A stretch of DNA of 64,000 bases from Methylobacterium sp. J-026 (GTDB lineage: Bacteria; Pseudomonadota; Alphaproteobacteria; Rhizobiales; Beijerinckiaceae), in the NCBI RefSeq assembly GCF_022829585.1, contig NZ_JAKSYC010000156.1, positions 1 to 64,000 of the forward strand, read 5' to 3'. Below the pieces are notes generated by a model that saw only the letters and a program-made list of their open reading frames with translations, was not told the DNA's origin and ran no database searches. How positions within the stretch are numbered: the stretch's first letter is position 1; each line of letters starts with the position of its first letter. A program made the translations under genes and the position numbers. This document shows, piece by piece, positions 1 through 64,000 of this stretch.

Positions 1-28
1 CCCTCCCCCGCAGAGGGGGGAGGGTGCG
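1..28. repeat. Edge of a C/G-run palindromic intergenic repeat
   Basis: The first bases form a short palindrome in which a run of C followed by a GCAGA core pairs with a run of G. The same motif begins or ends the longer repeats near 44.45 kb and 46.02-46.23 kb, so this is probably the edge of another copy cut by the window boundary. No function can be assigned. Confidence 0.45.
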
Positions 29-132
29 CGCGTGGCAGTTCCGGAATGCCATACTCGGCAGCCGGACGAGGATCCCAAAGGCGAAGTGTAGATCCGTCAG
101 GCGATGAGGGCGCGGGTGGGACAGACCCCGTC

Positions 133-228
133 TCAGTGCGAACGCTGGCCGAGCCAGAGCGCGCCGAAGGCCAGCACGCCGCCACCAAATGGCACCGCGA
201 GCAGGAGAAGGAACTGGGCTGTCGTCAT
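133..228 (-). CDS. Possible 31-residue single-span membrane peptide
   Basis: An ATG at 228 opens a 31-codon frame ending in TGA. The product has a short polar start (MTTAQ), then about 23 hydrophobic residues rich in L, A, G and V, and a polar RSH tail, which is the layout of a single-pass inner-membrane miniprotein. It lies alone downstream of alkA on the same strand. There is no recognisable family and no clear ribosome binding site, so it could be chance; the hydrophobic profile is the only support. Confidence 0.3.
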   Translation of the reverse strand: MTTAQFLLLLAVPFGGGVLAFGALWLGQRSH

Positions 229-330
229 GGGCGAAGATCCCGAAGCGCGTGCCGCACACCCCGATGTATGGCGCCATCCATGACCCCGCAAACAACCATG
301 GTGATTGAACGCCGATGCGAACCGGTCCTC

Positions 331-422
331 CGTCATCATGAGCGCAGCGAAGTGACCCAGGGTTAGCGCAGCATCCATCAGCGCGGGGCCGACTGGATCG
401 CTTCGCTCCGCTCGCAAAGACG
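331..422. repeat. REP-like imperfect inverted repeat
   Basis: Two arms of about 30 bp (331-360 and 393-422) are imperfect reverse complements of each other, sharing the core GAGCGCAGCGAAG / CTTCGCTCCGCTC and flanking CGTC...CCAG. This arrangement is typical of extragenic palindromes in alphaproteobacteria. It sits between the small ORF and alkA and could form a stem in RNA downstream of alkA, which is transcribed toward it. Confidence 0.6.
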
Positions 423-452
423 GCGGCGCCGAAGGGGGGATTGGCACCCCGA

Positions 453-1505
453 TCACCGCCCCGTCACGGCCGCCTCGTCCGCCGCCCAGAGGTGCTGCGC
501 CGCGTAAGCGCGGAACGGCCGCCACGCCTCGGCCAGGGCCAGAAGCTCGGCCGCGCTCGGCCGTCCGGTGGCGGTCGCGAGCGCCCGCAGCAGGCCGACA
601 TCGCCCACCGGCAGGGCGTCCGGCAGCTTGAGCGCCCGCATGGCGATGTATTGCGCCGTCCAGGGTCCGATCCCGCGGATCGCCGTGAAGCGCAGCACCG
701 CGGCTTCCAGGGACTCGGCCGGGGCGAACAGGTCCCGGTCGGCGAGCGCCGCCGCCGCCAGCGCCCGGATCGCCGCGCCGCGGACCCGCGGCATGTTGAG
801 CGCCAGGGCGACATCCGCCTCGACCAGATCGGCCGGTGCGGGAAAGACGTGGGTCAGGCCGCCGAACGGCTCCGGAAGGGGCGTCCCGAAGGCCGCCACC
901 AGCGTCCCGGCGAGCCCGATCGCGGCGGCGACCGAGACCTGCTGGCCGAGGATCGCCCGACAGCCAGTCTCGAACGGGTCCCAGGCGCCGGGCAGGCGCA
1001 AGCCCGGCCGCGCCGCCACGAGCGGGGCCAGAACCGGATCCCGGGCCAGGCAGACGGCAATGGCGGCCGGGTCGGCGTCGCAATCGAACAGGCGGCACAG
1101 GCGCGCGGAGACCGCCGGCGCGTCGCCGGTCCCGACGCCGCGGAGCGTCGCCTGCAGGCAGCCGTCGCCGGACTCGACGGTCACGAGGCCGTGCCGCCCC
1201 GCGACGCGGATCGTGCGGGCGTAGGCTGCCGCAGGGTCGATCGTCTCGACGCCGGGGATCGCGCGCCTGGCCAGAAATGCGCGGATCGCCGCCCAATCGT
1301 AGGGTGGCCGATAGGGCAGGCGAAGCTCGATCGCCTCCGCAAACGCGAAGGGCGGCCTCTCGGCCGCCCCGCTGCTCGTCGTCCGGGACAGGTCCCGCCT
1401 CAGCCGCGCGAGTCCACCGGCACGTAGTCGCGCTGGGCCGGGCCGACATAGAGCTGGCGCGGCCGGCCGATCTTCTGCATCGGGTCCTCGATCATCTCGG
1501 CCCAC
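453..1505 (-). CDS. alkA: DNA-3-methyladenine glycosylase II (AlkA type)
   Basis: Base-excision repair glycosylase that removes alkylated purines such as 3-methyladenine. The AlkA N-terminal domain starts near residue 61 ([11 protein letters not shown]). The HhH-GPD region follows, with [11 protein letters not shown] near 180-190 and the helix-hairpin-helix [17 protein letters not shown] near 270-290, whose family carries the catalytic Asp shortly after (here within PVGDVG). The only ATG in frame is at 1505, which makes the first 35 codons overlap the 3' end of gltA. No ATG, GTG or TTG lies between that overlap and the domain; a CTG at 1391 is the only other candidate. The true protein may therefore start within or just after gltA and be translationally coupled to it. 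Family assignment is firm; the start is not. Confidence 0.85.
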
Positions 1506-2689
1506 TGGGCGATCCAGCCGACCGTGCGCGCCACCGCGAACAGCACCGTGAACATGTCGGTGGGGAAGCCCATCGCCTTGAGGGTGATGCCCGAGTAGAA
1601 ATCGATGTTCGGGTAGAGCTTCTTCTCAATGAAGTACTCGTCCTTGAGGGCGATCTGCTCCAGCTCCATGGCGACGTGGAGCAGCGGATCGTCGGTCTTG
1701 CCGAGCTCCTTGAGCACCTGGTGCGTGGTGCTCTGCATGATCCGGGCGCGCGGGTCGTAATTCTTGTAGACCCGGTGGCCGAAGCCCATCAGGCGGAACG
1801 GATCGTTCTTGTCCTTGGCCTTCGCGACGTACTTGCCGACGTTCTCGGGGGTGCCGATCTCCATCAGCATCTTGAGCGCCGCCTCGTTGGCGCCGCCATG
1901 GGCCGGGCCCCACAGGCAGGCGATGCCGGCCGCGATGCAGGCGAAGGGGTTGGCGCCCGAGGAGCCGGCGAGCCGCACCGTCGAGGTCGAGGCGTTCTGC
2001 TCGTGGTCGGCATGCAGGATGAAGATCTTGTCCAGCGCCCGGGCGAAGACCGGGTTGACCTCGTATTCCTCGCACGGCACCGCGTAACACATCCGCAGGA
2101 AGTTCGAGGTGTAGTCGAGATCGTTCTTCGGATAGACGAAGGGTTGGCCGATCGAGTATTTATAAGCCATCGCCGCCAGTGTCGGCATCTTGGCGATCAT
2201 GCGGATCGACGCGATCATCCGCTGGCTCTCGTCGGTGATGTCGGTCGAGTCGTGGTAGAAGGCCGAGAGCGCCCCCACCGAGGCGACCATCACGGCCATC
2301 GGGTGCGCGTCGCGCCGGAAGCCGGTGAAGAACCGGTTCATCTGGTCGTGCACCATGGTGTGGCGCGTGACCCGGTAGTCGAAATCGGCCTTCTGGGCGG
2401 CGGTCGGCAGGCTGCCGAACAGCATCAGGTAGCAGGTCTCGAGGAAGTCGCCCTTCTCGGCGAGCTGCTCGATCGGGTAGCCGCGGTAGAGCAGCACGCC
2501 CTCGTCGCCGTCGATGTAGGTGATCTTCGATTCGCAACTCGCCGTCGAGGTGAAGCCCGGGTCGAAGGTGAAGGCGCCGGTCTGGGCGTAGAGCTTGCCG
2601 ATATCGATGACGTCCGGCCCGATCGTCCCGGATTTCACCGGCAGCTCGATCGACTTGCCGTCCACGGTGATGGTGCTGGGTGCGCTCAT
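1400..2689 (-). CDS. gltA: Citrate synthase
   Basis: Condenses acetyl-CoA and oxaloacetate to citrate, the entry step of the TCA cycle. The 429-residue product has the usual length of the hexameric proteobacterial type. Catalytic features are visible: His in [11 protein letters not shown], His in GFGHRVYK, and Asp in NIDFYSG. The frame is open upstream, but the ATG at 2689 is preceded by an AGAAGGG ribosome-binding sequence and begins [12 protein letters not shown], typical of the family. alkA follows on the same strand and may be co-transcribed. Confidence 0.97.
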
Positions 2690-2826
2690 GGATCGTGGAC
2701 CCTTCTGTGGCGACGTGGCGGATGCCGGCCTCGGGCTGCCCGAGCCGGTCCCGGGGGCCTGAGCACCGCGCCGTATGCTGCGGGTGCTCACTGTCATGGG
2801 TTACCCAAACGGCACTGCAGCAGCAA

Positions 2827-2851
2827 CGGGGTCGGTGACAACCGGACCCCG
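2827..2851 (-). terminator. Hairpin downstream of gltX
   Basis: CGGGGTC at 2827-2833 pairs with GACCCCG at 2845-2851, with an inner GGT/ACC extension and a small loop. It lies about 75 bp downstream of the gltX stop on the strand being transcribed and has no long T tract. It could end gltX transcription or act in the gltA leader. Confidence 0.35.
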
Positions 2852-2924
2852 ACGCCAAGCGAATTCGACCAAGCGAAATCCGGGCCGAAGGCCGCAGGTC
2901 CCACCCCGCACGCCGCGGAGACCC

Positions 2925-4352
2925 TCAGCCCTGCGGCGCTTGATCGCCGAGGCGGGCCAGGGTCTCGTCCCGGCCGAGCACCGCCATGACGTCGAACAGG
3001 GGCGGGGAGGTGGTCCGCCCCGTGAGCGCCGCCCGCAGGGGCTGGGCCACCTGCCCGAGCTTGCAGCCGGCCGTCTCGGCGTAGTGGCGCACGGCGTCCT
3101 CGGTCGAGGCCGCGCTCCAGTCGGACACCGCTTCGAGCACCGGGCGCACCCCGGCGAGGCGGGCGCGGCCCTCGTCGGAGAGGAGGGCGCGGGCCTTGTC
3201 GTCCAGCGTCAGGGGGCGCTGCGCGGTGAGATAATAGGCGCTGTCGAGGAGCTCGATCAGGGTCTTGGCCCGCTCCTTCAGGCCCGGCATGGCCTGGGTG
3301 AGCTTGTCCTTCAGCTCCGGCCGCAGGGGCGCCGCGAGGCCGCGCTCGGGCCCGACATTCGGCAGGATCGTCTCGATCGCCGCCACGAGGTCGGCATCGG
3401 CGCTGGAGCGGATGTAGAGCCCGTTGAGGTTGGCGAGCTTGGCGAAGTCGAACCGCGCCGCCGAGCGCCCCACCGACCCCAGATCGAAGGCCGAGACCAT
3501 CTCCTCGGTGGAGAACACCTCCTGGTCGCCGTGGCTCCAGCCGAGCCGCACGAGGTAGTTGCGCAGGGCCGCCGGCAGGTAGCCGAGGTCGCGATAGGCC
3601 TCGACGCCGAGCGCCCCGTGGCGCTTCGACAGCTTCGCCCCATCGGCCCCGTGGATCAGCGGGATATGGGCCATCTTCGGGATCGCCCAGCCCAGGGCGG
3701 AGAAGATCTGGCTCTGGCGCGCCGCGTTGGTGAGGTGGTCGTCGCCGCGGATGATCTGGGTGACGCCCATGTCGTGGTCGTCGACCACCACGGCGAGCAT
3801 GTAGGTGGGCGTGCCGTCCGAGCGCAGAAGCACGAGGTCGTCCAGATCCTTGTTGGCCCAGGTCACCCGGCCCTGGACGGCGTCCTCCACCACGGTCTCG
3901 CCCTCCAGGGGCGCCCGCAGGCGGATCACCGGCTTGACCCCGGCGGGGGCCTCGGCCGGGTCGCGGTCGCGCCAGCGCCCGTCGTAGCGGGGCGCACGAC
4001 CCTCGGCCCGGGCGGTCTCGCGCATCTGCGTGAGTTCCTCGGCGGTGGCGTAGCAATGATAGGCGCGGCCCGCGGCCAGCAGCTCCTCGGCCACCGCCCG
4101 GTGGCGCTCGGCCCGGGCGAACTGGAAGATCACGTCCCCGTCCCAATCGAGGCCGAGCCAGGTGAGGCCGTCGAGGATCGCGTCGATTGCGCCCTTGGTG
4201 GAGCGCTCCCGGTCGGTATCCTCGATGCGCAGCAGCATCCGGCCGCCCGTGTGGCGGGCATAGAGCCAGTTGAACAAAGCCGTGCGGGCCCCGCCGGTAT
4301 GCAGGTAGCCGGTGGGCGAGGGGGCGAAGCGCGTGACGACGGCTGAGGACAT
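2925..4352 (-). CDS. gltX: Glutamyl-tRNA synthetase
   Basis: Class I aminoacyl-tRNA synthetase that charges tRNA-Glu with glutamate. The 475-residue product starts [21 protein letters not shown], carrying the HIGH-type signature; the KMSKS-type signature is AKLSKRHG near residues 243-250. The C-terminal half is the helical anticodon-binding region. The frame is open to 4592, but the ATG at 4352 matches the family N-terminus. It is divergent from comEC, with about 170 bp between the start codons. Non-discriminating charging of tRNA-Gln is common in this class of bacteria but cannot be read here. Confidence 0.97.
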
Positions 4353-4525
4353 CGGTCCGGTGTGTTCGGGGGCGGGTCGGGAGGGGGCGCGAGGCGCGGC
4401 GCGGGGCTCGACACGGCGCCCTAGCACGAAGCGCCGGCTGTAGCACGGGCCGCCGGATGGGTTAAGAATCGGGCCGGGAATCGCTGGGCCGGCGTCGACA
4501 GATCGCGCGGATCGGGGCGGCGGCA

Positions 4526-6802
4526 ATGCGGCGGATCGGCGCGAGGCTGGCGGGGGGCGTGCTGACGCGGGCCACCCCGCGCGCGGCGGCACTCCCGGCG
4601 CTGCGCGACTGGGCCGCCGCGGGCCTCGCCCGGGAGGCCGAGCAGCGCCGCCTGTTCCCCTGGCTGGCGGTGGCCTTCGGCGCCGGGATCCTGGTCTATT
4701 TCGCGGCGGCGGACGGCGAGCCGGTCCTGGCCGCCCCGCTGATCGGGGCCGCCCTCGCCCTGGCGCCGGTACCGGTCCTGGGCGCGCGGCCGGCGGCCCT
4801 GGCCCTGGCGCTGGCGGCGGCGGCCGCGTTCCTGGGCTTCGCGGCGGCGACCTGGCGGGTCGCGCAGGTCGACGCGCCGATCCTGGCCCGGACCACCATC
4901 GGGCCGCTCACCGGCATGGTCGAGGCGCTGGACGAGCGCGAGGTCGGCGCCCGGCTGGTGATCCGGGTGGAGAGTTTTGCCGGGCTCGCGCCGGAGCTGC
5001 GGCCGGCCCGGGTGCGGGTCTCGTTCCGCAAGACGCCGATCCCGCGGCCCGGGGAGTCCATCGCGGCGACCGCCCGGCTGCTGCCCCCCCCGGAGGCGGC
5101 CCGGCCGGGGGGCTACGACTTCGCCCGGGACGCCTATTTCCAGGGCATCGGCGCGGTGGGCTCCCTGGTCGGCGCGGTCACGGTCCGGGCACCCGCGGAG
5201 CCGCCGCCCCTGCGCCTGCGCCTCGCCGCCCTGCTGGACGAGGCCCGCAACGCGCTGACCCGCCGGATCGCGGGGGCCGAGGGCGGCCAGGCGGGGGCGG
5301 TGGCGGCCGCCCTGGTGACGGGCAAGCGCGGGCTGATCGGCCCGGCCACCAACGATGCGCTGCGCGCCGCCGGCATCTACCACGTGGTCTCGATCTCGGG
5401 TCTCCACATGGTGCTGGCCGCCGGCGTCGTCTTCTGGCTGGTCCGGGCCGCCCTCGCCCTGGTCCCCCATTGCGCGCTGTTCTGGCCGATCAAGAAGATC
5501 GCGGCCGGCTTCGCCATGGTGGGGGTGAGCGCCTACTGCGCCTTCTCGGGCTGGGACATCGCCGCCGAGCGCTCGCTGATCATGACCCTGATCATGCTGG
5601 GCGCGATCCTCGCCGACCGGCCGGCCCTGTCGATGCGCAACCTCGCGCTGGCCGCCCTGATCGCCCTGGCGCGGGAGCCGGAGGGCCTGCTCGGCCCCAG
5701 CTTCCAGATGTCGTTCGGGGCGGTGGCCGGGCTGATCGCCTGCGCGCGGCTGATCGACGGGCGCCTCTTCGTCCGGCCCGGGGCGGGGCGGATCGGCCGG
5801 CTCGTCGGCACCGGGCTGTCGGCGGTCACCGGCACCCTGGCGACGACCCTGGTGGCGCAGGTCGCCACCGCGCCCTTCGCCACCTACCATTTCCAGACGG
5901 TCCAGCCGTTCGGCCTCGTCGGCAACGCACTGACCCTGCCGCTGGTCTCGCTGGTGGTGATGCCGTCCGCGGTCATCGGGATCCTGGCCTATCCCTTCGC
6001 CCTCGACCGGCCGGTCTGGTGGCTGATGGGGCAGGCGGTCGGCGGCATGCTGGCGATCTCCGCGTGGATCGCCGGGTTCGAGCGGGCGACCGTGGTGCTG
6101 CCGGCCTTCGGCACCGGCGCCCTGGCCGCGATGACGGCGGGCCTGCTGCTGGCGACGCTCCCGGCCTCGCGGCTGCGCTGGCTCGCCGTGCCGCCCCTCC
6201 TGCTCGGGCTCGGCCTCGCGGCCCTTCCGGACCGGCAGGACCTCTACGTCGACCGGCAGGGCTGGGGCGCGGCGGTGCGGGGGCCGGACGGCCGCCTGGC
6301 CGCCCTCGGCAGCCCCTCCGGCTTCGTGCTGGAACAATGGCTGAAGGCGGATGGCGACGGGCGCCGGCCCGACCGGGCGGCCGGAGCGGGGCCCGGCGGC
6401 CGCTGCGACCGGCTCGGCTGTACGGCGCTTCTGCCGGACGGACGGGCGGTGGCCCTGATCCGGGACCGGCGCGCCTTCCCCGAGGATTGCGCCCGGGCCG
6501 CCGTGGTGATCACGAGTCTCACGGCGCCGCCGACCTGCACGGGGCCGCTGGTGATCGACCGCCGGGTCCTGGCGGCGCACGGCGCCGTCGCCCTGCGCGT
6601 CGACGGGGGCGGGTTCACGATGCGCGCGGCCCGCGGCGACGGACGGTCGCTGCCCTGGCGTCCGCGGGCGGCACCGCCGGCCGGCTCCGAGCCGGGGCGG
6701 ATCTCCCCGCCGAGGGAACCGGCGGCATGGCCTCATCCGAAGTGCCGCAAGCCCCGGCCGACGCCCCGGCGGAACCGCTTCAGTAGCGGCGCACGAGGCT
6801 GA
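4526..6802 (+). CDS. comEC: ComEC/Rec2-family membrane protein
   Basis: Polytopic inner-membrane protein of the DNA-uptake channel family, 758 residues. The N-terminal part carries hydrophobic segments and a DUF4131-like region. The competence core follows with GLISGPATND-type and [16 protein letters not shown] signatures near residues 265-300, then many transmembrane helices to about residue 570. The C-terminal 180 residues are soluble but show no HxHxDH metal motif of the beta-lactamase-like nuclease domain found in Bacillus ComEC. Its stop overlaps the convergent lexA stop by 23 bp. A DNA-uptake role is inferred from the family; no other competence gene is in view. Confidence 0.9.
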
Positions 6803-7514
6803 CGAGCCGGCCCTGGATCTGGACCCGGTCGGGACCGAGCACACGGGTCTCGTAGGCCGGGTTGGCGGCCTCGAGGGCGATCGAGGAGCCGCGGCGCCGC
6901 AGGCGCTTGAGCGTCGCCTCCTCGTCGTCGATCAGCGCCACGATGATGTCGCCGGTATTGGCGGTGTCCTGCTTGCGGATCACCACGAGGTCGCCGTCGA
7001 GGATTCCGGCCTCGACCATCGAATCGCCGCGCACCTCCAGGGCGTAGTGCTCGCCCCCGGCCAGGAAGTCCGGGGAGAGGGTGATGGCGTGGCTCTGGTT
7101 CTGGATCGCCGAGACCGGCGTACCCGCCGCGATCCGGCCCATCACGGGGATCGAGATGGACCGGCCGCCGTCGTCGATCATCCGGGTCGCCGCCGGCTGG
7201 GACGGCTGGGACGGCTGCCTGGACTTGCCACCCTCGACCACGCTCGGGGTGAAGCGGCGCGGCTCGGGGGCGGGGGCCGGGGTCGGCGACTGGTGCAGGC
7301 TCTCGGGGATGCGGATCACCTCGATGGCGCGCGCCCGGTTCGGGAGGCGGCGCAGGAAACCGCGCTCCTCCAGGGCCGTGATCAGCCGGTGGATGCCCGA
7401 TTTCGACTTCAGGTCGAGGGCGTCTTTCATCTCGTCGAAGGACGGGGGAACGCCGCATTCCTGCATGCGGCTCTGGATGAACCGCAGAAGGTCCAGCTGC
7501 TTGCGCGTGAGCAT
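6780..7514 (-). CDS. lexA: SOS regulator LexA
   Basis: Transcriptional repressor of the DNA-damage response that cleaves itself when RecA is activated. The 244-residue protein has an N-terminal winged helix-turn-helix (1-70, [14 protein letters not shown]...), a linker and the S24 self-cleaving domain. The cleavage bond is Ala130-Gly131 (IAAGTP), the nucleophile Ser165 (GDSMVEAG) and the base Lys203. The linker (about 71-118) is long for LexA and contains a QPSQPSQP run. The ATG at 7514 matches the family start. An exact LexA box lies 71 bp upstream, indicating autorepression. Convergent with comEC, overlapping by 23 bp. Confidence 0.97.
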
Positions 7515-7584
7515 CGAAGGGGGCCTCGCGGCTTGGCGGACCGCCCCAGGGCGGCCGCTGAAACAAATCGCGAACACGTTAAAC

Positions 7585-7599
7585 GTTCCGCAAGTGTTC
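7585..7599 (-). promoter_or_regulatory. LexA box of lexA
   Basis: The plus strand reads GTTC-N7-GTTC, i.e. GAAC-N7-GAAC on the lexA coding strand, which matches exactly the direct-repeat operator known for alphaproteobacterial LexA. It lies 71 bp upstream of the lexA start codon. An additional GAAC at 7572-7575 forms a palindrome with the first GTTC. Confidence 0.85.
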
Positions 7600-7747
7600 C
7601 GCAAGCGTAATACGGCCACGCTCGTGTCCCGGCGGCAGAGGCGGAGCACAAACGCATTGACGGCACAAGCGGAGCCGTTTCAATGCACCCGGGCGCCCCG
7701 CCGGACAAGACCGGCGGCTCCGGCGGCGGGTCGGTATCGGGCTGGGA

Positions 7748-8224
7748 ATGACGAGGATGCGACAGCTCGCGGTGCCAGGGTCCATCCGTTTCGCCCTGGG
7801 CGTCGCCCTCCTGGGCTCGGCGCTCGCCGGCTGCACCACCGGCTTCTCGTACATCTCGCGGAACTACGTGGCGCTCACCCCCCAGGTGGTGACGATCGGC
7901 TGCAAGGAGCCCTACGAGGTCTACGACAACCGGCAGCTGCGCCGGATGCTGATCGTCTCGAACGCCCTGCGCGAATATGCCGGCTGCAACCTGAGCGAGG
8001 TCCGGATCGATCCCGAGCCGGAGGCGACCCGGGTCAAGCGCTTCCGCACCGCCGCCCGCGCCTATCTCGACGAGACCGTGCGGGAGGAGTGCCGGGTCAC
8101 CGGCGAGACCGTGTTCGATCCGCTGAAGACCGAGTTCGCCTATGCCTGCGACGCGCCGGTCGAGAGGCGGGGCACGGTGGTGCCGCGCCTGCCCGGCCGC
8201 AATCCGGGCCCCGCCCAGCGCTGA
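7748..8224 (+). CDS. Predicted outer-membrane lipoprotein, unknown function
   Basis: A 158-residue protein with a lipoprotein signal: basic start (MTRMRQ), hydrophobic stretch and lipobox LAGC near residue 29. The mature part has further cysteines (GCKEPYEVY, GCNLSEV, EECRVTG, YACDAP) that could form disulfides in the periplasm. No named domain is recognised. It lies between divergent lexA and the small minus-strand gene at 8.3 kb, and stands as a single-gene unit. Confidence 0.8.
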   Translation: MTRMRQLAVPGSIRFALGVALLGSALAGCTTGFSYISRNYVALTPQVVTIGCKEPYEVYDNRQLRRMLIVSNALREYAGCNLSEVRIDPEPEATRVKRFRTAARAYLDETVREECRVTGETVFDPLKTEFAYACDAPVERRGTVVPRLPGRNPGPAQR

Positions 8225-8291
8225 TCCGCCGGGCCGGAGGGGTCCGGCGTCCCTGACGCGCCGGCCGGGACACCGGTGCCGGGGGGATGCG

Positions 8292-8507
8292 TCAGGCATC
8301 CGGCTTTGGGAAGGTGCGCTCGGTGGCGTCGCCGGCCGCCGCCAGCAGGGCGCGCGCGAAGGCCCGGGCCTCGGCCCGGTCCAGCACGATCGCGGCGGTG
8401 ACCGGCCCGCCCCCGAGATCCGACAGGGCGAGTTCCAGCCGCACCCCCTCGGGCACGGCGCTCGCCTGCAGGCTCCAGCCCGGCCCCCGTTCCGCGCGCT
8501 CCGCCAT
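8292..8507 (-). CDS. Small conserved-looking protein, unknown function
   Basis: A 71-residue frame starting MAERAERGPGW. The sequence reads as one alpha/beta unit: beta-like stretches (WSLQASAV, VRLELALSD, VTAAIVLD) followed by an amphipathic helix (RAEARAFARALLAAAGDA). Small proteins of this shape are common beside transporter genes in these bacteria. No domain is recognised. The clean composition and low-charge tail favour a real gene over a shadow. Confidence 0.5.
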   Translation of the reverse strand: MAERAERGPGWSLQASAVPEGVRLELALSDLGGGPVTAAIVLDRAEARAFARALLAAAGDATERTFPKPDA

Positions 8508-8588
8508 CGCTCAACCCTCCCGGTGCGCCCCGGGAAAACGCCGCAGGCTCCCGCCGGAACTGCCCCGGCCCGGGACTGTTCCCGAGCC

Positions 8589-9830
8589 GTGCCAAGCGCT
8601 TCCCTGCCCCGCCTCGCGGCGTTCCTCAAGACTGCGGGCCCCGGACTCGTGGTGATGCTCGCCGACACCGATGTCGGAAGCCTCATCACGGCGGCCCAGA
8701 GCGGCGCCCGCTGGGGCTACTCGCTGCTGCTCCTGCAGATCCTGCTGGTGCCGATCCTCTACGTCGTCCAGGAGCTGACGGTGCGGCTCGGAACCGCCAC
8801 CGGCCGCGGCCACGGCGAGCTGATCCGGGCGCATTACGGGCCGGTCTGGGCCTGGATTTCCTTTGGCGGCCTCGTGGTCGCCGGGATCGGCGCCATCGTC
8901 ACGGAATTCTCCGGCATCGCCGGCATCGGCGACCTGTTCGGGGTGCCGCGGCTCGTGAGCCTCGGCCTGCCGGCCGCCCTGCTGCTCGGCCTCGTGTTCA
9001 CCGGGAGCTACCGGCGGGTCGAGAGGGTGGCGATCGCGGTCGGCCTGTTCGAGCTGGTCTTCATCGGGCTCGCCGTGGCGGCGCGGCCGGATCCGGGGGC
9101 GATCGTGGCATCCTTCGCCCACATGCCGCTCGGCGACGGCCAGTACCGGGTCCTAATCGCCGCCAATATCGGCGCGGTGATCATGCCGTGGATGATCTTC
9201 TACCAGCAATCGGCGATCGTCGACAAAGGCCTCGGCTGGGACCACGCCAGGCGCTCGCGGCTCGACACGCTCCTGGGCGCGGTGATCTCGCAATGCGTGA
9301 TGGGCGCGATCCTGATCGCGGCGGCCGCCACGATCGGCAAGGCCGGGCAGGGCACGAAGGACGGTCTGCAGACCGTGGGCGACCTCGCGGGGGCCTTCAC
9401 GCCGGCCCTCGGGCCCTGGCTCGGGCAGGTGGTGTTCGGGGTCGGGATCATCGCGGCGGCCTTCGTGGCGCTGAACGTCGTGGCCCTGGCCCTCGCCTGG
9501 GGTTTTGGCGATGTGACGGGCAAGCCGCATTCCCTGGAGCAATCGCCCCGGGAGGCGCCGGCCTTCTACGGCGCCTTCGCGCTGGTGGTGGCGGCCGGCG
9601 CGGTGTCCGTGCAGCTCGTGCCGAATCTCGTGGCGCTCAACATCGCGGTCGAGGTGATGAACGCCCTGCTCCTTCCGCTCGCGCTCGGCCTCCTGATCCT
9701 GCTCGCCACCCGGGCCCTGCCGGAGGGCAAGCGCGTGGACGGCGCCTACAAGTGGGTGGTCTACGCCGTCTCGGGCCTCACGATCGCCTTCGCGATGGTT
9801 GGCGTGCTCGACGGGATCGGCCTGCTCTGA
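8589..9830 (+). CDS. NRAMP-like divalent metal transporter
   Basis: Inner-membrane transporter of the NRAMP (MntH-like) superfamily, 413 residues from a GTG at 8589, with about 11 hydrophobic helices. TM1 begins FLKTAGPGLVVMLADTDVGS, where characterised NRAMPs have a DPGN motif. TM6 reads VIMPWMIFYQQSA in place of the MPH metal motif. The fold is therefore NRAMP but the metal ligands differ, so the substrate (Mn2+, Fe2+, Mg2+ or another) should not be assumed. The frame is open further upstream, but the conserved region starts directly after the chosen GTG. fae follows 62 bp downstream on the same strand. Confidence 0.82.
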   Translation: MPSASLPRLAAFLKTAGPGLVVMLADTDVGSLITAAQSGARWGYSLLLLQILLVPILYVVQELTVRLGTATGRGHGELIRAHYGPVWAWISFGGLVVAGIGAIVTEFSGIAGIGDLFGVPRLVSLGLPAALLLGLVFTGSYRRVERVAIAVGLFELVFIGLAVAARPDPGAIVASFAHMPLGDGQYRVLIAANIGAVIMPWMIFYQQSAIVDKGLGWDHARRSRLDTLLGAVISQCVMGAILIAAAATIGKAGQGTKDGLQTVGDLAGAFTPALGPWLGQVVFGVGIIAAAFVALNVVALALAWGFGDVTGKPHSLEQSPREAPAFYGAFALVVAAGAVSVQLVPNLVALNIAVEVMNALLLPLALGLLILLATRALPEGKRVDGAYKWVVYAVSGLTIAFAMVGVLDGIGLL

Positions 9831-9892
9831 CCCGATTGACGCGGGCGGCGCGATGATGTCTCCCGCGGGCTCCGATCAGGTGGAGTCGAGAC

Positions 9893-10432
9893 ATGCAAGA
9901 GATCTGGTTCCGTACGGGCGAGGCCACGGTGCTGGCGGCCGAGGGCCAGTACACCGACGCCATGCCGGAGGTGCTGATCGGTTCCGTGCGCGGGCCGGTG
10001 GGCCAGGCCTTCGCGTCGATGATGGGGCAGGTCCAGGGCCACACCCGGATGTTCGTGGTCCGCGACCTCAATCAGCTGGTGCGCCCGGCCACGATGATGA
10101 CCACCAAGGTCACGATCCACACGGCCGAGTATGCCGAGCTCCTCGGCGGCGTGGTCCAAGCAGCCACCGGCGACGCGATCGTGGACTGCATCATCGAGGG
10201 CATCCTGCCCAAGGACGGCCTCGACGAGCTGTGCATGATCATCATGATCTGGCTCGATCAGCGCTGCGCCGAGGACGACAACCTCGACCAGAAGGACCTC
10301 TACAGGACCAACTACGAGGCGACGAAGCTCGCCATCGCCCGCGCCCTCAAGGGCGAGCCGACGGTGGACGAGCTGATCGCCAATCGGAAGACCGTGAAGC
10401 ATTACGCGCTGGACGGCGTGATCGAGTACTGA
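9893..10432 (+). CDS. Formaldehyde-activating enzyme (Fae) homologue
   Basis: A 179-residue relative of Fae, which condenses formaldehyde with tetrahydromethanopterin in methylotrophs. Family hallmarks are present: VRGPVGQAFA near 31-41, TTKVTIHT, a DAIV..IIEGILP stretch and NYEATKLAIARALKGEP near 143-159. The histidine that serves as the catalytic base in Fae, in the segment before IG-(P/S)RG, is replaced by Met (AMPEVLIG), so ordinary catalysis is doubtful. It resembles the extra Fae-like paralogues (Fae2/Fae3) of Methylobacterium. A GGTGGAG ribosome site lies 8 bp upstream. Its stop codon abuts that of the convergent Uma2 gene within a TGATCA palindrome. Confidence 0.88.
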   Translation: MQEIWFRTGEATVLAAEGQYTDAMPEVLIGSVRGPVGQAFASMMGQVQGHTRMFVVRDLNQLVRPATMMTTKVTIHTAEYAELLGGVVQAATGDAIVDCIIEGILPKDGLDELCMIIMIWLDQRCAEDDNLDQKDLYRTNYEATKLAIARALKGEPTVDELIANRKTVKHYALDGVIEY

Positions 10433-11047
10433 TCAGCCCTGCGCAACGGGCGTGTGGACGTAGAGGTCGGCCACCGCGCAGTCGAGGCCGAAGCCGGGGA
10501 GGACCAGACGGTCGTCCCCGGTCAGGCGGGTGCGGGTCCAGGTCTCTCGGGTTCGCGCCGATAGGGTCAGGGCGGGGCTCTTCAGCTCGATCAGGAGCAC
10601 GGCCTCGCACAGCGGCAGGGCTTCGTAGCCGGCGCACTTGACGTCGATCTTCTTCTGGCGCGTGCCGGGAAGCCTGCGGTGGTCGCTCGGAGACAGGATC
10701 TCGGCGGCCAAGTAGCAGCGCTCGACAGCATTCAATCCGGCCTCGATGTCGGCCAGATCGAGAACCGCAACGTCGGGCACGTAGATATGGCCCTCGCGAA
10801 CCGGCCATAGGTCGACGGCGGGATTCTGCAGGGTAACGCGTGGTGAGCCTATCCGCCTGAGGCCGCCGTCGAGAAATCGCTGCAAGGCGCTGGCAATGAA
10901 CTGATGAACGAGGTTGGGTTGGGCCTGCATCACGATCTGGCCCCCGATGAGTTCCCATTTCTCCTCATCAGGCCGCGTCTCGATGAAGTCCCAGAATCCT
11001 TGGTGGGGATCGGTCCTGTGGACGGGCGGAGTCTCGAGAATCGTCAT
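10433..11047 (-). CDS. Uma2-family (DUF820) putative nuclease
   Basis: A 204-residue protein of the Uma2 restriction-endonuclease-like fold. Visible elements are the N-terminal GFWDFIETRPDEEKWELIGGQIV, the YVPDVAVLD strand and LAAEILSPSD, where the family carries its acidic PD-(D/E)xK residues, then KKIDVKCAGYEA. These proteins are numerous in cyanobacteria and some methylobacteria, and their cellular role is unknown. A TTG at 11074 gives a nine-residue extension; the ATG at 11047 was preferred. Single gene, convergent with the Fae homologue. Confidence 0.8.
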   Translation of the reverse strand: MTILETPPVHRTDPHQGFWDFIETRPDEEKWELIGGQIVMQAQPNLVHQFIASALQRFLDGGLRRIGSPRVTLQNPAVDLWPVREGHIYVPDVAVLDLADIEAGLNAVERCYLAAEILSPSDHRRLPGTRQKKIDVKCAGYEALPLCEAVLLIELKSPALTLSARTRETWTRTRLTGDDRLVLPGFGLDCAVADLYVHTPVAQG

Positions 11048-11124
11048 GGGATCATCGTGGGCAGCCCGGGCCAAGTCGACGCAGATCGAGGATCCCGCCG
11101 GCGCTCCACTCGGTCAAGGGCGCG

Positions 11125-11586
11125 TCATTCCGGCGGGATGCGCCCCACCGAGCACAGGGTGCGCATCGTAGTGCTGCCCGGGTCGGTGTAGCAGGAGGCC
11201 GACCAGCCGCTCTGCTGGATGAACGACTTGCGCCGCTCTGACAGGGACGTCCGGTAGGCGTTGGCGATGATCGGCTCGACGGTCGCGGCCGGTTCGCCGA
11301 TCAGGATCTCGGAGGCCGCCGACAGGTCGTGGAAGAAGGTCGCCGAGGGGGCGGGCTCGGCGGAGGTCGCCTGCACGATCGGCTCGGCCCGGCAGGTCAC
11401 GTCGAACTTGATCGGGCCGGCGAGGCGGATGTCGATGCTCGGGCCGGCCCGCTTGCCGACCCTGCCTCCGATGGCCCCCGCGATCTGGCGGGCGAGGTCG
11501 TCGCAGGGATCGGCCCGGGTGGCCGATCCCAGGAGCGGCAGGCAGGCCAGGGCGGCGAGGAGGCGTGGAACGGTCAGGCTCGGCAT
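11125..11586 (-). CDS. Secreted protein of unknown function
   Basis: A 153-residue product with a Sec signal peptide (MPSLTVPRLLAALACLPLLG...ATRA, cleavage near residue 25). The mature part contains paired cysteines (DPCDDLAR, VTCRAEP, ASCYTDP, TLCSVG), suggesting disulfide bonds in the periplasm. No family is recognised. Located between the Uma2 gene and the two-component pair on the same strand, but separated from both. Confidence 0.7.
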   Translation of the reverse strand: MPSLTVPRLLAALACLPLLGSATRADPCDDLARQIAGAIGGRVGKRAGPSIDIRLAGPIKFDVTCRAEPIVQATSAEPAPSATFFHDLSAASEILIGEPAATVEPIIANAYRTSLSERRKSFIQQSGWSASCYTDPGSTTMRTLCSVGRIPPE

Positions 11587-11622
11587 GGCGGCACTCTACC
11601 CGCGGCGCGGCGCCTGTCGAGG

Positions 11623-12072
11623 TCAGGCCCGCATCTGGGCGAAGCTCGCGAGCCAGGCCGGCGCGACCCGCATCCCCGCCGGCACCAGCGCGTCCGGCGG
11701 CGGCCGGCGCACGCAATCCTCCAGATAGGCCAGGGATTCCTCAAGCACCGTGCCGGTGAACGGCTTGGCGATCACCGCCGTCGCCCCCGCCATGTCGTCG
11801 CTGAGCGCCCGGGCGTTGGCGGTCATGAACGCGGCCGTGATGCCGCCGAGATCGCGCACCGCATGCGCCACGTCGAGACCCGAGGAGCCGTCCCCGAGGC
11901 GCAGGTCGATGAGGACCAGCTCGGGCCGGGTCTCGTGGACGAGGGCGATGGCCTCGCCCGCGGTCATCGCCGTCCCCACGACGCTGTGGCCGGCCTCCTC
12001 CAGCATCATCTCAATCTGCATCAGGATGAGGGCTTCGTCCTCGACGACGAGGATCCGCAGCGGCTCGGTCAC
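11623..12072 (-). CDS. Single-domain response regulator
   Basis: Receiver-domain protein of 149 residues with acidic pocket E11/D12, phospho-acceptor Asp56 (VLIDLRLG), Thr near 84 and Lys103 (IAKPF). There is no DNA-binding domain; the last 35 residues are an extension rich in Pro and Ala. It starts with a GTG that overlaps the histidine kinase stop (GTGA), so the two are translationally coupled. It should receive phosphate from that kinase and act by protein contact; the downstream partner is not visible. Confidence 0.92.
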   Translation of the reverse strand: MTEPLRILVVEDEALILMQIEMMLEEAGHSVVGTAMTAGEAIALVHETRPELVLIDLRLGDGSSGLDVAHAVRDLGGITAAFMTANARALSDDMAGATAVIAKPFTGTVLEESLAYLEDCVRRPPPDALVPAGMRVAPAWLASFAQMRA

Positions 12073-13190
12073 GGGGCCTCCAGACCGCCGGCCATCTCGC
12101 GCGGCAGGCGTATGCTGACGATCGTGCCCGGATCATTGGTCATCCAGGCGATGCTGGCATTGAGCTGGCGGCAGAGCGTACCGATCAGGCGCTTTCCGAA
12201 GGAGCGCTGCTCCATCGCCTGAACCGGCATGCCGACGCCGTCATCGGCGATCTTGATGGTGACATGCGTGCCGTCCGGCGCCACCGTCACCGAGAGCCGC
12301 CCCGGGCGGTCGTCCGGGAAGGCGTGCTTGAGGGCGTTGGTGATCAACTCGTTCATCATCAACGCCACCGGCGGCGCCTTAGCGACCGGGATCTCCACGG
12401 TCTCCAGGTCCAGGTGCAGGCGGATCCGGTCGCGGCCGGAGCCGCGGACCAGGTCGTTGGCGAGGTCGCGGGCGAACTCGGCCACGTCGAAACGCTCGAC
12501 GTTGTTGGATTGGTAGAGTCGGCGATGGACCGTGCCGAGGGCCTCGACCCGGGTCAGCATCGCCTCCATGGCGGCGCGCGCCGCGGGATCGGTGATCGCC
12601 CGGGTCTGCATGGCCAGCAGCGCCGCGATCATCTGGAGGTTGTTCTTCACCCGGTGATCGACCTCGTGGACCAGCATGGTCTGCGTGGCCAGGGCATCGG
12701 TCAGGTCCCGGGTGCGCTTGGCGACCTCGGCCTCGAAGCGGTCCTTCTCCTGCTGGATCTGCATATGCGCGTCGACGCGGTCGGTGACGTCGAGCTGCGA
12801 GGCGAAGAAGAACAGAACCTCGCCGGACTCGTCGGCGACCGGGCTGAGATAGAGCGCGTTCCAGAACGGCGTCCCGTCCTTGCGATAGTTCAGGATGTCG
12901 ATCGCGATATCGGTGCGGGCCTCGACCGCCTCGCGGATCAGGGCGACGGCGCCGTGGTCGGTCTGTGCGCCCTGGAGAAACCGGCAATTGTGGCCGAGCA
13001 CCTCGGACCGCGTGTAGCCGCTCATCCGCAGGAAGGCGTCGTTGACGTACACGATCGGGTTGTCGGGCAGGCGCGGATTGGTGATGATCATCGCCATCCG
13101 CGTGGCGCGCACCGCCGCGGCGAACGGATCGCCCTTGCCCGGCGCGGCGTCGAGCTGGTCCGTCTGATGCCAGGCGTCGGGTTGTTCCAT
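12069..13190 (-). CDS. LOV-domain (blue-light) HisKA_2 histidine kinase
   Basis: Cytoplasmic sensor kinase of 373 residues with no transmembrane segment. A PAS/LOV domain spans about 22-140 and contains GHNCRFLQG with the flavin-adduct Cys69. Then follow a short coiled coil, the HisKA_2 dimerisation segment with His179 (EVDHRVKNNLQ), and a HATPase with MNELITNALKHAF and DDGVGMP. The LOV motif implies FMN binding and blue-light sensing. The ATG at 13190 has an AGGGA ribosome site; a TTG at 13232 is an alternative. It overlaps its response regulator by 4 bp. Photoreceptor kinases of this build are known from Caulobacter and Brucella. Confidence 0.93.
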   Translation of the reverse strand: MEQPDAWHQTDQLDAAPGKGDPFAAAVRATRMAMIITNPRLPDNPIVYVNDAFLRMSGYTRSEVLGHNCRFLQGAQTDHGAVALIREAVEARTDIAIDILNYRKDGTPFWNALYLSPVADESGEVLFFFASQLDVTDRVDAHMQIQQEKDRFEAEVAKRTRDLTDALATQTMLVHEVDHRVKNNLQMIAALLAMQTRAITDPAARAAMEAMLTRVEALGTVHRRLYQSNNVERFDVAEFARDLANDLVRGSGRDRIRLHLDLETVEIPVAKAPPVALMMNELITNALKHAFPDDRPGRLSVTVAPDGTHVTIKIADDGVGMPVQAMEQRSFGKRLIGTLCRQLNASIAWMTNDPGTIVSIRLPREMAGGLEAP

Positions 13191-13387
13191 CGTCCCTGCT
13201 CTTTCGTGCCCGGCGTTCGTCACCTCCGGCAATCGGCTTCTGCCTGCGCAGTCACAAGCGCTGCCTTAACGGACGATCCACGCGATGGGTTCAGGGCCGG
13301 GGCGCTTTGGCGCCGGATTGGGATAGACAGAACGCCGCACCTGGGCCGCGCGGGCCGGCGCGCCCGCGGCGGCGATCCGGGCCGGCC

Positions 13388-16300
13388 TCAGTGGAAATCC
13401 CGGCTCGGATACACCCGCCGGTCCGGGGGCGCGCCGAAATCCGTGGTCTCGGGCGGCAGCTTCATCCCGGCCGCGCGCAGGTCGCGCAGGAATTCGGTGA
13501 GATCGCGGAATCCCTCGGCCACCAGATGGACCACCCCCTCGGCTCGCTGCACCCGGCCGCGCACGGCGAGGAACCGGGCCTGCATGGCGGCCCGGCGGTT
13601 GGCCTCGAACACCGTCTTCCAGACGATCACGTTGGCGATGCCGGTCTCGTCCTCCAGGGTCAGGAAGACCACGCCCTTGGCGGTGCCCGGCCGCTGGCGG
13701 ATCAGCACGAGGCCCGCCACCGTGACCCGGGCGCCCTGGGGCAGGGCCGGATCGAGATGGGCCCGGGCCGGGATCGCGCCGATCCGGGCGAGCCGGCCGC
13801 GGAAGAACGCGACCGGGTGCCCCTGCAGCGACAGGCCGGTGGCGGCGTAATCCTCGGCCACCGCCTCGGAGAGCGGCAGCGACGGCAGGTCCACCGCCGG
13901 CTCGTGCCGGAACAGGCCGTCATCGGCGTGCCAGGCGAACAGCGGCAGGGGCGCCTCCAGCAGGTGGCCGCGGCGCTCGGCGCCGTCGGCCTTGGCCGCC
14001 CTGCGGGCCGAGGTCCCCTCCAGGGTGCGCACCATCCACAGGGCGGCGCGCCGGTCGAGGCCGAGCGACCGGAACGCGTCGGCCTCGGCGAGCCGCTCCA
14101 GGGCGTTGCGGGGCAGGGCGAGGGCCGCCTGCAGGCCCTCGATGCTGGCATAGCCGTTGGCCCGCAACCGCACGAGCCGGTGCATGGCGGCCTCGGGCAG
14201 ACCGCTCACCTGCCGCAGGCCGAGGCGCACCGCGTGCCGCTTCGGATCCCCGGCCGGCTCCAGGGTGCAGTCCCAGGCGCTGGCATTGACGCAGACACCC
14301 CGCACCTCGACCCCGTGGGCGCGGGCGTCGCGCACCAGCTGGGCCGGCTGGTAGAAGCCCATCGGCTGGGCGTTGAGGATCGCCGCCAGGAACACGTCCG
14401 GGTGCCGGCACTTCATCCAGGCCGAGGCATAGACCAGGAGCGCGAAGCTCGCCGCGTGGCTCTCCGGGAAGCCGTAGGTGGAGAAGCCCTTGATCTGCGC
14501 GAAGCAGCGCTCGGCGAACTCCGCCGGGTAGCCGCGGCGCGTCATCCCGCCCACGAATTTTTGCTCGAAGCCGCCGATCGAGCCGACATGGCGGAAGGTC
14601 GCCATCGCCCGGCGCAACCCGTCGGCCTCGGCCGGGGTGAAGCCGGCGGCCGTGATGGCGATCTGCATCGCGTGTTCCTGGAACAGCGGCACCCCATAGG
14701 TCTTGTGCAGCACCGTGTGCAGCTCGTCCGCCGGCCCGTGGTCCGGATGCGGGGCCGGATAGACCACCGGGTCGATCCCCGAGCGCCGCCGCAGGTAGGG
14801 ATGGACCATGTCGCCCTGGATCGGGCCGGGGCGCACGATCGCGACCTGGACCACGAGGTCGTAAAATTCCTTCGGCTTGAGGCGCGGCAGCATCGACATC
14901 TGCGCCCGGCTCTCGACCTGGAACACGCCGACGGAATCGGCCTTCGCCAGCATCGCGTAGGTCTCGGGATCCTCCGGGGGCAGGTCGGCCAGGGTCTCGT
15001 AGAAGGCGCCGTGGTCCTTCTCCAAAAAATCGAGGCCGCGCTTGAGGCAGGTCAGCATGCCCAGCGCCAGCACGTCGACCTTCATCAGGCCGATCGCGTC
15101 GATGTCGTCCTTGTCCCACTCGATGAAGGTCCGGTCCGCCATGGCGCCGTTGCCCACCGGCACGGTCTCGTCGAGGCGGCCGCGGGTCAGGATGAAGCCG
15201 CCGACATGCTGCGACAGGTGGCGGGGGAAGCCGATCAGCTGGTGGGCGAGATCGAGCGCCTGCCGGAGCGCGGGGTTGTCGGGGTCGAGGCCGGCCTCGC
15301 GCACGTGCTTGTCCGGCACGTCCTTGCCCCAGGAGCCCCAGACCGTGTCGGCGATCGAAGCGGTCACGTCCTCGGTGAGGCCCAGAACCTTGCCGACCTC
15401 GCGGATCGCCATGCGCGGGCGATAGTGGATCACCGTGGCGCAGAGGGCGGCCCGCTCCCGGCCATAGCGGTCGTAGAGGTGCTGGATCACCTCCTCCCGG
15501 CGTTCGTGCTCGAAATCGACGTCGATGTCGGGGGGCTCGCCCCGGTTCTCCGAGATGAACCGGGCGAACAGCAGCCGGTGCTTGGACGGGTCCACGGCGG
15601 TGATGCCGAGGCAGAAGCACACGGCGGAATTGGCCGCCGAGCCGCGGCCCTGACAGAGGATGCCCTTGCCGCGGGCGAACTCGACCACGTCGAACAGAGT
15701 CAGGAAGTAGCGGGCATAGTCCAACTGGGCGATGAGCTGCAGTTCCTCGCGGAGCGTCGCCTCGACGGCGGCCGGGATGGTGCCGGCATAGCGCCAGCCC
15801 GCCCGCTCCCAGGTCTTCTCCTCCAGGTATGCCTGGGGCGTGCGCCCGGGGGGCACCGGCTCGTCGGGATACTCGTAGTGCAGCTGCGACAGGTGGAAGT
15901 CGCAGCTCTCGGCGATCTCCATCGTGCGGGCGAGCGCCTCCGGATGGTCGGCGAACAGCCGGGCCATCTCGGCGGGCGACTTCAGGTGGCGCTCGGCATT
16001 GGCCTCCAGCCGGTAGCCGGCCTCCCCGATCCGGCAGCGCTCACGGATGCAGGCCACCACGTCCTGGAGCGGGCGCCTGTCGGGATGGTGGTAGAGCGCG
16101 TCCGAGACCGCCACCATGGGCGCTCCGGAGCGTTCGCCCAGCTCGGCCAGCAGACCGAGCCGGCGGCGCTCATCGCCGCGCCTGGCGTGGCTCGCCCCGA
16201 GCCAGGTCCGGCCCGGGGCGGCCGCGGCCAGGGCTTCGAGCCGGCCCAAGAAACCGTCCGGGGGGCGCAGGCGCCGGCCCGGCGGGATAGCGATGAACAT

Positions 16301-16678
16301 CTGTCCCTCGGCGGCCTCCAGCATCTCGGCGAAGGAGAACTGGCACGCCCCCTTGCGGCTGCGCCGGTTCCCTCGGGTGAGCAGCCGGCACAGGCGGCCC
16401 CAGGCCTGCCGGTCCGCGGGATAGGTCACGGCCTCGAACCCGTCCTCGGTGACGAGGCGCACCCCCGGCAGGATGCGGATCGTCAAACCCTCCGCCTTGA
16501 GGGCCTGCGCCGCCGCATGCGCCCGCACCACCCCGGCGACCGTGTTGCGGTCGGCGATCCCGAGGGCCGCGAACCCGTAGGCCGCCCCCTGCACGACGTA
16601 TTCCTGCGGATGCGAGGCGCCGCGCAAAAACGAGAAATTCGTGGTGAGGGCGAGCTCGGCGTAGGCGGGATGGCTCAC
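13388..16678 (-). CDS. dnaE2: Error-prone DNA polymerase DnaE2 (ImuC)
   Basis: C-family translesion polymerase of 1096 residues. The N-terminal PHP domain starts [20 protein letters not shown]. The polymerase core contains [15 protein letters not shown], where the catalytic aspartates lie. Helix-hairpin-helix and OB-fold regions follow ([20 protein letters not shown] near the C-terminus). DnaE2 works with ImuA and ImuB in SOS mutagenesis. The GTG start at 16678 overlaps the imuB stop as GTGA, so translation is coupled. It is the last gene of the three-gene operon controlled by the LexA box at 18939. Confidence 0.95.
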
Positions 16679-18192
16679 GCGAACACCCCGTGGACGAACC
16701 ACGCGGCCGGGCGGCCGGGGGCGTGCGGCCCGTCGCGGTAGAGCCAGAGCCGCCGGCCGGCCTCGCACTCCACCCGGTAATAGTCCCGGGCCGCGCCGGG
16801 CGCGTGCCACCACTCGGCCGCGATCCGCTCCGGCCCCTCGGCATGGACGATCGCGTGGATCCGGGCGCGCCAGCGGAAGCGCCGGGGCGGTCCCTCGGGC
16901 ACCGTGGACAGCACGTCGAGGGCGGCCTCGCCCCGGGGGAACAGCACCAGGGGCCGGGGCGGGCGGTGATCCGGCCAGGATGTCGGGGCGCGGGTCCAGG
17001 GGAGGGGCTGGGCGGCCCGCTCCGGGATGTGGCTCGCCCGCGCCCCGAGGCGCAGGAGCGGCCGGCCGAGGCGCTGCGCCAGGGCGTCCGCGAGGGCGTC
17101 GATGCCGTCGCCCTCGGGCGCCGCCCCGAGTTCCGTCTGGCGGGCCGACAGGGCGCCCGTCACCGTCACGGTGAGCGCCACGGTCTCGAAGCCGAAGCCG
17201 GCATCGAGGCCGGCGCCGAGGCGGTCGAGGCGCAGGGAGACCAGGGCGGCGACGCGCTCGGGGCAGCGCTCGGGCCAGGACAGGCCGAGATCGAGGACGC
17301 GCATCACCCCGTCGACCCGGTACAGCACGAGGCGCAGGGCGCAGGCGCCGAGCCCGTCCCGCTCCAGCCGGGGGGCGATCTCGGCCATCAGCAGCCGGGC
17401 GGTGACGACGATGTCCGATTGCCGGCCGATCGGGTCGAGGAAGCCCCGGGCGGCCCGATACGCGGCCTCCGCGGTGAGCGGCGCCAGGGGCTCGGGCCGG
17501 CGGCCCATCGCCTGGTCGAGGCGCAGCAGCAGCGCCTCGCCGAAGCGGCGGGCGAGCGGCCCCCGGGCCAGCGCGTCGATCTCGCCGACCCGGCGCAGGC
17601 CGAGCCGCCGCAGGCCCGAGACCGTGCCGGGATCGAGGCGCAGGGCCTCCACGGGCAGCGCCCGCAGAGGCTCCGCGGCCCCGCCGGGGGGTACGATCAC
17701 CCGGTCGGAGGCCCCGTAGCGGGCCAGCGCGAAGGCGCCGCCGGGCGTGTCGGCGAGCGCGATCCGGGCGGGGATTTTTGACCGCGCCAGGCGCCCGGCG
17801 AGGTCGTCCACGAGGGGCCCCTCGCCGCCGCGCAAATGGCTCGCCCCGGCGACGTCGATATAGAACCCGTCCGCCGCCTCGGCCGGCCCGAACGGCGCCA
17901 CCCCGGGGGCGTAGCCCTCCGCCCAGCGGCAGAGCCGTAGAAGGGCCGCCCGGTCGGAGTCGGGATCGGCGGGATGGACCTGGAGCGGCACGCCGATCCG
18001 CGCCCGGACCCGGCCCAGGGGCTCGCCGGGCCGCAGGCCCAGGGCGCGGGCCTCCGGGTCGAGGGCGAGGAACCGCAGGCCGCCGGCCCCCTCGGCCGCC
18101 ACCGCGAGCGGGCCTTGATCAGGCGCGAGACCGGCCCGCCGCAGCCGCGTCACGGGCCAGTGGCTCAGGCAGACGCAGACGATGCGCGGCAT
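16675..18192 (-). CDS. imuB: Y-family polymerase-like protein ImuB
   Basis: Catalytically inactive Y-family polymerase relative that acts as the hub of the SOS mutasome, contacting the beta clamp, ImuA and DnaE2. The 505-residue protein begins [19 protein letters not shown] where active polymerases have the first metal aspartate (DxDxFF), which is absent here. Little-finger-like sequence lies in the middle and a long C-terminal tail mediates contacts in the family. The ATG at 18192 lies within imuA (74-bp overlap) and the stop overlaps dnaE2 by 4 bp, a tightly coupled operon. Confidence 0.92.
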
Positions 18193-18907
18193 GGTCCCAC
18201 TCCAGAAGCCAGGCGCCGCCCCGCCCGTTGCGGCAGCGCTCGAGCCGCGCCCGCCAGCGCGGGTTGTCCAGGGTGCCGAACCGGTCCCGGGCGGCCGGGG
18301 CCGAGGCGATCCGCCAGCGGGTGGCGGCACCGTTGGGCAGCCCGGCCTCGGCGGGCCGCAGGATCACCAGGAGCGGCGGCGCGTCGCCTTCCCCCCCTTC
18401 GGCGGCGAGCTGCAGGCGCCGGCCCGGCTTCAGCGGCAGGCCGTCCGCGAGCAGACCGACGAGCGCCGGCAGGGCGCGGGCGTGGAGCGCCGCCTCCAGG
18501 GCGCGGAGCACCTCCGCGTCGCTGCCGGCCTCCAAGAGCAGCAGCCGGGCCGGATCGAGGCCGAGGCCGGCCAGGCCGTGACCGTGGGGCAGGGGCTGGT
18601 TCGGCGCGGCGGCGATCAGCGCCGCGCCCTCCGCGCGGGCGAGGTGGAGGGCGCAGAGCGCCAGGGCGAAGCCCAGGGCCGCGCTCGCATCCGCAGGCTC
18701 GGCCGGGGCGACCTCGTGCGGCGGCCCGAGGGCCAGCCCGCCGCCGGGCAGATGCGCGTCGACCGCCGTCAGGCCCAGCGGCAGGACCGGTCGCGGGGCC
18801 GCCGGGGCGCCGGGACCCGCCAGGCGCACCCGCAGGGCCGCCAGCTGCTCCCGGGGGCTGCCGGGAGCGGGATCCCGCCCGGTCTGGTTCGCAGGGTCCA
18901 GCCCCAT
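18119..18907 (-). CDS. imuA: Mutasome protein ImuA
   Basis: RecA/SulA-like protein of 262 residues, first gene of imuA-imuB-dnaE2. Visible features are PLGLTAVDAHLPGGGLALGPPHEV, a RecA-like loop region, and LLLLEAGSDAEVLRALEAAL. ImuA has lost ATPase motifs in most family members. The ATG at 18907 lies 31 bp downstream of an exact LexA box, so expression should be induced by DNA damage. The 3' end overlaps imuB. Confidence 0.9.
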   Translation of the reverse strand: MGLDPANQTGRDPAPGSPREQLAALRVRLAGPGAPAAPRPVLPLGLTAVDAHLPGGGLALGPPHEVAPAEPADASAALGFALALCALHLARAEGAALIAAAPNQPLPHGHGLAGLGLDPARLLLLEAGSDAEVLRALEAALHARALPALVGLLADGLPLKPGRRLQLAAEGGEGDAPPLLVILRPAEAGLPNGAATRWRIASAPAARDRFGTLDNPRWRARLERCRNGRGGAWLLEWDHAAHRLRLPEPLARDAAAAGRSRA

Positions 18908-18938
18908 CTGCGCGTGCTCCGATCATGCCGGACGATAG

Positions 18939-18953
18939 GAACATAACAGGAAC
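18939..18953 (-). promoter_or_regulatory. LexA box of the imuA-imuB-dnaE2 operon
   Basis: The sequence reads GAAC-ATAACAG-GAAC on the plus strand, an exact GAAC-N7-GAAC site ending 31 bp before the imuA start. Binding here would block the promoter of the mutasome operon. It is the same motif found upstream of lexA in this window. Confidence 0.85.
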
Positions 18954-19136
18954 ACGTTCAAACCGTTTCCGCAGGGTCGCGGAATTGGACGCTGGTTCAG
19001 CGGCTTGGCCTGTGGATGGATGTGGACGCCTGTGGAATCGGCCGGGCCGCCCGCGACCAAAGCCACGGTTGACCGGGTCCGCGGCCCGGGACCACAAGTC
19101 GTGTGCCGCGCCAGACGCGGCCGACACGGTCCGAGC

Positions 19137-19949
19137 ATGCGCCCAGCCCTCGCCTTGACGATCCTGCTCGCCCTCTCGGGGGCGGCCTTCGCGCAGCAGC
19201 CGCCGGATCCCGGCCCCGCCCCATCCTCCGAGGCGCCCCCGCGCCAGGCCAGGCCGCGGCCCCGGCACGCGCAGGCCCCGAGCCAGCCGATCATGGTCTA
19301 CGACGCCCGGATCGAGGCTGGCGACCTGCGCATCTCGGGCTCGGTGCGCAAGCCGGGGGCGATCGTGGTCCTGGACGACGACATCTCGGTCCAGGCCGAC
19401 CGGCGCGGGCGGTTCACCGTCCGGCTCCCCTATCGGCCCGCGACCTGCGTGGTGACGCTCAAGTCCGATCCGGACGAGCGCGAGGCGGTGGTGGCCAACT
19501 GCGCCCCCGAGGGACCGCCCGGCCCCCAGGGCGCCGCGGGCCCGCCCGGGATGACCGGTGCCAAGGGCGAGGCGGGCGACAAGGGTGAGACCGGCCCGCA
19601 GGGGGCTGTCGGACCCCGGGGCGAGGCCGGCCCCAACGGTCCGGTCGGCCCACAGGGCGCGCCGGGTCCGAAGGGCGATCCGGGCGCCCCGGGCCTTCAG
19701 GGTCCGCCGGGTCCCGGCGGTCAGGCGGGATCACCGGGCGGGGCAGGGCCCCGGGGCGAGGCCGGCGCGTCCGCCCTCCGGGCCGTGCGCAAGTCCGACT
19801 GCGCGGGCGGCTGCACCATCACCTGCCCATCGGAAGAAACGCTGGTCACGGCCCATTGCCTCAAGGCCGGCGCCCCGGTCTATGACGGGGAGGGCGCCGG
19901 CTGCCCGGCGGAGGCCGCGGGCATCGTCGGGTTCTGCGCGCGGCCGTGA
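19137..19949 (+). CDS. Secreted collagen-like protein
   Basis: A 270-residue protein with a Sec signal peptide ([20 protein letters not shown]). Residues 21-50 are Pro-rich, 51-122 a predicted beta-rich domain ([23 protein letters not shown]), about 125-211 near-continuous collagen Gly-X-Y triplets, and 212-270 a Cys-rich cap with Cys at 222, 226, 230, 241, 256 and 267. Collagen triplets form trimeric rods, and the cysteine cap could be disulfide-bonded. Bacterial collagens are usually surface or matrix proteins. Its promoter region is shared with the divergent SOS operon. The ATG at 19137 was chosen because it gives the signal peptide. Confidence 0.88.
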
Positions 19950-19959
19950 GGCCGGCGCC

Positions 19960-21246
19960 TCAGCCACCGGCGCCGCGCAGCCAGTCGCGCAGCCCGGCGG
20001 CGGCGGCCCGGCCGCCCGCGAAGGCGCCCTGGAGCAGGTAGCCGCCGGTCGGGGCCTCCCAGTCGAGCATCTCCCCGGCCAGGAACAGGCCGGGATGGGC
20101 GCGCAGCATCGACCGCCCGTCGAGGGCGTCGAGCCGGACCCCGCCCGCCGTCGAGATCGCCCGGTCGATCGGCGCGGAGCCGGTGAGGGTGAGCGGCGCG
20201 GCCTTGATCAGCCCGGCGAGCGCCTCGGGCTCCGCGGGGAGCGCGGCCCCGGCGGCCTCGCGCAGCAGGCCCGCCGCCACGGGCGCGAGCCCCGCGGCCT
20301 TGCGCAGCCGGGTCGCGGCCGAGTCGCCGGGTCGGGCGCCGGCGAGGCGGCGGGCGAGGGCTTCCCGGGTCAGGTCGGGGCGCAGGTCCACGAGCAGCCG
20401 GGCGTGGCCCCGCGCCGCCACCGCCTCGCGCAGGGGACGCGACAGGGCGTAGACCGCCCCGCCCTCGATCCCGGCGGCGGTGATCACCGCCTCGCCCCGG
20501 ACGGCTTTGCCGTCGCAGGCGAGCGCCACCCGCTTGAGCGGCGCCCCGGCGAAGCGCGCCCGGAACAGGGCGGACCACGCCACGGTGAAACCGGCATTGG
20601 CCGGGCGCAGGGGCTCCACCGCCACGCCGAGCCCTTCCAGCAGCGGCACCCAGCGCCCGTCCGAGCCGAGCCGCGGCCAGCTCGCCCCGCCGAGGGCCAG
20701 GAGGGCGGCCCGGGGGCGGGCCACGAGGGGGCCGTCCGGCGTCTCGAAATAGAGCTGCAGGTGCGGCGATCCCGCCCCGGAATCGGGATCTCCCGGGTCC
20801 GCGGAAGACAACTCCTCGGCGATCGCCGCGAGCCGGTGGCGGGTGCGGATCCGGACCCCGAGCCGGTCGAACCGCGCCAGCCAGGCCCGCAGCAGGGGCG
20901 AGGCCTTGAAACTCTGCGGAAAGACCCGCCCGCTCGAGCCGACGAAGGTCGGCTCGCCGAGTTCCGCGCACCAGTCCCGCAGGGCCTCCGGGGGGAAGGC
21001 CGCGATGGCGGCGTCCAGGTGGCCGGCCGGATGGTAGCGGGACAGGAACGCCCCCCGGGGCTCGCTGTGGGTGAGGTTGAGGCCGCCGCGCCCGGCGATC
21101 AGCAGCTTGCGGCCCACCGACGGCATCCGGTCGTACACCGTGACCGCGTGGCCAGCCTGCGCCAGCACCTCAGCCGCGGCCAGCCCGGCCGGTCCGCCGC
21201 CCACGATGGCCACCTCTCGGGCGATGTCATGGATGTCGTCGGGCAT
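19960..21246 (-). CDS. FAD-dependent flavoprotein of the HI0933/TIGR03862 group
   Basis: A 428-residue oxidoreductase with an N-terminal FAD dinucleotide-binding motif (VAIVGGGPAGLAAAEVL) and the family signature VGRKLLIAGRGGLNLTHSE. The C-terminal motif GEMLDWEAPTGGYLLQGAFAGGRAAAAG closes the FAD site. The physiological substrate of this branch is unknown. A TTG at 21282 would add 12 residues; the ATG at 21246 was preferred. It is convergent with the collagen-like gene, with 10 bp between the stops. Confidence 0.9.
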   Translation of the reverse strand: MPDDIHDIAREVAIVGGGPAGLAAAEVLAQAGHAVTVYDRMPSVGRKLLIAGRGGLNLTHSEPRGAFLSRYHPAGHLDAAIAAFPPEALRDWCAELGEPTFVGSSGRVFPQSFKASPLLRAWLARFDRLGVRIRTRHRLAAIAEELSSADPGDPDSGAGSPHLQLYFETPDGPLVARPRAALLALGGASWPRLGSDGRWVPLLEGLGVAVEPLRPANAGFTVAWSALFRARFAGAPLKRVALACDGKAVRGEAVITAAGIEGGAVYALSRPLREAVAARGHARLLVDLRPDLTREALARRLAGARPGDSAATRLRKAAGLAPVAAGLLREAAGAALPAEPEALAGLIKAAPLTLTGSAPIDRAISTAGGVRLDALDGRSMLRAHPGLFLAGEMLDWEAPTGGYLLQGAFAGGRAAAAGLRDWLRGAGG

Positions 21247-21457
21247 CCGCCTGGAGAGCGGCAGGCGGCGCGGGTCTGTCAAGATGGGGCCGCGGCCGGC
21301 CGGCCTTCCGGGGCCGGACCGTCTGGCTGGGGTGGCCGTGCGAGCCTGCCCCGATCTCCAGCGCGTCGTCCCGGATATCAGAACCGGGACGATGCGCTAG
21401 GTCTTTAAGTGCATCAACTTTTCCCGAAAGCCGGAAACCGCCTTTCGGGATGATGCT

Positions 21458-21988
21458 CTAAAGCAAGTCCGACAGTGCCGGCCAATGAACCCGCAGAATC
21501 ATCCTGTCGTTTTCGATCGGGGCCTGCGACAGTTTCCGTTCAACAACATGGCCGCCCAAACGCGTATAGAACCGGAGGGCAGCCGCGTTGGCCTCGAAAA
21601 CCCAGAGGTGCAGGCCATCGTCCGCCTGCCGAGAGGCAAGGGCGCGCGCCGCCGAGCGCAGCAGGGCCTCACCGATCTTCCTGCCCCGCATCTCCGGAAG
21701 GACGTGCAGGTTGTCCAGCAAGCTGCCCCAGCGCGGATCGCGATCACGGTGTGTCGCGGCGAAACCGACAAGGTTTCCATCGGCGGTCGCGGCGACGTCC
21801 ACCAGGAAATTCGCGGACGGCGTGTCGAATTTCCCGAGCCAATGGGAGCGGCGATCGTCTTCGATAGGGCCGGCGAGAAAGACCGGATCGAGGAGTGAAC
21901 GATAGGCGTCCCGCCAGCTAGCCACGTGGATCGCAGCGATGGTCAGCGCGTCGGTCGCCCGCGCGGCACGGTAGATGATGTCGGCCAT
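21458..21988 (-). CDS. GNAT-family N-acetyltransferase
   Basis: A 176-residue GCN5-type acetyltransferase. N-terminal IIYRAARATDALTIAAIHVASW, the acetyl-CoA-binding loop VLPEMRGRKIGEALLRSA (R-x-x-G-x-G/A form) and the C-terminal LWVFEANAAALRFYTRLGG are all typical. The acceptor is unknown; related genes acetylate small amines or protein N-termini. Single gene, divergent from the MFS exporter. Confidence 0.88.
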   Translation of the reverse strand: MADIIYRAARATDALTIAAIHVASWRDAYRSLLDPVFLAGPIEDDRRSHWLGKFDTPSANFLVDVAATADGNLVGFAATHRDRDPRWGSLLDNLHVLPEMRGRKIGEALLRSAARALASRQADDGLHLWVFEANAAALRFYTRLGGHVVERKLSQAPIENDRMILRVHWPALSDLL

Positions 21989-22194
21989 CGTCGAGTTATG
22001 CGCCGGCCGTCGCGTGAGGCAAATCAGGGCCGATCCGGATCCGATGCCGGATGCAGCCCTTCGCTCCGGCGCCTGCCGTGCCCGGATACCTGGAGCGTGC
22101 CGGCACAGCTTTCACCCCGTCTCAGGCACAAGGCAGGTGACCGCGGGCCGCGTAGGATCCGGGGCTGCGCGTCGTTAACGCCCCTGTGGTTACG

Positions 22195-22220
22195 CGCTCG
22201 CTGGCGCCGAACCGGTGTCC
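22195..22220. repeat. Recurring GCCGAACCGG intergenic element, copy 1
   Basis: The block GCTCGCTGGCGCCGAACCGG followed by TGTCC recurs almost unchanged at 26095 (upstream of terC), and its core recurs at 30934. This copy lies 104 bp before the MFS start. Whether it is an operator or a dispersed repeat cannot be told from sequence alone. Confidence 0.5.
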
Positions 22221-22323
22221 AGTTTGGCAGCGAATGCCGTATCGCCCGCGCAACCGTGACGCTGCGACCTCGTTCCCGTCCAGCCGGCCGGTCCGGCGCG
22301 GACCAGAAAGAGGCTTCCAACCC

Positions 22324-23925
22324 GTGGCGCTCTCCACCACCGTCCCCGCGACCGAAGCGGACGCCGCCCCGTCCACGCCGGCCGCCTCCGCCGCGCAGGC
22401 CCGCCTCAGTCCCCTCGAGATCCGGGCGATCGTCTACGGCCTGATGACCGCGATGCTGCTCGCGGCCCTCGACCAGACCATCGTGGCCACCGCGATGCCG
22501 ACCATCGGGCTGGCGCTGGGCGACGCCGCCAACCTCCCCTGGATCGTCACCGCCTACCTGCTGGCCTCCACGGCGGTGACCCCGCTCTACGGCAAGCTGT
22601 CCGACATCCACGGCCGGCGGATCATGCTGCTGATCGCCATCGCGACCTTCGTGCTCGGGTCGCTGGCCTGCGCGCTCGCGCCGACGATGGTGACGCTGGC
22701 GCTGGCAAGGGGCCTCCAGGGCATCGGCGGCGGCGGGCTGATCGCGCTGGCGCAGACCATCCTGGCCGACATCATGTCGCCCAAGGAGCGGGCGCGCTAT
22801 CAGGTGGTGATCGCCGGCGTGTTCGTGGCGGCCTCGGTGGCCGGGCCGCTGCTCGGGGGCTTCTTCGCCGAGCACCTGCACTGGTCGCTGATCTTCTGGA
22901 TCAACCTGCCGATCGGCTGCCTCGCCTTCGCGCTGACCAACGCCAACCTGAAGCGCCTGCCGCGCCACGACCGCCAGCACCGGCTGGACTGGCCCGGGGC
23001 CGCCCTGATGGTCTCCGGCTCCATCGCCCTGCTGCTGGCCCTGAGCTGGGGCGGCGTGCGCTACCCGTGGAGTTCCGCGCCGGTCCTCGGCCTCCTCGCC
23101 CTGGCCCTCCTGCTCGGCGGCGGCTTCGCGGCGCGGCTCGCCACGGCGGCCGAGCCGCTGATCCCCACCGAGGTGCTGCGGAACCAAGTGGTCTACAGCG
23201 CGACGCTGGCCGCCTGCTTCGCCATGGGCACCTTCATCGGGCTGACCATCTACGTGCCGATCTTCCTCGAAGGGGTGATCGGCCTCTCGGCGAGCGAATC
23301 CGGCCTGGCCCTGGTGCCGCTGATGGTCGGCACCGTCACGGGCGCGACGCTGTCGGGCCGGTCGATGATCTATTTCCGGCACTACAAGCGCGTGCCGCTC
23401 GCCATGATGAGCCTCAGCATCGCCTGCTGCGCCGTCATCGCGTGGCAGGGGCGGGCGCTGCCCTTCTGGCTGATGGAGCTGCTGTTCGCGCTGCTCTCCA
23501 TGGGGATCGGGACGATCTTGCCGCTCTCCACCATCGCGATCCAGAACGCGGTGACGCGCCACCAGCTCGGCATCGCCACGGCGTCGATGAATTTTTTTCG
23601 GTCCCTCGGCGGAGCCCTGATCGTGGCGGCCTTCGGCACGATCGTGCTGGGCGGCGTCGCGGGTGCGCCCGGGGGCCACGACGTGGAGAGCCTGATCCGC
23701 GGGGCCGACCCGGCCCGCCTCGCCCTGACGTTCCGCTTCGTGTTCGTGGCCGCCTGCCTCGGGCTCCTGGCGGCCTTCGCGTTCCTGGCGCTGATGGAGG
23801 AGCGGCCGCTCGGCGAGCGCTCTTCGCCGACGATGGACGGCGGGCCGGCCGCGGGCGGGCATCCGGAGGGCGACGCGGCCGAGCCGATCGGGCCTCCCCA
23901 CCGCCAGGATGGCGTCGGGCCGTAG
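22324..23925 (+). CDS. MFS drug exporter, DHA2 (14-TM) family
   Basis: Proton-driven exporter of 533 residues. Motifs visible are LDQTIVATAMPTIG in TM1, the motif-A loop GKLSDIHGRRIMLL between TM2 and TM3, and GGGGLIALAQTILADI..P.ERARYQ. The hydrophobic pattern fits 14 helices, and the last 35 residues are a hydrophilic tail. Substrates of the family range from dyes and antibiotics to quaternary ammonium compounds. The frame runs upstream to 22186, but a GTG at 22324 with AAAGAGG 10 bp before it fits best. No regulator adjoins it; the GNAT gene is divergent. Confidence 0.93.
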   Translation: MALSTTVPATEADAAPSTPAASAAQARLSPLEIRAIVYGLMTAMLLAALDQTIVATAMPTIGLALGDAANLPWIVTAYLLASTAVTPLYGKLSDIHGRRIMLLIAIATFVLGSLACALAPTMVTLALARGLQGIGGGGLIALAQTILADIMSPKERARYQVVIAGVFVAASVAGPLLGGFFAEHLHWSLIFWINLPIGCLAFALTNANLKRLPRHDRQHRLDWPGAALMVSGSIALLLALSWGGVRYPWSSAPVLGLLALALLLGGGFAARLATAAEPLIPTEVLRNQVVYSATLAACFAMGTFIGLTIYVPIFLEGVIGLSASESGLALVPLMVGTVTGATLSGRSMIYFRHYKRVPLAMMSLSIACCAVIAWQGRALPFWLMELLFALLSMGIGTILPLSTIAIQNAVTRHQLGIATASMNFFRSLGGALIVAAFGTIVLGGVAGAPGGHDVESLIRGADPARLALTFRFVFVAACLGLLAAFAFLALMEERPLGERSSPTMDGGPAAGGHPEGDAAEPIGPPHRQDGVGP

Positions 23926-24024
23926 CCGGCGCATCGTTCCGAACGGCGGGTGCCGGCCCCCGGGACAGAGACGACGCGCTTGCATCGCGCGCCGCGCGAC
24001 GGCAGCGAGGCAGAGACCACGAGC

Positions 24025-24056
24025 TTGACTGTACCGCCTATCGCGGATGCATTATG
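24025..24056 (+). promoter_or_regulatory. Possible promoter of the GT90 gene
   Basis: TTGACT at 24025-24030 is followed at 17-19 bp by TGCATTAT, a fair match to -35 and -10 hexamers in otherwise GC-rich DNA, about 155 bp before the glycosyltransferase start. Weak evidence. Confidence 0.25.
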
Positions 24057-24212
24057 GTGCGCCCTCGCCTGCGATGATCGCTCCTGCATCGCCGCTTCCA
24101 TCATCGATGTCGGCCACTTGCCGTATCGGCGCCGGTGATCGATCGGGACGGCATGGTCTGCGATCCCGCGGCCGCCGATGTCAGGCCCCGTATTGTCTAG
24201 GTTCAAGAGCGC

Positions 24213-25223
24213 ATGATGACCGGCCGATCTCCCCCTGATACAGGCACGTTGCTGACCAGCTTCGTCGCGGATCAGATGCGGCCGTGGCAGGATGCCTCCT
24301 TCGACATCGTCGACCTGAATGATCGCCTGAAACGATTGAACACTTCTCCGTCCATCGGCCTGTTCCAAGCAACGGACGATACCGTCAGCCTTCTCGACAA
24401 GCCCGCGGACGTATTCGTATATCCTAGTTACGTATCGAGATTTCACTGCTACCTGAGGCTATTGATCGAAACGTTCCGCGCCTTTCCCACGCGGCGAGAC
24501 ATGCTGATCGCGGTCGACATCCAGGATGAGGCGCCGGACCATGAAGGGCTTCCCGTCTTCTCGTTTCAGAAGTTGGCCGGCCAGCGCAACCTGCTCCTAC
24601 CCGATGTCGACCTCATCGCCCTCGACTATCTCGGGGCGGCTCCGCAAGACCACCGCGCCTACGCGGACAAGACGCCGGTGGCCACCTTCTGCGGATCGAC
24701 CACGGGCGGCGGTCACATCACGGCGGACGCGGTGTGCGGGGCCCGCTTCCCCCGATTGCGCGCAGCGCGGTTCTTCGCCGATCGCCCCGAGGTCGACTTC
24801 AGGCTGACCTCGGTCGTGCAATGCGATCCGGACGCCGATGCCCTGATGCGCGCCGAAGGTTTCGGCACCGGCCCCCTCGACTGGGACTTTACCTACCGCG
24901 GCAAGTTCGCGCTGTCCCTCGACGGCAATGGAGCGGCCTGCTCCAGGCCGGCGATCATATTGAAGAGCAACTGCGTGCTGATGAAATACAGGAGCAATTG
25001 CCTGCTGCATTACTCCAGCGGCCTGATCGACGGCCGCAACATGTTGGACATCACCAGCGAGGAACAGGTCATCGCGATCGTCCGGGAGGAGCGGCGGTCC
25101 CCGGGTCTATACGCGCCCATCGCGGCGGCCGGGTCGCACTTCGCCGAGAACGTGCTTTGCAAGGGGGCGGCTCTCAACTACACCGGCGCCCTGCTGAAGG
25201 CGTATGCCGACAGAGTTCGATAG
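24213..25223 (+). CDS. Glycosyltransferase family 90 (CAP10/LpsA-like)
   Basis: A 336-residue protein with the CAP10-type glycosyltransferase core: FCGSTTGGG near 155, RLRAARFFADRPEVDFRLT, and YRGKFALSLDGNGAACSRPAIILKS (about 225-250), the conserved donor-sugar binding segment, followed by MKYRSNCLLHYSSGL. Family members transfer glucose or xylose to glycans; bacterial LpsA adds sugars to lipopolysaccharide. It is followed 84 bp later by a methyltransferase on the same strand, suggesting a two-gene surface-glycan unit. Codon use is visibly less GC-biased than in neighbouring housekeeping genes. Confidence 0.85.
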   Translation: MMTGRSPPDTGTLLTSFVADQMRPWQDASFDIVDLNDRLKRLNTSPSIGLFQATDDTVSLLDKPADVFVYPSYVSRFHCYLRLLIETFRAFPTRRDMLIAVDIQDEAPDHEGLPVFSFQKLAGQRNLLLPDVDLIALDYLGAAPQDHRAYADKTPVATFCGSTTGGGHITADAVCGARFPRLRAARFFADRPEVDFRLTSVVQCDPDADALMRAEGFGTGPLDWDFTYRGKFALSLDGNGAACSRPAIILKSNCVLMKYRSNCLLHYSSGLIDGRNMLDITSEEQVIAIVREERRSPGLYAPIAAAGSHFAENVLCKGAALNYTGALLKAYADRVR

Positions 25224-25307
25224 GCTCTCGACAAGTCCAGGCTTGCGGACATCCTGCACAGCATTCGACGCCGGCCGAATCGATGGCGCGACGGGGAACG
25301 ATAGACC

Positions 25308-26048
25308 ATGGCACAGATAACGGACTCCCCTTATACTGGCCTGCTCTACCAGGACTTCATCGCACGGCTCGTCCTCGAGCGGGAAGCACGGACCTACCTG
25401 GAAATCGGTGTCCAAAACGGGATCAATCTGTCCAAGATCTCCGTCCCCTCCGCTTTCGGCGTCGATCCTGGGTTCGCCTTGACGGTCGATCCGACGGCGG
25501 GGAAGGAGTCGTTGCGCCTCTATCGGATGACGAGCGATCGGTTTTTCCGCGATCACGCCGACGAAGTCCGGTCCGCCGGACCGTTGGATTTCGCATTCCT
25601 GGACGGCATGCATCTGTTCGAATACCTGCTTCGGGACGTGTACAACACCGAGCGGTTGTCCGGCCGCTCCGGCTTGATCACCATCCACGACTGCCTGCCG
25701 TTCGACGGCGAGATGATCGAACGGCAGAACAATACACCGGGGCGGACGCCCGGTCCGTGGGCGGCGGCCTGGACGGGTGATGTCTGGAAGATCATCCCCA
25801 TCATCCAGAAATACCGTCCGGATCTCAGGGTGATCCTCGTCGATTGCGCCCCGACCGGATTGGTCTGCCTCACCAACCTCGATCCGTCCTCGACCGTCCT
25901 GGAGGATCGCTATCTCGACATCGTCGCGGAGTTTCACGCGATGCCCAACGACCGGGCGGCGCTGGAGGCCTTCTTCGACAGCCAGCAGATCGTCTCGGCC
26001 GAAGCCGTGGTGGCCAATTTCGGCCACTCGCTCCCGTTCCGGATCTAG
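25308..26048 (+). CDS. Class I SAM-dependent methyltransferase
   Basis: A 246-residue protein with the Rossmann start RTYLEIGVQNGINLSKI (motif I) and DFAFLDGMHLFEYLLRDV followed by GLITIHDCLPF, characteristic of the Methyltransf_24 group that acts on sugars or polysaccharide precursors. A C-terminal extension of about 80 residues has no recognised motif. Its placement behind the GT90 gene suggests methylation of the same glycan. The start at 25308 has a GGGGAACG ribosome site. Confidence 0.82.
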   Translation: MAQITDSPYTGLLYQDFIARLVLEREARTYLEIGVQNGINLSKISVPSAFGVDPGFALTVDPTAGKESLRLYRMTSDRFFRDHADEVRSAGPLDFAFLDGMHLFEYLLRDVYNTERLSGRSGLITIHDCLPFDGEMIERQNNTPGRTPGPWAAAWTGDVWKIIPIIQKYRPDLRVILVDCAPTGLVCLTNLDPSSTVLEDRYLDIVAEFHAMPNDRAALEAFFDSQQIVSAEAVVANFGHSLPFRI

Positions 26049-26094
26049 ATCCGCCCCCCGATCGCGGGCGGCGCCAGATCCGCGATGCGACGGG

Positions 26095-26120
26095 CTCGCT
26101 GACGCCGAACCGGTCTCCAC
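26095..26120. repeat. Recurring GCCGAACCGG intergenic element, copy 2
   Basis: GCTCGCTGACGCCGAACCGG followed by TCTCC repeats the sequence at 22195-22220 with two substitutions. It lies in the 240-bp leader between the methyltransferase and terC. No manganese-riboswitch consensus was recognised in this leader. Confidence 0.5.
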
Positions 26121-26291
26121 CTCGGCGGGGCGCGCTCCACCCGGCCGTCAGCCGCCGCGCCTGCCCTTGATTCGCCCGGATCACCGCTTACCTCGGCCCC
26201 ATCGGCTGCGGGCCCCTCTGGCGGGCGCTTCTCAGCGCCCGTGATGTCGGAGCCGATGCTTTCCATTCGGAATCAGCATCAGGTCCCGCGC

Positions 26292-27323
26292 ATGATGGAC
26301 GTCCTTACCGTCGTATGGCTCGGCAAGCCGTTGTGGATGTGGCTCGGCTTCCACGTCCTGATCGCCTGCCTGCTCGCCTTCGACCTCGGCCTCCTGCACC
26401 GGGACAAGGAGCACGAGATCGGCGTCCGGGAGAGCCTCCTGCTCACCGGCTTCTACCTCGCCCTGGGTCTCGCCTTCGGCGGCTGGGTCTGGTGGTATCT
26501 CGGCTCCCAGGCGGGCGAGGAATACGTCACCGGCCTCGTGGTCGAGAAGTCGCTGTCGATGGACAACGTCTTCGTCATCGCCATGATCCTCACGGCTCTC
26601 GGCGTCCCGCGCGCCGCCCAGCACCGGGTCCTGCTCTGGGGCATCCTGGCCGCCGTGCTGCTGCGCGGCCTGATGATCGGGCTCGGCGCCGCCCTGGTGC
26701 ATCAGGTGCACTGGGTGCTCTCGCTCTTCGCCGCCTTCCTGATCTACGCCGGGCTGAAGATCCTGCTCTCGGGCGAGGAACAGGCGGGTGACTTCCAGAA
26801 CAGCGCCGTCGTGCGCTGGTTCAAGACGACCTTCCGGGTCACGCCCGACCTGCACGGCCAGCGCTTCGCGGTGCGCAGGACCGACCCGAAGACCGGCCGC
26901 AGGGCCCTGTGGTTCACGCCGCTGGCGCTCGCCCTGGTGCTGGTCAACGGCGCCGACGTGATCTTCGCCGTCGACAGCGTGCCGGCGATCTTCGCGATCA
27001 CCACCGACACCTTCGTGGTCTACACCTCCAACATCTTCGCGATCTTGGGGCTGCGCGCCCTCTACTTCGCGCTGGCCGCGATGGTCGACCGCTTCGCCTA
27101 TCTCAAGACCGCGCTCGCCTTCATCCTGATCTTCATCGGCGCCAAGATCGTGGTCGCCGACACGTTCGGCCTCGTGGCGGTCCCGCCTTGGGTCTCCCTC
27201 GTGGTGACGCTGGCGCTGCTGGCGGCGGGCGTCGGCTACAGCCTGTGGCGGACCCGCGGCGAGGACAAGGCGCAGCGGGACACGGGCCAGCCCGAGCGTG
27301 AGGCCCGGGCACACGGGGCGTAG
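26292..27323 (+). CDS. TerC/Alx-family integral membrane protein
   Basis: Polytopic membrane protein of 343 residues. Conserved segments are FDLGLLHRDKEHEIGVRESL, VVEKSLSMDNVFVIAMI and VNGADVIFAVDSVPAIFAIT, with acidic residues inside helices that are thought to handle metal ions. TerC proteins are linked to tellurite resistance and, more recently, to manganese export and metalation of exported proteins. The frame opens at 26241, but ATG codons at 26292/26295 (MMDVLTVVWLG) fit family starts. The long leader is a natural place for regulation. Confidence 0.93.
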   Translation: MMDVLTVVWLGKPLWMWLGFHVLIACLLAFDLGLLHRDKEHEIGVRESLLLTGFYLALGLAFGGWVWWYLGSQAGEEYVTGLVVEKSLSMDNVFVIAMILTALGVPRAAQHRVLLWGILAAVLLRGLMIGLGAALVHQVHWVLSLFAAFLIYAGLKILLSGEEQAGDFQNSAVVRWFKTTFRVTPDLHGQRFAVRRTDPKTGRRALWFTPLALALVLVNGADVIFAVDSVPAIFAITTDTFVVYTSNIFAILGLRALYFALAAMVDRFAYLKTALAFILIFIGAKIVVADTFGLVAVPPWVSLVVTLALLAAGVGYSLWRTRGEDKAQRDTGQPEREARAHGA

Positions 27324-27468
27324 GGCTCCCCGGCTTCGCCGTGCGCGCCGCGATCCGGGAAACGGGAGCGGGGCCCGGCGCCGACCCCGGACGATTCGCC
27401 GACGATGCCTGCGCATCCCCCGGGCCAGGCGCGATCCTGCGCGGGTCGATGCCCCGGCCGTCCGGGTT

Positions 27469-27786
27469 CTATTTCGAATCGTTGTAGGAGGCGATCGAGG
27501 CGAAATCGACCATCGCCCAGCCATCACGGCTGCGGCTGAACTGCGCCTTCGCAACCTCCGTTCTGCCCATCTGCATAAACTGGAATTCGCAGTTGAAGAC
27601 CTTGTCATCCGTTACGGCATCGCACCGGCGGACCTTGAAATCATGAAAGGCCGGCGACGTTCGCTCGTTGAAAGGAGCCATGGATCGAAATGCCTTCTCG
27701 ATCTCTTCGCTGGTCAAGCCCGACTTTCCGCATCCGCCAAGACAGAAGAGAAGCGCGAAGGCCATGGATGATATTGGCTTATTCAT
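27469..27786 (-). CDS. Small lipoprotein, unknown function
   Basis: A 105-residue product from ATG 27786 with signal MNKPISSMAFALLFCLGGC, lipobox LGGC at residues 16-19. The mature part carries two more cysteines (RRCDAV, FNCEFQF) and ends DFASIASYNDSK. Its codon use is less GC-rich than the surroundings, and the upstream DNA (27860-27960) is AT-rich. No family is recognised. Confidence 0.7.
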   Translation of the reverse strand: MNKPISSMAFALLFCLGGCGKSGLTSEEIEKAFRSMAPFNERTSPAFHDFKVRRCDAVTDDKVFNCEFQFMQMGRTEVAKAQFSRSRDGWAMVDFASIASYNDSK

Positions 27787-28060
27787 GTCCGCCAGCTCAT
27801 AGGCAGGGTAGCGGCCGTCGTGGATCCGCTCACGGATGCCAGTATGGAAAACAATCTGAACAGCACCTGTCTGCAAGACATGAATGCTTGAAAAAATAGA
27901 TTTTTACTTTCAGTTCAATTCACAGACACACGTGTCTATCTGAAGTAGACTCGGGTATCGCAGCCATCGGTGCTGCGGCGGCGCGAAACATCTCCCTCCG
28001 CGCGGGTCGGCGTTTTACCCCGACGCCCCGCCAAAACGGGAAAAACGCTCTGGACATGCG

Positions 28061-28810
28061 TCAGCCGAGGGCCGCGATCAGGTCGCGCAGGGTGGTGATG
28101 GTCGAGGCATCGGCCACGCCGTCGACCCGCGCCTGCCGGAAGTGGCGCTGGAACGCGGTGACCACCGCGTGCGTGCGTGCGTCGAACACCCCGGAAACCG
28201 GCAGGTCGTAGCCGTAGAGGGCGAACATCGCCTGCAGCGCCTCCACGGGCTGGCCGACATCGCCCTGGGCGAAGAACCGTCCGTCCCGGAGGCGTGCCGG
28301 CGGCACGAAATGGCCGATCCCCGCCGCCGCGAGGCTGTCCCACGGAAACGTCTCGCCGGGATCCTCCTTGCGCTCGGGGGCGATGTCGGAATGGGCGAGC
28401 ACCCGCTCCGGCGGGATCGGCCAGCGGCCGAGGATGTCTCGGCCCAGCGCGATCACCGCGGCGACCTGCGCCTCCGGGTAGGGCGGCAGCCCGCCGGCAT
28501 GGCCCGGATGGACGATCTCGATCCCGATCGAGCGGGAATTGAGGTCGGTCTCGCCCTTCCAGGCGCCCGCGCCCGCGTGCCAGGCCCGGCGCGCCTCCGG
28601 CACCATCTGGACGAGGCCGCCATCCTCGAAGACGAGGTAATGCGCCGAGACCTCGCTCAGCGGGTCGCGCAGCCGCGCCAGGGCGGCGGCGGCGCTGTCC
28701 ATGCCGGTATAGTGCAGGACCAGCGTGTCGAGGCGCCCGCCCCGGCGCGCGCCGTGGTTCGGCGAGGGGGCGACCCGGCGGGCGAGGGGGCTGTCCGGGG
28801 TGAGGCTCAC
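28061..28810 (-). CDS. N-acetylmuramoyl-L-alanine amidase with peptidoglycan-binding domain
   Basis: Zinc amidase of the Amidase_2 (AmpD/AmiD) fold, 249 residues. Metal-site residues are visible in LVLHYTGM, in the HAG of RRAWHAGAGAW and in HSDIAPERKEDPG. A C-terminal PG_binding_1 domain (about 185-245) includes FALYGYDLPVSGVFDARTHAVVTAFQRHF. It cleaves the bond between muramic acid and the stem peptide. No signal peptide is seen, so it is probably cytoplasmic and recycles wall fragments. The GTG start overlaps the upstream TerB/DnaJ gene as GTGA. Confidence 0.93.
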   Translation of the reverse strand: MSLTPDSPLARRVAPSPNHGARRGGRLDTLVLHYTGMDSAAAALARLRDPLSEVSAHYLVFEDGGLVQMVPEARRAWHAGAGAWKGETDLNSRSIGIEIVHPGHAGGLPPYPEAQVAAVIALGRDILGRWPIPPERVLAHSDIAPERKEDPGETFPWDSLAAAGIGHFVPPARLRDGRFFAQGDVGQPVEALQAMFALYGYDLPVSGVFDARTHAVVTAFQRHFRQARVDGVADASTITTLRDLIAALG

Positions 28811-29547
28811 CGCACCCCGCGCTCCTGCGCGATCCGGTCGTAGGCGGCGTTGATGGCGGCCAGCCGCCGGGTGGCGATCGCCACCGCCTCGGCGGGCAGG
28901 CCCCGGGCCAGCGCCCGGTCGGGATGGTGCTCGGCGACCAGCGCCCGGTGGCGGGCCTTCAGGGCCGCCACGTCGGCGTCCCGGTCGAGCCCGAGGACCG
29001 CGTAGGGGTCGTCCGGCAGCCGCACGTGCCGGGCGGCGATCCGCTGGAACGCGGCCTCGTCGAAGCCGAAGATGCCCGAGACGGCGCGCAGGTAGCGCTC
29101 CTCCGCCTCGTGGAGCGCCCCGTCGGCGCCGGCGATCTGGAACAGACCGTCGAGCACGTCCTCGAGCAGGGCCGGCTCGTCGCCGAAGGTCGCGGCGAGC
29201 TGGCGCGCATAGGCCTCGAAACCGTTCGTCGTCTTCTTGGCGAGGTCGAACAGGCGCTCGACCCCAGGCCGCGCCGCCGCGTCCACCCGCACGACCCGGC
29301 CGAAGGCCTCGACCTCGGAGGGCAGCACCACGCCGTCGGACTTGGCCATCTTGGCGGCCAGCGCCACCAAGCCGGTGGTGAACACCACGTCCCGGGGCGT
29401 CCGGCCGAAGGGCGCGCCGACCCGGTCGAGCAGGAAATGGCCGGCGACGCCGCCGACCAGCGCCCCGAGGGGACCGCCGATCGCGAGGCCGAGGCCGGCG
29501 CCTCCGATCTTGCCCCAGACGCCCTGGGACTCGGCCGCCGCATTCAT
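28807..29547 (-). CDS. TerB-DnaJ protein (DjlA-like)
   Basis: A 246-residue protein. Residues 15-40 are glycine-rich and hydrophobic (a possible membrane hairpin), 50-175 form a TerB-like helical domain (KMAKSDGVVLPSEVEAF, ADGALHEAEERYL), and 180-246 a J domain with the essential HPD at 208-210. It should stimulate DnaK ATPase at the membrane, as DjlA does. It is translationally coupled to the downstream amidase, which hints at an envelope-related job. The ATG at 29547 begins MNAAAESQGVWGKIGG. Confidence 0.9.
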   Translation of the reverse strand: MNAAAESQGVWGKIGGAGLGLAIGGPLGALVGGVAGHFLLDRVGAPFGRTPRDVVFTTGLVALAAKMAKSDGVVLPSEVEAFGRVVRVDAAARPGVERLFDLAKKTTNGFEAYARQLAATFGDEPALLEDVLDGLFQIAGADGALHEAEERYLRAVSGIFGFDEAAFQRIAARHVRLPDDPYAVLGLDRDADVAALKARHRALVAEHHPDRALARGLPAEAVAIATRRLAAINAAYDRIAQERGVR

Positions 29548-29696
29548 GGCCAGACCGGTTCCGGGGCGATTCGTGGACTCGGTGCGATCATCGCGAGGGG
29601 CTTTGCGTCCGGCACCGGGACGCCCCGGCCGAGGGCCGGGATAGCCGCTCCTCAAGCCCCGCGGAAGGGCCGGGACGCGCCCGGCCCGCCCCCGTC

Positions 29697-29966
29697 TCAG
29701 CGGCAGTAGACGTTGCCGTAGGCGTCCCGGTAGGTGCCGTAGGGGCAGGCGGGCGCGGTCGAGGCGCCCACGATGGCGCCGCCGGCGCCGCCGATCGCCG
29801 CACCGGCGAGGGCACCGCCCGCGCGGCCCGTGGCGGCCGCGCCGATCGCCGCGCCGGTGAGCGCACCGAGGCCGGCACCGCCCAGCGCCCGGTCCTCGGG
29901 GGTGTTGCAGGCGCCGAGCGAGAGGGCGGCGATGGTGGCGAGGGCGGCGGCAGTCAGCTTCTTCAT
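29697..29966 (-). CDS. Glycine-zipper lipoprotein
   Basis: An 89-residue lipoprotein with signal MKKLTAAALATIAALSLGAC (lipobox Cys20). A glycine-zipper segment of alternating Gly/Ala (about 29-68) follows, then a Cys/Tyr-rich tail (PACPYGTYRDAYGNVYC). Glycine zippers insert into or pack against the outer membrane. Single gene upstream of the TerB/DnaJ-amidase pair on the same strand. Function unknown. Confidence 0.85.
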   Translation of the reverse strand: MKKLTAAALATIAALSLGACNTPEDRALGGAGLGALTGAAIGAAATGRAGGALAGAAIGGAGGAIVGASTAPACPYGTYRDAYGNVYCR

Positions 29967-30174
29967 GGTCCCCAGAACTCCCTTGGCATCCGGTCCGGCC
30001 GTTGGCCGTGATCGTGGCGGATCGCGCCGAGCTTAGCAGGAATGCTAATGGCGAGCCTACGGCTAAGGTTCCATCGGCCCGGGACCGGAGTTGCGCCCGG
30101 TTCCGGTCTCGCCCTATGCCTCGGCCCCGAGGGGCACCCCGGCCGGGGTGCAGCAGGTCTTGTCCGAGGGTCCC

Positions 30175-30870
30175 ATGCCGACAGCCACCACGATCGTCCG
30201 CCGGGCCGCGGTGCGCCCCGACCGCGTCGCCGACACGGTGAGCCTCGACCACGCGGGCCGGGCCGCGCTCCCGGGAACCCTGGTCGCCGAGGGGGGCCTC
30301 GGCTTCGCGGTGGCGCTGACCAAGGCCGCGACCCTCGATGACGGCGACGCGCTGCGCCTCGACGACGGCCGGCTCGTGGCGGTGCGGGCCGCCGCGGAGG
30401 ATCTGTTCGCCGTGCGCGCCGAGAACCCGGCCCGGCTGATGCGCCTGGCCTGGCAGCTCGGCAGCAGCCACGTCCCCGCCGAGATCGCCGCGGAGGCGCT
30501 CTACATCCCGGCCAGTGCCGCCACGGCCGAGCTGGTGCGCGGCCAGGGCTGCCTCGCGAGCCTGGTCTCGCGGGCCTTCCGGCCCGAGAACGCGGCCCAC
30601 GACCACAGCACCTGCGGCCACGATCACGGGCAGGGGCACGATCACGGGCACGACCATCACGACCATCACGGTCCCGAGCACGGCCATGGGCATGCCCACA
30701 CGCACGGCCACGATCACGGCCCTGACCACGCCGGAGGCCATGCGCATGACCACGGGCATGCGCATTCCGAGCAGGACCATGCGCATGACCACGGGCATGC
30801 GCATGACCACGGGCATGCGCATCCCGAGCAGGGCCACGTGCACGGCCCGGGCTGCGGCCACGACCATTAG
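30175..30870 (+). CDS. ureE: Urease accessory protein UreE with long His-rich tail
   Basis: Nickel chaperone that delivers Ni2+ to urease through UreG. The 231-residue protein has an N-terminal UreE domain (about 10-75) and a C-terminal domain with the metal-site histidine at 99 (LAWQLGSSHVP). Residues 141-231 form a tail built from His, Gly and Asp repeats with about 40 histidines, much longer than in many UreE proteins and expected to store Ni2+. The tail DNA carries internal near-identical direct repeats around 30740-30830. No urease structural or ureFG gene lies in this window. Confidence 0.9.
   Translation: MPTATTIVRRAAVRPDRVADTVSLDHAGRAALPGTLVAEGGLGFAVALTKAATLDDGDALRLDDGRLVAVRAAAEDLFAVRAENPARLMRLAWQLGSSHVPAEIAAEALYIPASAATAELVRGQGCLASLVSRAFRPENAAHDHSTCGHDHGQGHDHGHDHHDHHGPEHGHGHAHTHGHDHGPDHAGGHAHDHGHAHSEQDHAHDHGHAHDHGHAHPEQGHVHGPGCGHDH
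30740..30830 (+). repeat. Internal direct repeats in the ureE tail
   Basis: Units of CATGCGCATGACCACGGG recur with little change between 30740 and 30830, encoding HAHDHG blocks. Such in-frame repeats allow the tail length to vary by slippage. Confidence 0.65.
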
Positions 30871-30933
30871 AGCCGCGACCGATCGCGTTGCGACAGGGAA
30901 CGGCTGAAGGCCTGGATGTGACGTGCGCGCGCC

Positions 30934-30960
30934 GCCGAACCGGTCTCTGACGTCGGCGGC
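30934..30960. repeat. Recurring GCCGAACCGG intergenic element, copy 3
   Basis: GCCGAACCGGTCTC is followed by TGACGTCGGCGGC, which pairs imperfectly with its own start. It shares the 14-bp core with the copies near 22206 and 26104 but not the preceding GCTCGCTG block. It lies downstream of ureE. Confidence 0.45.
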
Positions 30961-31120
30961 GACCGCTCCAGGGCCTGAACTCAATCAGCGTGGCCGTGAT
31001 AACGTCTGAGAAGGGTGGGTTTTCGCCGGTCCGCTTCCGGGCGACAATCGAAGAGATCAGGCATCGCCGTCGCACCCGGTCGCGACCCTCTGCGGACCCA
31101 CAGACCGGCTCAGAAGCCGT

Positions 31121-31819
31121 TCAAGGGACCGACAGCATGTCGGGCAAACCCGCAAGATCGTCCAGCTTGGCGTGCGGCGGCCAGTCCGGGTTCAGCGGCT
31201 CGCCGACCCGGTCGATCCACACGGACCGGATGCCGAGTTCGTGGCAGACCTTGAGGTCGGTGAACTGCCCCATGCCGACGTGCACGGTCTCCTCCTTGGT
31301 CACGCCCAAGGTGGCGTAGGCGTGCAGGAAGAGCCGGTGGTCGGGCTTGTAGGCGCGAGCCTGCTCGGCGGTAACGACGAAGTCGATCGGCACCCCGATC
31401 GCCGCGACGGTGCCGGCGATCAGGTCGTCGTGCGTGTTGCTGATGACCGCGAGCCGGTAGCGTGTGCGCAAGCGATCGAGCGCGGCCGGGACGTCGGGGT
31501 GCGGCTCGATCCGGCCCAGGGTCGATAGCAGCATCTCCTCGTCCTCGGGCTTCGCCGTATGACCGGCCTCGGCGAGGGTCACGGCGAGGGCAGACCGCAG
31601 GACGGACTTGTAGTCGCAGTAGGGCGGGCGCTGCTGCCGCTCCACGGCGGCGCTGCGCAGCCGGTCAGCCAGAGCGACCGATTGATCTTGCGCGTCAGGC
31701 TCCGTGAGGCGTTTGGCCAGGATCGCGCGGGCCGCAGACCGGACAGCGTCATGCCACCGGACCAGAGTCCCGTAGCAATCGAAGGTAATCACCTTCGGCA
31801 CAGGTTGCAGTTGCAGCAT
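31121..31819 (-). CDS. HAD hydrolase, haloacid dehalogenase type II-like
   Basis: A 232-residue HAD-superfamily hydrolase. Motif I is ITFDCYGTLVRW (nucleophile Asp), motif II AVISNTHDDL, Lys in AYKPDHRLF, and motif IV is replaced by HVGMGQFTDLKVCHELGI, where many members have two acidic residues. Type II dehalogenases release halide from 2-haloacids; without a substrate assay it may be a general phosphatase-like hydrolase. A GTG at 31831 is an alternative start. Single gene. Confidence 0.85.
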   Translation of the reverse strand: MLQLQPVPKVITFDCYGTLVRWHDAVRSAARAILAKRLTEPDAQDQSVALADRLRSAAVERQQRPPYCDYKSVLRSALAVTLAEAGHTAKPEDEEMLLSTLGRIEPHPDVPAALDRLRTRYRLAVISNTHDDLIAGTVAAIGVPIDFVVTAEQARAYKPDHRLFLHAYATLGVTKEETVHVGMGQFTDLKVCHELGIRSVWIDRVGEPLNPDWPPHAKLDDLAGLPDMLSVP

Positions 31820-32366
31820 GATCGGTCCCACCGGGCGGTCCTGCGCGAACTATCCCTGCCCGCAACGTCCGATGTCCACCTCTGAGGCGAGGTTGCCGGA
31901 CGGCCCACGCAGGGCCGCTCATGGCAAGCGCCCGTGGAGACCCAAGCGGCCAGGTTGGGTCGAAGGCAGCCGCCGCACGCTCAAGCCGATCGAGTCCCCT
32001 CCCGAGAGGCGTGACCGGAGCGGATGACACTTCGGCGCGAGGCGATGCCGAGAAGCCGGCGGCCCGAAACGGCCCCGATCGATCCGATCGGGTGCCGTTG
32101 TCTTTTCAGGCCCCTCACGCCGAAGGACCGTCGCCCGCGCCGTATAAGTCTCGGCGTTAAAGCTAAAAGACCGGCTCACCATAAATCTACCGACAATCCA
32201 GGCGGAAATTCCATTTTCTGGCAGGCAATTTTTCCTCAAAATTTTGGAGCAATCCGCTAATTATTGGCCAATAGACTTCACTTTTGACTGTTGCCGACCT
32301 GCTACAGAACGTTCCGAACGGATCGTTTACCTCGGACGACACATCCTGTCCTTGGAACAATCCGGC
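31820..32366. other. 547-bp intergenic region before the porin gene
   Basis: No convincing gene. The right-hand 180 bp become clearly AT-rich (from about 32160), which suits a promoter and leader for the strongly expressed type of outer-membrane protein that follows. No exact promoter could be fixed. Confidence 0.5.
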
Positions 32367-33176
32367 ATGCGCAAGATCCTCACCTCCATGGCTGCCCTCG
32401 CAGCGTTGACCGCGACCGCCTCGGCCGCCGATCTGCCCCGCCGCGCCCTTCAGCCGGTGCCGGCTCCGCTGCCGGTCTTCACCTGGACGGGCGCCTATTT
32501 CGGCATCAACGCCGGTTACATCACCTCGACCCAGGACACCGCGTACACCGCGGGTACCCTGGTCAGCCGCAGGGTGATTTTCCCGAGCTCCTACACGAGC
32601 ACGATCCCGCTCCCGCGGGACGGCTTCACGGGCGGCGGGCAGGTCGGCTACAATTATCAGGTCACGCCAGGCTCCGGTTTCGTCGTCGGCGTCGAAGCCG
32701 ATGCGGCCTACACCGATCTGAAGCGCACCCGGAGCTTCCAGAGCAAGGTCATCGGCAACAACACCTACAGCCAGTCCGGCGACTACCTCGGGACCGTGCG
32801 CGGCCGCCTCGGCTATGCCGTCGACCGGACCCTGTTCTACGCGACCGGCGGCTTCGCCTATGCCAATCAGATCTACCGCGGCAGCCTCTTCCAGTTCGCG
32901 GGGCTGCCGCCGGTCTTCTTCGGCACCCGTTCGCGCACCGAGACCGGCTACGCGGTCGGCGGCGGCGTCGAGTACGCCCTCCCCACCGACTCGTTCCTGA
33001 ACGTCTTCCACTCCAACGCGGTGACGGTGAAGGCCGAGGCGCTCTATTACGACCTCGGCAGCCGCACGGTCCCGCTCCTGCCAATCATCGGGAATTTCGG
33101 CTCCTTCGCCACGCGGTTCCGGAACGAGGGCGTGCTCGGGCGCGTCGGTCTGAACTACAAGTTCGGCTCTTACTGA
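32367..33176 (+). CDS. Outer-membrane beta-barrel protein (Omp25/porin-like)
   Basis: A 269-residue protein with signal MRKILTSMAALAALTATASA and mature start ADLPRR. Its repeated amphipathic strands match the eight-stranded Omp25/31 family of Rhizobiales: FTWTGAYFGINAGY, GGQVGYNYQVTPGSGFVVGVEADA, GTVRGRLGYAVDRTLFYATGGFAYA. It ends GRVGLNYKFGSY with a near-terminal aromatic as the barrel-insertion signal. The upstream ATG (32244) lacks a signal peptide, so 32367 was chosen. A GC hairpin follows the gene. Confidence 0.93.
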   Translation: MRKILTSMAALAALTATASAADLPRRALQPVPAPLPVFTWTGAYFGINAGYITSTQDTAYTAGTLVSRRVIFPSSYTSTIPLPRDGFTGGGQVGYNYQVTPGSGFVVGVEADAAYTDLKRTRSFQSKVIGNNTYSQSGDYLGTVRGRLGYAVDRTLFYATGGFAYANQIYRGSLFQFAGLPPVFFGTRSRTETGYAVGGGVEYALPTDSFLNVFHSNAVTVKAEALYYDLGSRTVPLLPIIGNFGSFATRFRNEGVLGRVGLNYKFGSY

Positions 33177-33193
33177 GACCCGGCCGCCAGCCA

Positions 33194-33221
33194 CCCCGCC
33201 GCGCCCTCCGGCACGGCGGGG
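33194..33221 (+). terminator. Hairpin after the porin gene
   Basis: CCCCGCCG (33194-33201) pairs with CGGCGGGG (33214-33221) 17 bp after the porin stop. It is a strong GC stem without a T tract. Confidence 0.45.
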
Positions 33222-33500
33222 ACCCGTCCGGTCATGGCGGACCTGCGGGCCACCTCGGCCCCGCCGCACCGTCCCTCGACCTGAGCATCCCCGGCCCGAT
33301 CAGACCGGCCGTTCGCGCAGCGGAGCGGCCCTAGAGTCTCTCCCGGGAGGTCTCACATCGTAGGGGGCGGCCCCGGGCGTCCCGATGACCGCCTCGACCA
33401 GCCCACGGATCCCGATCCATGGTCGGGATCCGTCAGGTTCGGCGGACGGCCGCCGCCGCGCGGGCGGAGTGCGATGAATCGGGCTCATCGCAATCCGGTG
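33222..33500. other. Intergenic region without recognised gene
   Basis: The DNA between the porin hairpin and the DUF5872 gene shows no coding pattern with a plausible start or domain. It may hold only the terminators of the two convergent genes. Confidence 0.4.
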
Positions 33501-34034
33501 TCAGGCCTGGACGGCGTGCTCCAGCTCCGCCTTCGACATCCGCGACCGGCCGGGGACGTTCTGCGCCCGGGCCTTGCGCATCAGCTCGGCCTTCGTGGTC
33601 CCCGCCGTCTTGCCGCTTGCCTTGCCGGCCGCCTTGCCGGTCTTGCGCGCCGCGGCGGCCTTCTCGGCCGCGGCCTTGGGCTGCTTCGAGAACTGCTTGC
33701 CCTTGGCGGTATCGGCCCGCTTCTTGTCCGTGCTGGCGTCGTACTCCGCGTCGCTCAGGGTCTCGCGGGCCTTCTTGGGCAGATAGCGCTCGCCGGTCTT
33801 GCCGCTCGCCTTGCCCGACTTCGTATCCCACTCCTCGTCGGTCCATTGCTTGAGGTGGTTGTCATCCGCCTTCTTGCCCGCGTAGCCGCCGCCTTCCTTC
33901 TTGTATTCGGCCGTCGCCATCTGCGCCTTGCGCGCCGACCACTGACCGGGCTTGCCGCCCTTCTCCGACTTGGTGACATCCTTCTTGACCTTCTCCCACA
34001 GCTTGGGATCGGTCTTCTTGGCGGTTCCCGACAT
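33501..34034 (-). CDS. DUF5872-type Lys-rich protein with SAP-like C-terminus
   Basis: A 177-residue basic, strongly hydrophilic protein. The N-terminal block (KLWEKVKKDVTKSEKGG, QWSARKAQMATAEYKK, LKQWTDEEWDTKSG, RYLPKKARETLSDAEY) is the DUF5872 pattern, a family also seen in giant viruses and plants. Residues 115-150 are an Ala/Lys low-complexity linker, and the end (TTKAELMRKARAQNVPGRSRMSKAELEHAV) looks like a SAP or Rho-N helix pair that can bind nucleic acid. The role is unknown; a stress or nucleoid-associated function is only a guess. Confidence 0.75.
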   Translation of the reverse strand: MSGTAKKTDPKLWEKVKKDVTKSEKGGKPGQWSARKAQMATAEYKKEGGGYAGKKADDNHLKQWTDEEWDTKSGKASGKTGERYLPKKARETLSDAEYDASTDKKRADTAKGKQFSKQPKAAAEKAAAARKTGKAAGKASGKTAGTTKAELMRKARAQNVPGRSRMSKAELEHAVQA

Positions 34035-34350
34035 CGTCGTGTCTCCGAATAAAGATTTGGCAGACAACACCAGGCCCGCGGCTCCGTTCCGGCGGCGCGG
34101 CGCGCGGACCTGACGCGCCCCGCTTTATCCCCGGCTATGTCGGCCGGCCCGACGGATCGGGGGCTATCGACGGGCGTCGCGCCCGACCGGCACCGAGAGC
34201 CGATTCCGCCCTGTAGAGCCGCCCGGGACGTCCAATCGCTTGTTTCCGGACGATTACGGCCAAGGTCAGCCGCTATTCAGGCGCGATGACCGATCTGCCT
34301 CGCCCTCGTGCCGGGCTGGCCCGGCGCGAGCCCGAACAGAAGGTCTGATC
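34035..34350. other. Intergenic region between divergent small genes
   Basis: This 316-bp stretch separates two divergent genes and should contain both promoters. No specific elements could be fixed. Confidence 0.4.
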
Positions 34351-34620
34351 ATGATGCACGTGAAGATGCTCGCGGCCGCCGCGGCCGTCATCGGCGGCCT
34401 CGGCCTCGCCTCCGCCGGCGCGGCGCCCCTGATGCCCGTCGGGACCGATACGATCGCCGGTCCCCCGGCGGTCGGCACCGTCGCCTTCGGCTGCGGCCCC
34501 GGCTGGGCGCCCGGCCCCTATGGCCGCTGCCGGCCGATCTACCGCCGGCCGCGCTTCTACGGCCCGCGCTGCTTCTTCCGCCCGACGCCCTTCGGGCCGC
34601 GGCGCGTCTGCCGCTACTGA
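34351..34620 (+). CDS. Small secreted GCG_CRPN-like protein
   Basis: An 89-residue product with signal peptide MMHVKMLAAAAAVIGGLGLASAGA. The mature region contains FGCGPGWAPGPYGRCRPIY, which matches the GCG...CRP prefix motif of small Rhizobiales exported proteins, then an Arg/Pro/Tyr-rich tail with paired cysteines (YGPRCFF, RRVCRY). AGAAGG lies about 10 bp before the start. Function unknown; the family is often numerous in Methylobacterium and Bradyrhizobium. Confidence 0.72.
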   Translation: MMHVKMLAAAAAVIGGLGLASAGAAPLMPVGTDTIAGPPAVGTVAFGCGPGWAPGPYGRCRPIYRRPRFYGPRCFFRPTPFGPRRVCRY

Positions 34621-34943
34621 GGCGATCGCGCGGCGCGCCCGGTTCCGCCGAACCCTGGCGGCCCCCGCGTGTCGACCCGAAGGACAGGCGACCGCGCCCA
34701 GGGAACGGCCGCCTGTCCTGTCGTCCTGTGATCCCGGGACACGGCCGGATCCCCGGGTCATCGCGGACGCGGTCGACGCGGCGTCGCGCGGCCGGCGTTG
34801 CCCGAGGGTGGTTTCGGCCCGTGGGTGGTTTCGGCCCGCGGGCGACCGTCAGAATGGAGGATGCGAAGACGGGGCGAGACGGCGACGCTGCGTGGGCGGA
34901 TTACGGATGACCCGTGATCGATCGACCCGACGGAGGCTGGATC
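34621..34943. other. Intergenic region with a short direct repeat
   Basis: No gene is recognised. GGGTGGTTTCGGCCCG occurs twice in succession near 34806-34840, a perfect short tandem duplication. The region probably carries the promoter of the DUF1127 gene. Confidence 0.45.
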
Positions 34944-35171
34944 ATGATCGTCGCGTTCTTGAAGTCTATCCGGAGCCGGCGTGCCGCGGCGCGCAATATG
35001 CGCGTCCTGTCGGCGCTCGACGACGCGGCGCTCCACGATATCGGCCTCGACCGGCGGACGCTCCGCGCCTTCTGCGAGAACGGCTGCGCGCATGCCCCCG
35101 CGCCGTCGAGCCGGCCGGAGCCGCGCCGCGCGGGTGCGATGCCCCGCGGGCTCGGGATCGCCTTCCGCTGA
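34944..35171 (+). CDS. DUF1127 domain small protein
   Basis: A 75-residue protein starting at ATG 34944, preceded by GGAGG at good spacing. The DUF1127 motif (RNMRVLSALDDAALHDIGLDRRTL) occupies residues 18-42, and the C-terminus is Pro/Arg-rich. DUF1127 proteins are short Arg-rich proteins of Rhizobiales; some bind RNA and affect phosphate or carbon metabolism, but this one's role is unknown. Confidence 0.82.
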   Translation: MIVAFLKSIRSRRAAARNMRVLSALDDAALHDIGLDRRTLRAFCENGCAHAPAPSSRPEPRRAGAMPRGLGIAFR

Positions 35172-35200
35172 GTCCCGGCCCGGATGGACCGCCCCGGGCC

Positions 35201-36220
35201 TCAGATCTCGATGCAGATCTTGCCGAAATGGCGGTTGCTCTCCTGGTGGCGGAAGGCCGCCACGAGATCGTCCAGCGGGTAGCGGCGGTCGATCACCGGC
35301 CGCAGCCCGCAGGCCTCGATCCCGCGGATCATCTCGATCTGGTGGCGCCGGCTGCCGACCAGCACGCCCTGCAGGCGGATCTGTTTCAGGAGAGCCGGCA
35401 CCAGCGGCAGCTCCCCCGCCAGGCCCGAGAGGATACCGATCACCGAGACGTGGCCGGCGACCCGCACGGCGGCCATGGACTGCTCCAGCGTCGCCGGGCC
35501 GCCGACATCGAGCACGTGGTCGACGCCGCGCCCGCCGGTCAGCCGCCGGGCGGTCTCGCCCCAGGCCGGGTCAGCGCGGTAGTTGATCCCGTGGTCGGCG
35601 CCGAGTTCGCGCAGGCGTTCCAGCTTCGCGTCGCTGGAGGAGGTGGCGATCACCGTGGCGCCCGCCGCCTTGGCGAATTGCAGGGCGAACAGCGACACGC
35701 CGCCGGTGCCCTGTACGAGGACCACGTCGCCGCCCTTGAGGCCGGCATCGGCGTGGAGCGCCCGCCACGCGGTCAGGGCGGCGGTGGTCAGCGTCGCCGC
35801 TTCGGCGTGGTCCCAGCCCCGCGGGGCGTGCGTGAAGGCGGTCGCCGGCGCCGTCACCCGCGCGCGGGCGTAGCCGTCGACCCCGTCGCCCGGCACGGTG
35901 GCAAAGCCCTCGACCCGCGGCGTGCCCTCGGTCCAGGTCGGGAAGAACGTGCTGACGACCCGGTCGCCCACGGCGAAGGCGTCGGTGCCGGGGCCCAGGG
36001 CCTCGACCTCGCCGGCCCCGTCGGACATTGGGACGCGGGGCTCGCTCGGCCCCCACAGGCCGCTGACCACGGCGTAGTCGTGATAGTTGAGCGAGCTGGC
36101 CCGCAGGCGGACGGTGATCTCGCCGGGGCCGGGTTCCGGGACCGGCCGCTCGCCGAACCCCACCCGGTCGAAGCCGCCCCCCGGCTGGACGATCACGGCC
36201 CGCGATACCGATCCGATCAT
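35201..36220 (-). CDS. NAD(P)-dependent MDR alcohol dehydrogenase/quinone reductase
   Basis: Medium-chain dehydrogenase of 339 residues. N-terminal GroES-like fold with LNYHDYAVVSGLWG, SDGAGEVEALG and AVGDRV; Rossmann domain with VLVQGTGGVSLFALQFAKAAGATVIATSSSDAKLERLRELGADHGINYR. The zinc-ligand Cys/His set of classical alcohol dehydrogenases is not evident, so it fits the zinc-independent quinone-reductase branch. The substrate is unknown. AAGGGTG precedes the ATG at 36220. Confidence 0.88.
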   Translation of the reverse strand: MIGSVSRAVIVQPGGGFDRVGFGERPVPEPGPGEITVRLRASSLNYHDYAVVSGLWGPSEPRVPMSDGAGEVEALGPGTDAFAVGDRVVSTFFPTWTEGTPRVEGFATVPGDGVDGYARARVTAPATAFTHAPRGWDHAEAATLTTAALTAWRALHADAGLKGGDVVLVQGTGGVSLFALQFAKAAGATVIATSSSDAKLERLRELGADHGINYRADPAWGETARRLTGGRGVDHVLDVGGPATLEQSMAAVRVAGHVSVIGILSGLAGELPLVPALLKQIRLQGVLVGSRRHQIEMIRGIEACGLRPVIDRRYPLDDLVAAFRHQESNRHFGKICIEI

Positions 36221-36336
36221 GGCGCACCCTTGGCTGCGGGCGGCCGCGGCCGCCCGGGAGGCCGATGGTGGCAGGCCGCGGGGGCCGCGTCGAGCCGTGT
36301 CGGGGGATCGGCGGCTTCGCCGGCCGGCCGCCGCCC

Positions 36337-38031
36337 TCAGGCGCGGATGCCGACCAGGAAGCGATCCATCTCGGCCGAGAGCCCCTCGGACTGACGCAGC
36401 AGGGCCGTGGCGGCCGTGAGCACCTGATCGGCCGCGCCCCCCGTCCGCTCCGAGGCCTGGGCCACCCCGGCGATGGTGCCGGTCACCTCCGCGGCACCCT
36501 GCGTCGCCTGGGCGACGGCGCGCACGATCTCCCGGGTCGCCGTGCCCTGCTCGTCCACGGCCGCCGCGATCGCGGTCACCACGCCGTTGATCTCGCGGAT
36601 CCGGTCGATGATCGTACCGATCGCGCCGACCGCCGCACCGGTCACGCCCTGGATCCGGCCGATCTGCGCGGTGATCCCGTCGGTCGCCCGGGCAGATTTC
36701 TCGGCGAGCGCCTTCACCTCGCCCGCCACCACCGCGAAGCCCCGGCCGGCCTCCCCGGCCCGCGCCGCCTCGATGGTGGCGTTGAGCGCCAGCAGGTTGG
36801 TCTGCGCGGCGATGGACGCGATCAGCCGCACCACGTCGCCGACCTCCCGGGCCGCCGTCTGCAGCTCGGACACGAGGCCGGCGGTCTGGTCGGCCTCGCC
36901 GACCGCCTGGTGCGCGAGGCTCGACGCGTCGCCCGCCTGGCGGCCGATCTCCTGGATGGACTGGCCGAGTTCCTCGGTCGAGACCGCGACGGTGGTGATG
37001 TTGGCCGCCGCCTCCTCGGCGGCGCTCGCCACCGCCCCGGACTGGCTGGCCGTCTCCTGGGCGGTCAGGCTCATCTGGTGGGCCGTGTTCTGGAGCGCCC
37101 CCGCGGAGGACGAGACACGGTCCGCGATCTTGGCCACCGCCTCCTCGAAGGTCCGGGCCAGATCCAACCGGCCGCGCCGGCGCTCGGCGGCGGCGGCGGC
37201 CTCCGCCTGCTGCCTGCGCTCGGCCTCCGCGGCGGCGTTGCGGGCGACCATGGCCTTGATCTCCTCGACCGCGCGACCGACGATCCCGATCTCGTCGCCG
37301 CGCCGCGCCTCCGGGATCGCGGCCCCGATATCCCCCCGCGCCATGCGCTGCAGCGCGGCGACGAGGCGGTAGAGGGGCCGCGCCACGCCGAGGATGACGA
37401 TCGCCGCAGAGAGGCCCAGGGCGACGAGCAGCCCCCCCAGGGCGGACCCGATCAGGACCATCCGGGCCTGCGCGGTCTCCCGCTGCGACGCGATCTTCGC
37501 CTCGCCGAGACGGGCTGCCGCCTGCGCCTCGTAAGCCTCCGCCGCCGCGTTGAACCGCGCCCGGATCTCACGGCCCGCGACGACGCCGACCTGGATCGCC
37601 GCGGCCCTGTCGTTCCCGAGGGCGAGAGCGTTGGACCGGTCGAGCAGATCGAAATAGTCGCGCGCGATGGTGCCGAGGTTGCGCTGCATGTCCCGGATCT
37701 CCTTGCGCCGCGAACCCGCGGCGAGCGTCTCGAGATTGTCGGCCACGGCCTTGACGGCCGCATCGTATTGTTTCCTGAAGGCCGGACGGTCGATCTCCGG
37801 CTGGCCGATGACGATGTTGCGGTTCATGAGGGTCGCGTCGACGAATTTCTCGCGGACCTGCGCGAACATTTCCAGACGCGAAAAATAATAATCGACCATA
37901 TAATTGCTTCTCTGCTCCATAAGATGGAGCGCATTCATCGAATAAATTACGATAAACGTGCTGGTGCAGACCATGATCAAGATGGGTACGGATATTTTGA
38001 CGAGCAATCCGGCGTTCTGCAGGATGCGCAT
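36337..38031 (-). CDS. Methyl-accepting chemotaxis protein
   Basis: Chemoreceptor of 564 residues. TM1 is at about 8-32 ([22 protein letters not shown]), a periplasmic helical sensing domain of about 150 residues follows, TM2 is at about 190-215, then HAMP and a cytoplasmic signalling hairpin with tip [20 protein letters not shown]...[21 protein letters not shown]. Ligand unknown. The ATG at 38031 was preferred over the earlier ATG at 38133 because it starts just before TM1. No other chemotaxis genes are nearby; such orphan receptors are common in Methylobacterium. The 5' part uses more AT codons. Confidence 0.93.
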
Positions 38032-38572
38032 GCTTCTCTCTCTCCCACGTGCTCTCGTCGCGACGGTACCATGACAGGGCCTCGAAATCTCCCGACGTTT
38101 GCACTGCATGTTTTGAAATCGTCGTGGATTCATCGATCGTTTTATAAATCAATAGCTGAATAAGACAGCACTCAATTTTGACGCCTGTCTTCTGATCTCA
38201 AGAAATCCGATTGTGCTTTGCCAGGACCGAAATGGCCTTCGCGTTCGGGGCCGGCATCCCGAGAGGCGATCGCCGACGCTCAGGATGACGCGCATCGGAC
38301 GCTTCGTGCCTCATCCCGGGGCCGGGATTCACCGGATGGATCGGGATTCCGCCCTGGTCGCTCGCGGGGGAGGGGACGCCCCGGGGCGATGCCGGAACGG
38401 TCCGGTGTCACGACCGTGCCGCCAGGGGCGGTCGCGCGCTTCGAAGGGCCGGATCCCCGTCGAGTTCCCCCGACCGCAGGTCCCGCGCGCGGGGATGCAG
38501 ACCGTGGTGCCCGGCCCCGATCCGCGCTCCTTACCCCGTCCGTGCCCCGTCCGTGCCCCATGCGGGCTGGCG
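38032..38572. other. 541-bp intergenic region
   Basis: Between the chemoreceptor start and the 3' end of the SGNH hydrolase. The right half is very GC-rich with many chance open frames on both strands, none with a plausible protein. The left 200 bp are less GC-rich and probably hold the chemoreceptor promoter. Confidence 0.45.
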
Positions 38573-39637
38573 TCACGCCCTCCGGACGCCGCCGAGCCGC
38601 AGTCCGACGCGGCGCAGGCTGCGCCGGACCCGATGGCGCAGGAGCGCGGCGCGCTCGGCGAGGCTCAGCCGGCGGAGACAGAAGACGTGGGACACGCGCC
38701 CGAGCCGCGGGCCCGGATCCGGCTCGCCCTTGCGCAGGGGGATGTCCGGGCGCTCCGCCGATTGCGCGATCGTCAGGACGCGGGCGCCCCGGAGGGTGAC
38801 GCTGCGGAACATCGCGCGCGTGTAGTAGGAGAATTCATCGTAGGCGACGAGGCCGCGCCCCCGCCCGGTCTCCGGATCCTGCACCATCAGCGTGCCCGAC
38901 CGCGGTCCGTAGGTGACGAGGATGCCGATCACATCGCGGGGGCGCCCCAGGGGGATCTCGGCGCGGGCGCCCTCAGGGATCTCCCGGAAGTGCAGCGGGA
39001 TGCCGTTGCGGCGCAGATCGAACTCGCAGACCTGGCCGGGGAGGGTGCGCAGGGGCAGCGATTCGAACCGGCCCGGCAGTCCCCGGAACCACGGGAGGTA
39101 GTCGCGGCCCGGCGGCGGCGCGCGCAGGAAGCTGTAGACCAGGGTGCCGTAGAGGTCGGCCCCCGCCGGACTCGCATGGGTCCCGTCCCTCAGGAGATAG
39201 GTGATGTCGCCGGCGCCGGCCGCCGCCACGGGGGCGGCGATGTCGAGGGTCCGGATGCCGTAGAGGGCGCGGTACTCCGCGAGCAGGCCGGCGACGGGCT
39301 CGGCCGCGTAGTCGACCCCGCCCTGGTGGAGGTTGAGGAAGGCGACCGGCAGGTTCCGCCGGGCGGTCCCGGCGAGGATGTCGTCGAGATAGGCCCGCAG
39401 GGTCGCGCCGTCGAAATAGCGGACGTTGCCGGTGAACAGCTCCAGGAGGACGTGGTCGCAGGGGATCGCGTCCAGGATCTCGTCGATGAGGCCGGCGATG
39501 GAGGGCAGGGAGTGGCCGCCCCAGCCGCTCCGGACGAAGGTGACCGGGCGGCCCTCGGCCTCGGCCAGGGCGTTGGCCCGCTCGACATAGCCCGGCAGCT
39601 CCGTGACGCTGTAGCCGAGACAGAGGACGCGGACCAT
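38573..39637 (-). CDS. SGNH/GDSL-fold hydrolase
   Basis: A 354-residue protein with an N-terminal SGNH domain: block I LGYSVTELPGY (nucleophile Ser10), Gly block SGWGGHSL, block III ELFTGN and block V DGTHASPAGADLY with the catalytic Asp and His. Members deacylate lipids or carbohydrates. The C-terminal 150 residues form a beta-rich domain and then a basic Arg/Leu-rich tail (RLSLAERAALLRHRVRRSLRR) that could peripherally bind membrane. No signal peptide. It lies downstream of the reductase-like gene on the same strand. Confidence 0.82.
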   Translation of the reverse strand: MVRVLCLGYSVTELPGYVERANALAEAEGRPVTFVRSGWGGHSLPSIAGLIDEILDAIPCDHVLLELFTGNVRYFDGATLRAYLDDILAGTARRNLPVAFLNLHQGGVDYAAEPVAGLLAEYRALYGIRTLDIAAPVAAAGAGDITYLLRDGTHASPAGADLYGTLVYSFLRAPPPGRDYLPWFRGLPGRFESLPLRTLPGQVCEFDLRRNGIPLHFREIPEGARAEIPLGRPRDVIGILVTYGPRSGTLMVQDPETGRGRGLVAYDEFSYYTRAMFRSVTLRGARVLTIAQSAERPDIPLRKGEPDPGPRLGRVSHVFCLRRLSLAERAALLRHRVRRSLRRVGLRLGGVRRA

Positions 39638-39723
39638 CGGAAGGGGGAACCGCTCGGCTCACGGTCGGGGAGGGGGATCGGGCCAGGTACCAGCCGATCC
39701 CGCCCGCGTCGAGGCGGCGGTCC

Positions 39724-40662
39724 TCAGTCGAGCACGATCGGGTAGCAGCGGGCGCCCACCGAGGCGGCGAGCACCTGCACGGCGCCCACCGTCGAGACGT
39801 CGCCGGCCACGTGGACCACGTCGGTGGCGCGCAGGCTCGGCAGGTGGGCGGTGAGGGGACCCGAGCGCACGTCCGGCGGGCGCTGGCGGCCACGGTCGGC
39901 GCAGAGCACGATCCGGGCGACGCCGGTGCGGCGCAGCCAGTCCAGGCTCTCGCGCATGTACAGGTCGAGGGCGTCCAGGGCCCCGACCGCCAGCGCCATC
40001 TCGCGGGCGGGCTCGACGTAGCGGGCCGCCCGGGCGATCGCCCAGATCGCGCCGAAGCCGGCGCCGGCCGCCACCAGGACGAGGCGCCCGCCCCCGGGGC
40101 GGTACTGCCCCCGGCCCACGGGGCCCTTGAGGCGCACGGGCTGGTCGAGCCGGATCGCGTCGACCGGGCCGCCCTCGGGGTCGCGGGCGACGTGGAACAC
40201 CGCCTCGTTGATCTCGGCCGCGCCGTCGACCCGCAGGGTCGGGGACAGCGTCAGCGCTTGCATCCCCGCGAAGGTGACCAGCGCCTGGTGGCCGGGTTCG
40301 AGGGTGGGGCGCCGGGTCAGGGTCGCGACGATCTCGACGATGCCGGGGCTGAGCCGGCGGATCTCCGTGACATGGCCCTTGCGGACGGTGACGGGTTGGG
40401 CCGCCGCCGCCTCCTGGCCCGGGATCGGGGGCCCCGGGAGGGCCGGCCGCAGGGCCTCGGCCCGGGCCCGGCGGGCCGGCGGACGGCGCCCGGACGGCGC
40501 GACCGCCCCCTGGCCGGCGAGGAGGGTGCCGGGCTGGGCCTGCAGCGGCGCGATCATGCCCTCGGCGAGCGCCGCCTCGAGCGGCGTGTCGCCGGTCGAG
40601 ACCCGCACCGACCGACCGTTGACGACGAGCGAGCAGCGCGCCCCCATGGCCTGACCCCGCAT
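39724..40662 (-). CDS. Ferredoxin-NAD(P) reductase-like protein lacking Fe-S cysteines
   Basis: A 312-residue protein related to electron-transfer components of oxygenases. The first 60 residues resemble a plant-type ferredoxin domain (SLVVNGRSVRVSTGDTPLEAAL) but contain none of the four cysteines that bind a 2Fe-2S cluster. Residues 90-200 resemble an FAD-binding beta barrel, and 200-312 a nucleotide-binding domain (LVLVAAGAGFGAIWAIARA). An FAD-only role or a structural role is inferred. Starts at ATG 40662, GTG 40686 or ATG 40647 are possible. The upstream coiled-coil gene ends 14 bp before the chosen start. Confidence 0.7.
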   Translation of the reverse strand: MRGQAMGARCSLVVNGRSVRVSTGDTPLEAALAEGMIAPLQAQPGTLLAGQGAVAPSGRRPPARRARAEALRPALPGPPIPGQEAAAAQPVTVRKGHVTEIRRLSPGIVEIVATLTRRPTLEPGHQALVTFAGMQALTLSPTLRVDGAAEINEAVFHVARDPEGGPVDAIRLDQPVRLKGPVGRGQYRPGGGRLVLVAAGAGFGAIWAIARAARYVEPAREMALAVGALDALDLYMRESLDWLRRTGVARIVLCADRGRQRPPDVRSGPLTAHLPSLRATDVVHVAGDVSTVGAVQVLAASVGARCYPIVLD

Positions 40663-40675
40663 GTCCGCCGCGCGA

Positions 40676-41092
40676 TCAGCGGGCACGGATCAGGAGCGAG
40701 TCGACCAGGGCCGCCCAGCGTTCCCGGGTCGCGCGGACGTCGTCGGTCGAGGCCGATTCGGTGAGGAGCTGGCGCTGCGCCCGCAGCGATTCGACCTCCT
40801 GCCGCTGGGCGCGGAGCACCGCCTTGACCACCTGAAGCTCGGTCTCGAGGCGGACGATCTCGTCGGCCTCGTCCAGATCGTTCGACAGGTCGTCCAGCAG
40901 GTCGTCGGCAGCCGCCTCGGCGGGGCGCGGATCGCGGCCGGGGCGGGGCAGACGGGTCCGGGCCTGCTGCTCGAGCCGCACCGGACGCGCCATCAGGCGG
41001 CGCACGAGATCGGAGCTGCCTGCCTGCTGGTAACGCCGCGCCGCCTCGGCCATCCGACCATCCCCATCCCGGGCGCTGAAGGACCCGTCCAT
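40676..41092 (-). CDS. Coiled-coil protein, unknown function
   Basis: A 138-residue charged protein. Residues 20-60 are Arg-rich; about 65-115 form heptads (DLLDDLSNDLDEADEIVRLETELQVVKAVLRAQRQEVESLRAQ) indicating a dimeric coiled coil. No domain is recognised. It is closely followed by the reductase-like gene and both may be one operon with the SGNH hydrolase. ATG at 41092; a later ATG at 41053 is possible. Confidence 0.65.
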   Translation of the reverse strand: MDGSFSARDGDGRMAEAARRYQQAGSSDLVRRLMARPVRLEQQARTRLPRPGRDPRPAEAAADDLLDDLSNDLDEADEIVRLETELQVVKAVLRAQRQEVESLRAQRQLLTESASTDDVRATRERWAALVDSLLIRAR

Positions 41093-41296
41093 CAACAGGA
41101 TCTTGCGCGGGCATGGTTAAGGGCGGCTTAAACTGATCGATCGCTTTGTGCCCGTCGGCGGGGCGCGCCAGGCCCCCAGGGCATGTCCCCGAAACTCCGG
41201 CCCGGGAGCCCAACAGGGTTCAGGGTCGTCACCGCCCCTGCCACCGCGTCGATCGCCGGTCGGCAACGGACCGGATCGGCCGGGCCGGCCCCGACC

Positions 41297-44215
41297 TCAC
41301 GCCGCCTCCGGCGCCGCCCCGACGATCTGGCGGGCCTGGAGCATGGTCATCGGCTCGCCGAAGGCCGGGCCGAGCGCGTATTCGCAGCCGAGCCCGGCGA
41401 GCGCCTGGGCGTCGGCCTCGGACTCGCAGCCCTCCGCCACGATGGCGAGGTTCAATTCGCTCGCCATCCGGACGATGGAGCGCAGGATCGCGGTCTGCCC
41501 GGTGCCGATCTGGCGCACGAAGGTCGAATCGACCTTGATCGTGTCGAAGGGGAAGCGCTGCAGGTAGGAGAGCGCCGAATAGCCGGTGCCGAAATCCGAC
41601 AGGCACAGGCCGGCCCCGAGGTCGTGGATCCGCGCCAGCATCTGGGCGGCATATTCCGGGTTCTCCATCACCAGGCTCTCGCTGAATTCCAGCTTGAGCG
41701 AGCCCGGCAGCGCCCCGGAGCGGGCCAGCACGGTCTTCACGTCGTGCAGCAGGTCGTGGCGCAGGAGCTGGCGCGAGGACAGGTTGCAGGCCGCGAAGAT
41801 CGGCGGCTCGACCTCCAGGGAGCGCTGCCAGGCGGCGAGCTCCAGGGCGGTCCGCTCCAGGGCGAAGATGCCGAGATTGACCACGAAGCCGCTCTCCTCG
41901 GCGAGCGGCAGGAAGGTCGTGGCCGGGATGCGCCCGAGCTTCGGATGGTCCCAGCGCAGGACGGTCTCGAACCCCGCCACGGTGCGGTCCTCGAGGCGGA
42001 CCACCGGCAGGAACAGCACCTTCAGCTCGTTGCGCTCGATCGCCTTGCGCAGGTCGCTCTCCAGCATCAGCCGGTCGGTCCGGTCGGTGCGCATATGGGC
42101 GCGGAACACCTCGATCCGGTCGCCGCCGTTGCGCTTGGCCTGGATCATGGCGACCTCGGCGCTCTTGAACACCTCCTCGCGCTTGAGGTTGGCGCCGGCC
42201 TCGTGGAGGGCGAGCCCGATCGAGACGGTGAGGAAGATCTCCCGGTCCGCGTAGGTGATCGGCGTGGCGATCGCCCGGCGGATCATCTCGGCGAAGGCCA
42301 GGATCCGGTCGGGCTCGCGCTCGGACAGGAGGATCACCGCGAACTCGTCGCCCGCCACCCGGGCCAGCGTGTCCTGCGGCCGCAGCAGGCGGCCGAGCCT
42401 TCGGGACAGGGTCAGCAGGATCGAATCGCCCGCCGACAGGCCGATCGCGTCGTTGATGCCCTTGAACCGGTCGACGTCGAGCACAAGCACGGTCGGCTTG
42501 AGGCGCGGGTCCTGGCTGGCGAAGGCCAGAGCCGCGTCGAGGCGGTCGCCGAACAATTCGCGGTTGGGCAGGCCGGTGAGGCTGTCGTGCACGGCGTCGT
42601 GGAGCAGGCGCTCCTCGGCGGTCTTGATCTCGGTGACGTCCGCGATGGTGCCGACCACCCGGATCACCTCGCCGTCGGCGCCGATCACCGGCCGCGCCTT
42701 CAGCCGGTACCAGAAGAACGTGCCGGCGGCCGAGCGCAGGCGGAAATCGTGGACGATGCGGCCGCGCCGCTCCTCGATGACCGTGTCGAGGGCCGCCGAA
42801 TAGCGCTCCACGTCGAACGGGTGGAGCGTGCCGAGCCAGTTGGTCGCCGGCCCCTCCAGGGTGCCGCGGGGCAGGCCCAGCTGGGCCTCGATCTCGGGAC
42901 CCGCAAAAACCCGGTCGGCGGGCACGTCCCAGTCGAACACCACGTCGCCCGCCCCGGTCAGCGCCAGCGCCCGGCGCTCGGTGTCGGACACGAGGGCGTG
43001 GCTGAGGCCGCCCCCCGCGAAGGCGTGCTGGAGCACCGTGAAGCCGATCAGCATCACGATCAGCACGAGGCCGCCGATCAGCGCCGGCTGCACGAGGTCG
43101 CTGCCGATCTGGCCGGTGACCGCGAAGCCCGCCGCCGTCACCCAGATCACCAGCAGCAGCCAGGTCGGCACCAGCAGGATCGCCCGGTCGTAGCCGTTAT
43201 GGACCGCGAGGTAGAGGATCAGCAGCAGCCCAATGCCGGCGACAGCCGCGATGGAGATGCGCGCCACCCCCGCGGCCACCGGCGGGTCGAACACCGCGAG
43301 CCCGACGAGGCCGGCCAGGAAGGCCAGCCAGAAGAACGCCACGTGGCTGTAGCGCACGTGCCAGCGGGCGAGGTTGAGATAGGCGAACAGGAAGACCAGG
43401 AGCGTCGCCCCGAGCACCGCCTCCGCGGAGGCCCGGTAGACCCGCTCGGCGAGTTCCGTGACCGGGAAGACCCGCTGCAGGAAGCCGAAATCGATGCACG
43501 CGTAGGCGAGGACCGACCAGGCGAGCGCGGCGGCGGCAGGGAAGATGATCGCGCCCTTGACCACGAACACGATGGTCAGGAACAGCGCCAGCAGCCCGCT
43601 GATGCCGATGATGATGCCCTTGTAGAGGGTCAGGCCGGCGGCCTTCCGGCGATAGGCGTCCTGGTCCCAGAGGTGGAGCTGGGGGATGTTGGCGCCGCGC
43701 AACTCGGCCACGTAGGTGATGGTCGTGCCGGGATCCAGGGTGATGGTGAACTGGTCGGCTTCCGGATTCTCGTCCCGCTCCGGGCGGATGCCCTGGCTCG
43801 CCGTGATGGCGGCGATCCGCGAGCCGCCGAGATCCGGCCAGATCACCCCGGAATCCACCAGCCGGAAATGCGGGGCGACTAGGATGCGGTCGATCTGCTC
43901 GTCGGTGTCGTTGGTGAGCGCGAACACGATCCAGTCGGGCCGGGCGCCGGCATCGCGGGCCTTCACGACGATCCGGCGGACGATGCCGTCCTTGCCGGGC
44001 GCCGTGGAGATCTGGATCAGGTCGCCGTCCGAGCGATAGCGCTCGATGGCGGAGGTCAGGTCGATCACCGGCGCGTCGAGGGTGACGCGCACCGCCTCCA
44101 CGGCCCGGGCGGGACCGCTGAGCGCGAGGGCACCGACGAGGCCGCCGACCAGGGTCAGGAGGAGGGCGAGGATGCGCAAGGGTGTCTTGACTTCCGGCCG
44201 TGCGAGAAGCGGCAT
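41297..44215 (-). CDS. 7TM-PAS-GGDEF-EAL signalling protein
   Basis: Membrane c-di-GMP protein of 972 residues: signal-like segment 11-38, periplasmic sensing region 40-195, about seven helices 200-400, PAS 410-535, GGDEF 545-705 and EAL 715-965. The GGDEF signature is AGDEF (621-625), a variant found in active cyclases, with an RxxD inhibitory site at 612-615. The EAL signature is ETV (750-752), the DDFGTG pair is SDFGTG (Ser873), and the terminal QG(Y/F) motif is missing, so phosphodiesterase activity is doubtful. N811, E843, K894 and E928 remain. It probably makes c-di-GMP in response to an external or membrane signal. Single gene. Confidence 0.9.
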   Translation of the reverse strand: MPLLARPEVKTPLRILALLLTLVGGLVGALALSGPARAVEAVRVTLDAPVIDLTSAIERYRSDGDLIQISTAPGKDGIVRRIVVKARDAGARPDWIVFALTNDTDEQIDRILVAPHFRLVDSGVIWPDLGGSRIAAITASQGIRPERDENPEADQFTITLDPGTTITYVAELRGANIPQLHLWDQDAYRRKAAGLTLYKGIIIGISGLLALFLTIVFVVKGAIIFPAAAALAWSVLAYACIDFGFLQRVFPVTELAERVYRASAEAVLGATLLVFLFAYLNLARWHVRYSHVAFFWLAFLAGLVGLAVFDPPVAAGVARISIAAVAGIGLLLILYLAVHNGYDRAILLVPTWLLLVIWVTAAGFAVTGQIGSDLVQPALIGGLVLIVMLIGFTVLQHAFAGGGLSHALVSDTERRALALTGAGDVVFDWDVPADRVFAGPEIEAQLGLPRGTLEGPATNWLGTLHPFDVERYSAALDTVIEERRGRIVHDFRLRSAAGTFFWYRLKARPVIGADGEVIRVVGTIADVTEIKTAEERLLHDAVHDSLTGLPNRELFGDRLDAALAFASQDPRLKPTVLVLDVDRFKGINDAIGLSAGDSILLTLSRRLGRLLRPQDTLARVAGDEFAVILLSEREPDRILAFAEMIRRAIATPITYADREIFLTVSIGLALHEAGANLKREEVFKSAEVAMIQAKRNGGDRIEVFRAHMRTDRTDRLMLESDLRKAIERNELKVLFLPVVRLEDRTVAGFETVLRWDHPKLGRIPATTFLPLAEESGFVVNLGIFALERTALELAAWQRSLEVEPPIFAACNLSSRQLLRHDLLHDVKTVLARSGALPGSLKLEFSESLVMENPEYAAQMLARIHDLGAGLCLSDFGTGYSALSYLQRFPFDTIKVDSTFVRQIGTGQTAILRSIVRMASELNLAIVAEGCESEADAQALAGLGCEYALGPAFGEPMTMLQARQIVGAAPEAA

Positions 44216-44682
44216 CGACCGCCCGGGCGGCCTCGATCGATAGGTGCGGGCCCGACCCGGGGCAAGGTCGCCCCGGGGCCGGTCCACATGCCGCGGATCG
44301 CGCTCCTTTGCGGCCAAATCAAGTTGGGCGGGGCAGGGGCTGGCCGTTCCGGGGCGTCTCCGGGCCTGTCCGGCTCGGATTCTCCCCTGCGCGCGCCGCA
44401 TCCTGAGAGGCTACGAATCCACGTGATATGAGCACGCGCGATTCCACAGCTCTCCCTCCCCCCTCTGCGGGGGAGGATGGGGCGGCCGTCAGGCCGGGTC
44501 GGGAGAGGGGAGCCCGGCTTCAAGATAAGGCACAGCCTTCATGGCGGGCGCAGCTTCATCCTGCACCGTCGCCCCCCCCTAGCGGGACTTCGCCCCGACC
44601 CCCTCCGGGGGCCACCCTGCCCCGCAACGGGGAGGGAGGGAGGGCGCACGGCATTGTCGCGCCCGCGCGGCCCACCAAAGAA
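44216..44682. other. Intergenic region with a long repeat
   Basis: 467 bp between the GGDEF-EAL start and the M16 peptidase 3' end. The left part probably holds the promoter of the signalling gene; the right part is the ~200-bp repeat annotated separately. Confidence 0.5.
44452..44650. repeat. ~200-bp intergenic repeat, left copy
   Basis: Begins with a C-run/TCTGCGGGGGAGG palindrome and contains CCCGGCTTCAAG, a GCCTTCATGGCGG stretch, TCCTGCACCGTCGC and GCGGGACTTCG, in the same order and orientation as the copy at 46016-46230. The outer sections are palindromes of C and G runs. The two copies flank the M16 peptidase gene. Confidence 0.7.
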
Positions 44683-45978
44683 TCACGCCCCCCGGAGCGC
44701 GGCTCCGATCCGGTCCAGGCTGGGCAGCTTGCGGATCGGGCCGATCGCCGCCAGCGTCGGTGCGCCCTTGAGCATCGCGGCGGCCGCGGCGCGGACATCC
44801 GCCACCGTGACGGCGTCGACCTTGGCGATCACCTCCCCGGCGGGGATCACCCGGCCCCAGGCCAGGATCTGGCGGGCGTTGCGCTCGATCCGCCCGCCCG
44901 GGGTCTCCAGCGCCGAGAGCAGCGAGACCTTGAGCTGCGCCTTGGCCCGGGCGATCTCGGTGGCGTCGAGGTCGCGGGCCGCCCGGGCGGTGGCCGCGAG
45001 CGTCACGTCCACGAGCTCGGGCAGGTCCGCCCCCGCGGTCCCGGCGCCGATGCCGAACAGGCCGCAATCGGAGAACGGCCAGTGGAAGGCCTGGATCTCG
45101 TAGGCGAGGCCGCGGGTCTCGCGCACCTCCTGCCAGAGCCGGGAGGTCAGGCCGCCACCGAGCACCTGCGCGAACATGTGCAGCGCGTAGTAGCCCGCGT
45201 CCCGGAACGACAGGCCCGGCAGGCCGATCACCACGTTGGCCTGTTCGAGCTTGCGCGGCATCCGCCGCTCGCCGCCGCCATAGACCCCCGGGACAGCGGC
45301 GGGCGCCCCCGCGGCCGGCAGGGCGCCGAAATGCCGCTCGGCCGCCGCCACGATCGCCTCGTGGGTCACGGCCCCGGCCCCGGCCACGACGATGCGGTCC
45401 GGCGTGTATTCCCGGGCGAGATAGGCGCGGATCCCGGCCTCGTCGAAACTCCGGATCGTCTCGGGCCGCCCCAGGATCGGCCGGCCGACCGGCTGGTCCG
45501 GGAAGGCGGCTTCGGTGAAGGCGTCGTAGACCACGTCGTCGGGGGTGTCCTCGACGGCGGCGTATTCCTGCAGGATCACGCCCTTCTCCCGGGCGAGTTC
45601 GCCGGCGTCGAACACCGAATCCGTAAGGATGTCGCCGATCACGTCGAGGGCGAGGCCGGCATCCTCGCCGAGCACCCGGGCGGTATAGCTCGTCCCCTCC
45701 GTGGAGGTGGCGGCGTTGATCTCGCCGCCGACATTCTCGATCTCCTCGGCGATTCTCTGGGCCGAGCGCGTCCGCGTGCCCTTGAACGCCATGTGCTCGA
45801 TCAGGTGGGACAGCCCGGCCTCGTCCGCCCGCTCGTTGCGCGAGCCGGCCCCGACCCAGACGCCGAGGCTGGCGGTGGCCACGCCCGGCATCGGCTCGGT
45901 GACCACCGTGACGCCGTTGGGCAGCTGCGTCGTGCGCAGGGACGGGGAGGCGGCGTGCGTGGAGAAGTGCTGGTTCAT
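44683..45978 (-). CDS. M16-family zinc peptidase (pitrilysin/MPP-like)
   Basis: A 431-residue processing-peptidase homologue. The inverted zinc motif HLIEH is at 58-62, with the downstream acidic ligand region in GVILQEYAAVEDTPDD. It is similar in layout to the beta subunit of the mitochondrial processing peptidase. In many alphaproteobacteria this gene follows thrC, as it does here. The frame extends upstream to 46197 through repeat DNA; the ATG at 45978 (MNQHFSTHAAS) marks the true start. Both ends are flanked by copies of the long repeat. Confidence 0.93.
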   Translation of the reverse strand: MNQHFSTHAASPSLRTTQLPNGVTVVTEPMPGVATASLGVWVGAGSRNERADEAGLSHLIEHMAFKGTRTRSAQRIAEEIENVGGEINAATSTEGTSYTARVLGEDAGLALDVIGDILTDSVFDAGELAREKGVILQEYAAVEDTPDDVVYDAFTEAAFPDQPVGRPILGRPETIRSFDEAGIRAYLAREYTPDRIVVAGAGAVTHEAIVAAAERHFGALPAAGAPAAVPGVYGGGERRMPRKLEQANVVIGLPGLSFRDAGYYALHMFAQVLGGGLTSRLWQEVRETRGLAYEIQAFHWPFSDCGLFGIGAGTAGADLPELVDVTLAATARAARDLDATEIARAKAQLKVSLLSALETPGGRIERNARQILAWGRVIPAGEVIAKVDAVTVADVRAAAAAMLKGAPTLAAIGPIRKLPSLDRIGAALRGA

Positions 45979-46015
45979 CGACGGCTCGTCGCGTGGGGGG
46001 CCGAATCCGGCGCGG

Positions 46016-46230
46016 GATCCCTCCCCCGTCTGCGGGGGAGGGTGGCCCCCGAAGGGAGTCGGGAATGGGGAACCCGGCTTCCGGAAGGGGCAAAAGCCTT
46101 CATGAAGGCCGAGCGATGTCCTGCACCGTCGCTCCCCTCTTGCGGGACTTCGTCCCGGCCCGACCCCTGCTGACGCAGAGGGCGCCCATTGGGCCACCCT
46201 CCCCCGCAGAGGGGGAAGGGGGACCGTCGC
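46016..46230. repeat. ~200-bp intergenic repeat, right copy
   Basis: Second copy of the repeat at 44452-44650: C-run/TCTGCGGGGGAGG start, CCCGGCTTCCGG, GCCTTCATGAAGG, TCCTGCACCGTCGC and GCGGGACTTCG, ending in a palindrome of C and G runs with a GCAGA core. It separates thrC from the M16 gene, replacing what is usually a short spacer. Confidence 0.7.
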
Positions 46231-46237
46231 GCCAAGC

Positions 46238-47650
46238 TCACGCGCCCCTCGTGATGCGGGCGCGCGCGCGGATCAGCCGCTCCACGGCGGCCTGGTCGTT
46301 GGCCACTGGGGTCATGCGCTCGGGCCGGTCCATGAGGTCGGCGAGGTGCGGCGGCAGCGGCGGGCGCAGGCCGCCGGTGGCCTTGGCGACCGCGTCCGGG
46401 AACTTTGCGGGGTGCGCCGTGGCGAGGGCGACGACAGGGGTTGCGGGGTCCTGCTCCAGGAGCCGGCGGGCGGCGCGCACGCCGATGGCGCTGTGGGGAT
46501 CGAGGACCACCCCGGTGGCGGCCTGGGTCAGGGCGATCTCTTCCATCACGTCGTTCTCCGGCACCGCGACGGCATCGAACTCGGAGCGGATTGTGGCCAG
46601 CACCTCCGGGCTCAGGGAGAAGCCGCCGGACTGCTTCAGCCCGGCCATCAGCCGCGCGAGGGACGAGGCGTCGCGGCCGAGCGCCTCGAACAGCAGCCGC
46701 TCGAAGTTCGACGAGATCTGGATGTCCATGGAGGGCGAGGTCGTGGGCACGACCCCGCGCAGCGCGTAGGCGCCGTGCTCCAGGGTGCGCACCAGGATGT
46801 CGTTGGCGTTGGTGCCGATCATCAGCCGCTCGATCGGCAGGCCCATCCGCTTGGCGACCCAGCCGGCGAGCACGTCGCCGAAATTACCCGTGGGCACCGC
46901 GAAGGAGACCGGGCGGTGGGGGGCGCCCAGAGCGACCGCGCTGGTGAAGTAGTAGACGGCCTGCGCGGCGACCCGGGCCCAGTTGATCGAGTTGACCCCG
47001 GACAGGCGCACCGAATCGGCGAAATCGGCGTGCTGGAACAGGGCTTTGACCAGGTTCTGGCAATCGTCGAAGGTGCCGTCGACGGCCAGCGCGTGGACGT
47101 TCTGGGCCGGCACCGAGGTCATCTGCCGCCGCTGGACCTCGGACACGCGCCCGTGCGGGTAGAGGATGAAGATGTCGACCCGGTCGAGGCCGCCGAAGGC
47201 CTCGACGGCGGCCGAGCCGGTATCCCCCGAGGTCGCGCCCACGATGGTGGCGCGGGTGTCGCGCTGGACGAGGACGTGGTCCATCAGCCGCCCGAGCAGC
47301 TGCATCGCCACGTCCTTGAAGGCGAGCGTCGGCCCGTGGAAGAGCTCCAGCAGGAACAGGTTGTCGTCGAGCTGGGTCAGCGGGCAGACCGCCGGATGGC
47401 GGAACGTGGCGTAGGACTCGTCGATCATCCGGTCGAGGTCCGGGCCGGCGATCTCGCCGTCGATCAGCGGGCGCAGGACGCGCTTGGCGGCCTCCGCGTA
47501 GGGCCGGCCCGCCAGCGCGGCGATCTCCGCGCGGCCGAGCTGCGGCCAGGTCTGGGGCACGTAGAGCCCGCCGTCGCGGGCGAGGCCCGCCAGGAGCGCG
47601 TCCGAGAACGAGAGCGGCGCGGCCTCGCCGCGGGTCGAGACGTGGAGCAC
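46238..47650 (-). CDS. thrC: Threonine synthase
   Basis: Pyridoxal-phosphate enzyme that converts O-phosphohomoserine to threonine, 470 residues. PLP lysine in GPTLAFKDVAMQ, phosphate-binding loop GATSGDTGSAAVEAFGG, and PTGNFGDVLAGWVAKRMG. The GTG start at 47650 is preceded by GGAGG at 7-8 bp, which decides it over the much longer open frame upstream. The M16 peptidase lies downstream on the same strand, a common gene order. Confidence 0.96.
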   Translation of the reverse strand: MLHVSTRGEAAPLSFSDALLAGLARDGGLYVPQTWPQLGRAEIAALAGRPYAEAAKRVLRPLIDGEIAGPDLDRMIDESYATFRHPAVCPLTQLDDNLFLLELFHGPTLAFKDVAMQLLGRLMDHVLVQRDTRATIVGATSGDTGSAAVEAFGGLDRVDIFILYPHGRVSEVQRRQMTSVPAQNVHALAVDGTFDDCQNLVKALFQHADFADSVRLSGVNSINWARVAAQAVYYFTSAVALGAPHRPVSFAVPTGNFGDVLAGWVAKRMGLPIERLMIGTNANDILVRTLEHGAYALRGVVPTTSPSMDIQISSNFERLLFEALGRDASSLARLMAGLKQSGGFSLSPEVLATIRSEFDAVAVPENDVMEEIALTQAATGVVLDPHSAIGVRAARRLLEQDPATPVVALATAHPAKFPDAVAKATGGLRPPLPPHLADLMDRPERMTPVANDQAAVERLIRARARITRGA

Positions 47651-47885
47651 AGGGGCCTCCGAGGAAGGCGCCCCGTCTACACGATGCCGGCGGGCGTGTC
47701 GAAAGAAGAGGGCGGCCTCCGCCGCGCGGCCGGTCTGCCCGCGGGGCAGGGCCGGTGGCTTAACCGGGGCTGAACGGCACGGTTCAGGGCCGGTTCGGAC
47801 ACCGACGCCTATCAGCCGGATGGCCCGGCGGCGCGCGGATCTCTGCGCAAAGATGCGGGCGGACCGATCCTCGAAGAGAGCCGAC

Positions 47886-48212
47886 ATGACCCGAATCATC
47901 GCCCTGGCCGGCGTCGCGGCCCTGCTGTCCGGCACCGTGGCCTTCGCCCAGACCCCGCCGCCGCCGCCCGGCGGCCCGAGACCCGGCCCCGAGGCCGGTG
48001 CGCCGCCGCCGCCGCCGCCGGGCGGGCCCCGGCGCGGCCCCGGCCCCGACGGCCCGCCGCCCCCGCCGCCGAGGGGCGCCCATTTCGTGATCGCGCGCGG
48101 CGACGCCCGCCTCGACGTGAAATGCGCCGACGACGAGACGACGAAGGCCTGCGCCGACATCACCCTGCAGCTCCTCGACAAGCTCGCGACCCTCCGGTCC
48201 GACGCGCGCTGA
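47886..48212 (+). CDS. Small Pro-rich exported protein
   Basis: A 108-residue protein with signal MTRIIALAGVAALLSGTVAFA, a Pro/Gly-rich segment (about 23-63) and a C-terminal helix region with two Cys (DVKCADDETTKACADITLQLLDKL). The ATG at 47886 gives the signal peptide. Unknown function; the layout suggests a periplasmic protein with a flexible linker. Convergent with the DUF4864 gene. Confidence 0.75.
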   Translation: MTRIIALAGVAALLSGTVAFAQTPPPPPGGPRPGPEAGAPPPPPPGGPRRGPGPDGPPPPPPRGAHFVIARGDARLDVKCADDETTKACADITLQLLDKLATLRSDAR

Positions 48213-48237
48213 CCCCGCCGGCGCCGGGCGCCGCCGC

Positions 48238-48651
48238 TCAGGCGTTGGTGCCCGGCGCCTTGATCAGGCGGCAGCCGGTGATGCGCCAGCGCCCGTCCGC
48301 GTCCCGGGCGAGGCTGTATTCGGCGGTCCAGTCGACGCCGTACTCGTCCTGGATCGCCACCGACTGCGTCACCCCCGCCGCGTCCGTGTCCTGCGCTTCG
48401 CCGAACACGAAGCTGCGGTGGCGGTAGACCGGGCGGTACTGGTTGCGCACCATGCCGAGGAACAGGTCGGCATTCGGGAACAGCTCCCGGATCGCCGGCG
48501 CGGCCTGATCGTAGGCGGCCTGCGCGTCGTCGCGTCCGAAGGCCTGTTCCTGCGCGGCGATCACCGCCCGGGCCGCCGCCCGGCCCCCCTCGTCGGCGGC
48601 CGCCGGTCCCGCGAGGCCGAGGACGAGGAGGAGGGCGGGCCACGCGCGCAT
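48238..48651 (-). CDS. DUF4864 secreted protein
   Basis: A 137-residue protein with signal [19 protein letters not shown] and mature start near residue 20. The DUF4864 pattern is visible: [41 protein letters not shown] and [10 protein letters not shown]. The fold is like the NTF2/SnoaL group; the role is unknown. Convergent with the Pro-rich gene, 25 bp between the stops. Confidence 0.82.
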
Positions 48652-48970
48652 CGCTGTCACTCCGGCAAGACCGAACCGAGACTTATCATCGACGTCAGGA
48701 AATGGTCCCCGGTTCGGCGACGACAATCGGCGCGCGACATCGCATTCAGACTTCCCGCATGGAAACCTGTTCTGGCCCTGCGGCCCGCACGCATCGAGCG
48801 CGCATGGGTTGGGCAGGCATCGCGCTGCGGTTGTGCAAGCCGCTGGAAAGAGAGGCATTTTCGCGCCGAATCGCCGCCGCGGGTTTGACCCTCCAGCCCG
48901 GTTTTGCGAGCCTCCGATCGGCCGACTCGGGTCCCGGGGGTCGGGAGCCGGCCCGGTGGAGCGCAGGTGG
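48652..48970. other. Divergent promoter region before rutA
   Basis: A 319-bp stretch between the DUF4864 gene and rutABC. It probably contains promoters for both. No LexA box or other known operator was seen. Confidence 0.4.
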
Positions 48971-50142
<1,172 letters not shown>

Positions 50143-50143
<1 letters not shown>

Positions 50144-50883
50144 TGGACGCCGCCCCCGCGGGGTTCCGCGATGCAAGGGGCCGGCACGGCGGCGTGACGC
50201 TGCCGGCCCGGCCGGAACCGATCGCCTTCGATCCCGCCGCCACGGTGCTGATCGTGGTGGACGTGCAGAACGCCTATGCGAGCCCGGGGGGTTACCTCGA
50301 CCTCGCGGGGTTCGACGTGTCGGGCACCGGCCCGGTCATCGCCCAGATCGTCCGCGCGGTGGCGGCGGCGCGGGCTTCCGGGATCCGGGTCCTGTGGTTC
50401 CAGAACGGCTGGGACCCGGACTACGTCGAGGCCGGCGGCCCGGGCTCGCCGAACTGGCACAAGTCGAACGCCCTCAAGACGATGCGGCGGCGACCCGACA
50501 TGAACGAGCGCCTGCTCGCCAAGGGCTCGTGGGACTACGCCCTGGTCGACGCCCTGAAGCCGGAGCCCGAGGATATCGTGCTCGGCAAGCCGCGCTACAG
50601 CGGCTTCTACAACACGCCGCTCGACAGCATGCTGCGGGCAAGGAGCGTGAACACGCTGGTCTTCACCGGCATCGCCACCAATGTCTGCGTGGAATCGACC
50701 CTGCGGGACGGCTACCACCGGGAGTATTTCGGGATCGTCCTGGCGGATGCCACCCATCAGGCCGGGCCGCGGAGCCTGCACGAGGGGGCGCTCGCCAATA
50801 TCGAGACCTTCTTCGGCTGGGTCTCGGACGTGGCGTCGTTCGAACAGGCCCTGGCCGCGCAGGCGCGCACCGCAGCCGGATAG
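50143..50883 (+). CDS. rutB: Ureidoacrylate amidohydrolase RutB
   Basis: Isochorismatase-like cysteine hydrolase of 246 residues that releases carbamate from ureidoacrylate. Triad positions: Asp in [10 protein letters not shown], Lys in [10 protein letters not shown], Cys in [14 protein letters not shown]. The start is coupled to the rutA stop (TGATG). rutC follows after 43 bp. Confidence 0.95.
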
Positions 50884-50926
50884 ACCGCCCGCGGTCCCGG
50901 CACCCGCAACGCGAAAGTCCCAAAAG

Positions 50927-51313
50927 ATGCCGAAGCAGGTCGTCGTTCCGCCGGGGTCGGCCAAGCCCCTGGCGCCCTATGTGCCGGGCACGCTGGCCGA
51001 CGGGGTGCTGTACGTCTCGGGCACGCTGCCGCTCGATCGGCAAGCCAACGTCGTCCATGTCGGCGACGCCGGCGCCCAGACCCGCCACGTGCTGGAAACG
51101 ATCAAGGGCGTGGTCGAGGCCGCGGGCGGCACGATGGACGACGTCACCTTCAACCACGTCTTCCTGACGGACTGGGCCGATTACGCGGCGATCAACGCCG
51201 TCTACGCGGAATACTTCCCGGGGGAGAAGCCGGCGCGGTACTGCATCCAGTGCGGGCTGGTGAAGCCCGACGCCCGCGTGGAGATCGCCTCCGTCGCGCA
51301 TATCGGCCGGTGA
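50927..51313 (+). CDS. rutC: RutC, RidA-family aminoacrylate deaminase
   Basis: A 128-residue Rid/YjgF protein: [59 protein letters not shown] and [17 protein letters not shown], with the Arg and Glu of the ligand pocket. It removes toxic aminoacrylate by hydrolysis. It is the last rut gene here; rutD, rutE, rutF and rutG do not follow, and the next gene is a convergent autotransporter. Confidence 0.94.
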
Positions 51314-51361
51314 CGGACGGTCCGGCTTCGACCCCTCGGTCGCAGGTCTGGCCGGTCTCGA

Positions 51362-51433
51362 GTGTCCCGCAGGCGCCGGGCGCCGCGCCCGGTCATGGAC
51401 CCGGCGTCGCGCGATCGGGAACCTGCGGGACAC
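51362..51433. terminator. Inverted repeat between convergent rutC and autotransporter
   Basis: GTGTCCCGCAGG (51362-51373) and CCTGCGGGACAC (51422-51433) are perfect 12-bp reverse complements around a 48-bp loop with its own GC stem. It sits just outside both stop codons and is suited to end transcription from both sides. Confidence 0.55.
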
Positions 51434-51454
51434 CCCGGGCGGGACGGAGCCCCG

Positions 51455-54400
51455 TCACCAACGGACGTTGAAGCTTCCCTTGATGGCGTGGCTCTCTGCC
51501 CGCTCACCCACCTGTCCGACATAGGCTACGCCCACTGTCGTGCTGGTCGCCACCTGCCAGTCCAGACCGACCATGGTCACCAGCGCATCCCGCGCGACCG
51601 GTGCGCCCGCCGTCTGGAACGTCTGCGTCCCACCCCCGAAGGCCAGCAGCGCGGACGGGACGACATCTCCGAACGCCCGCCGGTAGCCGATCAGACCGCG
51701 CGCGACCACCGGGCGCTCCGTCCCGAACAGATCCAGCAGCACCTGCCCCTGAAGGCCGGTCGTGGCCGTCTGGATGTCGTAGGAGCGCCCGAACACCGTC
51801 AGCGCCGAGGCACCGCCCACCTCCGTGAAACCCTCGCGGTGGACGTGCAGCGCAGACCCGCCCACGAACGGCTCGACATAGCCCTGCGCGCAGGCGAACC
51901 GGTAGCCGACCTCGCCGAAGCCGTAGGCGCTGTCACCCCCCGCCTTGCCGGTCAGCGCTTGGCTGAAGCCGGGGAAGATCACGGTACGGCGCGTGTCCAG
52001 CGCATCGCCCGAGTAGACCGCCCCGAGCCGCACCTGCAGCGGCCCCACCGGCCCGCGGGCATAGATCGCAGCCAGACCGCTCTCGATCTGTCCGGTCGAC
52101 TGCCGGGCGCTGACGTCGAAGGCCGTGAGGCTGTAGCCGGCCGCGATACCCGCCTGCCACCCGTCCAGGGGTCCCCCGAGCACGCCCGGCGCGGTCTCGA
52201 TGCCGAGCATGAACCCGCCAGCCTGCGCGGTGAGGCGGTCGGTGTTGGCGGTTCTGGCGGTCTCGCCGAACGCGCCGAAGACCTGGCCCCAGACCGCGTA
52301 GGTCGGCGGCAAGGGCCGCACCGGTATGAGGCTGACGGTCGGGGCGCCGGACCCGCCGGTGGTGTAGGTTGCCGGCAGGGTGGTGCCGGGGGCGAAGCGC
52401 TGGCCGATCGAGCCCGTCAGGCCGGGGCCGCCGAGGCCGAGGCCCTGCGCGAAACCGTTGCTCTCGCCGAAGCGCAGGTGGTCGAAGATCGTTTCCTGGA
52501 CCAGGAAGGCGATCTGGGCTTGGGCGCTCGCGGCACTGGCCTGGACCTCGCCCGAGAGGGCGTTGAGCGCCTGGATCGCACCCGGTGCTGACTGTGTCAG
52601 GACCGCCGAAGCAACCACCGCGGCCGGCGTCGTGGATTGCGCCGCGGTCGATGTCGTGGACTGCGTCGCGGCCGGTGTCGTGGACTGCGCCGCGGCCGAT
52701 GTCGTGGACTGCGCCGCGGCCGGTGTCGTGGACTGCGCTGCGGCCGGTGTCGTGGATTGCGTCGCGGCCGGTGTCGTCGACTGCGCTGCGGCCGGCGGCG
52801 TTGATCGCGTCGCGGCCGGCGTCGCGGCCGGGGGTGTCGTCGAGACTGCGGCCTGGACGGCTGTGGCGGTGCTGGTCTGGTTGGGCGTGGTCGACACGCT
52901 CTGGACCGGCGCGGTCTGCGTGAGCGTCAGCACCACCGTGTTGTTGGGATAGCTGAGGCTCGGCGTCAGGAACGCCATGTTCGAAGTTACGGACCCGAAC
53001 GTACCGGACACGGTCTGAGCGGCGAGGATATTGTAGGTGTTGGAGGCCGCGTAGGTGCCCGAGCCGGCCAGCACGGAGACCTGGGCGCCGCCCAGCGTCG
53101 CGACACCGGTCGCGGCGATGCGATCGGAGGCCGTGGGCGTGGCGCGGACAGCGTAGGTCGCGCCCGCGGCGAAGGTGACGGATCCATTGACCGTCAGCGT
53201 CGTGGGCGCACCCGAGACCGCACCGGGACTGACGAGGCCGCCGTTGGCGACGGCGAGACTCCCGATGGTGCCGGACCCCGCCAGCGTCCCACCGGAGCCG
53301 ACCGTGAACGGTGCCGCCGAGAGCGAACCGGTGACGTTGAGAATCCCGCCTCTGACGGTCCAGGGGTCGGACAGGGTGTTGTTGGTCCCTGTCAGCGCCC
53401 AGGTGGAGGCTCCGGTCTTCTCGTAGGTGGAAAAGCCCTGATACTGGGCCGTGGGCGAGCCGACGGGGCCGAGCAGGGATGCGTCGAAGCTGGCATTGGT
53501 CGCGCCGCCGAGTGCGAACGTGGCGGTGCCACCCTGCACCACCGCGAGGCCGGTGACGGTGTAGCCCGCCTGCAGTTCCAGGCGGTTGGTCCCGCCGGTG
53601 AAGGTGATGGCATTGGCGCGCGTCGTACCGTCGCCGCCGAGGCCCCCCGAGACGGTGCCGGCGTTGACGACGCTCAGGTCGGAACCGGTGATCCCGGCGC
53701 CTCCAAGGCCAGGGGTGCCGTTGGGGCTCCCCCCCGCGCCGTTTCCGGCCGCGCCGCCATTGCCACCGCTGATCGTGCCGGAATTGGTGATGGCCGCGCC
53801 CGCGCCGACGATGCCGGGACCGCCCGGACCGCCGTTTCCGCCCCGACCTCCGATTCCGTCGCGTGAACCTGACGTGTTGTTGACGCCCCTGGGCTGACCG
53901 GCACCGCCGTCGCCGCCGGTCCCGCCGCTGCCGCCGGTCACCGTGCCGGTATTCGTGAACGTTGCGTTCGTCCCGGTGAACGAGACGCCCGCGGCGCCGG
54001 CGCCGCCGTTTCCGGCATCGCCGCCGTCACCGCCGCTGCCGGTCCTGTTCGGTCCGCCGCTCACGCCGCCGGTCCCGCCGGCGGCCCCCGCGCCACCGGA
54101 GCCGCCGATGATGGTGCCGCTGCTGGTGAAGACGGCGTTCGGTCCCGAGAACGAGACGCCGAAGCCGCCGGCACCGCCGTCGCCGCCATGACCGCCGGCG
54201 CCGCCGTCGGTGGTGTAATTGAGCAGGCTGTCACCCCCGCCGGTGGCGCCCCGGCCGCCGGCACCGCCGAGGCCACCCTGGACCCGGCCCCCGTTGGTGA
54301 ACGCGGCGCCGGCCCCGGAAAAGACAGCCCCGATGCCGCCGGCACCGCCGGTGCTGCCGGAGCCCCCGGCACCGTCCGTGCCGCTGAAGTACACTCGTCC

Positions 54401-54937
54401 CCCGGGGCCGCCGTCGCCCCCAACGCCGCCTGCACCGCCTCCGAGGGTGCCGGTGTTGGAAAACGTCACGCTCGAACCCGTGACCGACACGCCGGCACCG
54501 CCAGCGCCGCTCGGGCCGCCATCCCCGCCGTGCCCCGCGGTCGCCGGGGAGAAGGGAGCGCTGCTGTCTCTGCCAGCGCCACCGGTGCCGCCGGTGCCGC
54601 CGGCCCCGCCGGCCCCGCCGGTCACGGTTCCCGCGTTGCTGTTGCTCGCATTGCTGCCGGAAACGTCCGCCCCTGAAGTCCCCGCCGTGCCCGCTCCGCC
54701 TGTCGCACCTGCCGTCCCGGTGGCCCCCTGTGTACCGGCCGCACCTGCGGGACCGACGTTGCCAGCTCCACCGGTTATGGTGCCACCTGACCCGTTGTTG
54801 AGCGTCCCGACATTCACACCCTGCGCCAGGACATGTCCGGGCGCCACCGCCATCGCGAAGATTCCAACGCTCGCGACCGCGGCCGAAAATGTAAGGGCCT
54901 GGCGCAAGTCAAGCACACTATAAGTGGGTGTTTTCAT
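51455..54937 (-). CDS. Autotransporter with glycine-rich repeat passenger
   Basis: Type V secretion protein of 1160 residues. A long signal ends near residue 39 (SVGIFAMAVAPGHVLA). The passenger (40 to about 470) is built of GTxxGGxGGxGG repeats alternating with strand motifs (ITNSGTISGGNGG), then autotransporter beta-helix strands (YEKTGASTWALTGTNNTL). A Thr/Pro/Ala/Gln linker lies at about 705-772. The outer-membrane barrel starts near 870 and ends SFNVRW, the terminal aromatic needed for Bam insertion. It is probably an adhesin or matrix component. The upstream region is markedly AT-rich. Confidence 0.92.
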   Translation of the reverse strand: MKTPTYSVLDLRQALTFSAAVASVGIFAMAVAPGHVLAQGVNVGTLNNGSGGTITGGAGNVGPAGAAGTQGATGTAGATGGAGTAGTSGADVSGSNASNSNAGTVTGGAGGAGGTGGTGGAGRDSSAPFSPATAGHGGDGGPSGAGGAGVSVTGSSVTFSNTGTLGGGAGGVGGDGGPGGRVYFSGTDGAGGSGSTGGAGGIGAVFSGAGAAFTNGGRVQGGLGGAGGRGATGGGDSLLNYTTDGGAGGHGGDGGAGGFGVSFSGPNAVFTSSGTIIGGSGGAGAAGGTGGVSGGPNRTGSGGDGGDAGNGGAGAAGVSFTGTNATFTNTGTVTGGSGGTGGDGGAGQPRGVNNTSGSRDGIGGRGGNGGPGGPGIVGAGAAITNSGTISGGNGGAAGNGAGGSPNGTPGLGGAGITGSDLSVVNAGTVSGGLGGDGTTRANAITFTGGTNRLELQAGYTVTGLAVVQGGTATFALGGATNASFDASLLGPVGSPTAQYQGFSTYEKTGASTWALTGTNNTLSDPWTVRGGILNVTGSLSAAPFTVGSGGTLAGSGTIGSLAVANGGLVSPGAVSGAPTTLTVNGSVTFAAGATYAVRATPTASDRIAATGVATLGGAQVSVLAGSGTYAASNTYNILAAQTVSGTFGSVTSNMAFLTPSLSYPNNTVVLTLTQTAPVQSVSTTPNQTSTATAVQAAVSTTPPAATPAATRSTPPAAAQSTTPAATQSTTPAAAQSTTPAAAQSTTSAAAQSTTPAATQSTTSTAAQSTTPAAVVASAVLTQSAPGAIQALNALSGEVQASAASAQAQIAFLVQETIFDHLRFGESNGFAQGLGLGGPGLTGSIGQRFAPGTTLPATYTTGGSGAPTVSLIPVRPLPPTYAVWGQVFGAFGETARTANTDRLTAQAGGFMLGIETAPGVLGGPLDGWQAGIAAGYSLTAFDVSARQSTGQIESGLAAIYARGPVGPLQVRLGAVYSGDALDTRRTVIFPGFSQALTGKAGGDSAYGFGEVGYRFACAQGYVEPFVGGSALHVHREGFTEVGGASALTVFGRSYDIQTATTGLQGQVLLDLFGTERPVVARGLIGYRRAFGDVVPSALLAFGGGTQTFQTAGAPVARDALVTMVGLDWQVATSTTVGVAYVGQVGERAESHAIKGSFNVRW
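52622..52822 (-). repeat. 24-bp tandem repeats in the autotransporter linker
   Basis: About eight units of a 24-bp sequence (core GTCGTGGACTGCGCCGCGGC on the plus strand) encode TTPAAAQS-type eight-residue units. Units differ by single substitutions. In-frame tandem repeats of this kind can change number by slippage. Confidence 0.8.
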
Positions 54938-55401
54938 GATTGATCTCGCAGCCTGATAAAAAAGCTCCAGAGCCCATGGAATTTTTTCACCGTGACGCGT
55001 GTTTGCAATTCAGATTTTGAAGCGCAAGTGACAGGGCATCACCCGGCCATCGAAAAATTGTAACTGACGGATTTATGCAACATTCGATCTCGAAGTATTG
55101 CAAATATATATTCTAATATTTGATACTGTATATTTGAATTGTTATATTAAACATCGAATTTTATGATTTATTGACCAAACTGGTCGAATTTTAACGGATG
55201 AAAATTTGAATCGGTCCGGATCGACCACGTGGCGCGCGGATGCGGTCGCGCACAGGTCCGGGAGGTCGCCGCGACGGTGTGCGCACGCGGACCAACCCGG
55301 CCTCTATTATTCGCGACGCGCGCATGTCCGGGACGCGACTCGGAGATCGGGCCCGGTCGGCTCCTGCCGGCTCCTGCCGGCTTGGGCCCGAACCCGTGGG
55401 A
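54938..55401. other. AT-rich promoter region of the autotransporter
   Basis: 464 bp between the autotransporter start and the 3' end of a glycosyltransferase. The part from about 55020 to 55215 is strikingly AT-rich in a GC-rich chromosome, with ATAT and TTATAT stretches. It probably contains the promoter and may be a target for nucleoid-associated silencing. No gene was recognised. Confidence 0.6.
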
Positions 55402-56358
55402 TCAGCCGGTCGGCCGCGCCAGAAGGCTTCGCACGAGGCCCGGCAGCGCCGCCGCCAGGAGGCCGGCCGCGCGCAGCACCGCCGCGGCCTCGTCCGGCGC
55501 GCGGCGGGCGAGCGCCAGGGCGAGCCGCAGCGGCACCTGCGCGCCGAAGCTCGCCGCCGTGACGGCCAGGGCGGTCGCGGCGCCGTGGTGCTTGCCGGCG
55601 TAGAGGATCTGGCTGCGCAGGAAGTAGAACAGCCGCCGCGCCCGCACTTGCCGGGTCGTGCCCTGGCCGAGATGGCGGGCGACCGCCCCGGCCACGTGCC
55701 GCACGCAAAAGCCCGCCGCCCGGGCGCGGGTGCAGAGGTCGACATCCTCCCAGTAGACGAAGAAGCGTGGGTCGAACCCGCCGAGGGTCCGGAACAGGTC
55801 GCGGCGGATCATCAGGAAGGCGCCCATCACCTGATCGACGGCGCGGTCCTCCGCGTGGTCCCAGTCGAGGAGGAAATGCGGGGGTACGAGCCCGATCCGG
55901 TCCAGCGCCAGGGCGCGGCCGAGGAGGCCGAGCGCCGAGGGGGCCCGGGCGCAGGAGCGCGCAGTCCGCCCCTCGGGGTCGACGAGCTGGGCGCCGACGA
56001 TCCCGGTCCGCGGATCGGCCGTCAGGGCGGCCCGGGCCAGGCGGAGCGCGTCGGGCGCCACCTGCGTGTCGGGGTTGAGGAACAGGATCGCCGGGGCGTC
56101 CCCGGCGGCGGCCCCCTGGTCGCAGGCCCGGCCGAAGCCGCGATTCTCCGCGTTCCGGATCAGCCGGAGGGGGCGGGGCAGGGGGGGCAGGTCGCTCGTC
56201 GAGTCGTCCCGGGAGGCGTTGTCGACCAATATGACCTGCACGGAGCCGGCATCCTGGACGGATGCGAGGCTCGCCAGGCAGGCGTGGAGCAGGGTGCCGC
56301 CGTTCCAGTTGACGATCACCACGTCCAGATCGGCCCGAGGGGCAGGGCGGTCGGTCAA
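55402..56358 (-). CDS. GT2 glycosyltransferase (rhamnosyltransferase-like)
   Basis: A 318-residue GT-A enzyme: LDVVIVNWNGG, VDNASRDDSTS, NRGFGRACDQGA, LFLNPDTQVAPDAL (metal motif), then GAFLMIRRDLFRTLGGFDPRFFVYWEDVDLCTRARAAG. The C-terminal 70 residues are hydrophobic and Ala/Leu-rich, possibly membrane-associated. The TTG start at 56358 overlaps the stop of the preceding gene (TTGA), so it is coupled. The open frame upstream runs antisense-like through the other gene and is not used. Likely acts on cell-surface polysaccharide. Confidence 0.88.
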   Translation of the reverse strand: MTDRPAPRADLDVVIVNWNGGTLLHACLASLASVQDAGSVQVILVDNASRDDSTSDLPPLPRPLRLIRNAENRGFGRACDQGAAAGDAPAILFLNPDTQVAPDALRLARAALTADPRTGIVGAQLVDPEGRTARSCARAPSALGLLGRALALDRIGLVPPHFLLDWDHAEDRAVDQVMGAFLMIRRDLFRTLGGFDPRFFVYWEDVDLCTRARAAGFCVRHVAGAVARHLGQGTTRQVRARRLFYFLRSQILYAGKHHGAATALAVTAASFGAQVPLRLALALARRAPDEAAAVLRAAGLLAAALPGLVRSLLARPTG

Positions 56359-57248
56359 AACAGGTCCTTCGGCGGGCCGAGGCGCCCGAGGGCGCCGTCG
56401 CGGGCGGCCGCGAGGAGCCGCAGCAGCACGGCGGGCCGAAAGCCCGAAGCCGCCCAGTACAGCCCGGCCTGGACGGGCAGGTAGGCGGCCTGGGCGAGCT
56501 TCCAGCGCAGCGGCACGTGCGGCAGCCGCCAGGCATAGACCGCGTTGCGCAGGTAGGTCGCCATGCGGAACAGGGGTTGGCGCGGCATCGTGATCCCGAA
56601 GGCGCGGATCACCCCGCCGCCGACCCGGTGGGGGATCGCGACGGCGCGCGCGAGATAGCAGCCGAAGCCGAGGCTCCAGGCGCGGAAACACCATTCGAGC
56701 TCGACCCCGTCGATGAAGAAGTCGGCGCGGAACGGGCCGATCCGGGCCAGGGCGGCGAGGTCGATCAGCGAGCCCGAAGTCGCCAGGAACTGCACCGGGG
56801 CGAGGTCGCCGCACGCCCGCGCGCCGGGGCGGCGCGGGTAGGCCGGCGCCTTGTGGCCGGGGGCCGGCGCCGGGGCGGGGCCCACCACCGCCGCCGGGAT
56901 CCCGGCCGCCCGCAGCCGGCCGCGGGCCGCCAGCAGCGCGGCGGCGAGGCCGGCCGGCGGCTCGGCATCCTGGTCGAGGAGCAGGAGCGCGTCGGCCCCC
57001 GCGGCGCGGGCGGCCCCGGCGATCCGGTCGAGCGCCGCGGCGATGCCGAGGTTGCGCCCCTCCGACAGCAGGGTCACCCCGGCGCGGGCGAGGCGCGCCG
57101 CGTCCCCGGCGGCGAGACCGCCATTGTCGAAGGCGATCACCGCGGCGTAGCCGGCCGGGACCTGCGCCAGGACGCGGTCCACCTGGCTCGGGTCCGGCCG
57201 GAACAGGGTGATCCCGACGGCGACGCGCCCCAGCCGCGGATCAGGCAC
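56355..57248 (-). CDS. GT2 glycosyltransferase, second of pair
   Basis: A 297-residue GT-A enzyme with IAFDNGG, LLSEGRNLGIAAALDRIAGAARA, LLLLDQDAEPPAGL (DxD-type), FLATSGSLIDLAAL and FFIDGVELEWCFRAW. The pattern is that of rhamnosyltransferases of O-antigen loci. GTG start at 57248. It is transcribed with the overlapping glycosyltransferase downstream. The PadR regulator gene is upstream on the same strand, 24 bp away. Confidence 0.86.
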   Translation of the reverse strand: MPDPRLGRVAVGITLFRPDPSQVDRVLAQVPAGYAAVIAFDNGGLAAGDAARLARAGVTLLSEGRNLGIAAALDRIAGAARAAGADALLLLDQDAEPPAGLAAALLAARGRLRAAGIPAAVVGPAPAPAPGHKAPAYPRRPGARACGDLAPVQFLATSGSLIDLAALARIGPFRADFFIDGVELEWCFRAWSLGFGCYLARAVAIPHRVGGGVIRAFGITMPRQPLFRMATYLRNAVYAWRLPHVPLRWKLAQAAYLPVQAGLYWAASGFRPAVLLRLLAAARDGALGRLGPPKDLF

Positions 57249-57272
57249 CGGCCGTATCCCGATGGCGGCCGG

Positions 57273-57899
57273 TCACGCCCGCTCCACCGCGGCGGTCACC
57301 GCCTCCAGGGCGGCCGTGATGGCGGCAACCTGCCCGGCGTCGAGCGGCCCGCGGGCGAGGCGCATCTGCAGGGCGAGCGTCAGCCCCTCCCTGGCGCGCA
57401 CCAGCGCGGGCGGCGGCCCGTCGCCCCGGGCGGCCTCCGCCTGCGCCATCCGGGCGAGGATCGCCTCCAGGGTCGGGCGGTTGCCGTCGAGGACGGCCTG
57501 GCCCTCGGGAGTGATCGTGTGCAGCCGCTTGGTGCCCTCCCCTTGGGTCACCGTGACGTGGCCGAGTTCCTCCAGGAGCGTGAGCGTCGGATAGACCGTG
57601 CCGGGGCTCGGGCTGTAGGCGCCGCCGACCCGCTCCTCGATGGCCTTGATGATTTCGTAGCCGTGCCGCGGCTTCTCGGCGATCAGGTGCAGGATCACGA
57701 GCCTCAGGTCGCCATGGGCGAAGAAGCGCGCGAGGTCGCCGCGGCCGCCGCGGCCGAACATCCGGCGCTCGCCGCGGCCGTGTGGCCCGTGGGGACCGTG
57801 CCGCCCGTGGGGATCGCCCCCCATCGGGCCGCGATGGGCCCGGACGCGATAGGCGTCGAAGGGATGGGTGTGGAACGGATCGCTGCGGAAGGTGTCCAT
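57273..57899 (-). CDS. PadR-family regulator with His-rich N-terminus
   Basis: A 208-residue transcription factor. Residues 1-45 are His/Gly/Arg-rich, with seven His between 10 and 40. The PadR winged helix follows (LVILHLIAEKPRHGYEIIKAIEERVGGAYSPSPGTVYPTLTLLEELG), then a dimerisation helix region. The closest known architecture is NfeR (YqjI) of E. coli, a nickel-responsive PadR protein with a His-rich N-terminus. An inverted repeat lies 31-60 bp upstream of its start. Metal response is an inference from the His-rich region. Confidence 0.88.
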   Translation of the reverse strand: MDTFRSDPFHTHPFDAYRVRAHRGPMGGDPHGRHGPHGPHGRGERRMFGRGGRGDLARFFAHGDLRLVILHLIAEKPRHGYEIIKAIEERVGGAYSPSPGTVYPTLTLLEELGHVTVTQGEGTKRLHTITPEGQAVLDGNRPTLEAILARMAQAEAARGDGPPPALVRAREGLTLALQMRLARGPLDAGQVAAITAALEAVTAAVERA

Positions 57900-57930
57900 G
57901 GGATCGGGATGCCCCTATGTCGACTCACTC

Positions 57931-57959
57931 TCGATATGACGTTTTTTTAGATATATCGA
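57931..57959 (-). promoter_or_regulatory. Inverted repeat, possible PadR operator
   Basis: TCGATAT (57931-57937) and ATATCGA (57953-57959) are reverse complements with a 15-bp T-rich spacer, in an AT-rich patch 31 bp upstream of the PadR start codon. PadR regulators commonly repress themselves through dyads of this type. Confidence 0.45.
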
Positions 57960-58322
57960 AATTCCGCCGCATGCAACGGCTCGGGCGGGCGACCCGGCGC
58001 TCGGATCTGCGGGGCCGCCGCGTCGGGACCAGGATCGTCCGGGGGCGACCCGGTTTACGGGCCTCGCCGGTTCCGTTAGTGCGACCGGTCACCGACGCCG
58101 CCATCCCGCACATCCCGACGCCCCCCCCCCGACAGCCGCCCATGACCCGATCCGAGACCGCTGCCGTGACCGCGCCCCGTGGCGGCAGGCGGTGAGGGCG
58201 CCTCCGCCGAGCCCCGAGACGCGCCGCGGGACCTCCGCCCCGCAGCAGATCCGGCGCCGCCTCGGGGTCGGCGCCGACAGGGCGCGGGTCCGGACCGAAC
58301 GCCCCATCGCCGAGGACGCCGC
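57960..58322. other. Intergenic region between divergent genes
   Basis: About 360 bp with high GC and no plausible gene. It should hold the promoter of the acyltransferase gene and part of the PadR promoter. Confidence 0.4.
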
Positions 58323-59042
58323 ATGATCTCCGTCAACGAGGACATGAAACAGGAGATGCTGCGGCGCGGCATCTCGGTGCTGCATCCGGCCCCGTTCGGC
58401 CTGCCGGAGGATTGCACCTTCGAGCCGCCGTGCAGCCTCAAGTGGATGGGGGTCGATTACTGCCTCACCATGGGGGCGTTCTCCTACGCGGTGAGCGGCT
58501 ATTATTTCGGCGCCGACATCGCCCGCTACTGCTCGATCGGCGAGAGCGTGCAGGTCGGCCGCGGCAGCCACCCGGTGCATTGCGGCTCGACCTCGCCGCT
58601 GTTCTACACGCACCACGCGGCGGTGTTCGACCGCGTCGATCCGCGGGCCGAGGATTACGAGATCTGCGGCCCGTATCTCTGGCCCAAGCGCGTCCGCATC
58701 GGCAACGACGTCTATATCGGCCACGGCGCCTTCCTGATGCCCGACATCACCATCGGCGACGGGGCGATCGTCGGCGCCATGGCGGTGGTGACCAAGGACG
58801 TGCCGCCCTACGCGATCGTGGCCGGGAGCCCGGCCCGGGTGGTGAAGATGCGCTTCCCCGACACACTGATCGAGCGCTACCTGAAGGTGCAATGGTGGCG
58901 CTACGCCTTCTGGGACCTGCGCCAGTGTTCGATCACCGACCCGGAAAGATTCCTCGACGCCGTGGAGGAGCGGATCGCCGGCGGCATGCAGGAATACCGG
59001 CCGGACGTGATCCCGCTCCGGTCGCTGGTGCCGGGGGGGTGA
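58323..59042 (+). CDS. CatB-type (XAT) O-acetyltransferase
   Basis: A 239-residue left-handed beta-helix acyltransferase. Hexapeptide repeats include IARYCSIGESVQVGRGSHPVH and the long run KRVRIGNDVYIGHGAFLMPDITIGDGAIVGAMAVVTKDVPPYAIVAGSPARVVKMRF. The catalytic histidine region is SHPVHCGST. It acetylates a hydroxyl, probably on a sugar, using acetyl-CoA. The same fold includes Vat/CatB drug acetyltransferases, but the surrounding glycosyltransferases favour glycan modification. The ATG at 58323 was preferred over the longer open frame. Confidence 0.88.
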   Translation: MISVNEDMKQEMLRRGISVLHPAPFGLPEDCTFEPPCSLKWMGVDYCLTMGAFSYAVSGYYFGADIARYCSIGESVQVGRGSHPVHCGSTSPLFYTHHAAVFDRVDPRAEDYEICGPYLWPKRVRIGNDVYIGHGAFLMPDITIGDGAIVGAMAVVTKDVPPYAIVAGSPARVVKMRFPDTLIERYLKVQWWRYAFWDLRQCSITDPERFLDAVEERIAGGMQEYRPDVIPLRSLVPGG

Positions 59043-59045
59043 GGC

Positions 59046-59186
59046 TCAGTGCCGGGAGAGGGCGAACCGCACGAATGCCGCCACCAGCGCGTCGGCGGCC
59101 GGCTCGCTCAGATCGCTGAAGCAGAGCCCCTCGCCGACGAACACGGTCCACACCCCGTCGTAGGTCGCTTCCTTGCGGATCTGCAT
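59046..59186 (-). CDS. 46-residue small protein, unknown function
   Basis: An ATG at 59186 opens a 46-codon frame ending in TGA: MQIRKEATYDGVWTVFVGEG, then LCFSDLSEPAADALVAAF and VRFALSRH. It reads as two beta strands and an amphipathic helix with even composition. Its stop lies 3 bp from that of the convergent acyltransferase, a packing expected for real genes. No family name is known to me. Confidence 0.6.
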   Translation of the reverse strand: MQIRKEATYDGVWTVFVGEGLCFSDLSEPAADALVAAFVRFALSRH

Positions 59187-59391
59187 GGCCGCCCTCCGGT
59201 GTCGCTTCGGAGCAACGGGCGAGACGGCAGAGCGTTGCCTCGGCGGGCCCGCATCGGAGCGGCCTTCGCGGCGCTGCCGGGATCGCAGGCGCCCTCCGAG
59301 GGGAGGGGCTCCGCAAGCCGCGTCAAGCGGCGACTGCCGCCCGGCAAGGCCGGGGCGACGCGCCCTCGGAGGGCGGGACGCGCGGTCCCGA

Positions 59392-60654
59392 TCAGACGGA
59401 CGGACCGGTTGCGAGCAGTCTCTCGTCCGCCTCGCTCAACGGCCGACCGGCGGCCTTGCGGTAGAGCACGCCGAACCGACGCACGACTGATTCCCAGGTG
59501 TGCTGGGCGACGACCTCCCGCCCGCGGGCGGCGAGTTGGTCCCGCATCGGCGCATCCGACCACAGCTTGAAGAGAGCGCTGGCGATTTCGCCGCTGTTGT
59601 CGGGATCGAACAGGAGCGCCCCCCCGGCCGTCTGTGCCGGAAGCGACGTCGCGGTGGAGCAGGCGACAGGGCAACCGATCGCGAACGCCTCGTAGATCGG
59701 GCAGCTGGTGGCCTCGAACTTCGTTGGCACGACGACACCCCGAGCCAAGTGATAGAGCAGGACCAGATCGCGATGGGCGATGTAACCGCCCCACCGGATG
59801 CAATCGGTCACGTTCAGTTCGGCCGCCCGCTCCAGGATGCGCAGCGAGAACGGCGTGAACGCACCCGTGAAGACCATGAGTGGCGCCGTCAGACCCTGGG
59901 CCCGCAACAGGGCGGCGGCCTCCACCAGGCGGATGTGATTCTTGTGCTCCCAGCCGGCTGCCGGATAGAGCAGGAAACCGCCCGGCTGAAGCTGGAGACG
60001 CTCACAGATCGCCCGAACCTCGGCGGGTGTCGGCGGCGTGCGGTCGGAGGCGGGCGGCGCGAACGGAATGATGGGCATCTTTTCGAGCGGTACGCGGTAC
60101 TGCCGATGGACATCATCGGCGATCCAGCGCGAGGCCACCGGAACGATCGTCGCTGCTCTGCAAAAGTACTGATAGATGACCTCGCGATGCCGGAGATCAT
60201 CGTCGGAGAAGAACTGCGGCAGATGGAGATGCTGGAGATCGTGCGGATGGTAGAGGAGCGGCAGATCGGAATCGAGCGTGAATTGCGTCGGGGCGTGCAC
60301 CGCCGCCACACCCGCGGCCCGCAAGGGTCCGGTGGCGTCTAAGAGATTAACCTGAAGGGTCGCACTCGCATCTTGGAAATTGAACATCCGCTTGGCCACT
60401 TGCGTGCCGGCCAGCCTCAATTCGCGCTCGCGCACGGGTAGGGCCTCCCCCTGCAGCGGCAGCAATTTGCAATGATCGGGCATGATGGCGCGCAGATCGT
60501 CGCGCGCCGCGGAATCCACGATCAGAGAAAATCTGAACGCGTCCGGCGGGAGATGATAAAGATGCGTCACCAGTCCGCGCGTGACCTCGGCCACGCCGCC
60601 GGCCGCCCCGAGGTTTGCCCGCGCGTCGATCGCAACATGCAGCTGTTCGGACAC
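59392..60654 (-). CDS. GT4-family glycosyltransferase
   Basis: A 420-residue GT-B enzyme. N-terminal LHVAIDARANLGAAGGVAEVTRGLV (acceptor domain); C-terminal donor domain with YPAAGWEHKNHIRLVEAAALL and an EX7E motif in FEATSCPIYEAFAIGCPVACS. It transfers a nucleotide-activated hexose, probably to lipopolysaccharide or exopolysaccharide. The GTG at 60654 has GGAAGGGG 10 bp upstream; a TTG at 60675 is an alternative. A GC palindrome (GCCCTCGGAGGGC near 59370) follows the gene. Upstream lies another glycosyltransferase. Confidence 0.87.
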   Translation of the reverse strand: MSEQLHVAIDARANLGAAGGVAEVTRGLVTHLYHLPPDAFRFSLIVDSAARDDLRAIMPDHCKLLPLQGEALPVRERELRLAGTQVAKRMFNFQDASATLQVNLLDATGPLRAAGVAAVHAPTQFTLDSDLPLLYHPHDLQHLHLPQFFSDDDLRHREVIYQYFCRAATIVPVASRWIADDVHRQYRVPLEKMPIIPFAPPASDRTPPTPAEVRAICERLQLQPGGFLLYPAAGWEHKNHIRLVEAAALLRAQGLTAPLMVFTGAFTPFSLRILERAAELNVTDCIRWGGYIAHRDLVLLYHLARGVVVPTKFEATSCPIYEAFAIGCPVACSTATSLPAQTAGGALLFDPDNSGEIASALFKLWSDAPMRDQLAARGREVVAQHTWESVVRRFGVLYRKAAGRPLSEADERLLATGPSV

Positions 60655-60733
60655 TGAACGCAGCCCCTTCCACAATCCCGTCCACCATCTCTGGCCTCCG
60701 TCTCATCACGCCGGATCCTTGCCCAGGGCTGTC

Positions 60734-61552
60734 TCACCAGGGGATGCGGCCGTACCGGCGGTTGAGCGTCGCGTATTCCGTCCGGCTCTCCTGAATGAGG
60801 GCCGGATCGGCGGCGATCCGAGCCATGCCCGAGCGGGAATGCACCAAGCGCGTGACCAGGGGCGCCAGCAGGGTATGGCGCTGCAGCTCCGAATTGGCCC
60901 CGCCGAGTCGCGCGACGTTGGCGATCCAAGGCCGCACCTGCTCCGCGAGCGCGACGGTCGCGGGCGCCAGGGCGTCGATGAGGTGGCAACGCCGGATTCC
61001 GCTGTCACCGAGCCGGCCGAGCCATTCGTTATCGAGATGCCAGCGCATCGCGGGATCGAAGCGGCCGACGCGCCGGAGGGTGTCGCGCCGCATGATCCAG
61101 CCGGACGGCGTCGGGAAGTCGTTGATGCGGACGATCTCGCCGCCCTCGTCGACTTCGAGCTGGGTCGTCGAGACGAAGCCGTAGCTTCTCAGCGCCGCCG
61201 AGCACAGATTCAGATAGTTCTGGTTCCAGCGATCATCGTCTTCCAGGAATGCGATGCAGTCGAATTGACTTCCGACCGCATCGATACCGGCATTCAGAGC
61301 TCCAGCCTGAGAACGACCGTCGCTGCGCGCCCAGACGATATCGCTCCGCTCCGCAAGATGCGGCGGGATATCCGCATCCGTGTCGATGCCCACAATGAAA
61401 CTGAGCCTGACGTTGTTCTCTACGACGACGGACTGCGCCAATGCGCTGGCGATCGCGCGCTCTACGAAATACTTGCTCGTCCGCGACTCGGGCTCAATCC
61501 GCTGCAGGCGCGACGGTATGATGACCCCGACCGATAAGGCAGTGGCGGCCAC
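60734..61552 (-). CDS. GT-A glycosyltransferase (GT2-like)
   Basis: A 272-residue protein: VGVIIPSRLQR, FLEDDDRWNQNYLNLCSAAL (DxD site), SGWIMRRDTLRRVGRFDPAMRWHLDNEWLGRLGDSG. Family 2-type inverting transferase; sugar unknown. GTG at 61552 directly behind GGAGG was preferred to a TTG at 61612. It lies 79 bp upstream of the GT4 gene and probably forms an operon with it. It borders the AT-rich tract to its right, which should hold its promoter. Confidence 0.8.
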   Translation of the reverse strand: MAATALSVGVIIPSRLQRIEPESRTSKYFVERAIASALAQSVVVENNVRLSFIVGIDTDADIPPHLAERSDIVWARSDGRSQAGALNAGIDAVGSQFDCIAFLEDDDRWNQNYLNLCSAALRSYGFVSTTQLEVDEGGEIVRINDFPTPSGWIMRRDTLRRVGRFDPAMRWHLDNEWLGRLGDSGIRRCHLIDALAPATVALAEQVRPWIANVARLGGANSELQRHTLLAPLVTRLVHSRSGMARIAADPALIQESRTEYATLNRRYGRIPW

Positions 61553-62356
61553 CTGTCCCTCCGACCCCGACGCTCGATCAACTTTCAATATTGAGACACT
61601 TATTCCCAGCAAGACTGCTGATTATATATTCCATATAATAATATATCCTCTAATATCATTGCCGTTCCGAGGTTTTTATTTGCATAACATTCGTTATTGT
61701 GGACATTCATATCGATCTGATTCGCTCATCTCCAAACAATGACATGCCTATCAAGCATAGTTTGTGAGTTATATGCCACACAGAGACGCGTCAAGCGTCG
61801 TCTATGGTCATAAAATCGACCGTCTCGCGATTTTTTCTAGTTATTTCGAAGTAAATATTCTAATCTTTATTACAGATAAGAAATTTATATCATCGTATAG
61901 TTGTTCAAAAAATTTCACCCGGCATGGGTCAAGTCGCGCGTCAGTCGCCCTGCGCCAAAAAGGGCTTTCCAAACGGTGCGTGTCGCTGGGATGATTTTAT
62001 ATCATTTTGAAGGATTTGATTAAATAGCTCGCAGAGCAGCATGTCTGCGTTTGCCGAGACCTTGGACGTTGGGAAATGCTCGCCCGACGACGCGGCCCGA
62101 AACCGGCTTTGCGTTGTGGGTCCTCCCTCCCAGGATGCCCACCGGCGTTCAGGCAAGGCCTCGCGGGATCCGCCTGGACATAGCCGTTGCGTCGGATCAG
62201 CTTTCATTGACTCGATCGACGCAGTAAATACCGATACCTTAGAGTTCGATATTTTGAATTATTTACGAAATTTCCCATATGATCGAAATAAATACTTACG
62301 GCTTTGCCGTCGAAGGCCTTTGACGGTGCCCTGCGGCCTTACGCTCCATGACACCC
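61553..62356. other. AT-rich 0.8-kb region without recognised gene
   Basis: The composition switches sharply to AT-rich between about 61600 and 62050 and again around 62230-62300. Open frames of 76-120 codons exist, but none has a recognised domain or ribosome site: the frame ending at 61994 is Ser/Lys/Ile-rich, and the minus-strand one at 61941-62207 is Arg/Ser-rich. It probably contains the promoter of the glycosyltransferase unit, and may be a decayed remnant of transferred DNA. Confidence 0.55.
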
Positions 62357-63559
62357 TCACCCCGCCAGCACCCGCGCCGCCGCATCCCCGAGCGCCCGCA
62401 CCCCCAGCGCCAGGTCGGCGTCGCTGGTGTCCTCCGCCCAATGGTGGCTGATGCCGCCGATCGAGGGCACGAACAGCATCGCGGCCGGGAGGATCCGGGC
62501 GACGTTCTGGGCGTCGTGGCCGGCGCCCGAGGGCATCACCTGCCAGCCCCCGGGGCAGACCGCCTCGGCGGCCTCCGAGAGCGCGCGCATCAGCGCCGGA
62601 TCGCAGGGGGCGGGGATCGCCTTGGACAGGGCCGTCAGCGTGGCGGGGCAGCGCTCGCGCCGGTTCGATTCGCGCACCAGCGCCTCCAGGCAGGCCTCCA
62701 TCCGCTCCAGCACGGGCATCGCCACGTCGCGGAACTGGAAGGCCACCTCGGCCCGGCCGGGGATGATGCTGTAGCCGCCGGGATCCAGGGTGATCCGCCC
62801 CGTGGTCCAGGTGCTGCGCGGGCCGCAGACCGTCGGGAATGCCCGGTCGATCGCCGCCAGGAGCCGGACCGCCGAGAGACCCGCGTCCCGGCGCTCGGCC
62901 ATGGTGGTGCCGCCGGCGTGGTCCTGGTTGCCTTCGAACACGATCCGGAACTGCCAGATCGCCACGATGCCGCTCACCACGCCGAGATGCAGGCCGGCGG
63001 ATTCGAGCTGCGTGCCCTGCTCGATATGCATCTCCAGGAAGCCGCGGTAGCGGTCCGGGTCGAGCCGCATCCGGGGCAGGCCGGCGAGGCCGGCGGTCGC
63101 GAGCGCCGCGCGCAAGGGGGTGCCGTCGGTGCGGTTGCGGGCTTCATCGATCTCGGCCTCGGTCAGGTCGCCGATCGCCGAGCGGCTGCCCAGGAAGCCG
63201 CCGGAGAAGTGGCCCTCCTCGTCGGCGAAGGCGACGACGTCCACCGCCAGCCCGGCCCGGGCCAACGCCACCCCGGCCACGACGCCGAGCGCCCCGTCGA
63301 GCCAGCCGGCCTCGTTCTGAGTCTCGATGTGGCTACCGACCAGGAGATGCGGGCCGGGGCCGCGATGGCGCCCCAGCACGTTGCCGATCCCGTCGATGGA
63401 TGCCTCCAGCCCGCAGGCCTCTAGCCTGGCCATCAGCCAGCGGCGGGATTCCATATCGGCGGCCGAGAAGGTCGGGCGGTGGACGCCGGTGCGGAACCGG
63501 CCGATCGCGCGCAGTTCGTAGAGGTCGGCCAGGAAGGCTTGGGTGTCGATCGCAGTCAT
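62357..63559 (-). CDS. M20-family amidohydrolase (carbamoyl-amino acid/allantoate hydrolase-like)
   Basis: A 400-residue zinc hydrolase. Metal motifs: GSHIETQNEAGWLDGALGVVAG, FADEEGHFSGGFLGSRS, EMHIEQGTQLESAG, and SGAGHDAQNVARI near the end; a dimerisation domain lies about 210-320. This is the hydantoinase/carbamoylase (AllC/AmaB) branch, which hydrolyses ureido or carbamoyl amides. The substrate cannot be fixed. ATG at 63559 starts MTAIDTQAFLADLYELRAIG. The upstream frame runs into repeat DNA. Confidence 0.88.
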   Translation of the reverse strand: MTAIDTQAFLADLYELRAIGRFRTGVHRPTFSAADMESRRWLMARLEACGLEASIDGIGNVLGRHRGPGPHLLVGSHIETQNEAGWLDGALGVVAGVALARAGLAVDVVAFADEEGHFSGGFLGSRSAIGDLTEAEIDEARNRTDGTPLRAALATAGLAGLPRMRLDPDRYRGFLEMHIEQGTQLESAGLHLGVVSGIVAIWQFRIVFEGNQDHAGGTTMAERRDAGLSAVRLLAAIDRAFPTVCGPRSTWTTGRITLDPGGYSIIPGRAEVAFQFRDVAMPVLERMEACLEALVRESNRRERCPATLTALSKAIPAPCDPALMRALSEAAEAVCPGGWQVMPSGAGHDAQNVARILPAAMLFVPSIGGISHHWAEDTSDADLALGVRALGDAAARVLAG

Positions 63560-63616
63560 GGGCGGCCCGGGTGCTGAACACCCGGACCGTGCAAGGCCCA
63601 TGCGCGTACGGGGTTT

Positions 63617-63741
63617 CCAAAGGGCTCCAGCCCTTTGGCGGTGTCGTGGGGCGGAGCCCCGCAATCGGGCGGAGCCCCGCGATCGGGCGGAGCCCGACAG
63701 CAGGGCGCTGCCCTGCACCCGCAAAAGGTCCCGGACCTTTT
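63617..63741. repeat. Composite intergenic repeat with hairpins and 18-bp tandem units
   Basis: CCAAAGGGCT (63617-63626) and AGCCCTTTGG (63629-63638) form a perfect 10-bp hairpin. It is followed by GGCGGAGCCCCGCAATCG and a near-identical 18-bp second unit (63650-63685), a partial third unit, and a second hairpin at 63723-63741. Such composite elements are dispersed in Methylobacterium genomes. Confidence 0.65.
63723..63741 (-). terminator. Terminator-like hairpin after trmFO
   Basis: AAAAGGTC and GACCTTTT form a perfect 8-bp stem with a 3-bp loop, 18 bp downstream of the trmFO stop and ending in T residues on the coding strand. It fits an intrinsic terminator. Confidence 0.6.
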
Positions 63742-63758
63742 GAAACCGGGACGCGGCG

Positions 63759-64000
63759 CTATTCCGCCGCCTGTCTCCAGTCCGCGGGTTGCGCCCCCGC
63801 CATCCAGGCCCCGAGGTCGGCCCGGGCCCGGTCGGTCAGGGCGCGCTTCTTCAGCACCGCCTTCTCGGGCCCGCGCAGGCGCCGGCCGGTCTCGTTGCGG
63901 GGCGCCTGCGCCAGGGGCGGGAACAGGCCGAAATTGACGTTCATCGGCTGGAACGAGCGCGGGGCATTGGCCTCGCCATCCGCCGCGACATGGCCGCCGG
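63759..64000 (-). CDS. trmFO: tRNA U54 methyltransferase TrmFO, C-terminal part
   Basis: Only the last 80 codons are inside the window; the rest lies to the right. The visible tail reads [20 protein letters not shown] followed by a Lys/Arg-rich stretch and [13 protein letters not shown]. The phrase SFQPMN(V/I)NFGLFPPL is typical of the C-terminus of the folate- and FAD-dependent enzyme that makes ribothymidine at position 54 of tRNA. Stop TAG at 63759-63761. A terminator-like hairpin follows. Confidence 0.85.

Follow-up and report, generated by a model that had tools for sequence, protein, structure and literature searches.

Fae2, an old, well-conserved Fae paralogue with methionine in the His22 column

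The fae2 gene and its surroundings in Methylobacterium

The window (the whole stretch of DNA analysed, 64,000 nucleotides from Methylobacterium sp. J-026) contains a rightwards-transcribed open reading frame of 179 codons that starts with ATG at 9893 and whose stop codon ends at 10432. Its product is Fae2, an old, well-conserved paralogue of the formaldehyde-activating enzyme (Fae). The gene and the features upstream of it are as follows.

8142–9830, + strand: open reading frame for an Nramp-type transporter (PF01566), start uncertain, 62 bp upstream of fae2
9836–9861, + strand: promoter-like element recognised from related loci, TTGACG (9836–9841) followed by ATGATGTCT (9853–9861)
9878–9885, + strand: Shine-Dalgarno-like AGGTGGAG, 7 nt before the fae2 start codon, recognised by eye
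9893–10432, + strand: fae2, a Fae-family protein of 179 aa without the catalytic His (PF08714, 186.3 bits; TIGR03126, 121.7 bits)

The motifs NYEATKLAI, VRGPVGQAFA, IIEGILP and AMPEVLIG, which the first-pass annotation had read in this protein, are all found in the reading frame where it had placed them. The match to the Fae domain PF08714 exceeds the cut-off of 27 bits, and phmmer searches of PDB sequences relate the protein to Fae of M. extorquens (1y5y; E = 3.6e-18, residues 16–170). The score against the equivalog model TIGR03126 lies 3.7 bits above its cut-off of 118.05; two beta-proteobacterial Fae2 proteins score 135.6 and 136.0, Fae3 scores 105.5, Fae1 scores 261.6, and another Fae2 (locus L112) falls below the cut-off with 117.0. 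The automatic label 'formaldehyde-activating enzyme' thus reaches a His-less protein by a thin margin and calls for caution in naming. Besides the window gene (L002), the genome of the window carries two more Fae genes, the canonical L001 and L003, and three named relatives, M. fujisawaense DSM 5686 among them, are 100% identical over Fae2. An AlphaFold2 model of Fae2 made from 22 close homologues has a mean pLDDT of 38.9.

The sequence TTGAC precedes the fae2 start codon by 50–103 nt in 77 of 78 loci from related Methylobacterium (L033–L109 and L111), and a strict form, TTGAC followed at one of two distances by TGnTGTCT, is present in 40 of the 78, with related forms including GGTGTTT. The element is kept in related species with or without the Nramp gene upstream; a simple consensus promoter scan reported no promoter upstream of fae2. 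From the conservation of these letters, fae2 seems to have its own promoter.

Of 80 related loci, only 16 have the Nramp gene beside fae2, mostly those of the closest relatives (three loci are too short upstream), and the metal-related role that the transporter had suggested was therefore set aside. Upstream of fae2 in 73 of the 80 is a gene for a lipoprotein-like product with no Pfam match. None of the queried one-carbon (C1) genes is near fae2 in any of 79 loci within Methylobacterium. To the right, a leftwards-transcribed Uma2-family gene (PF05685; 10433–11074), present beside fae2 in only some related loci, has a stop codon that begins directly after that of fae2. Further rightwards in the window are a PAS/HisKA_2 sensor kinase with a LOV-like NCRFLQ motif (seen by eye) and a response regulator alongside (11623–13232), a mutagenesis-cassette-like group of a DnaE2-like polymerase with ImuB- and ImuA-like genes (13388–18907; polymerase domains from profile matches, the DnaE2, ImuA and ImuB names by eye), and a collagen-like protein with Gly-X-Y repeats (PF01391; 19005–19949).

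Active-site residues and phylogeny of Fae2

We take His22 to be the acid catalyst of Fae, and Gln88 to be a mobile residue of the coenzyme site whose amide inverts upon coenzyme binding. His22 was reportedly named as the acid catalyst by Acree et al. in 2005. The corresponding codons of fae2 are listed here with the residue counts from an alignment of distinct Fae proteins.

9962–9964, + strand: codon of Met24, in the column of Fae1 His22 (Met in 132/132 Fae2)
9968–9970, + strand: codon of Glu26, in the column of Fae1 Asp24 (Glu in 132/132 Fae2 and 25/25 Fae3)
10157–10159, + strand: codon of Gln89, in the column of Fae1 Gln88 (Gln in 277/277 proteins)

The alignment derives from 325 Fae genes of the fetched loci, with some genes counted twice; with one N-terminal fragment dropped, it contains 277 distinct cropped proteins, typed by best match as 109 Fae1, 132 Fae2 (78 from Methylobacterium-type loci and 54 from elsewhere), 25 Fae3 and 11 Fae4-like. 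In the phmmer register, Ala23, Met24 and Gly30 of the window protein sit on Ala21, His22 and Gly28 of 1y5y. The register at the His22 column is secure because these flanks are nearly invariant (Ala21 in 273/277, Gly28 in 277/277) and their spacing is equal in Fae1 and Fae2.

The His22 column contains His in all Fae1 (109/109) and all Fae4-like proteins (11/11), Met throughout Fae2, and Glu in each of the 25 Fae3. The replacement by Met spans Fae2 of alpha-, beta- and gammaproteobacteria, and the residues of the A-M-P-E motif are each present in 132/132. The Asp24 column is Asp in 108 of the 109 Fae1 proteins and Glu in one, and Asn in all 11 Fae4-like proteins. Of the two residues expected of a Fae1, the window protein therefore has the glutamine (Gln89) and lacks the histidine (Met24). 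The proposal of the first-pass annotation that Met occupies the catalytic His position is confirmed by both the phmmer register and the 277-protein alignment, and the family-wide comparison that it had suggested as a check places no catalytic His elsewhere in Fae2. His170 of Fae2 aligns with His164 of Fae1, with His in 132/132 Fae2 and 109/109 Fae1; His50 aligns with Phe49 of Fae1 and is common to Fae3 and Fae4-like proteins too. The general description in that annotation, a Fae paralogue of uncharacterised role that has Met for the catalytic His and keeps the rest of the family core, likewise stands.

Compared with Fae1 of M. extorquens AM1 (PDB 1y5y, 1y60), Fae2 is of the same family and retains Gln88, Lys71 and Glu11 (each in 277/277 distinct Fae proteins) and nearly always Gly85, but differs in having Met for His22, Glu for Asp24, and changes in the 79–87 segment and at residues 121–122. 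The Fae1-invariant residues altered in or near this segment are N70 (Thr in 102, Pro in 16 and Ser in 14 of the 132 Fae2), Q79 (Tyr in 117), Q82 (Leu in 132), M83 (Leu in 108, Phe in 24), F84 (Gly in 132), P86 and A87 (Val in 132). H121, His in 104/109 Fae1, is Asp in 132/132 Fae2, and W122, nearly invariant in Fae1, is altered as well. His22 is thus not the only presumed active-site residue altered in Fae2, and pterin binding by Fae2 is uncertain because of the changes around 79–87 and at 121–122.

In an unrooted tree of 90 Fae proteins chosen as representatives (quick IQ-TREE run scored by SH-aLRT alone, archaeal Fae left out), Fae1 (99), Fae2 (99), Fae3 (96) and the Fae4-like proteins (98) each form one clade. 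The window protein falls inside the Fae2 clade and carries A-M-P-E, and it belongs to the Fae2 subfamily on both counts. Fae2 and Fae3 form a joint group (SH-aLRT 98); for the tree, the program warned of long branches meeting. Since the two subfamilies group together, His22 was probably lost once, before they split, as the simplest reading of the unrooted tree. Fae3 also resembles Fae2 in lacking His22 and in the Pro-Glu that follows, but it has Glu rather than Met, shares 34–41% identity with the window protein, and, in all 15 loci inspected, has none of the queried C1 genes within 3 kb in the same orientation; one of its loci (L307) has a match resembling trimethylamine N-oxide (TMAO) demethylase on the opposite strand, with 26% identity.

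Fae2 was found at E ≤ 1e-60 in all 111 Methylobacterium genomes searched and is single-copy in 110. Ten Methylobacterium genomes that have fewer than three Fae genes were checked; each has Fae2 as its non-canonical copy, and Fae3 is therefore the one lost. The gene is under purifying selection, with a median dN/dS of 0.14 over 595 sampled pairs; a smaller Fae1 set, with 376 pairs, gives a median of 0.07. Two different fae2 genes (L102, L107) are present in a single metagenome bin, Beijerinckiaceae bacterium M52. Viral copies of Fae were also sought and none was confirmed.

Co-occurrence with Fae1 and neighbours outside Methylobacterium

Fae2 keeps company with Fae1. Among 297 genomes searched from the order of the window, 59 have a Fae1-type match above 200 bits, and at least 34 carry Fae2 (typed by sequence), all 34 falling within the 59. 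A second order sample of 250 genomes, around G711, contains 15 with Fae2, and all 15 have a Fae1-type match above 200 bits. Two assemblies of the genus sample, G024 and G079, have fae2 without a full Fae1 match. The first was not taken as evidence: its mch contig stops 0.5 kb past mch, and in the genome of the window fae1 is located 2.3 kb past mch. The second assembly is 70% complete.

Outside Methylobacterium, 56 Fae2 loci of at least 4.5 kb (two of which, L112 and L297, are probably one genome) were inspected for neighbours that were picked after viewing the loci; the counts carry no chance level. The last gene of fhcBADC, fhcC, immediately precedes fae2, in the same orientation, in five of the 56 (L175 from Azoarcus sp. 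KH32C, L177 from Aquabacterium olei, L201, L209 and L237), and pabB follows fae2 in four of these five. The folD gene is upstream on the same strand in six, at 104–133 bp in five and at 1.7 kb in one, all from one family. A carbonic anhydrase gene lies 26–77 bp upstream on the same strand in ten loci of one genus (L203, L279–L283, L286, L293, L294 and L302; PF00484 was tested in L282 and L294). Since aldehydes are also among the compounds that carbonic anhydrases can hydrate, the fae2-linked enzyme could conceivably hydrate formaldehyde. In a single locus (L296:1369–5190) the TMAO demethylase gene tdm is 51 bp upstream on the same strand, preceded by the trimethylamine (TMA) monooxygenase gene tmm, and the ETF alpha gene is directly upstream, also on the same strand, in one of the 56. 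Family checks on representatives gave 1186 bits for tdm (cut-off 1100) and 798 for tmm (cut-off 675), and confirmed folD and carbonic anhydrase in two loci each. The fae2 gene of Azospirillum oryzae is part of a stretch annotated like glycine betaine demethylation, with GbcA-like and GbcB-like scores below the cut-offs.

None of the queried neighbours is present in 33 of the 56 loci, and the linkage is a recurring hint rather than a rule. The linked fhcBADC, folD, TMAO demethylase and carbonic anhydrase genes suggest a place for Fae2 in the metabolism of C1-pterins or formaldehyde rather than in signalling. A limited literature search, which included the consulted portions of PMC5520151 and PMC13300288, found no description of fae2 gene linkages.

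Genetic evidence and possible roles of Fae2

Methylobacterium aquaticum 22A is described in the consulted text of PMC10613068 as having two fae genes, of which fae2 is Maq22A_1p31155 (consulted part of PMC7356819). This locus tag was tied to a sequence through the plasmid that it names: a protein search finds a single Fae-family place on pMaq22A_1p, an orthologue 91% identical to the window protein in which AMPEVLIG is present and no notable difference was seen. According to the same part of PMC7356819, deletion of fae2 in the wild-type background lowers the growth rate on methanol; on methanol plus succinate it lowers the yield with a normal growth rate, and in a delta-mxaF background growth is like that of the parent. 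Deletion of fae1 in the wild-type background abolishes growth on methanol (PMC7356819, same portion), and Fae2 thus does not replace Fae1 in vivo. A fae mutant of M. extorquens AM1 also fails to grow on methanol in the published account as consulted; the presence of fae2 in AM1 is presumed from its occurrence in every Methylobacterium genome searched.

Because these fae1 mutants fail on methanol although fae2 should remain, native Fae2 provides no normal Fae turnover. Of the suggestion of the first-pass annotation that the methionine implies binding without normal turnover, the lack of normal turnover is thereby upheld for the native protein, and its example of a sensor or carrier role is neither favoured nor contradicted by these results. 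As an account of the protein the suggestion is incomplete, because the Met is subfamily-wide and is accompanied by the Asp24-to-Glu change and an altered 79–87 segment, and because an acid role of Glu26 or use of another carrier is equally open.

The reading we prefer, for which the case seems to us evenly balanced, is that Fae2 is an accessory pterin- or formaldehyde-binding protein that acts beside Fae1 in C1 metabolism, with weak or altered catalysis. In this view the Fae cleft would still hold a reduced pterin, or the adduct of that pterin with formaldehyde; lacking the His acid, Fae2 would not turn over as Fae1 does, and it may buffer formaldehyde or methylene-pterin, or hand it on, when flux is high, with Glu26 perhaps providing slow catalysis. 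Speaking for this half-secure reading are the invariant Met (132/132) and Gln88 (277/277), the Fae2–Fae3 clade, presence in 111/111 genomes, purifying selection, the company of Fae1, the C1 neighbours, and the phenotype of the 22A fae2 deletion. Speaking against it are the altered residues in and near 79–87, the lack of the queried C1 neighbours in Methylobacterium (0/79) and of any queried neighbour in 33/56 outside loci, the restriction of carbonic anhydrase to one genus and of folD to one family, the two assemblies with fae2 and no full Fae1 match, the normal growth rate of the 22A deletion on methanol plus succinate, and the null effects of deletion in the delta-mxaF background of 22A and in Methyloversatilis. 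For the last, the consulted part of PMC5023235 reports that deletions of genes named fae2 and fae3 had no growth effect, and those names may differ from the subfamilies used here; the fae2 of Methylosinus, another published name that may not match Fae2 as defined here, shows moderate expression, close to that of fhc genes, in the text consulted.

A lesser possibility, though one to be taken seriously, is that Fae2 is a true catalyst in which Glu26 protonates the carbinolamine, and whose substrate may be tetrahydrofolate (H4F) or a hydroxymethyl adduct rather than tetrahydromethanopterin (H4MPT). Glu26 is two residues past the lost His and, from the i, i+2 spacing in a presumed strand, presumably lies on the same strand face, where it is a possible replacement acid; the Asp24 column favours this, being Glu in every Fae2 and Fae3 against 1/109 Fae1. 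The position of folD directly upstream in five loci and of TMAO demethylase with TMA monooxygenase in one is in keeping with such a catalyst, and a methanotroph metabolic model is reported to fit best with a different Fae homologue, Fae1-2, acting with H4F (consulted portion of PMC11748545). Against this reading, the folD linkage is confined to one family and the fhcBADC linkage points to H4MPT.

It is unlikely that Fae2 is a regulatory partner, either in mixed pentamers with Fae1, docked on Fhc, or as a sensor of formaldehyde or methylene-pterin. The consistent company of Fae1 in the two order samples and the location of fae2 directly after fhcC in five loci would fit such a role, but by inspection no regulator or signalling gene recurs as a direct neighbour in the loci examined. 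To our knowledge, EfgA is not a member of the Fae family. This formaldehyde sensor of M. extorquens (PMC8153426, as consulted) was used as a comparator for the sensor idea only. The consulted part of a Methylotuvimicrobium study (PMC11748545) describes five Fae groups, three of them of unknown function, and suggests that the uncharacterised ones may regulate, sense or have a folate-linked role, which speaks for the regulatory reading; Fae2 presumably belongs to one of its uncharacterised groups 2, 3 and 4. A term search of the main text of PMC11748545 found no mention of histidine, active site or catalytic residue.

A more elaborate scheme, which we consider decidedly speculative, is that Fae2 and Fae3 arose from Fae with a single His loss and became a handover protein for C1 units, in which Glu26 of Fae2 would load and unload formaldehyde on a pterin and pass it between a folate side (FolD, TMAO demethylase) and a methanopterin side (Fhc). 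If true, two C1 carriers that are thought to meet via free formaldehyde or formate would be connected through a protein. Finally, it is very improbable that Fae2 is a plain weak isoenzyme of Fae1 with a dispensable His and a Met change of little effect: the TIGR03126 name and the mild methanol defect of the 22A fae2 mutant (as published, in the part consulted) agree with this, but native Fae2 rescues no fae1 mutant of 22A or, presumably, of AM1, the His-to-Met change is absolute over the sampled subfamily, and a Fae2 can fall below the TIGR03126 cut-off that Fae1 far exceeds (L112 as against 261.6 bits).

The Fae2 subfamily was already known; what this analysis adds is its His-to-Met and Asp-to-Glu signature, the corresponding Glu of Fae3, the co-occurrence with Fae1, and the linked genes. 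A literature search that did not include the original Fae papers of 2000 and 2005 found no report of the missing His in Fae2 and no measured binding or activity of a Met-type Fae2, and the Asp-to-Glu signature, the Fae3 Glu and the Fae1 company were not met in it either, within its limited depth. The His loss and Asp-to-Glu change, together with the company of Fae1 and the linkages to fhcBADC–pabB, folD, carbonic anhydrase and tmm–tdm, make the role of this small soluble protein directly testable.

The Fae4-like proteins (L135, L159–L162, L176, L235, L236, L252, L303 and L304) keep the His, mostly within the sequence AHIN, and in some genomes they are the only Fae-family match.
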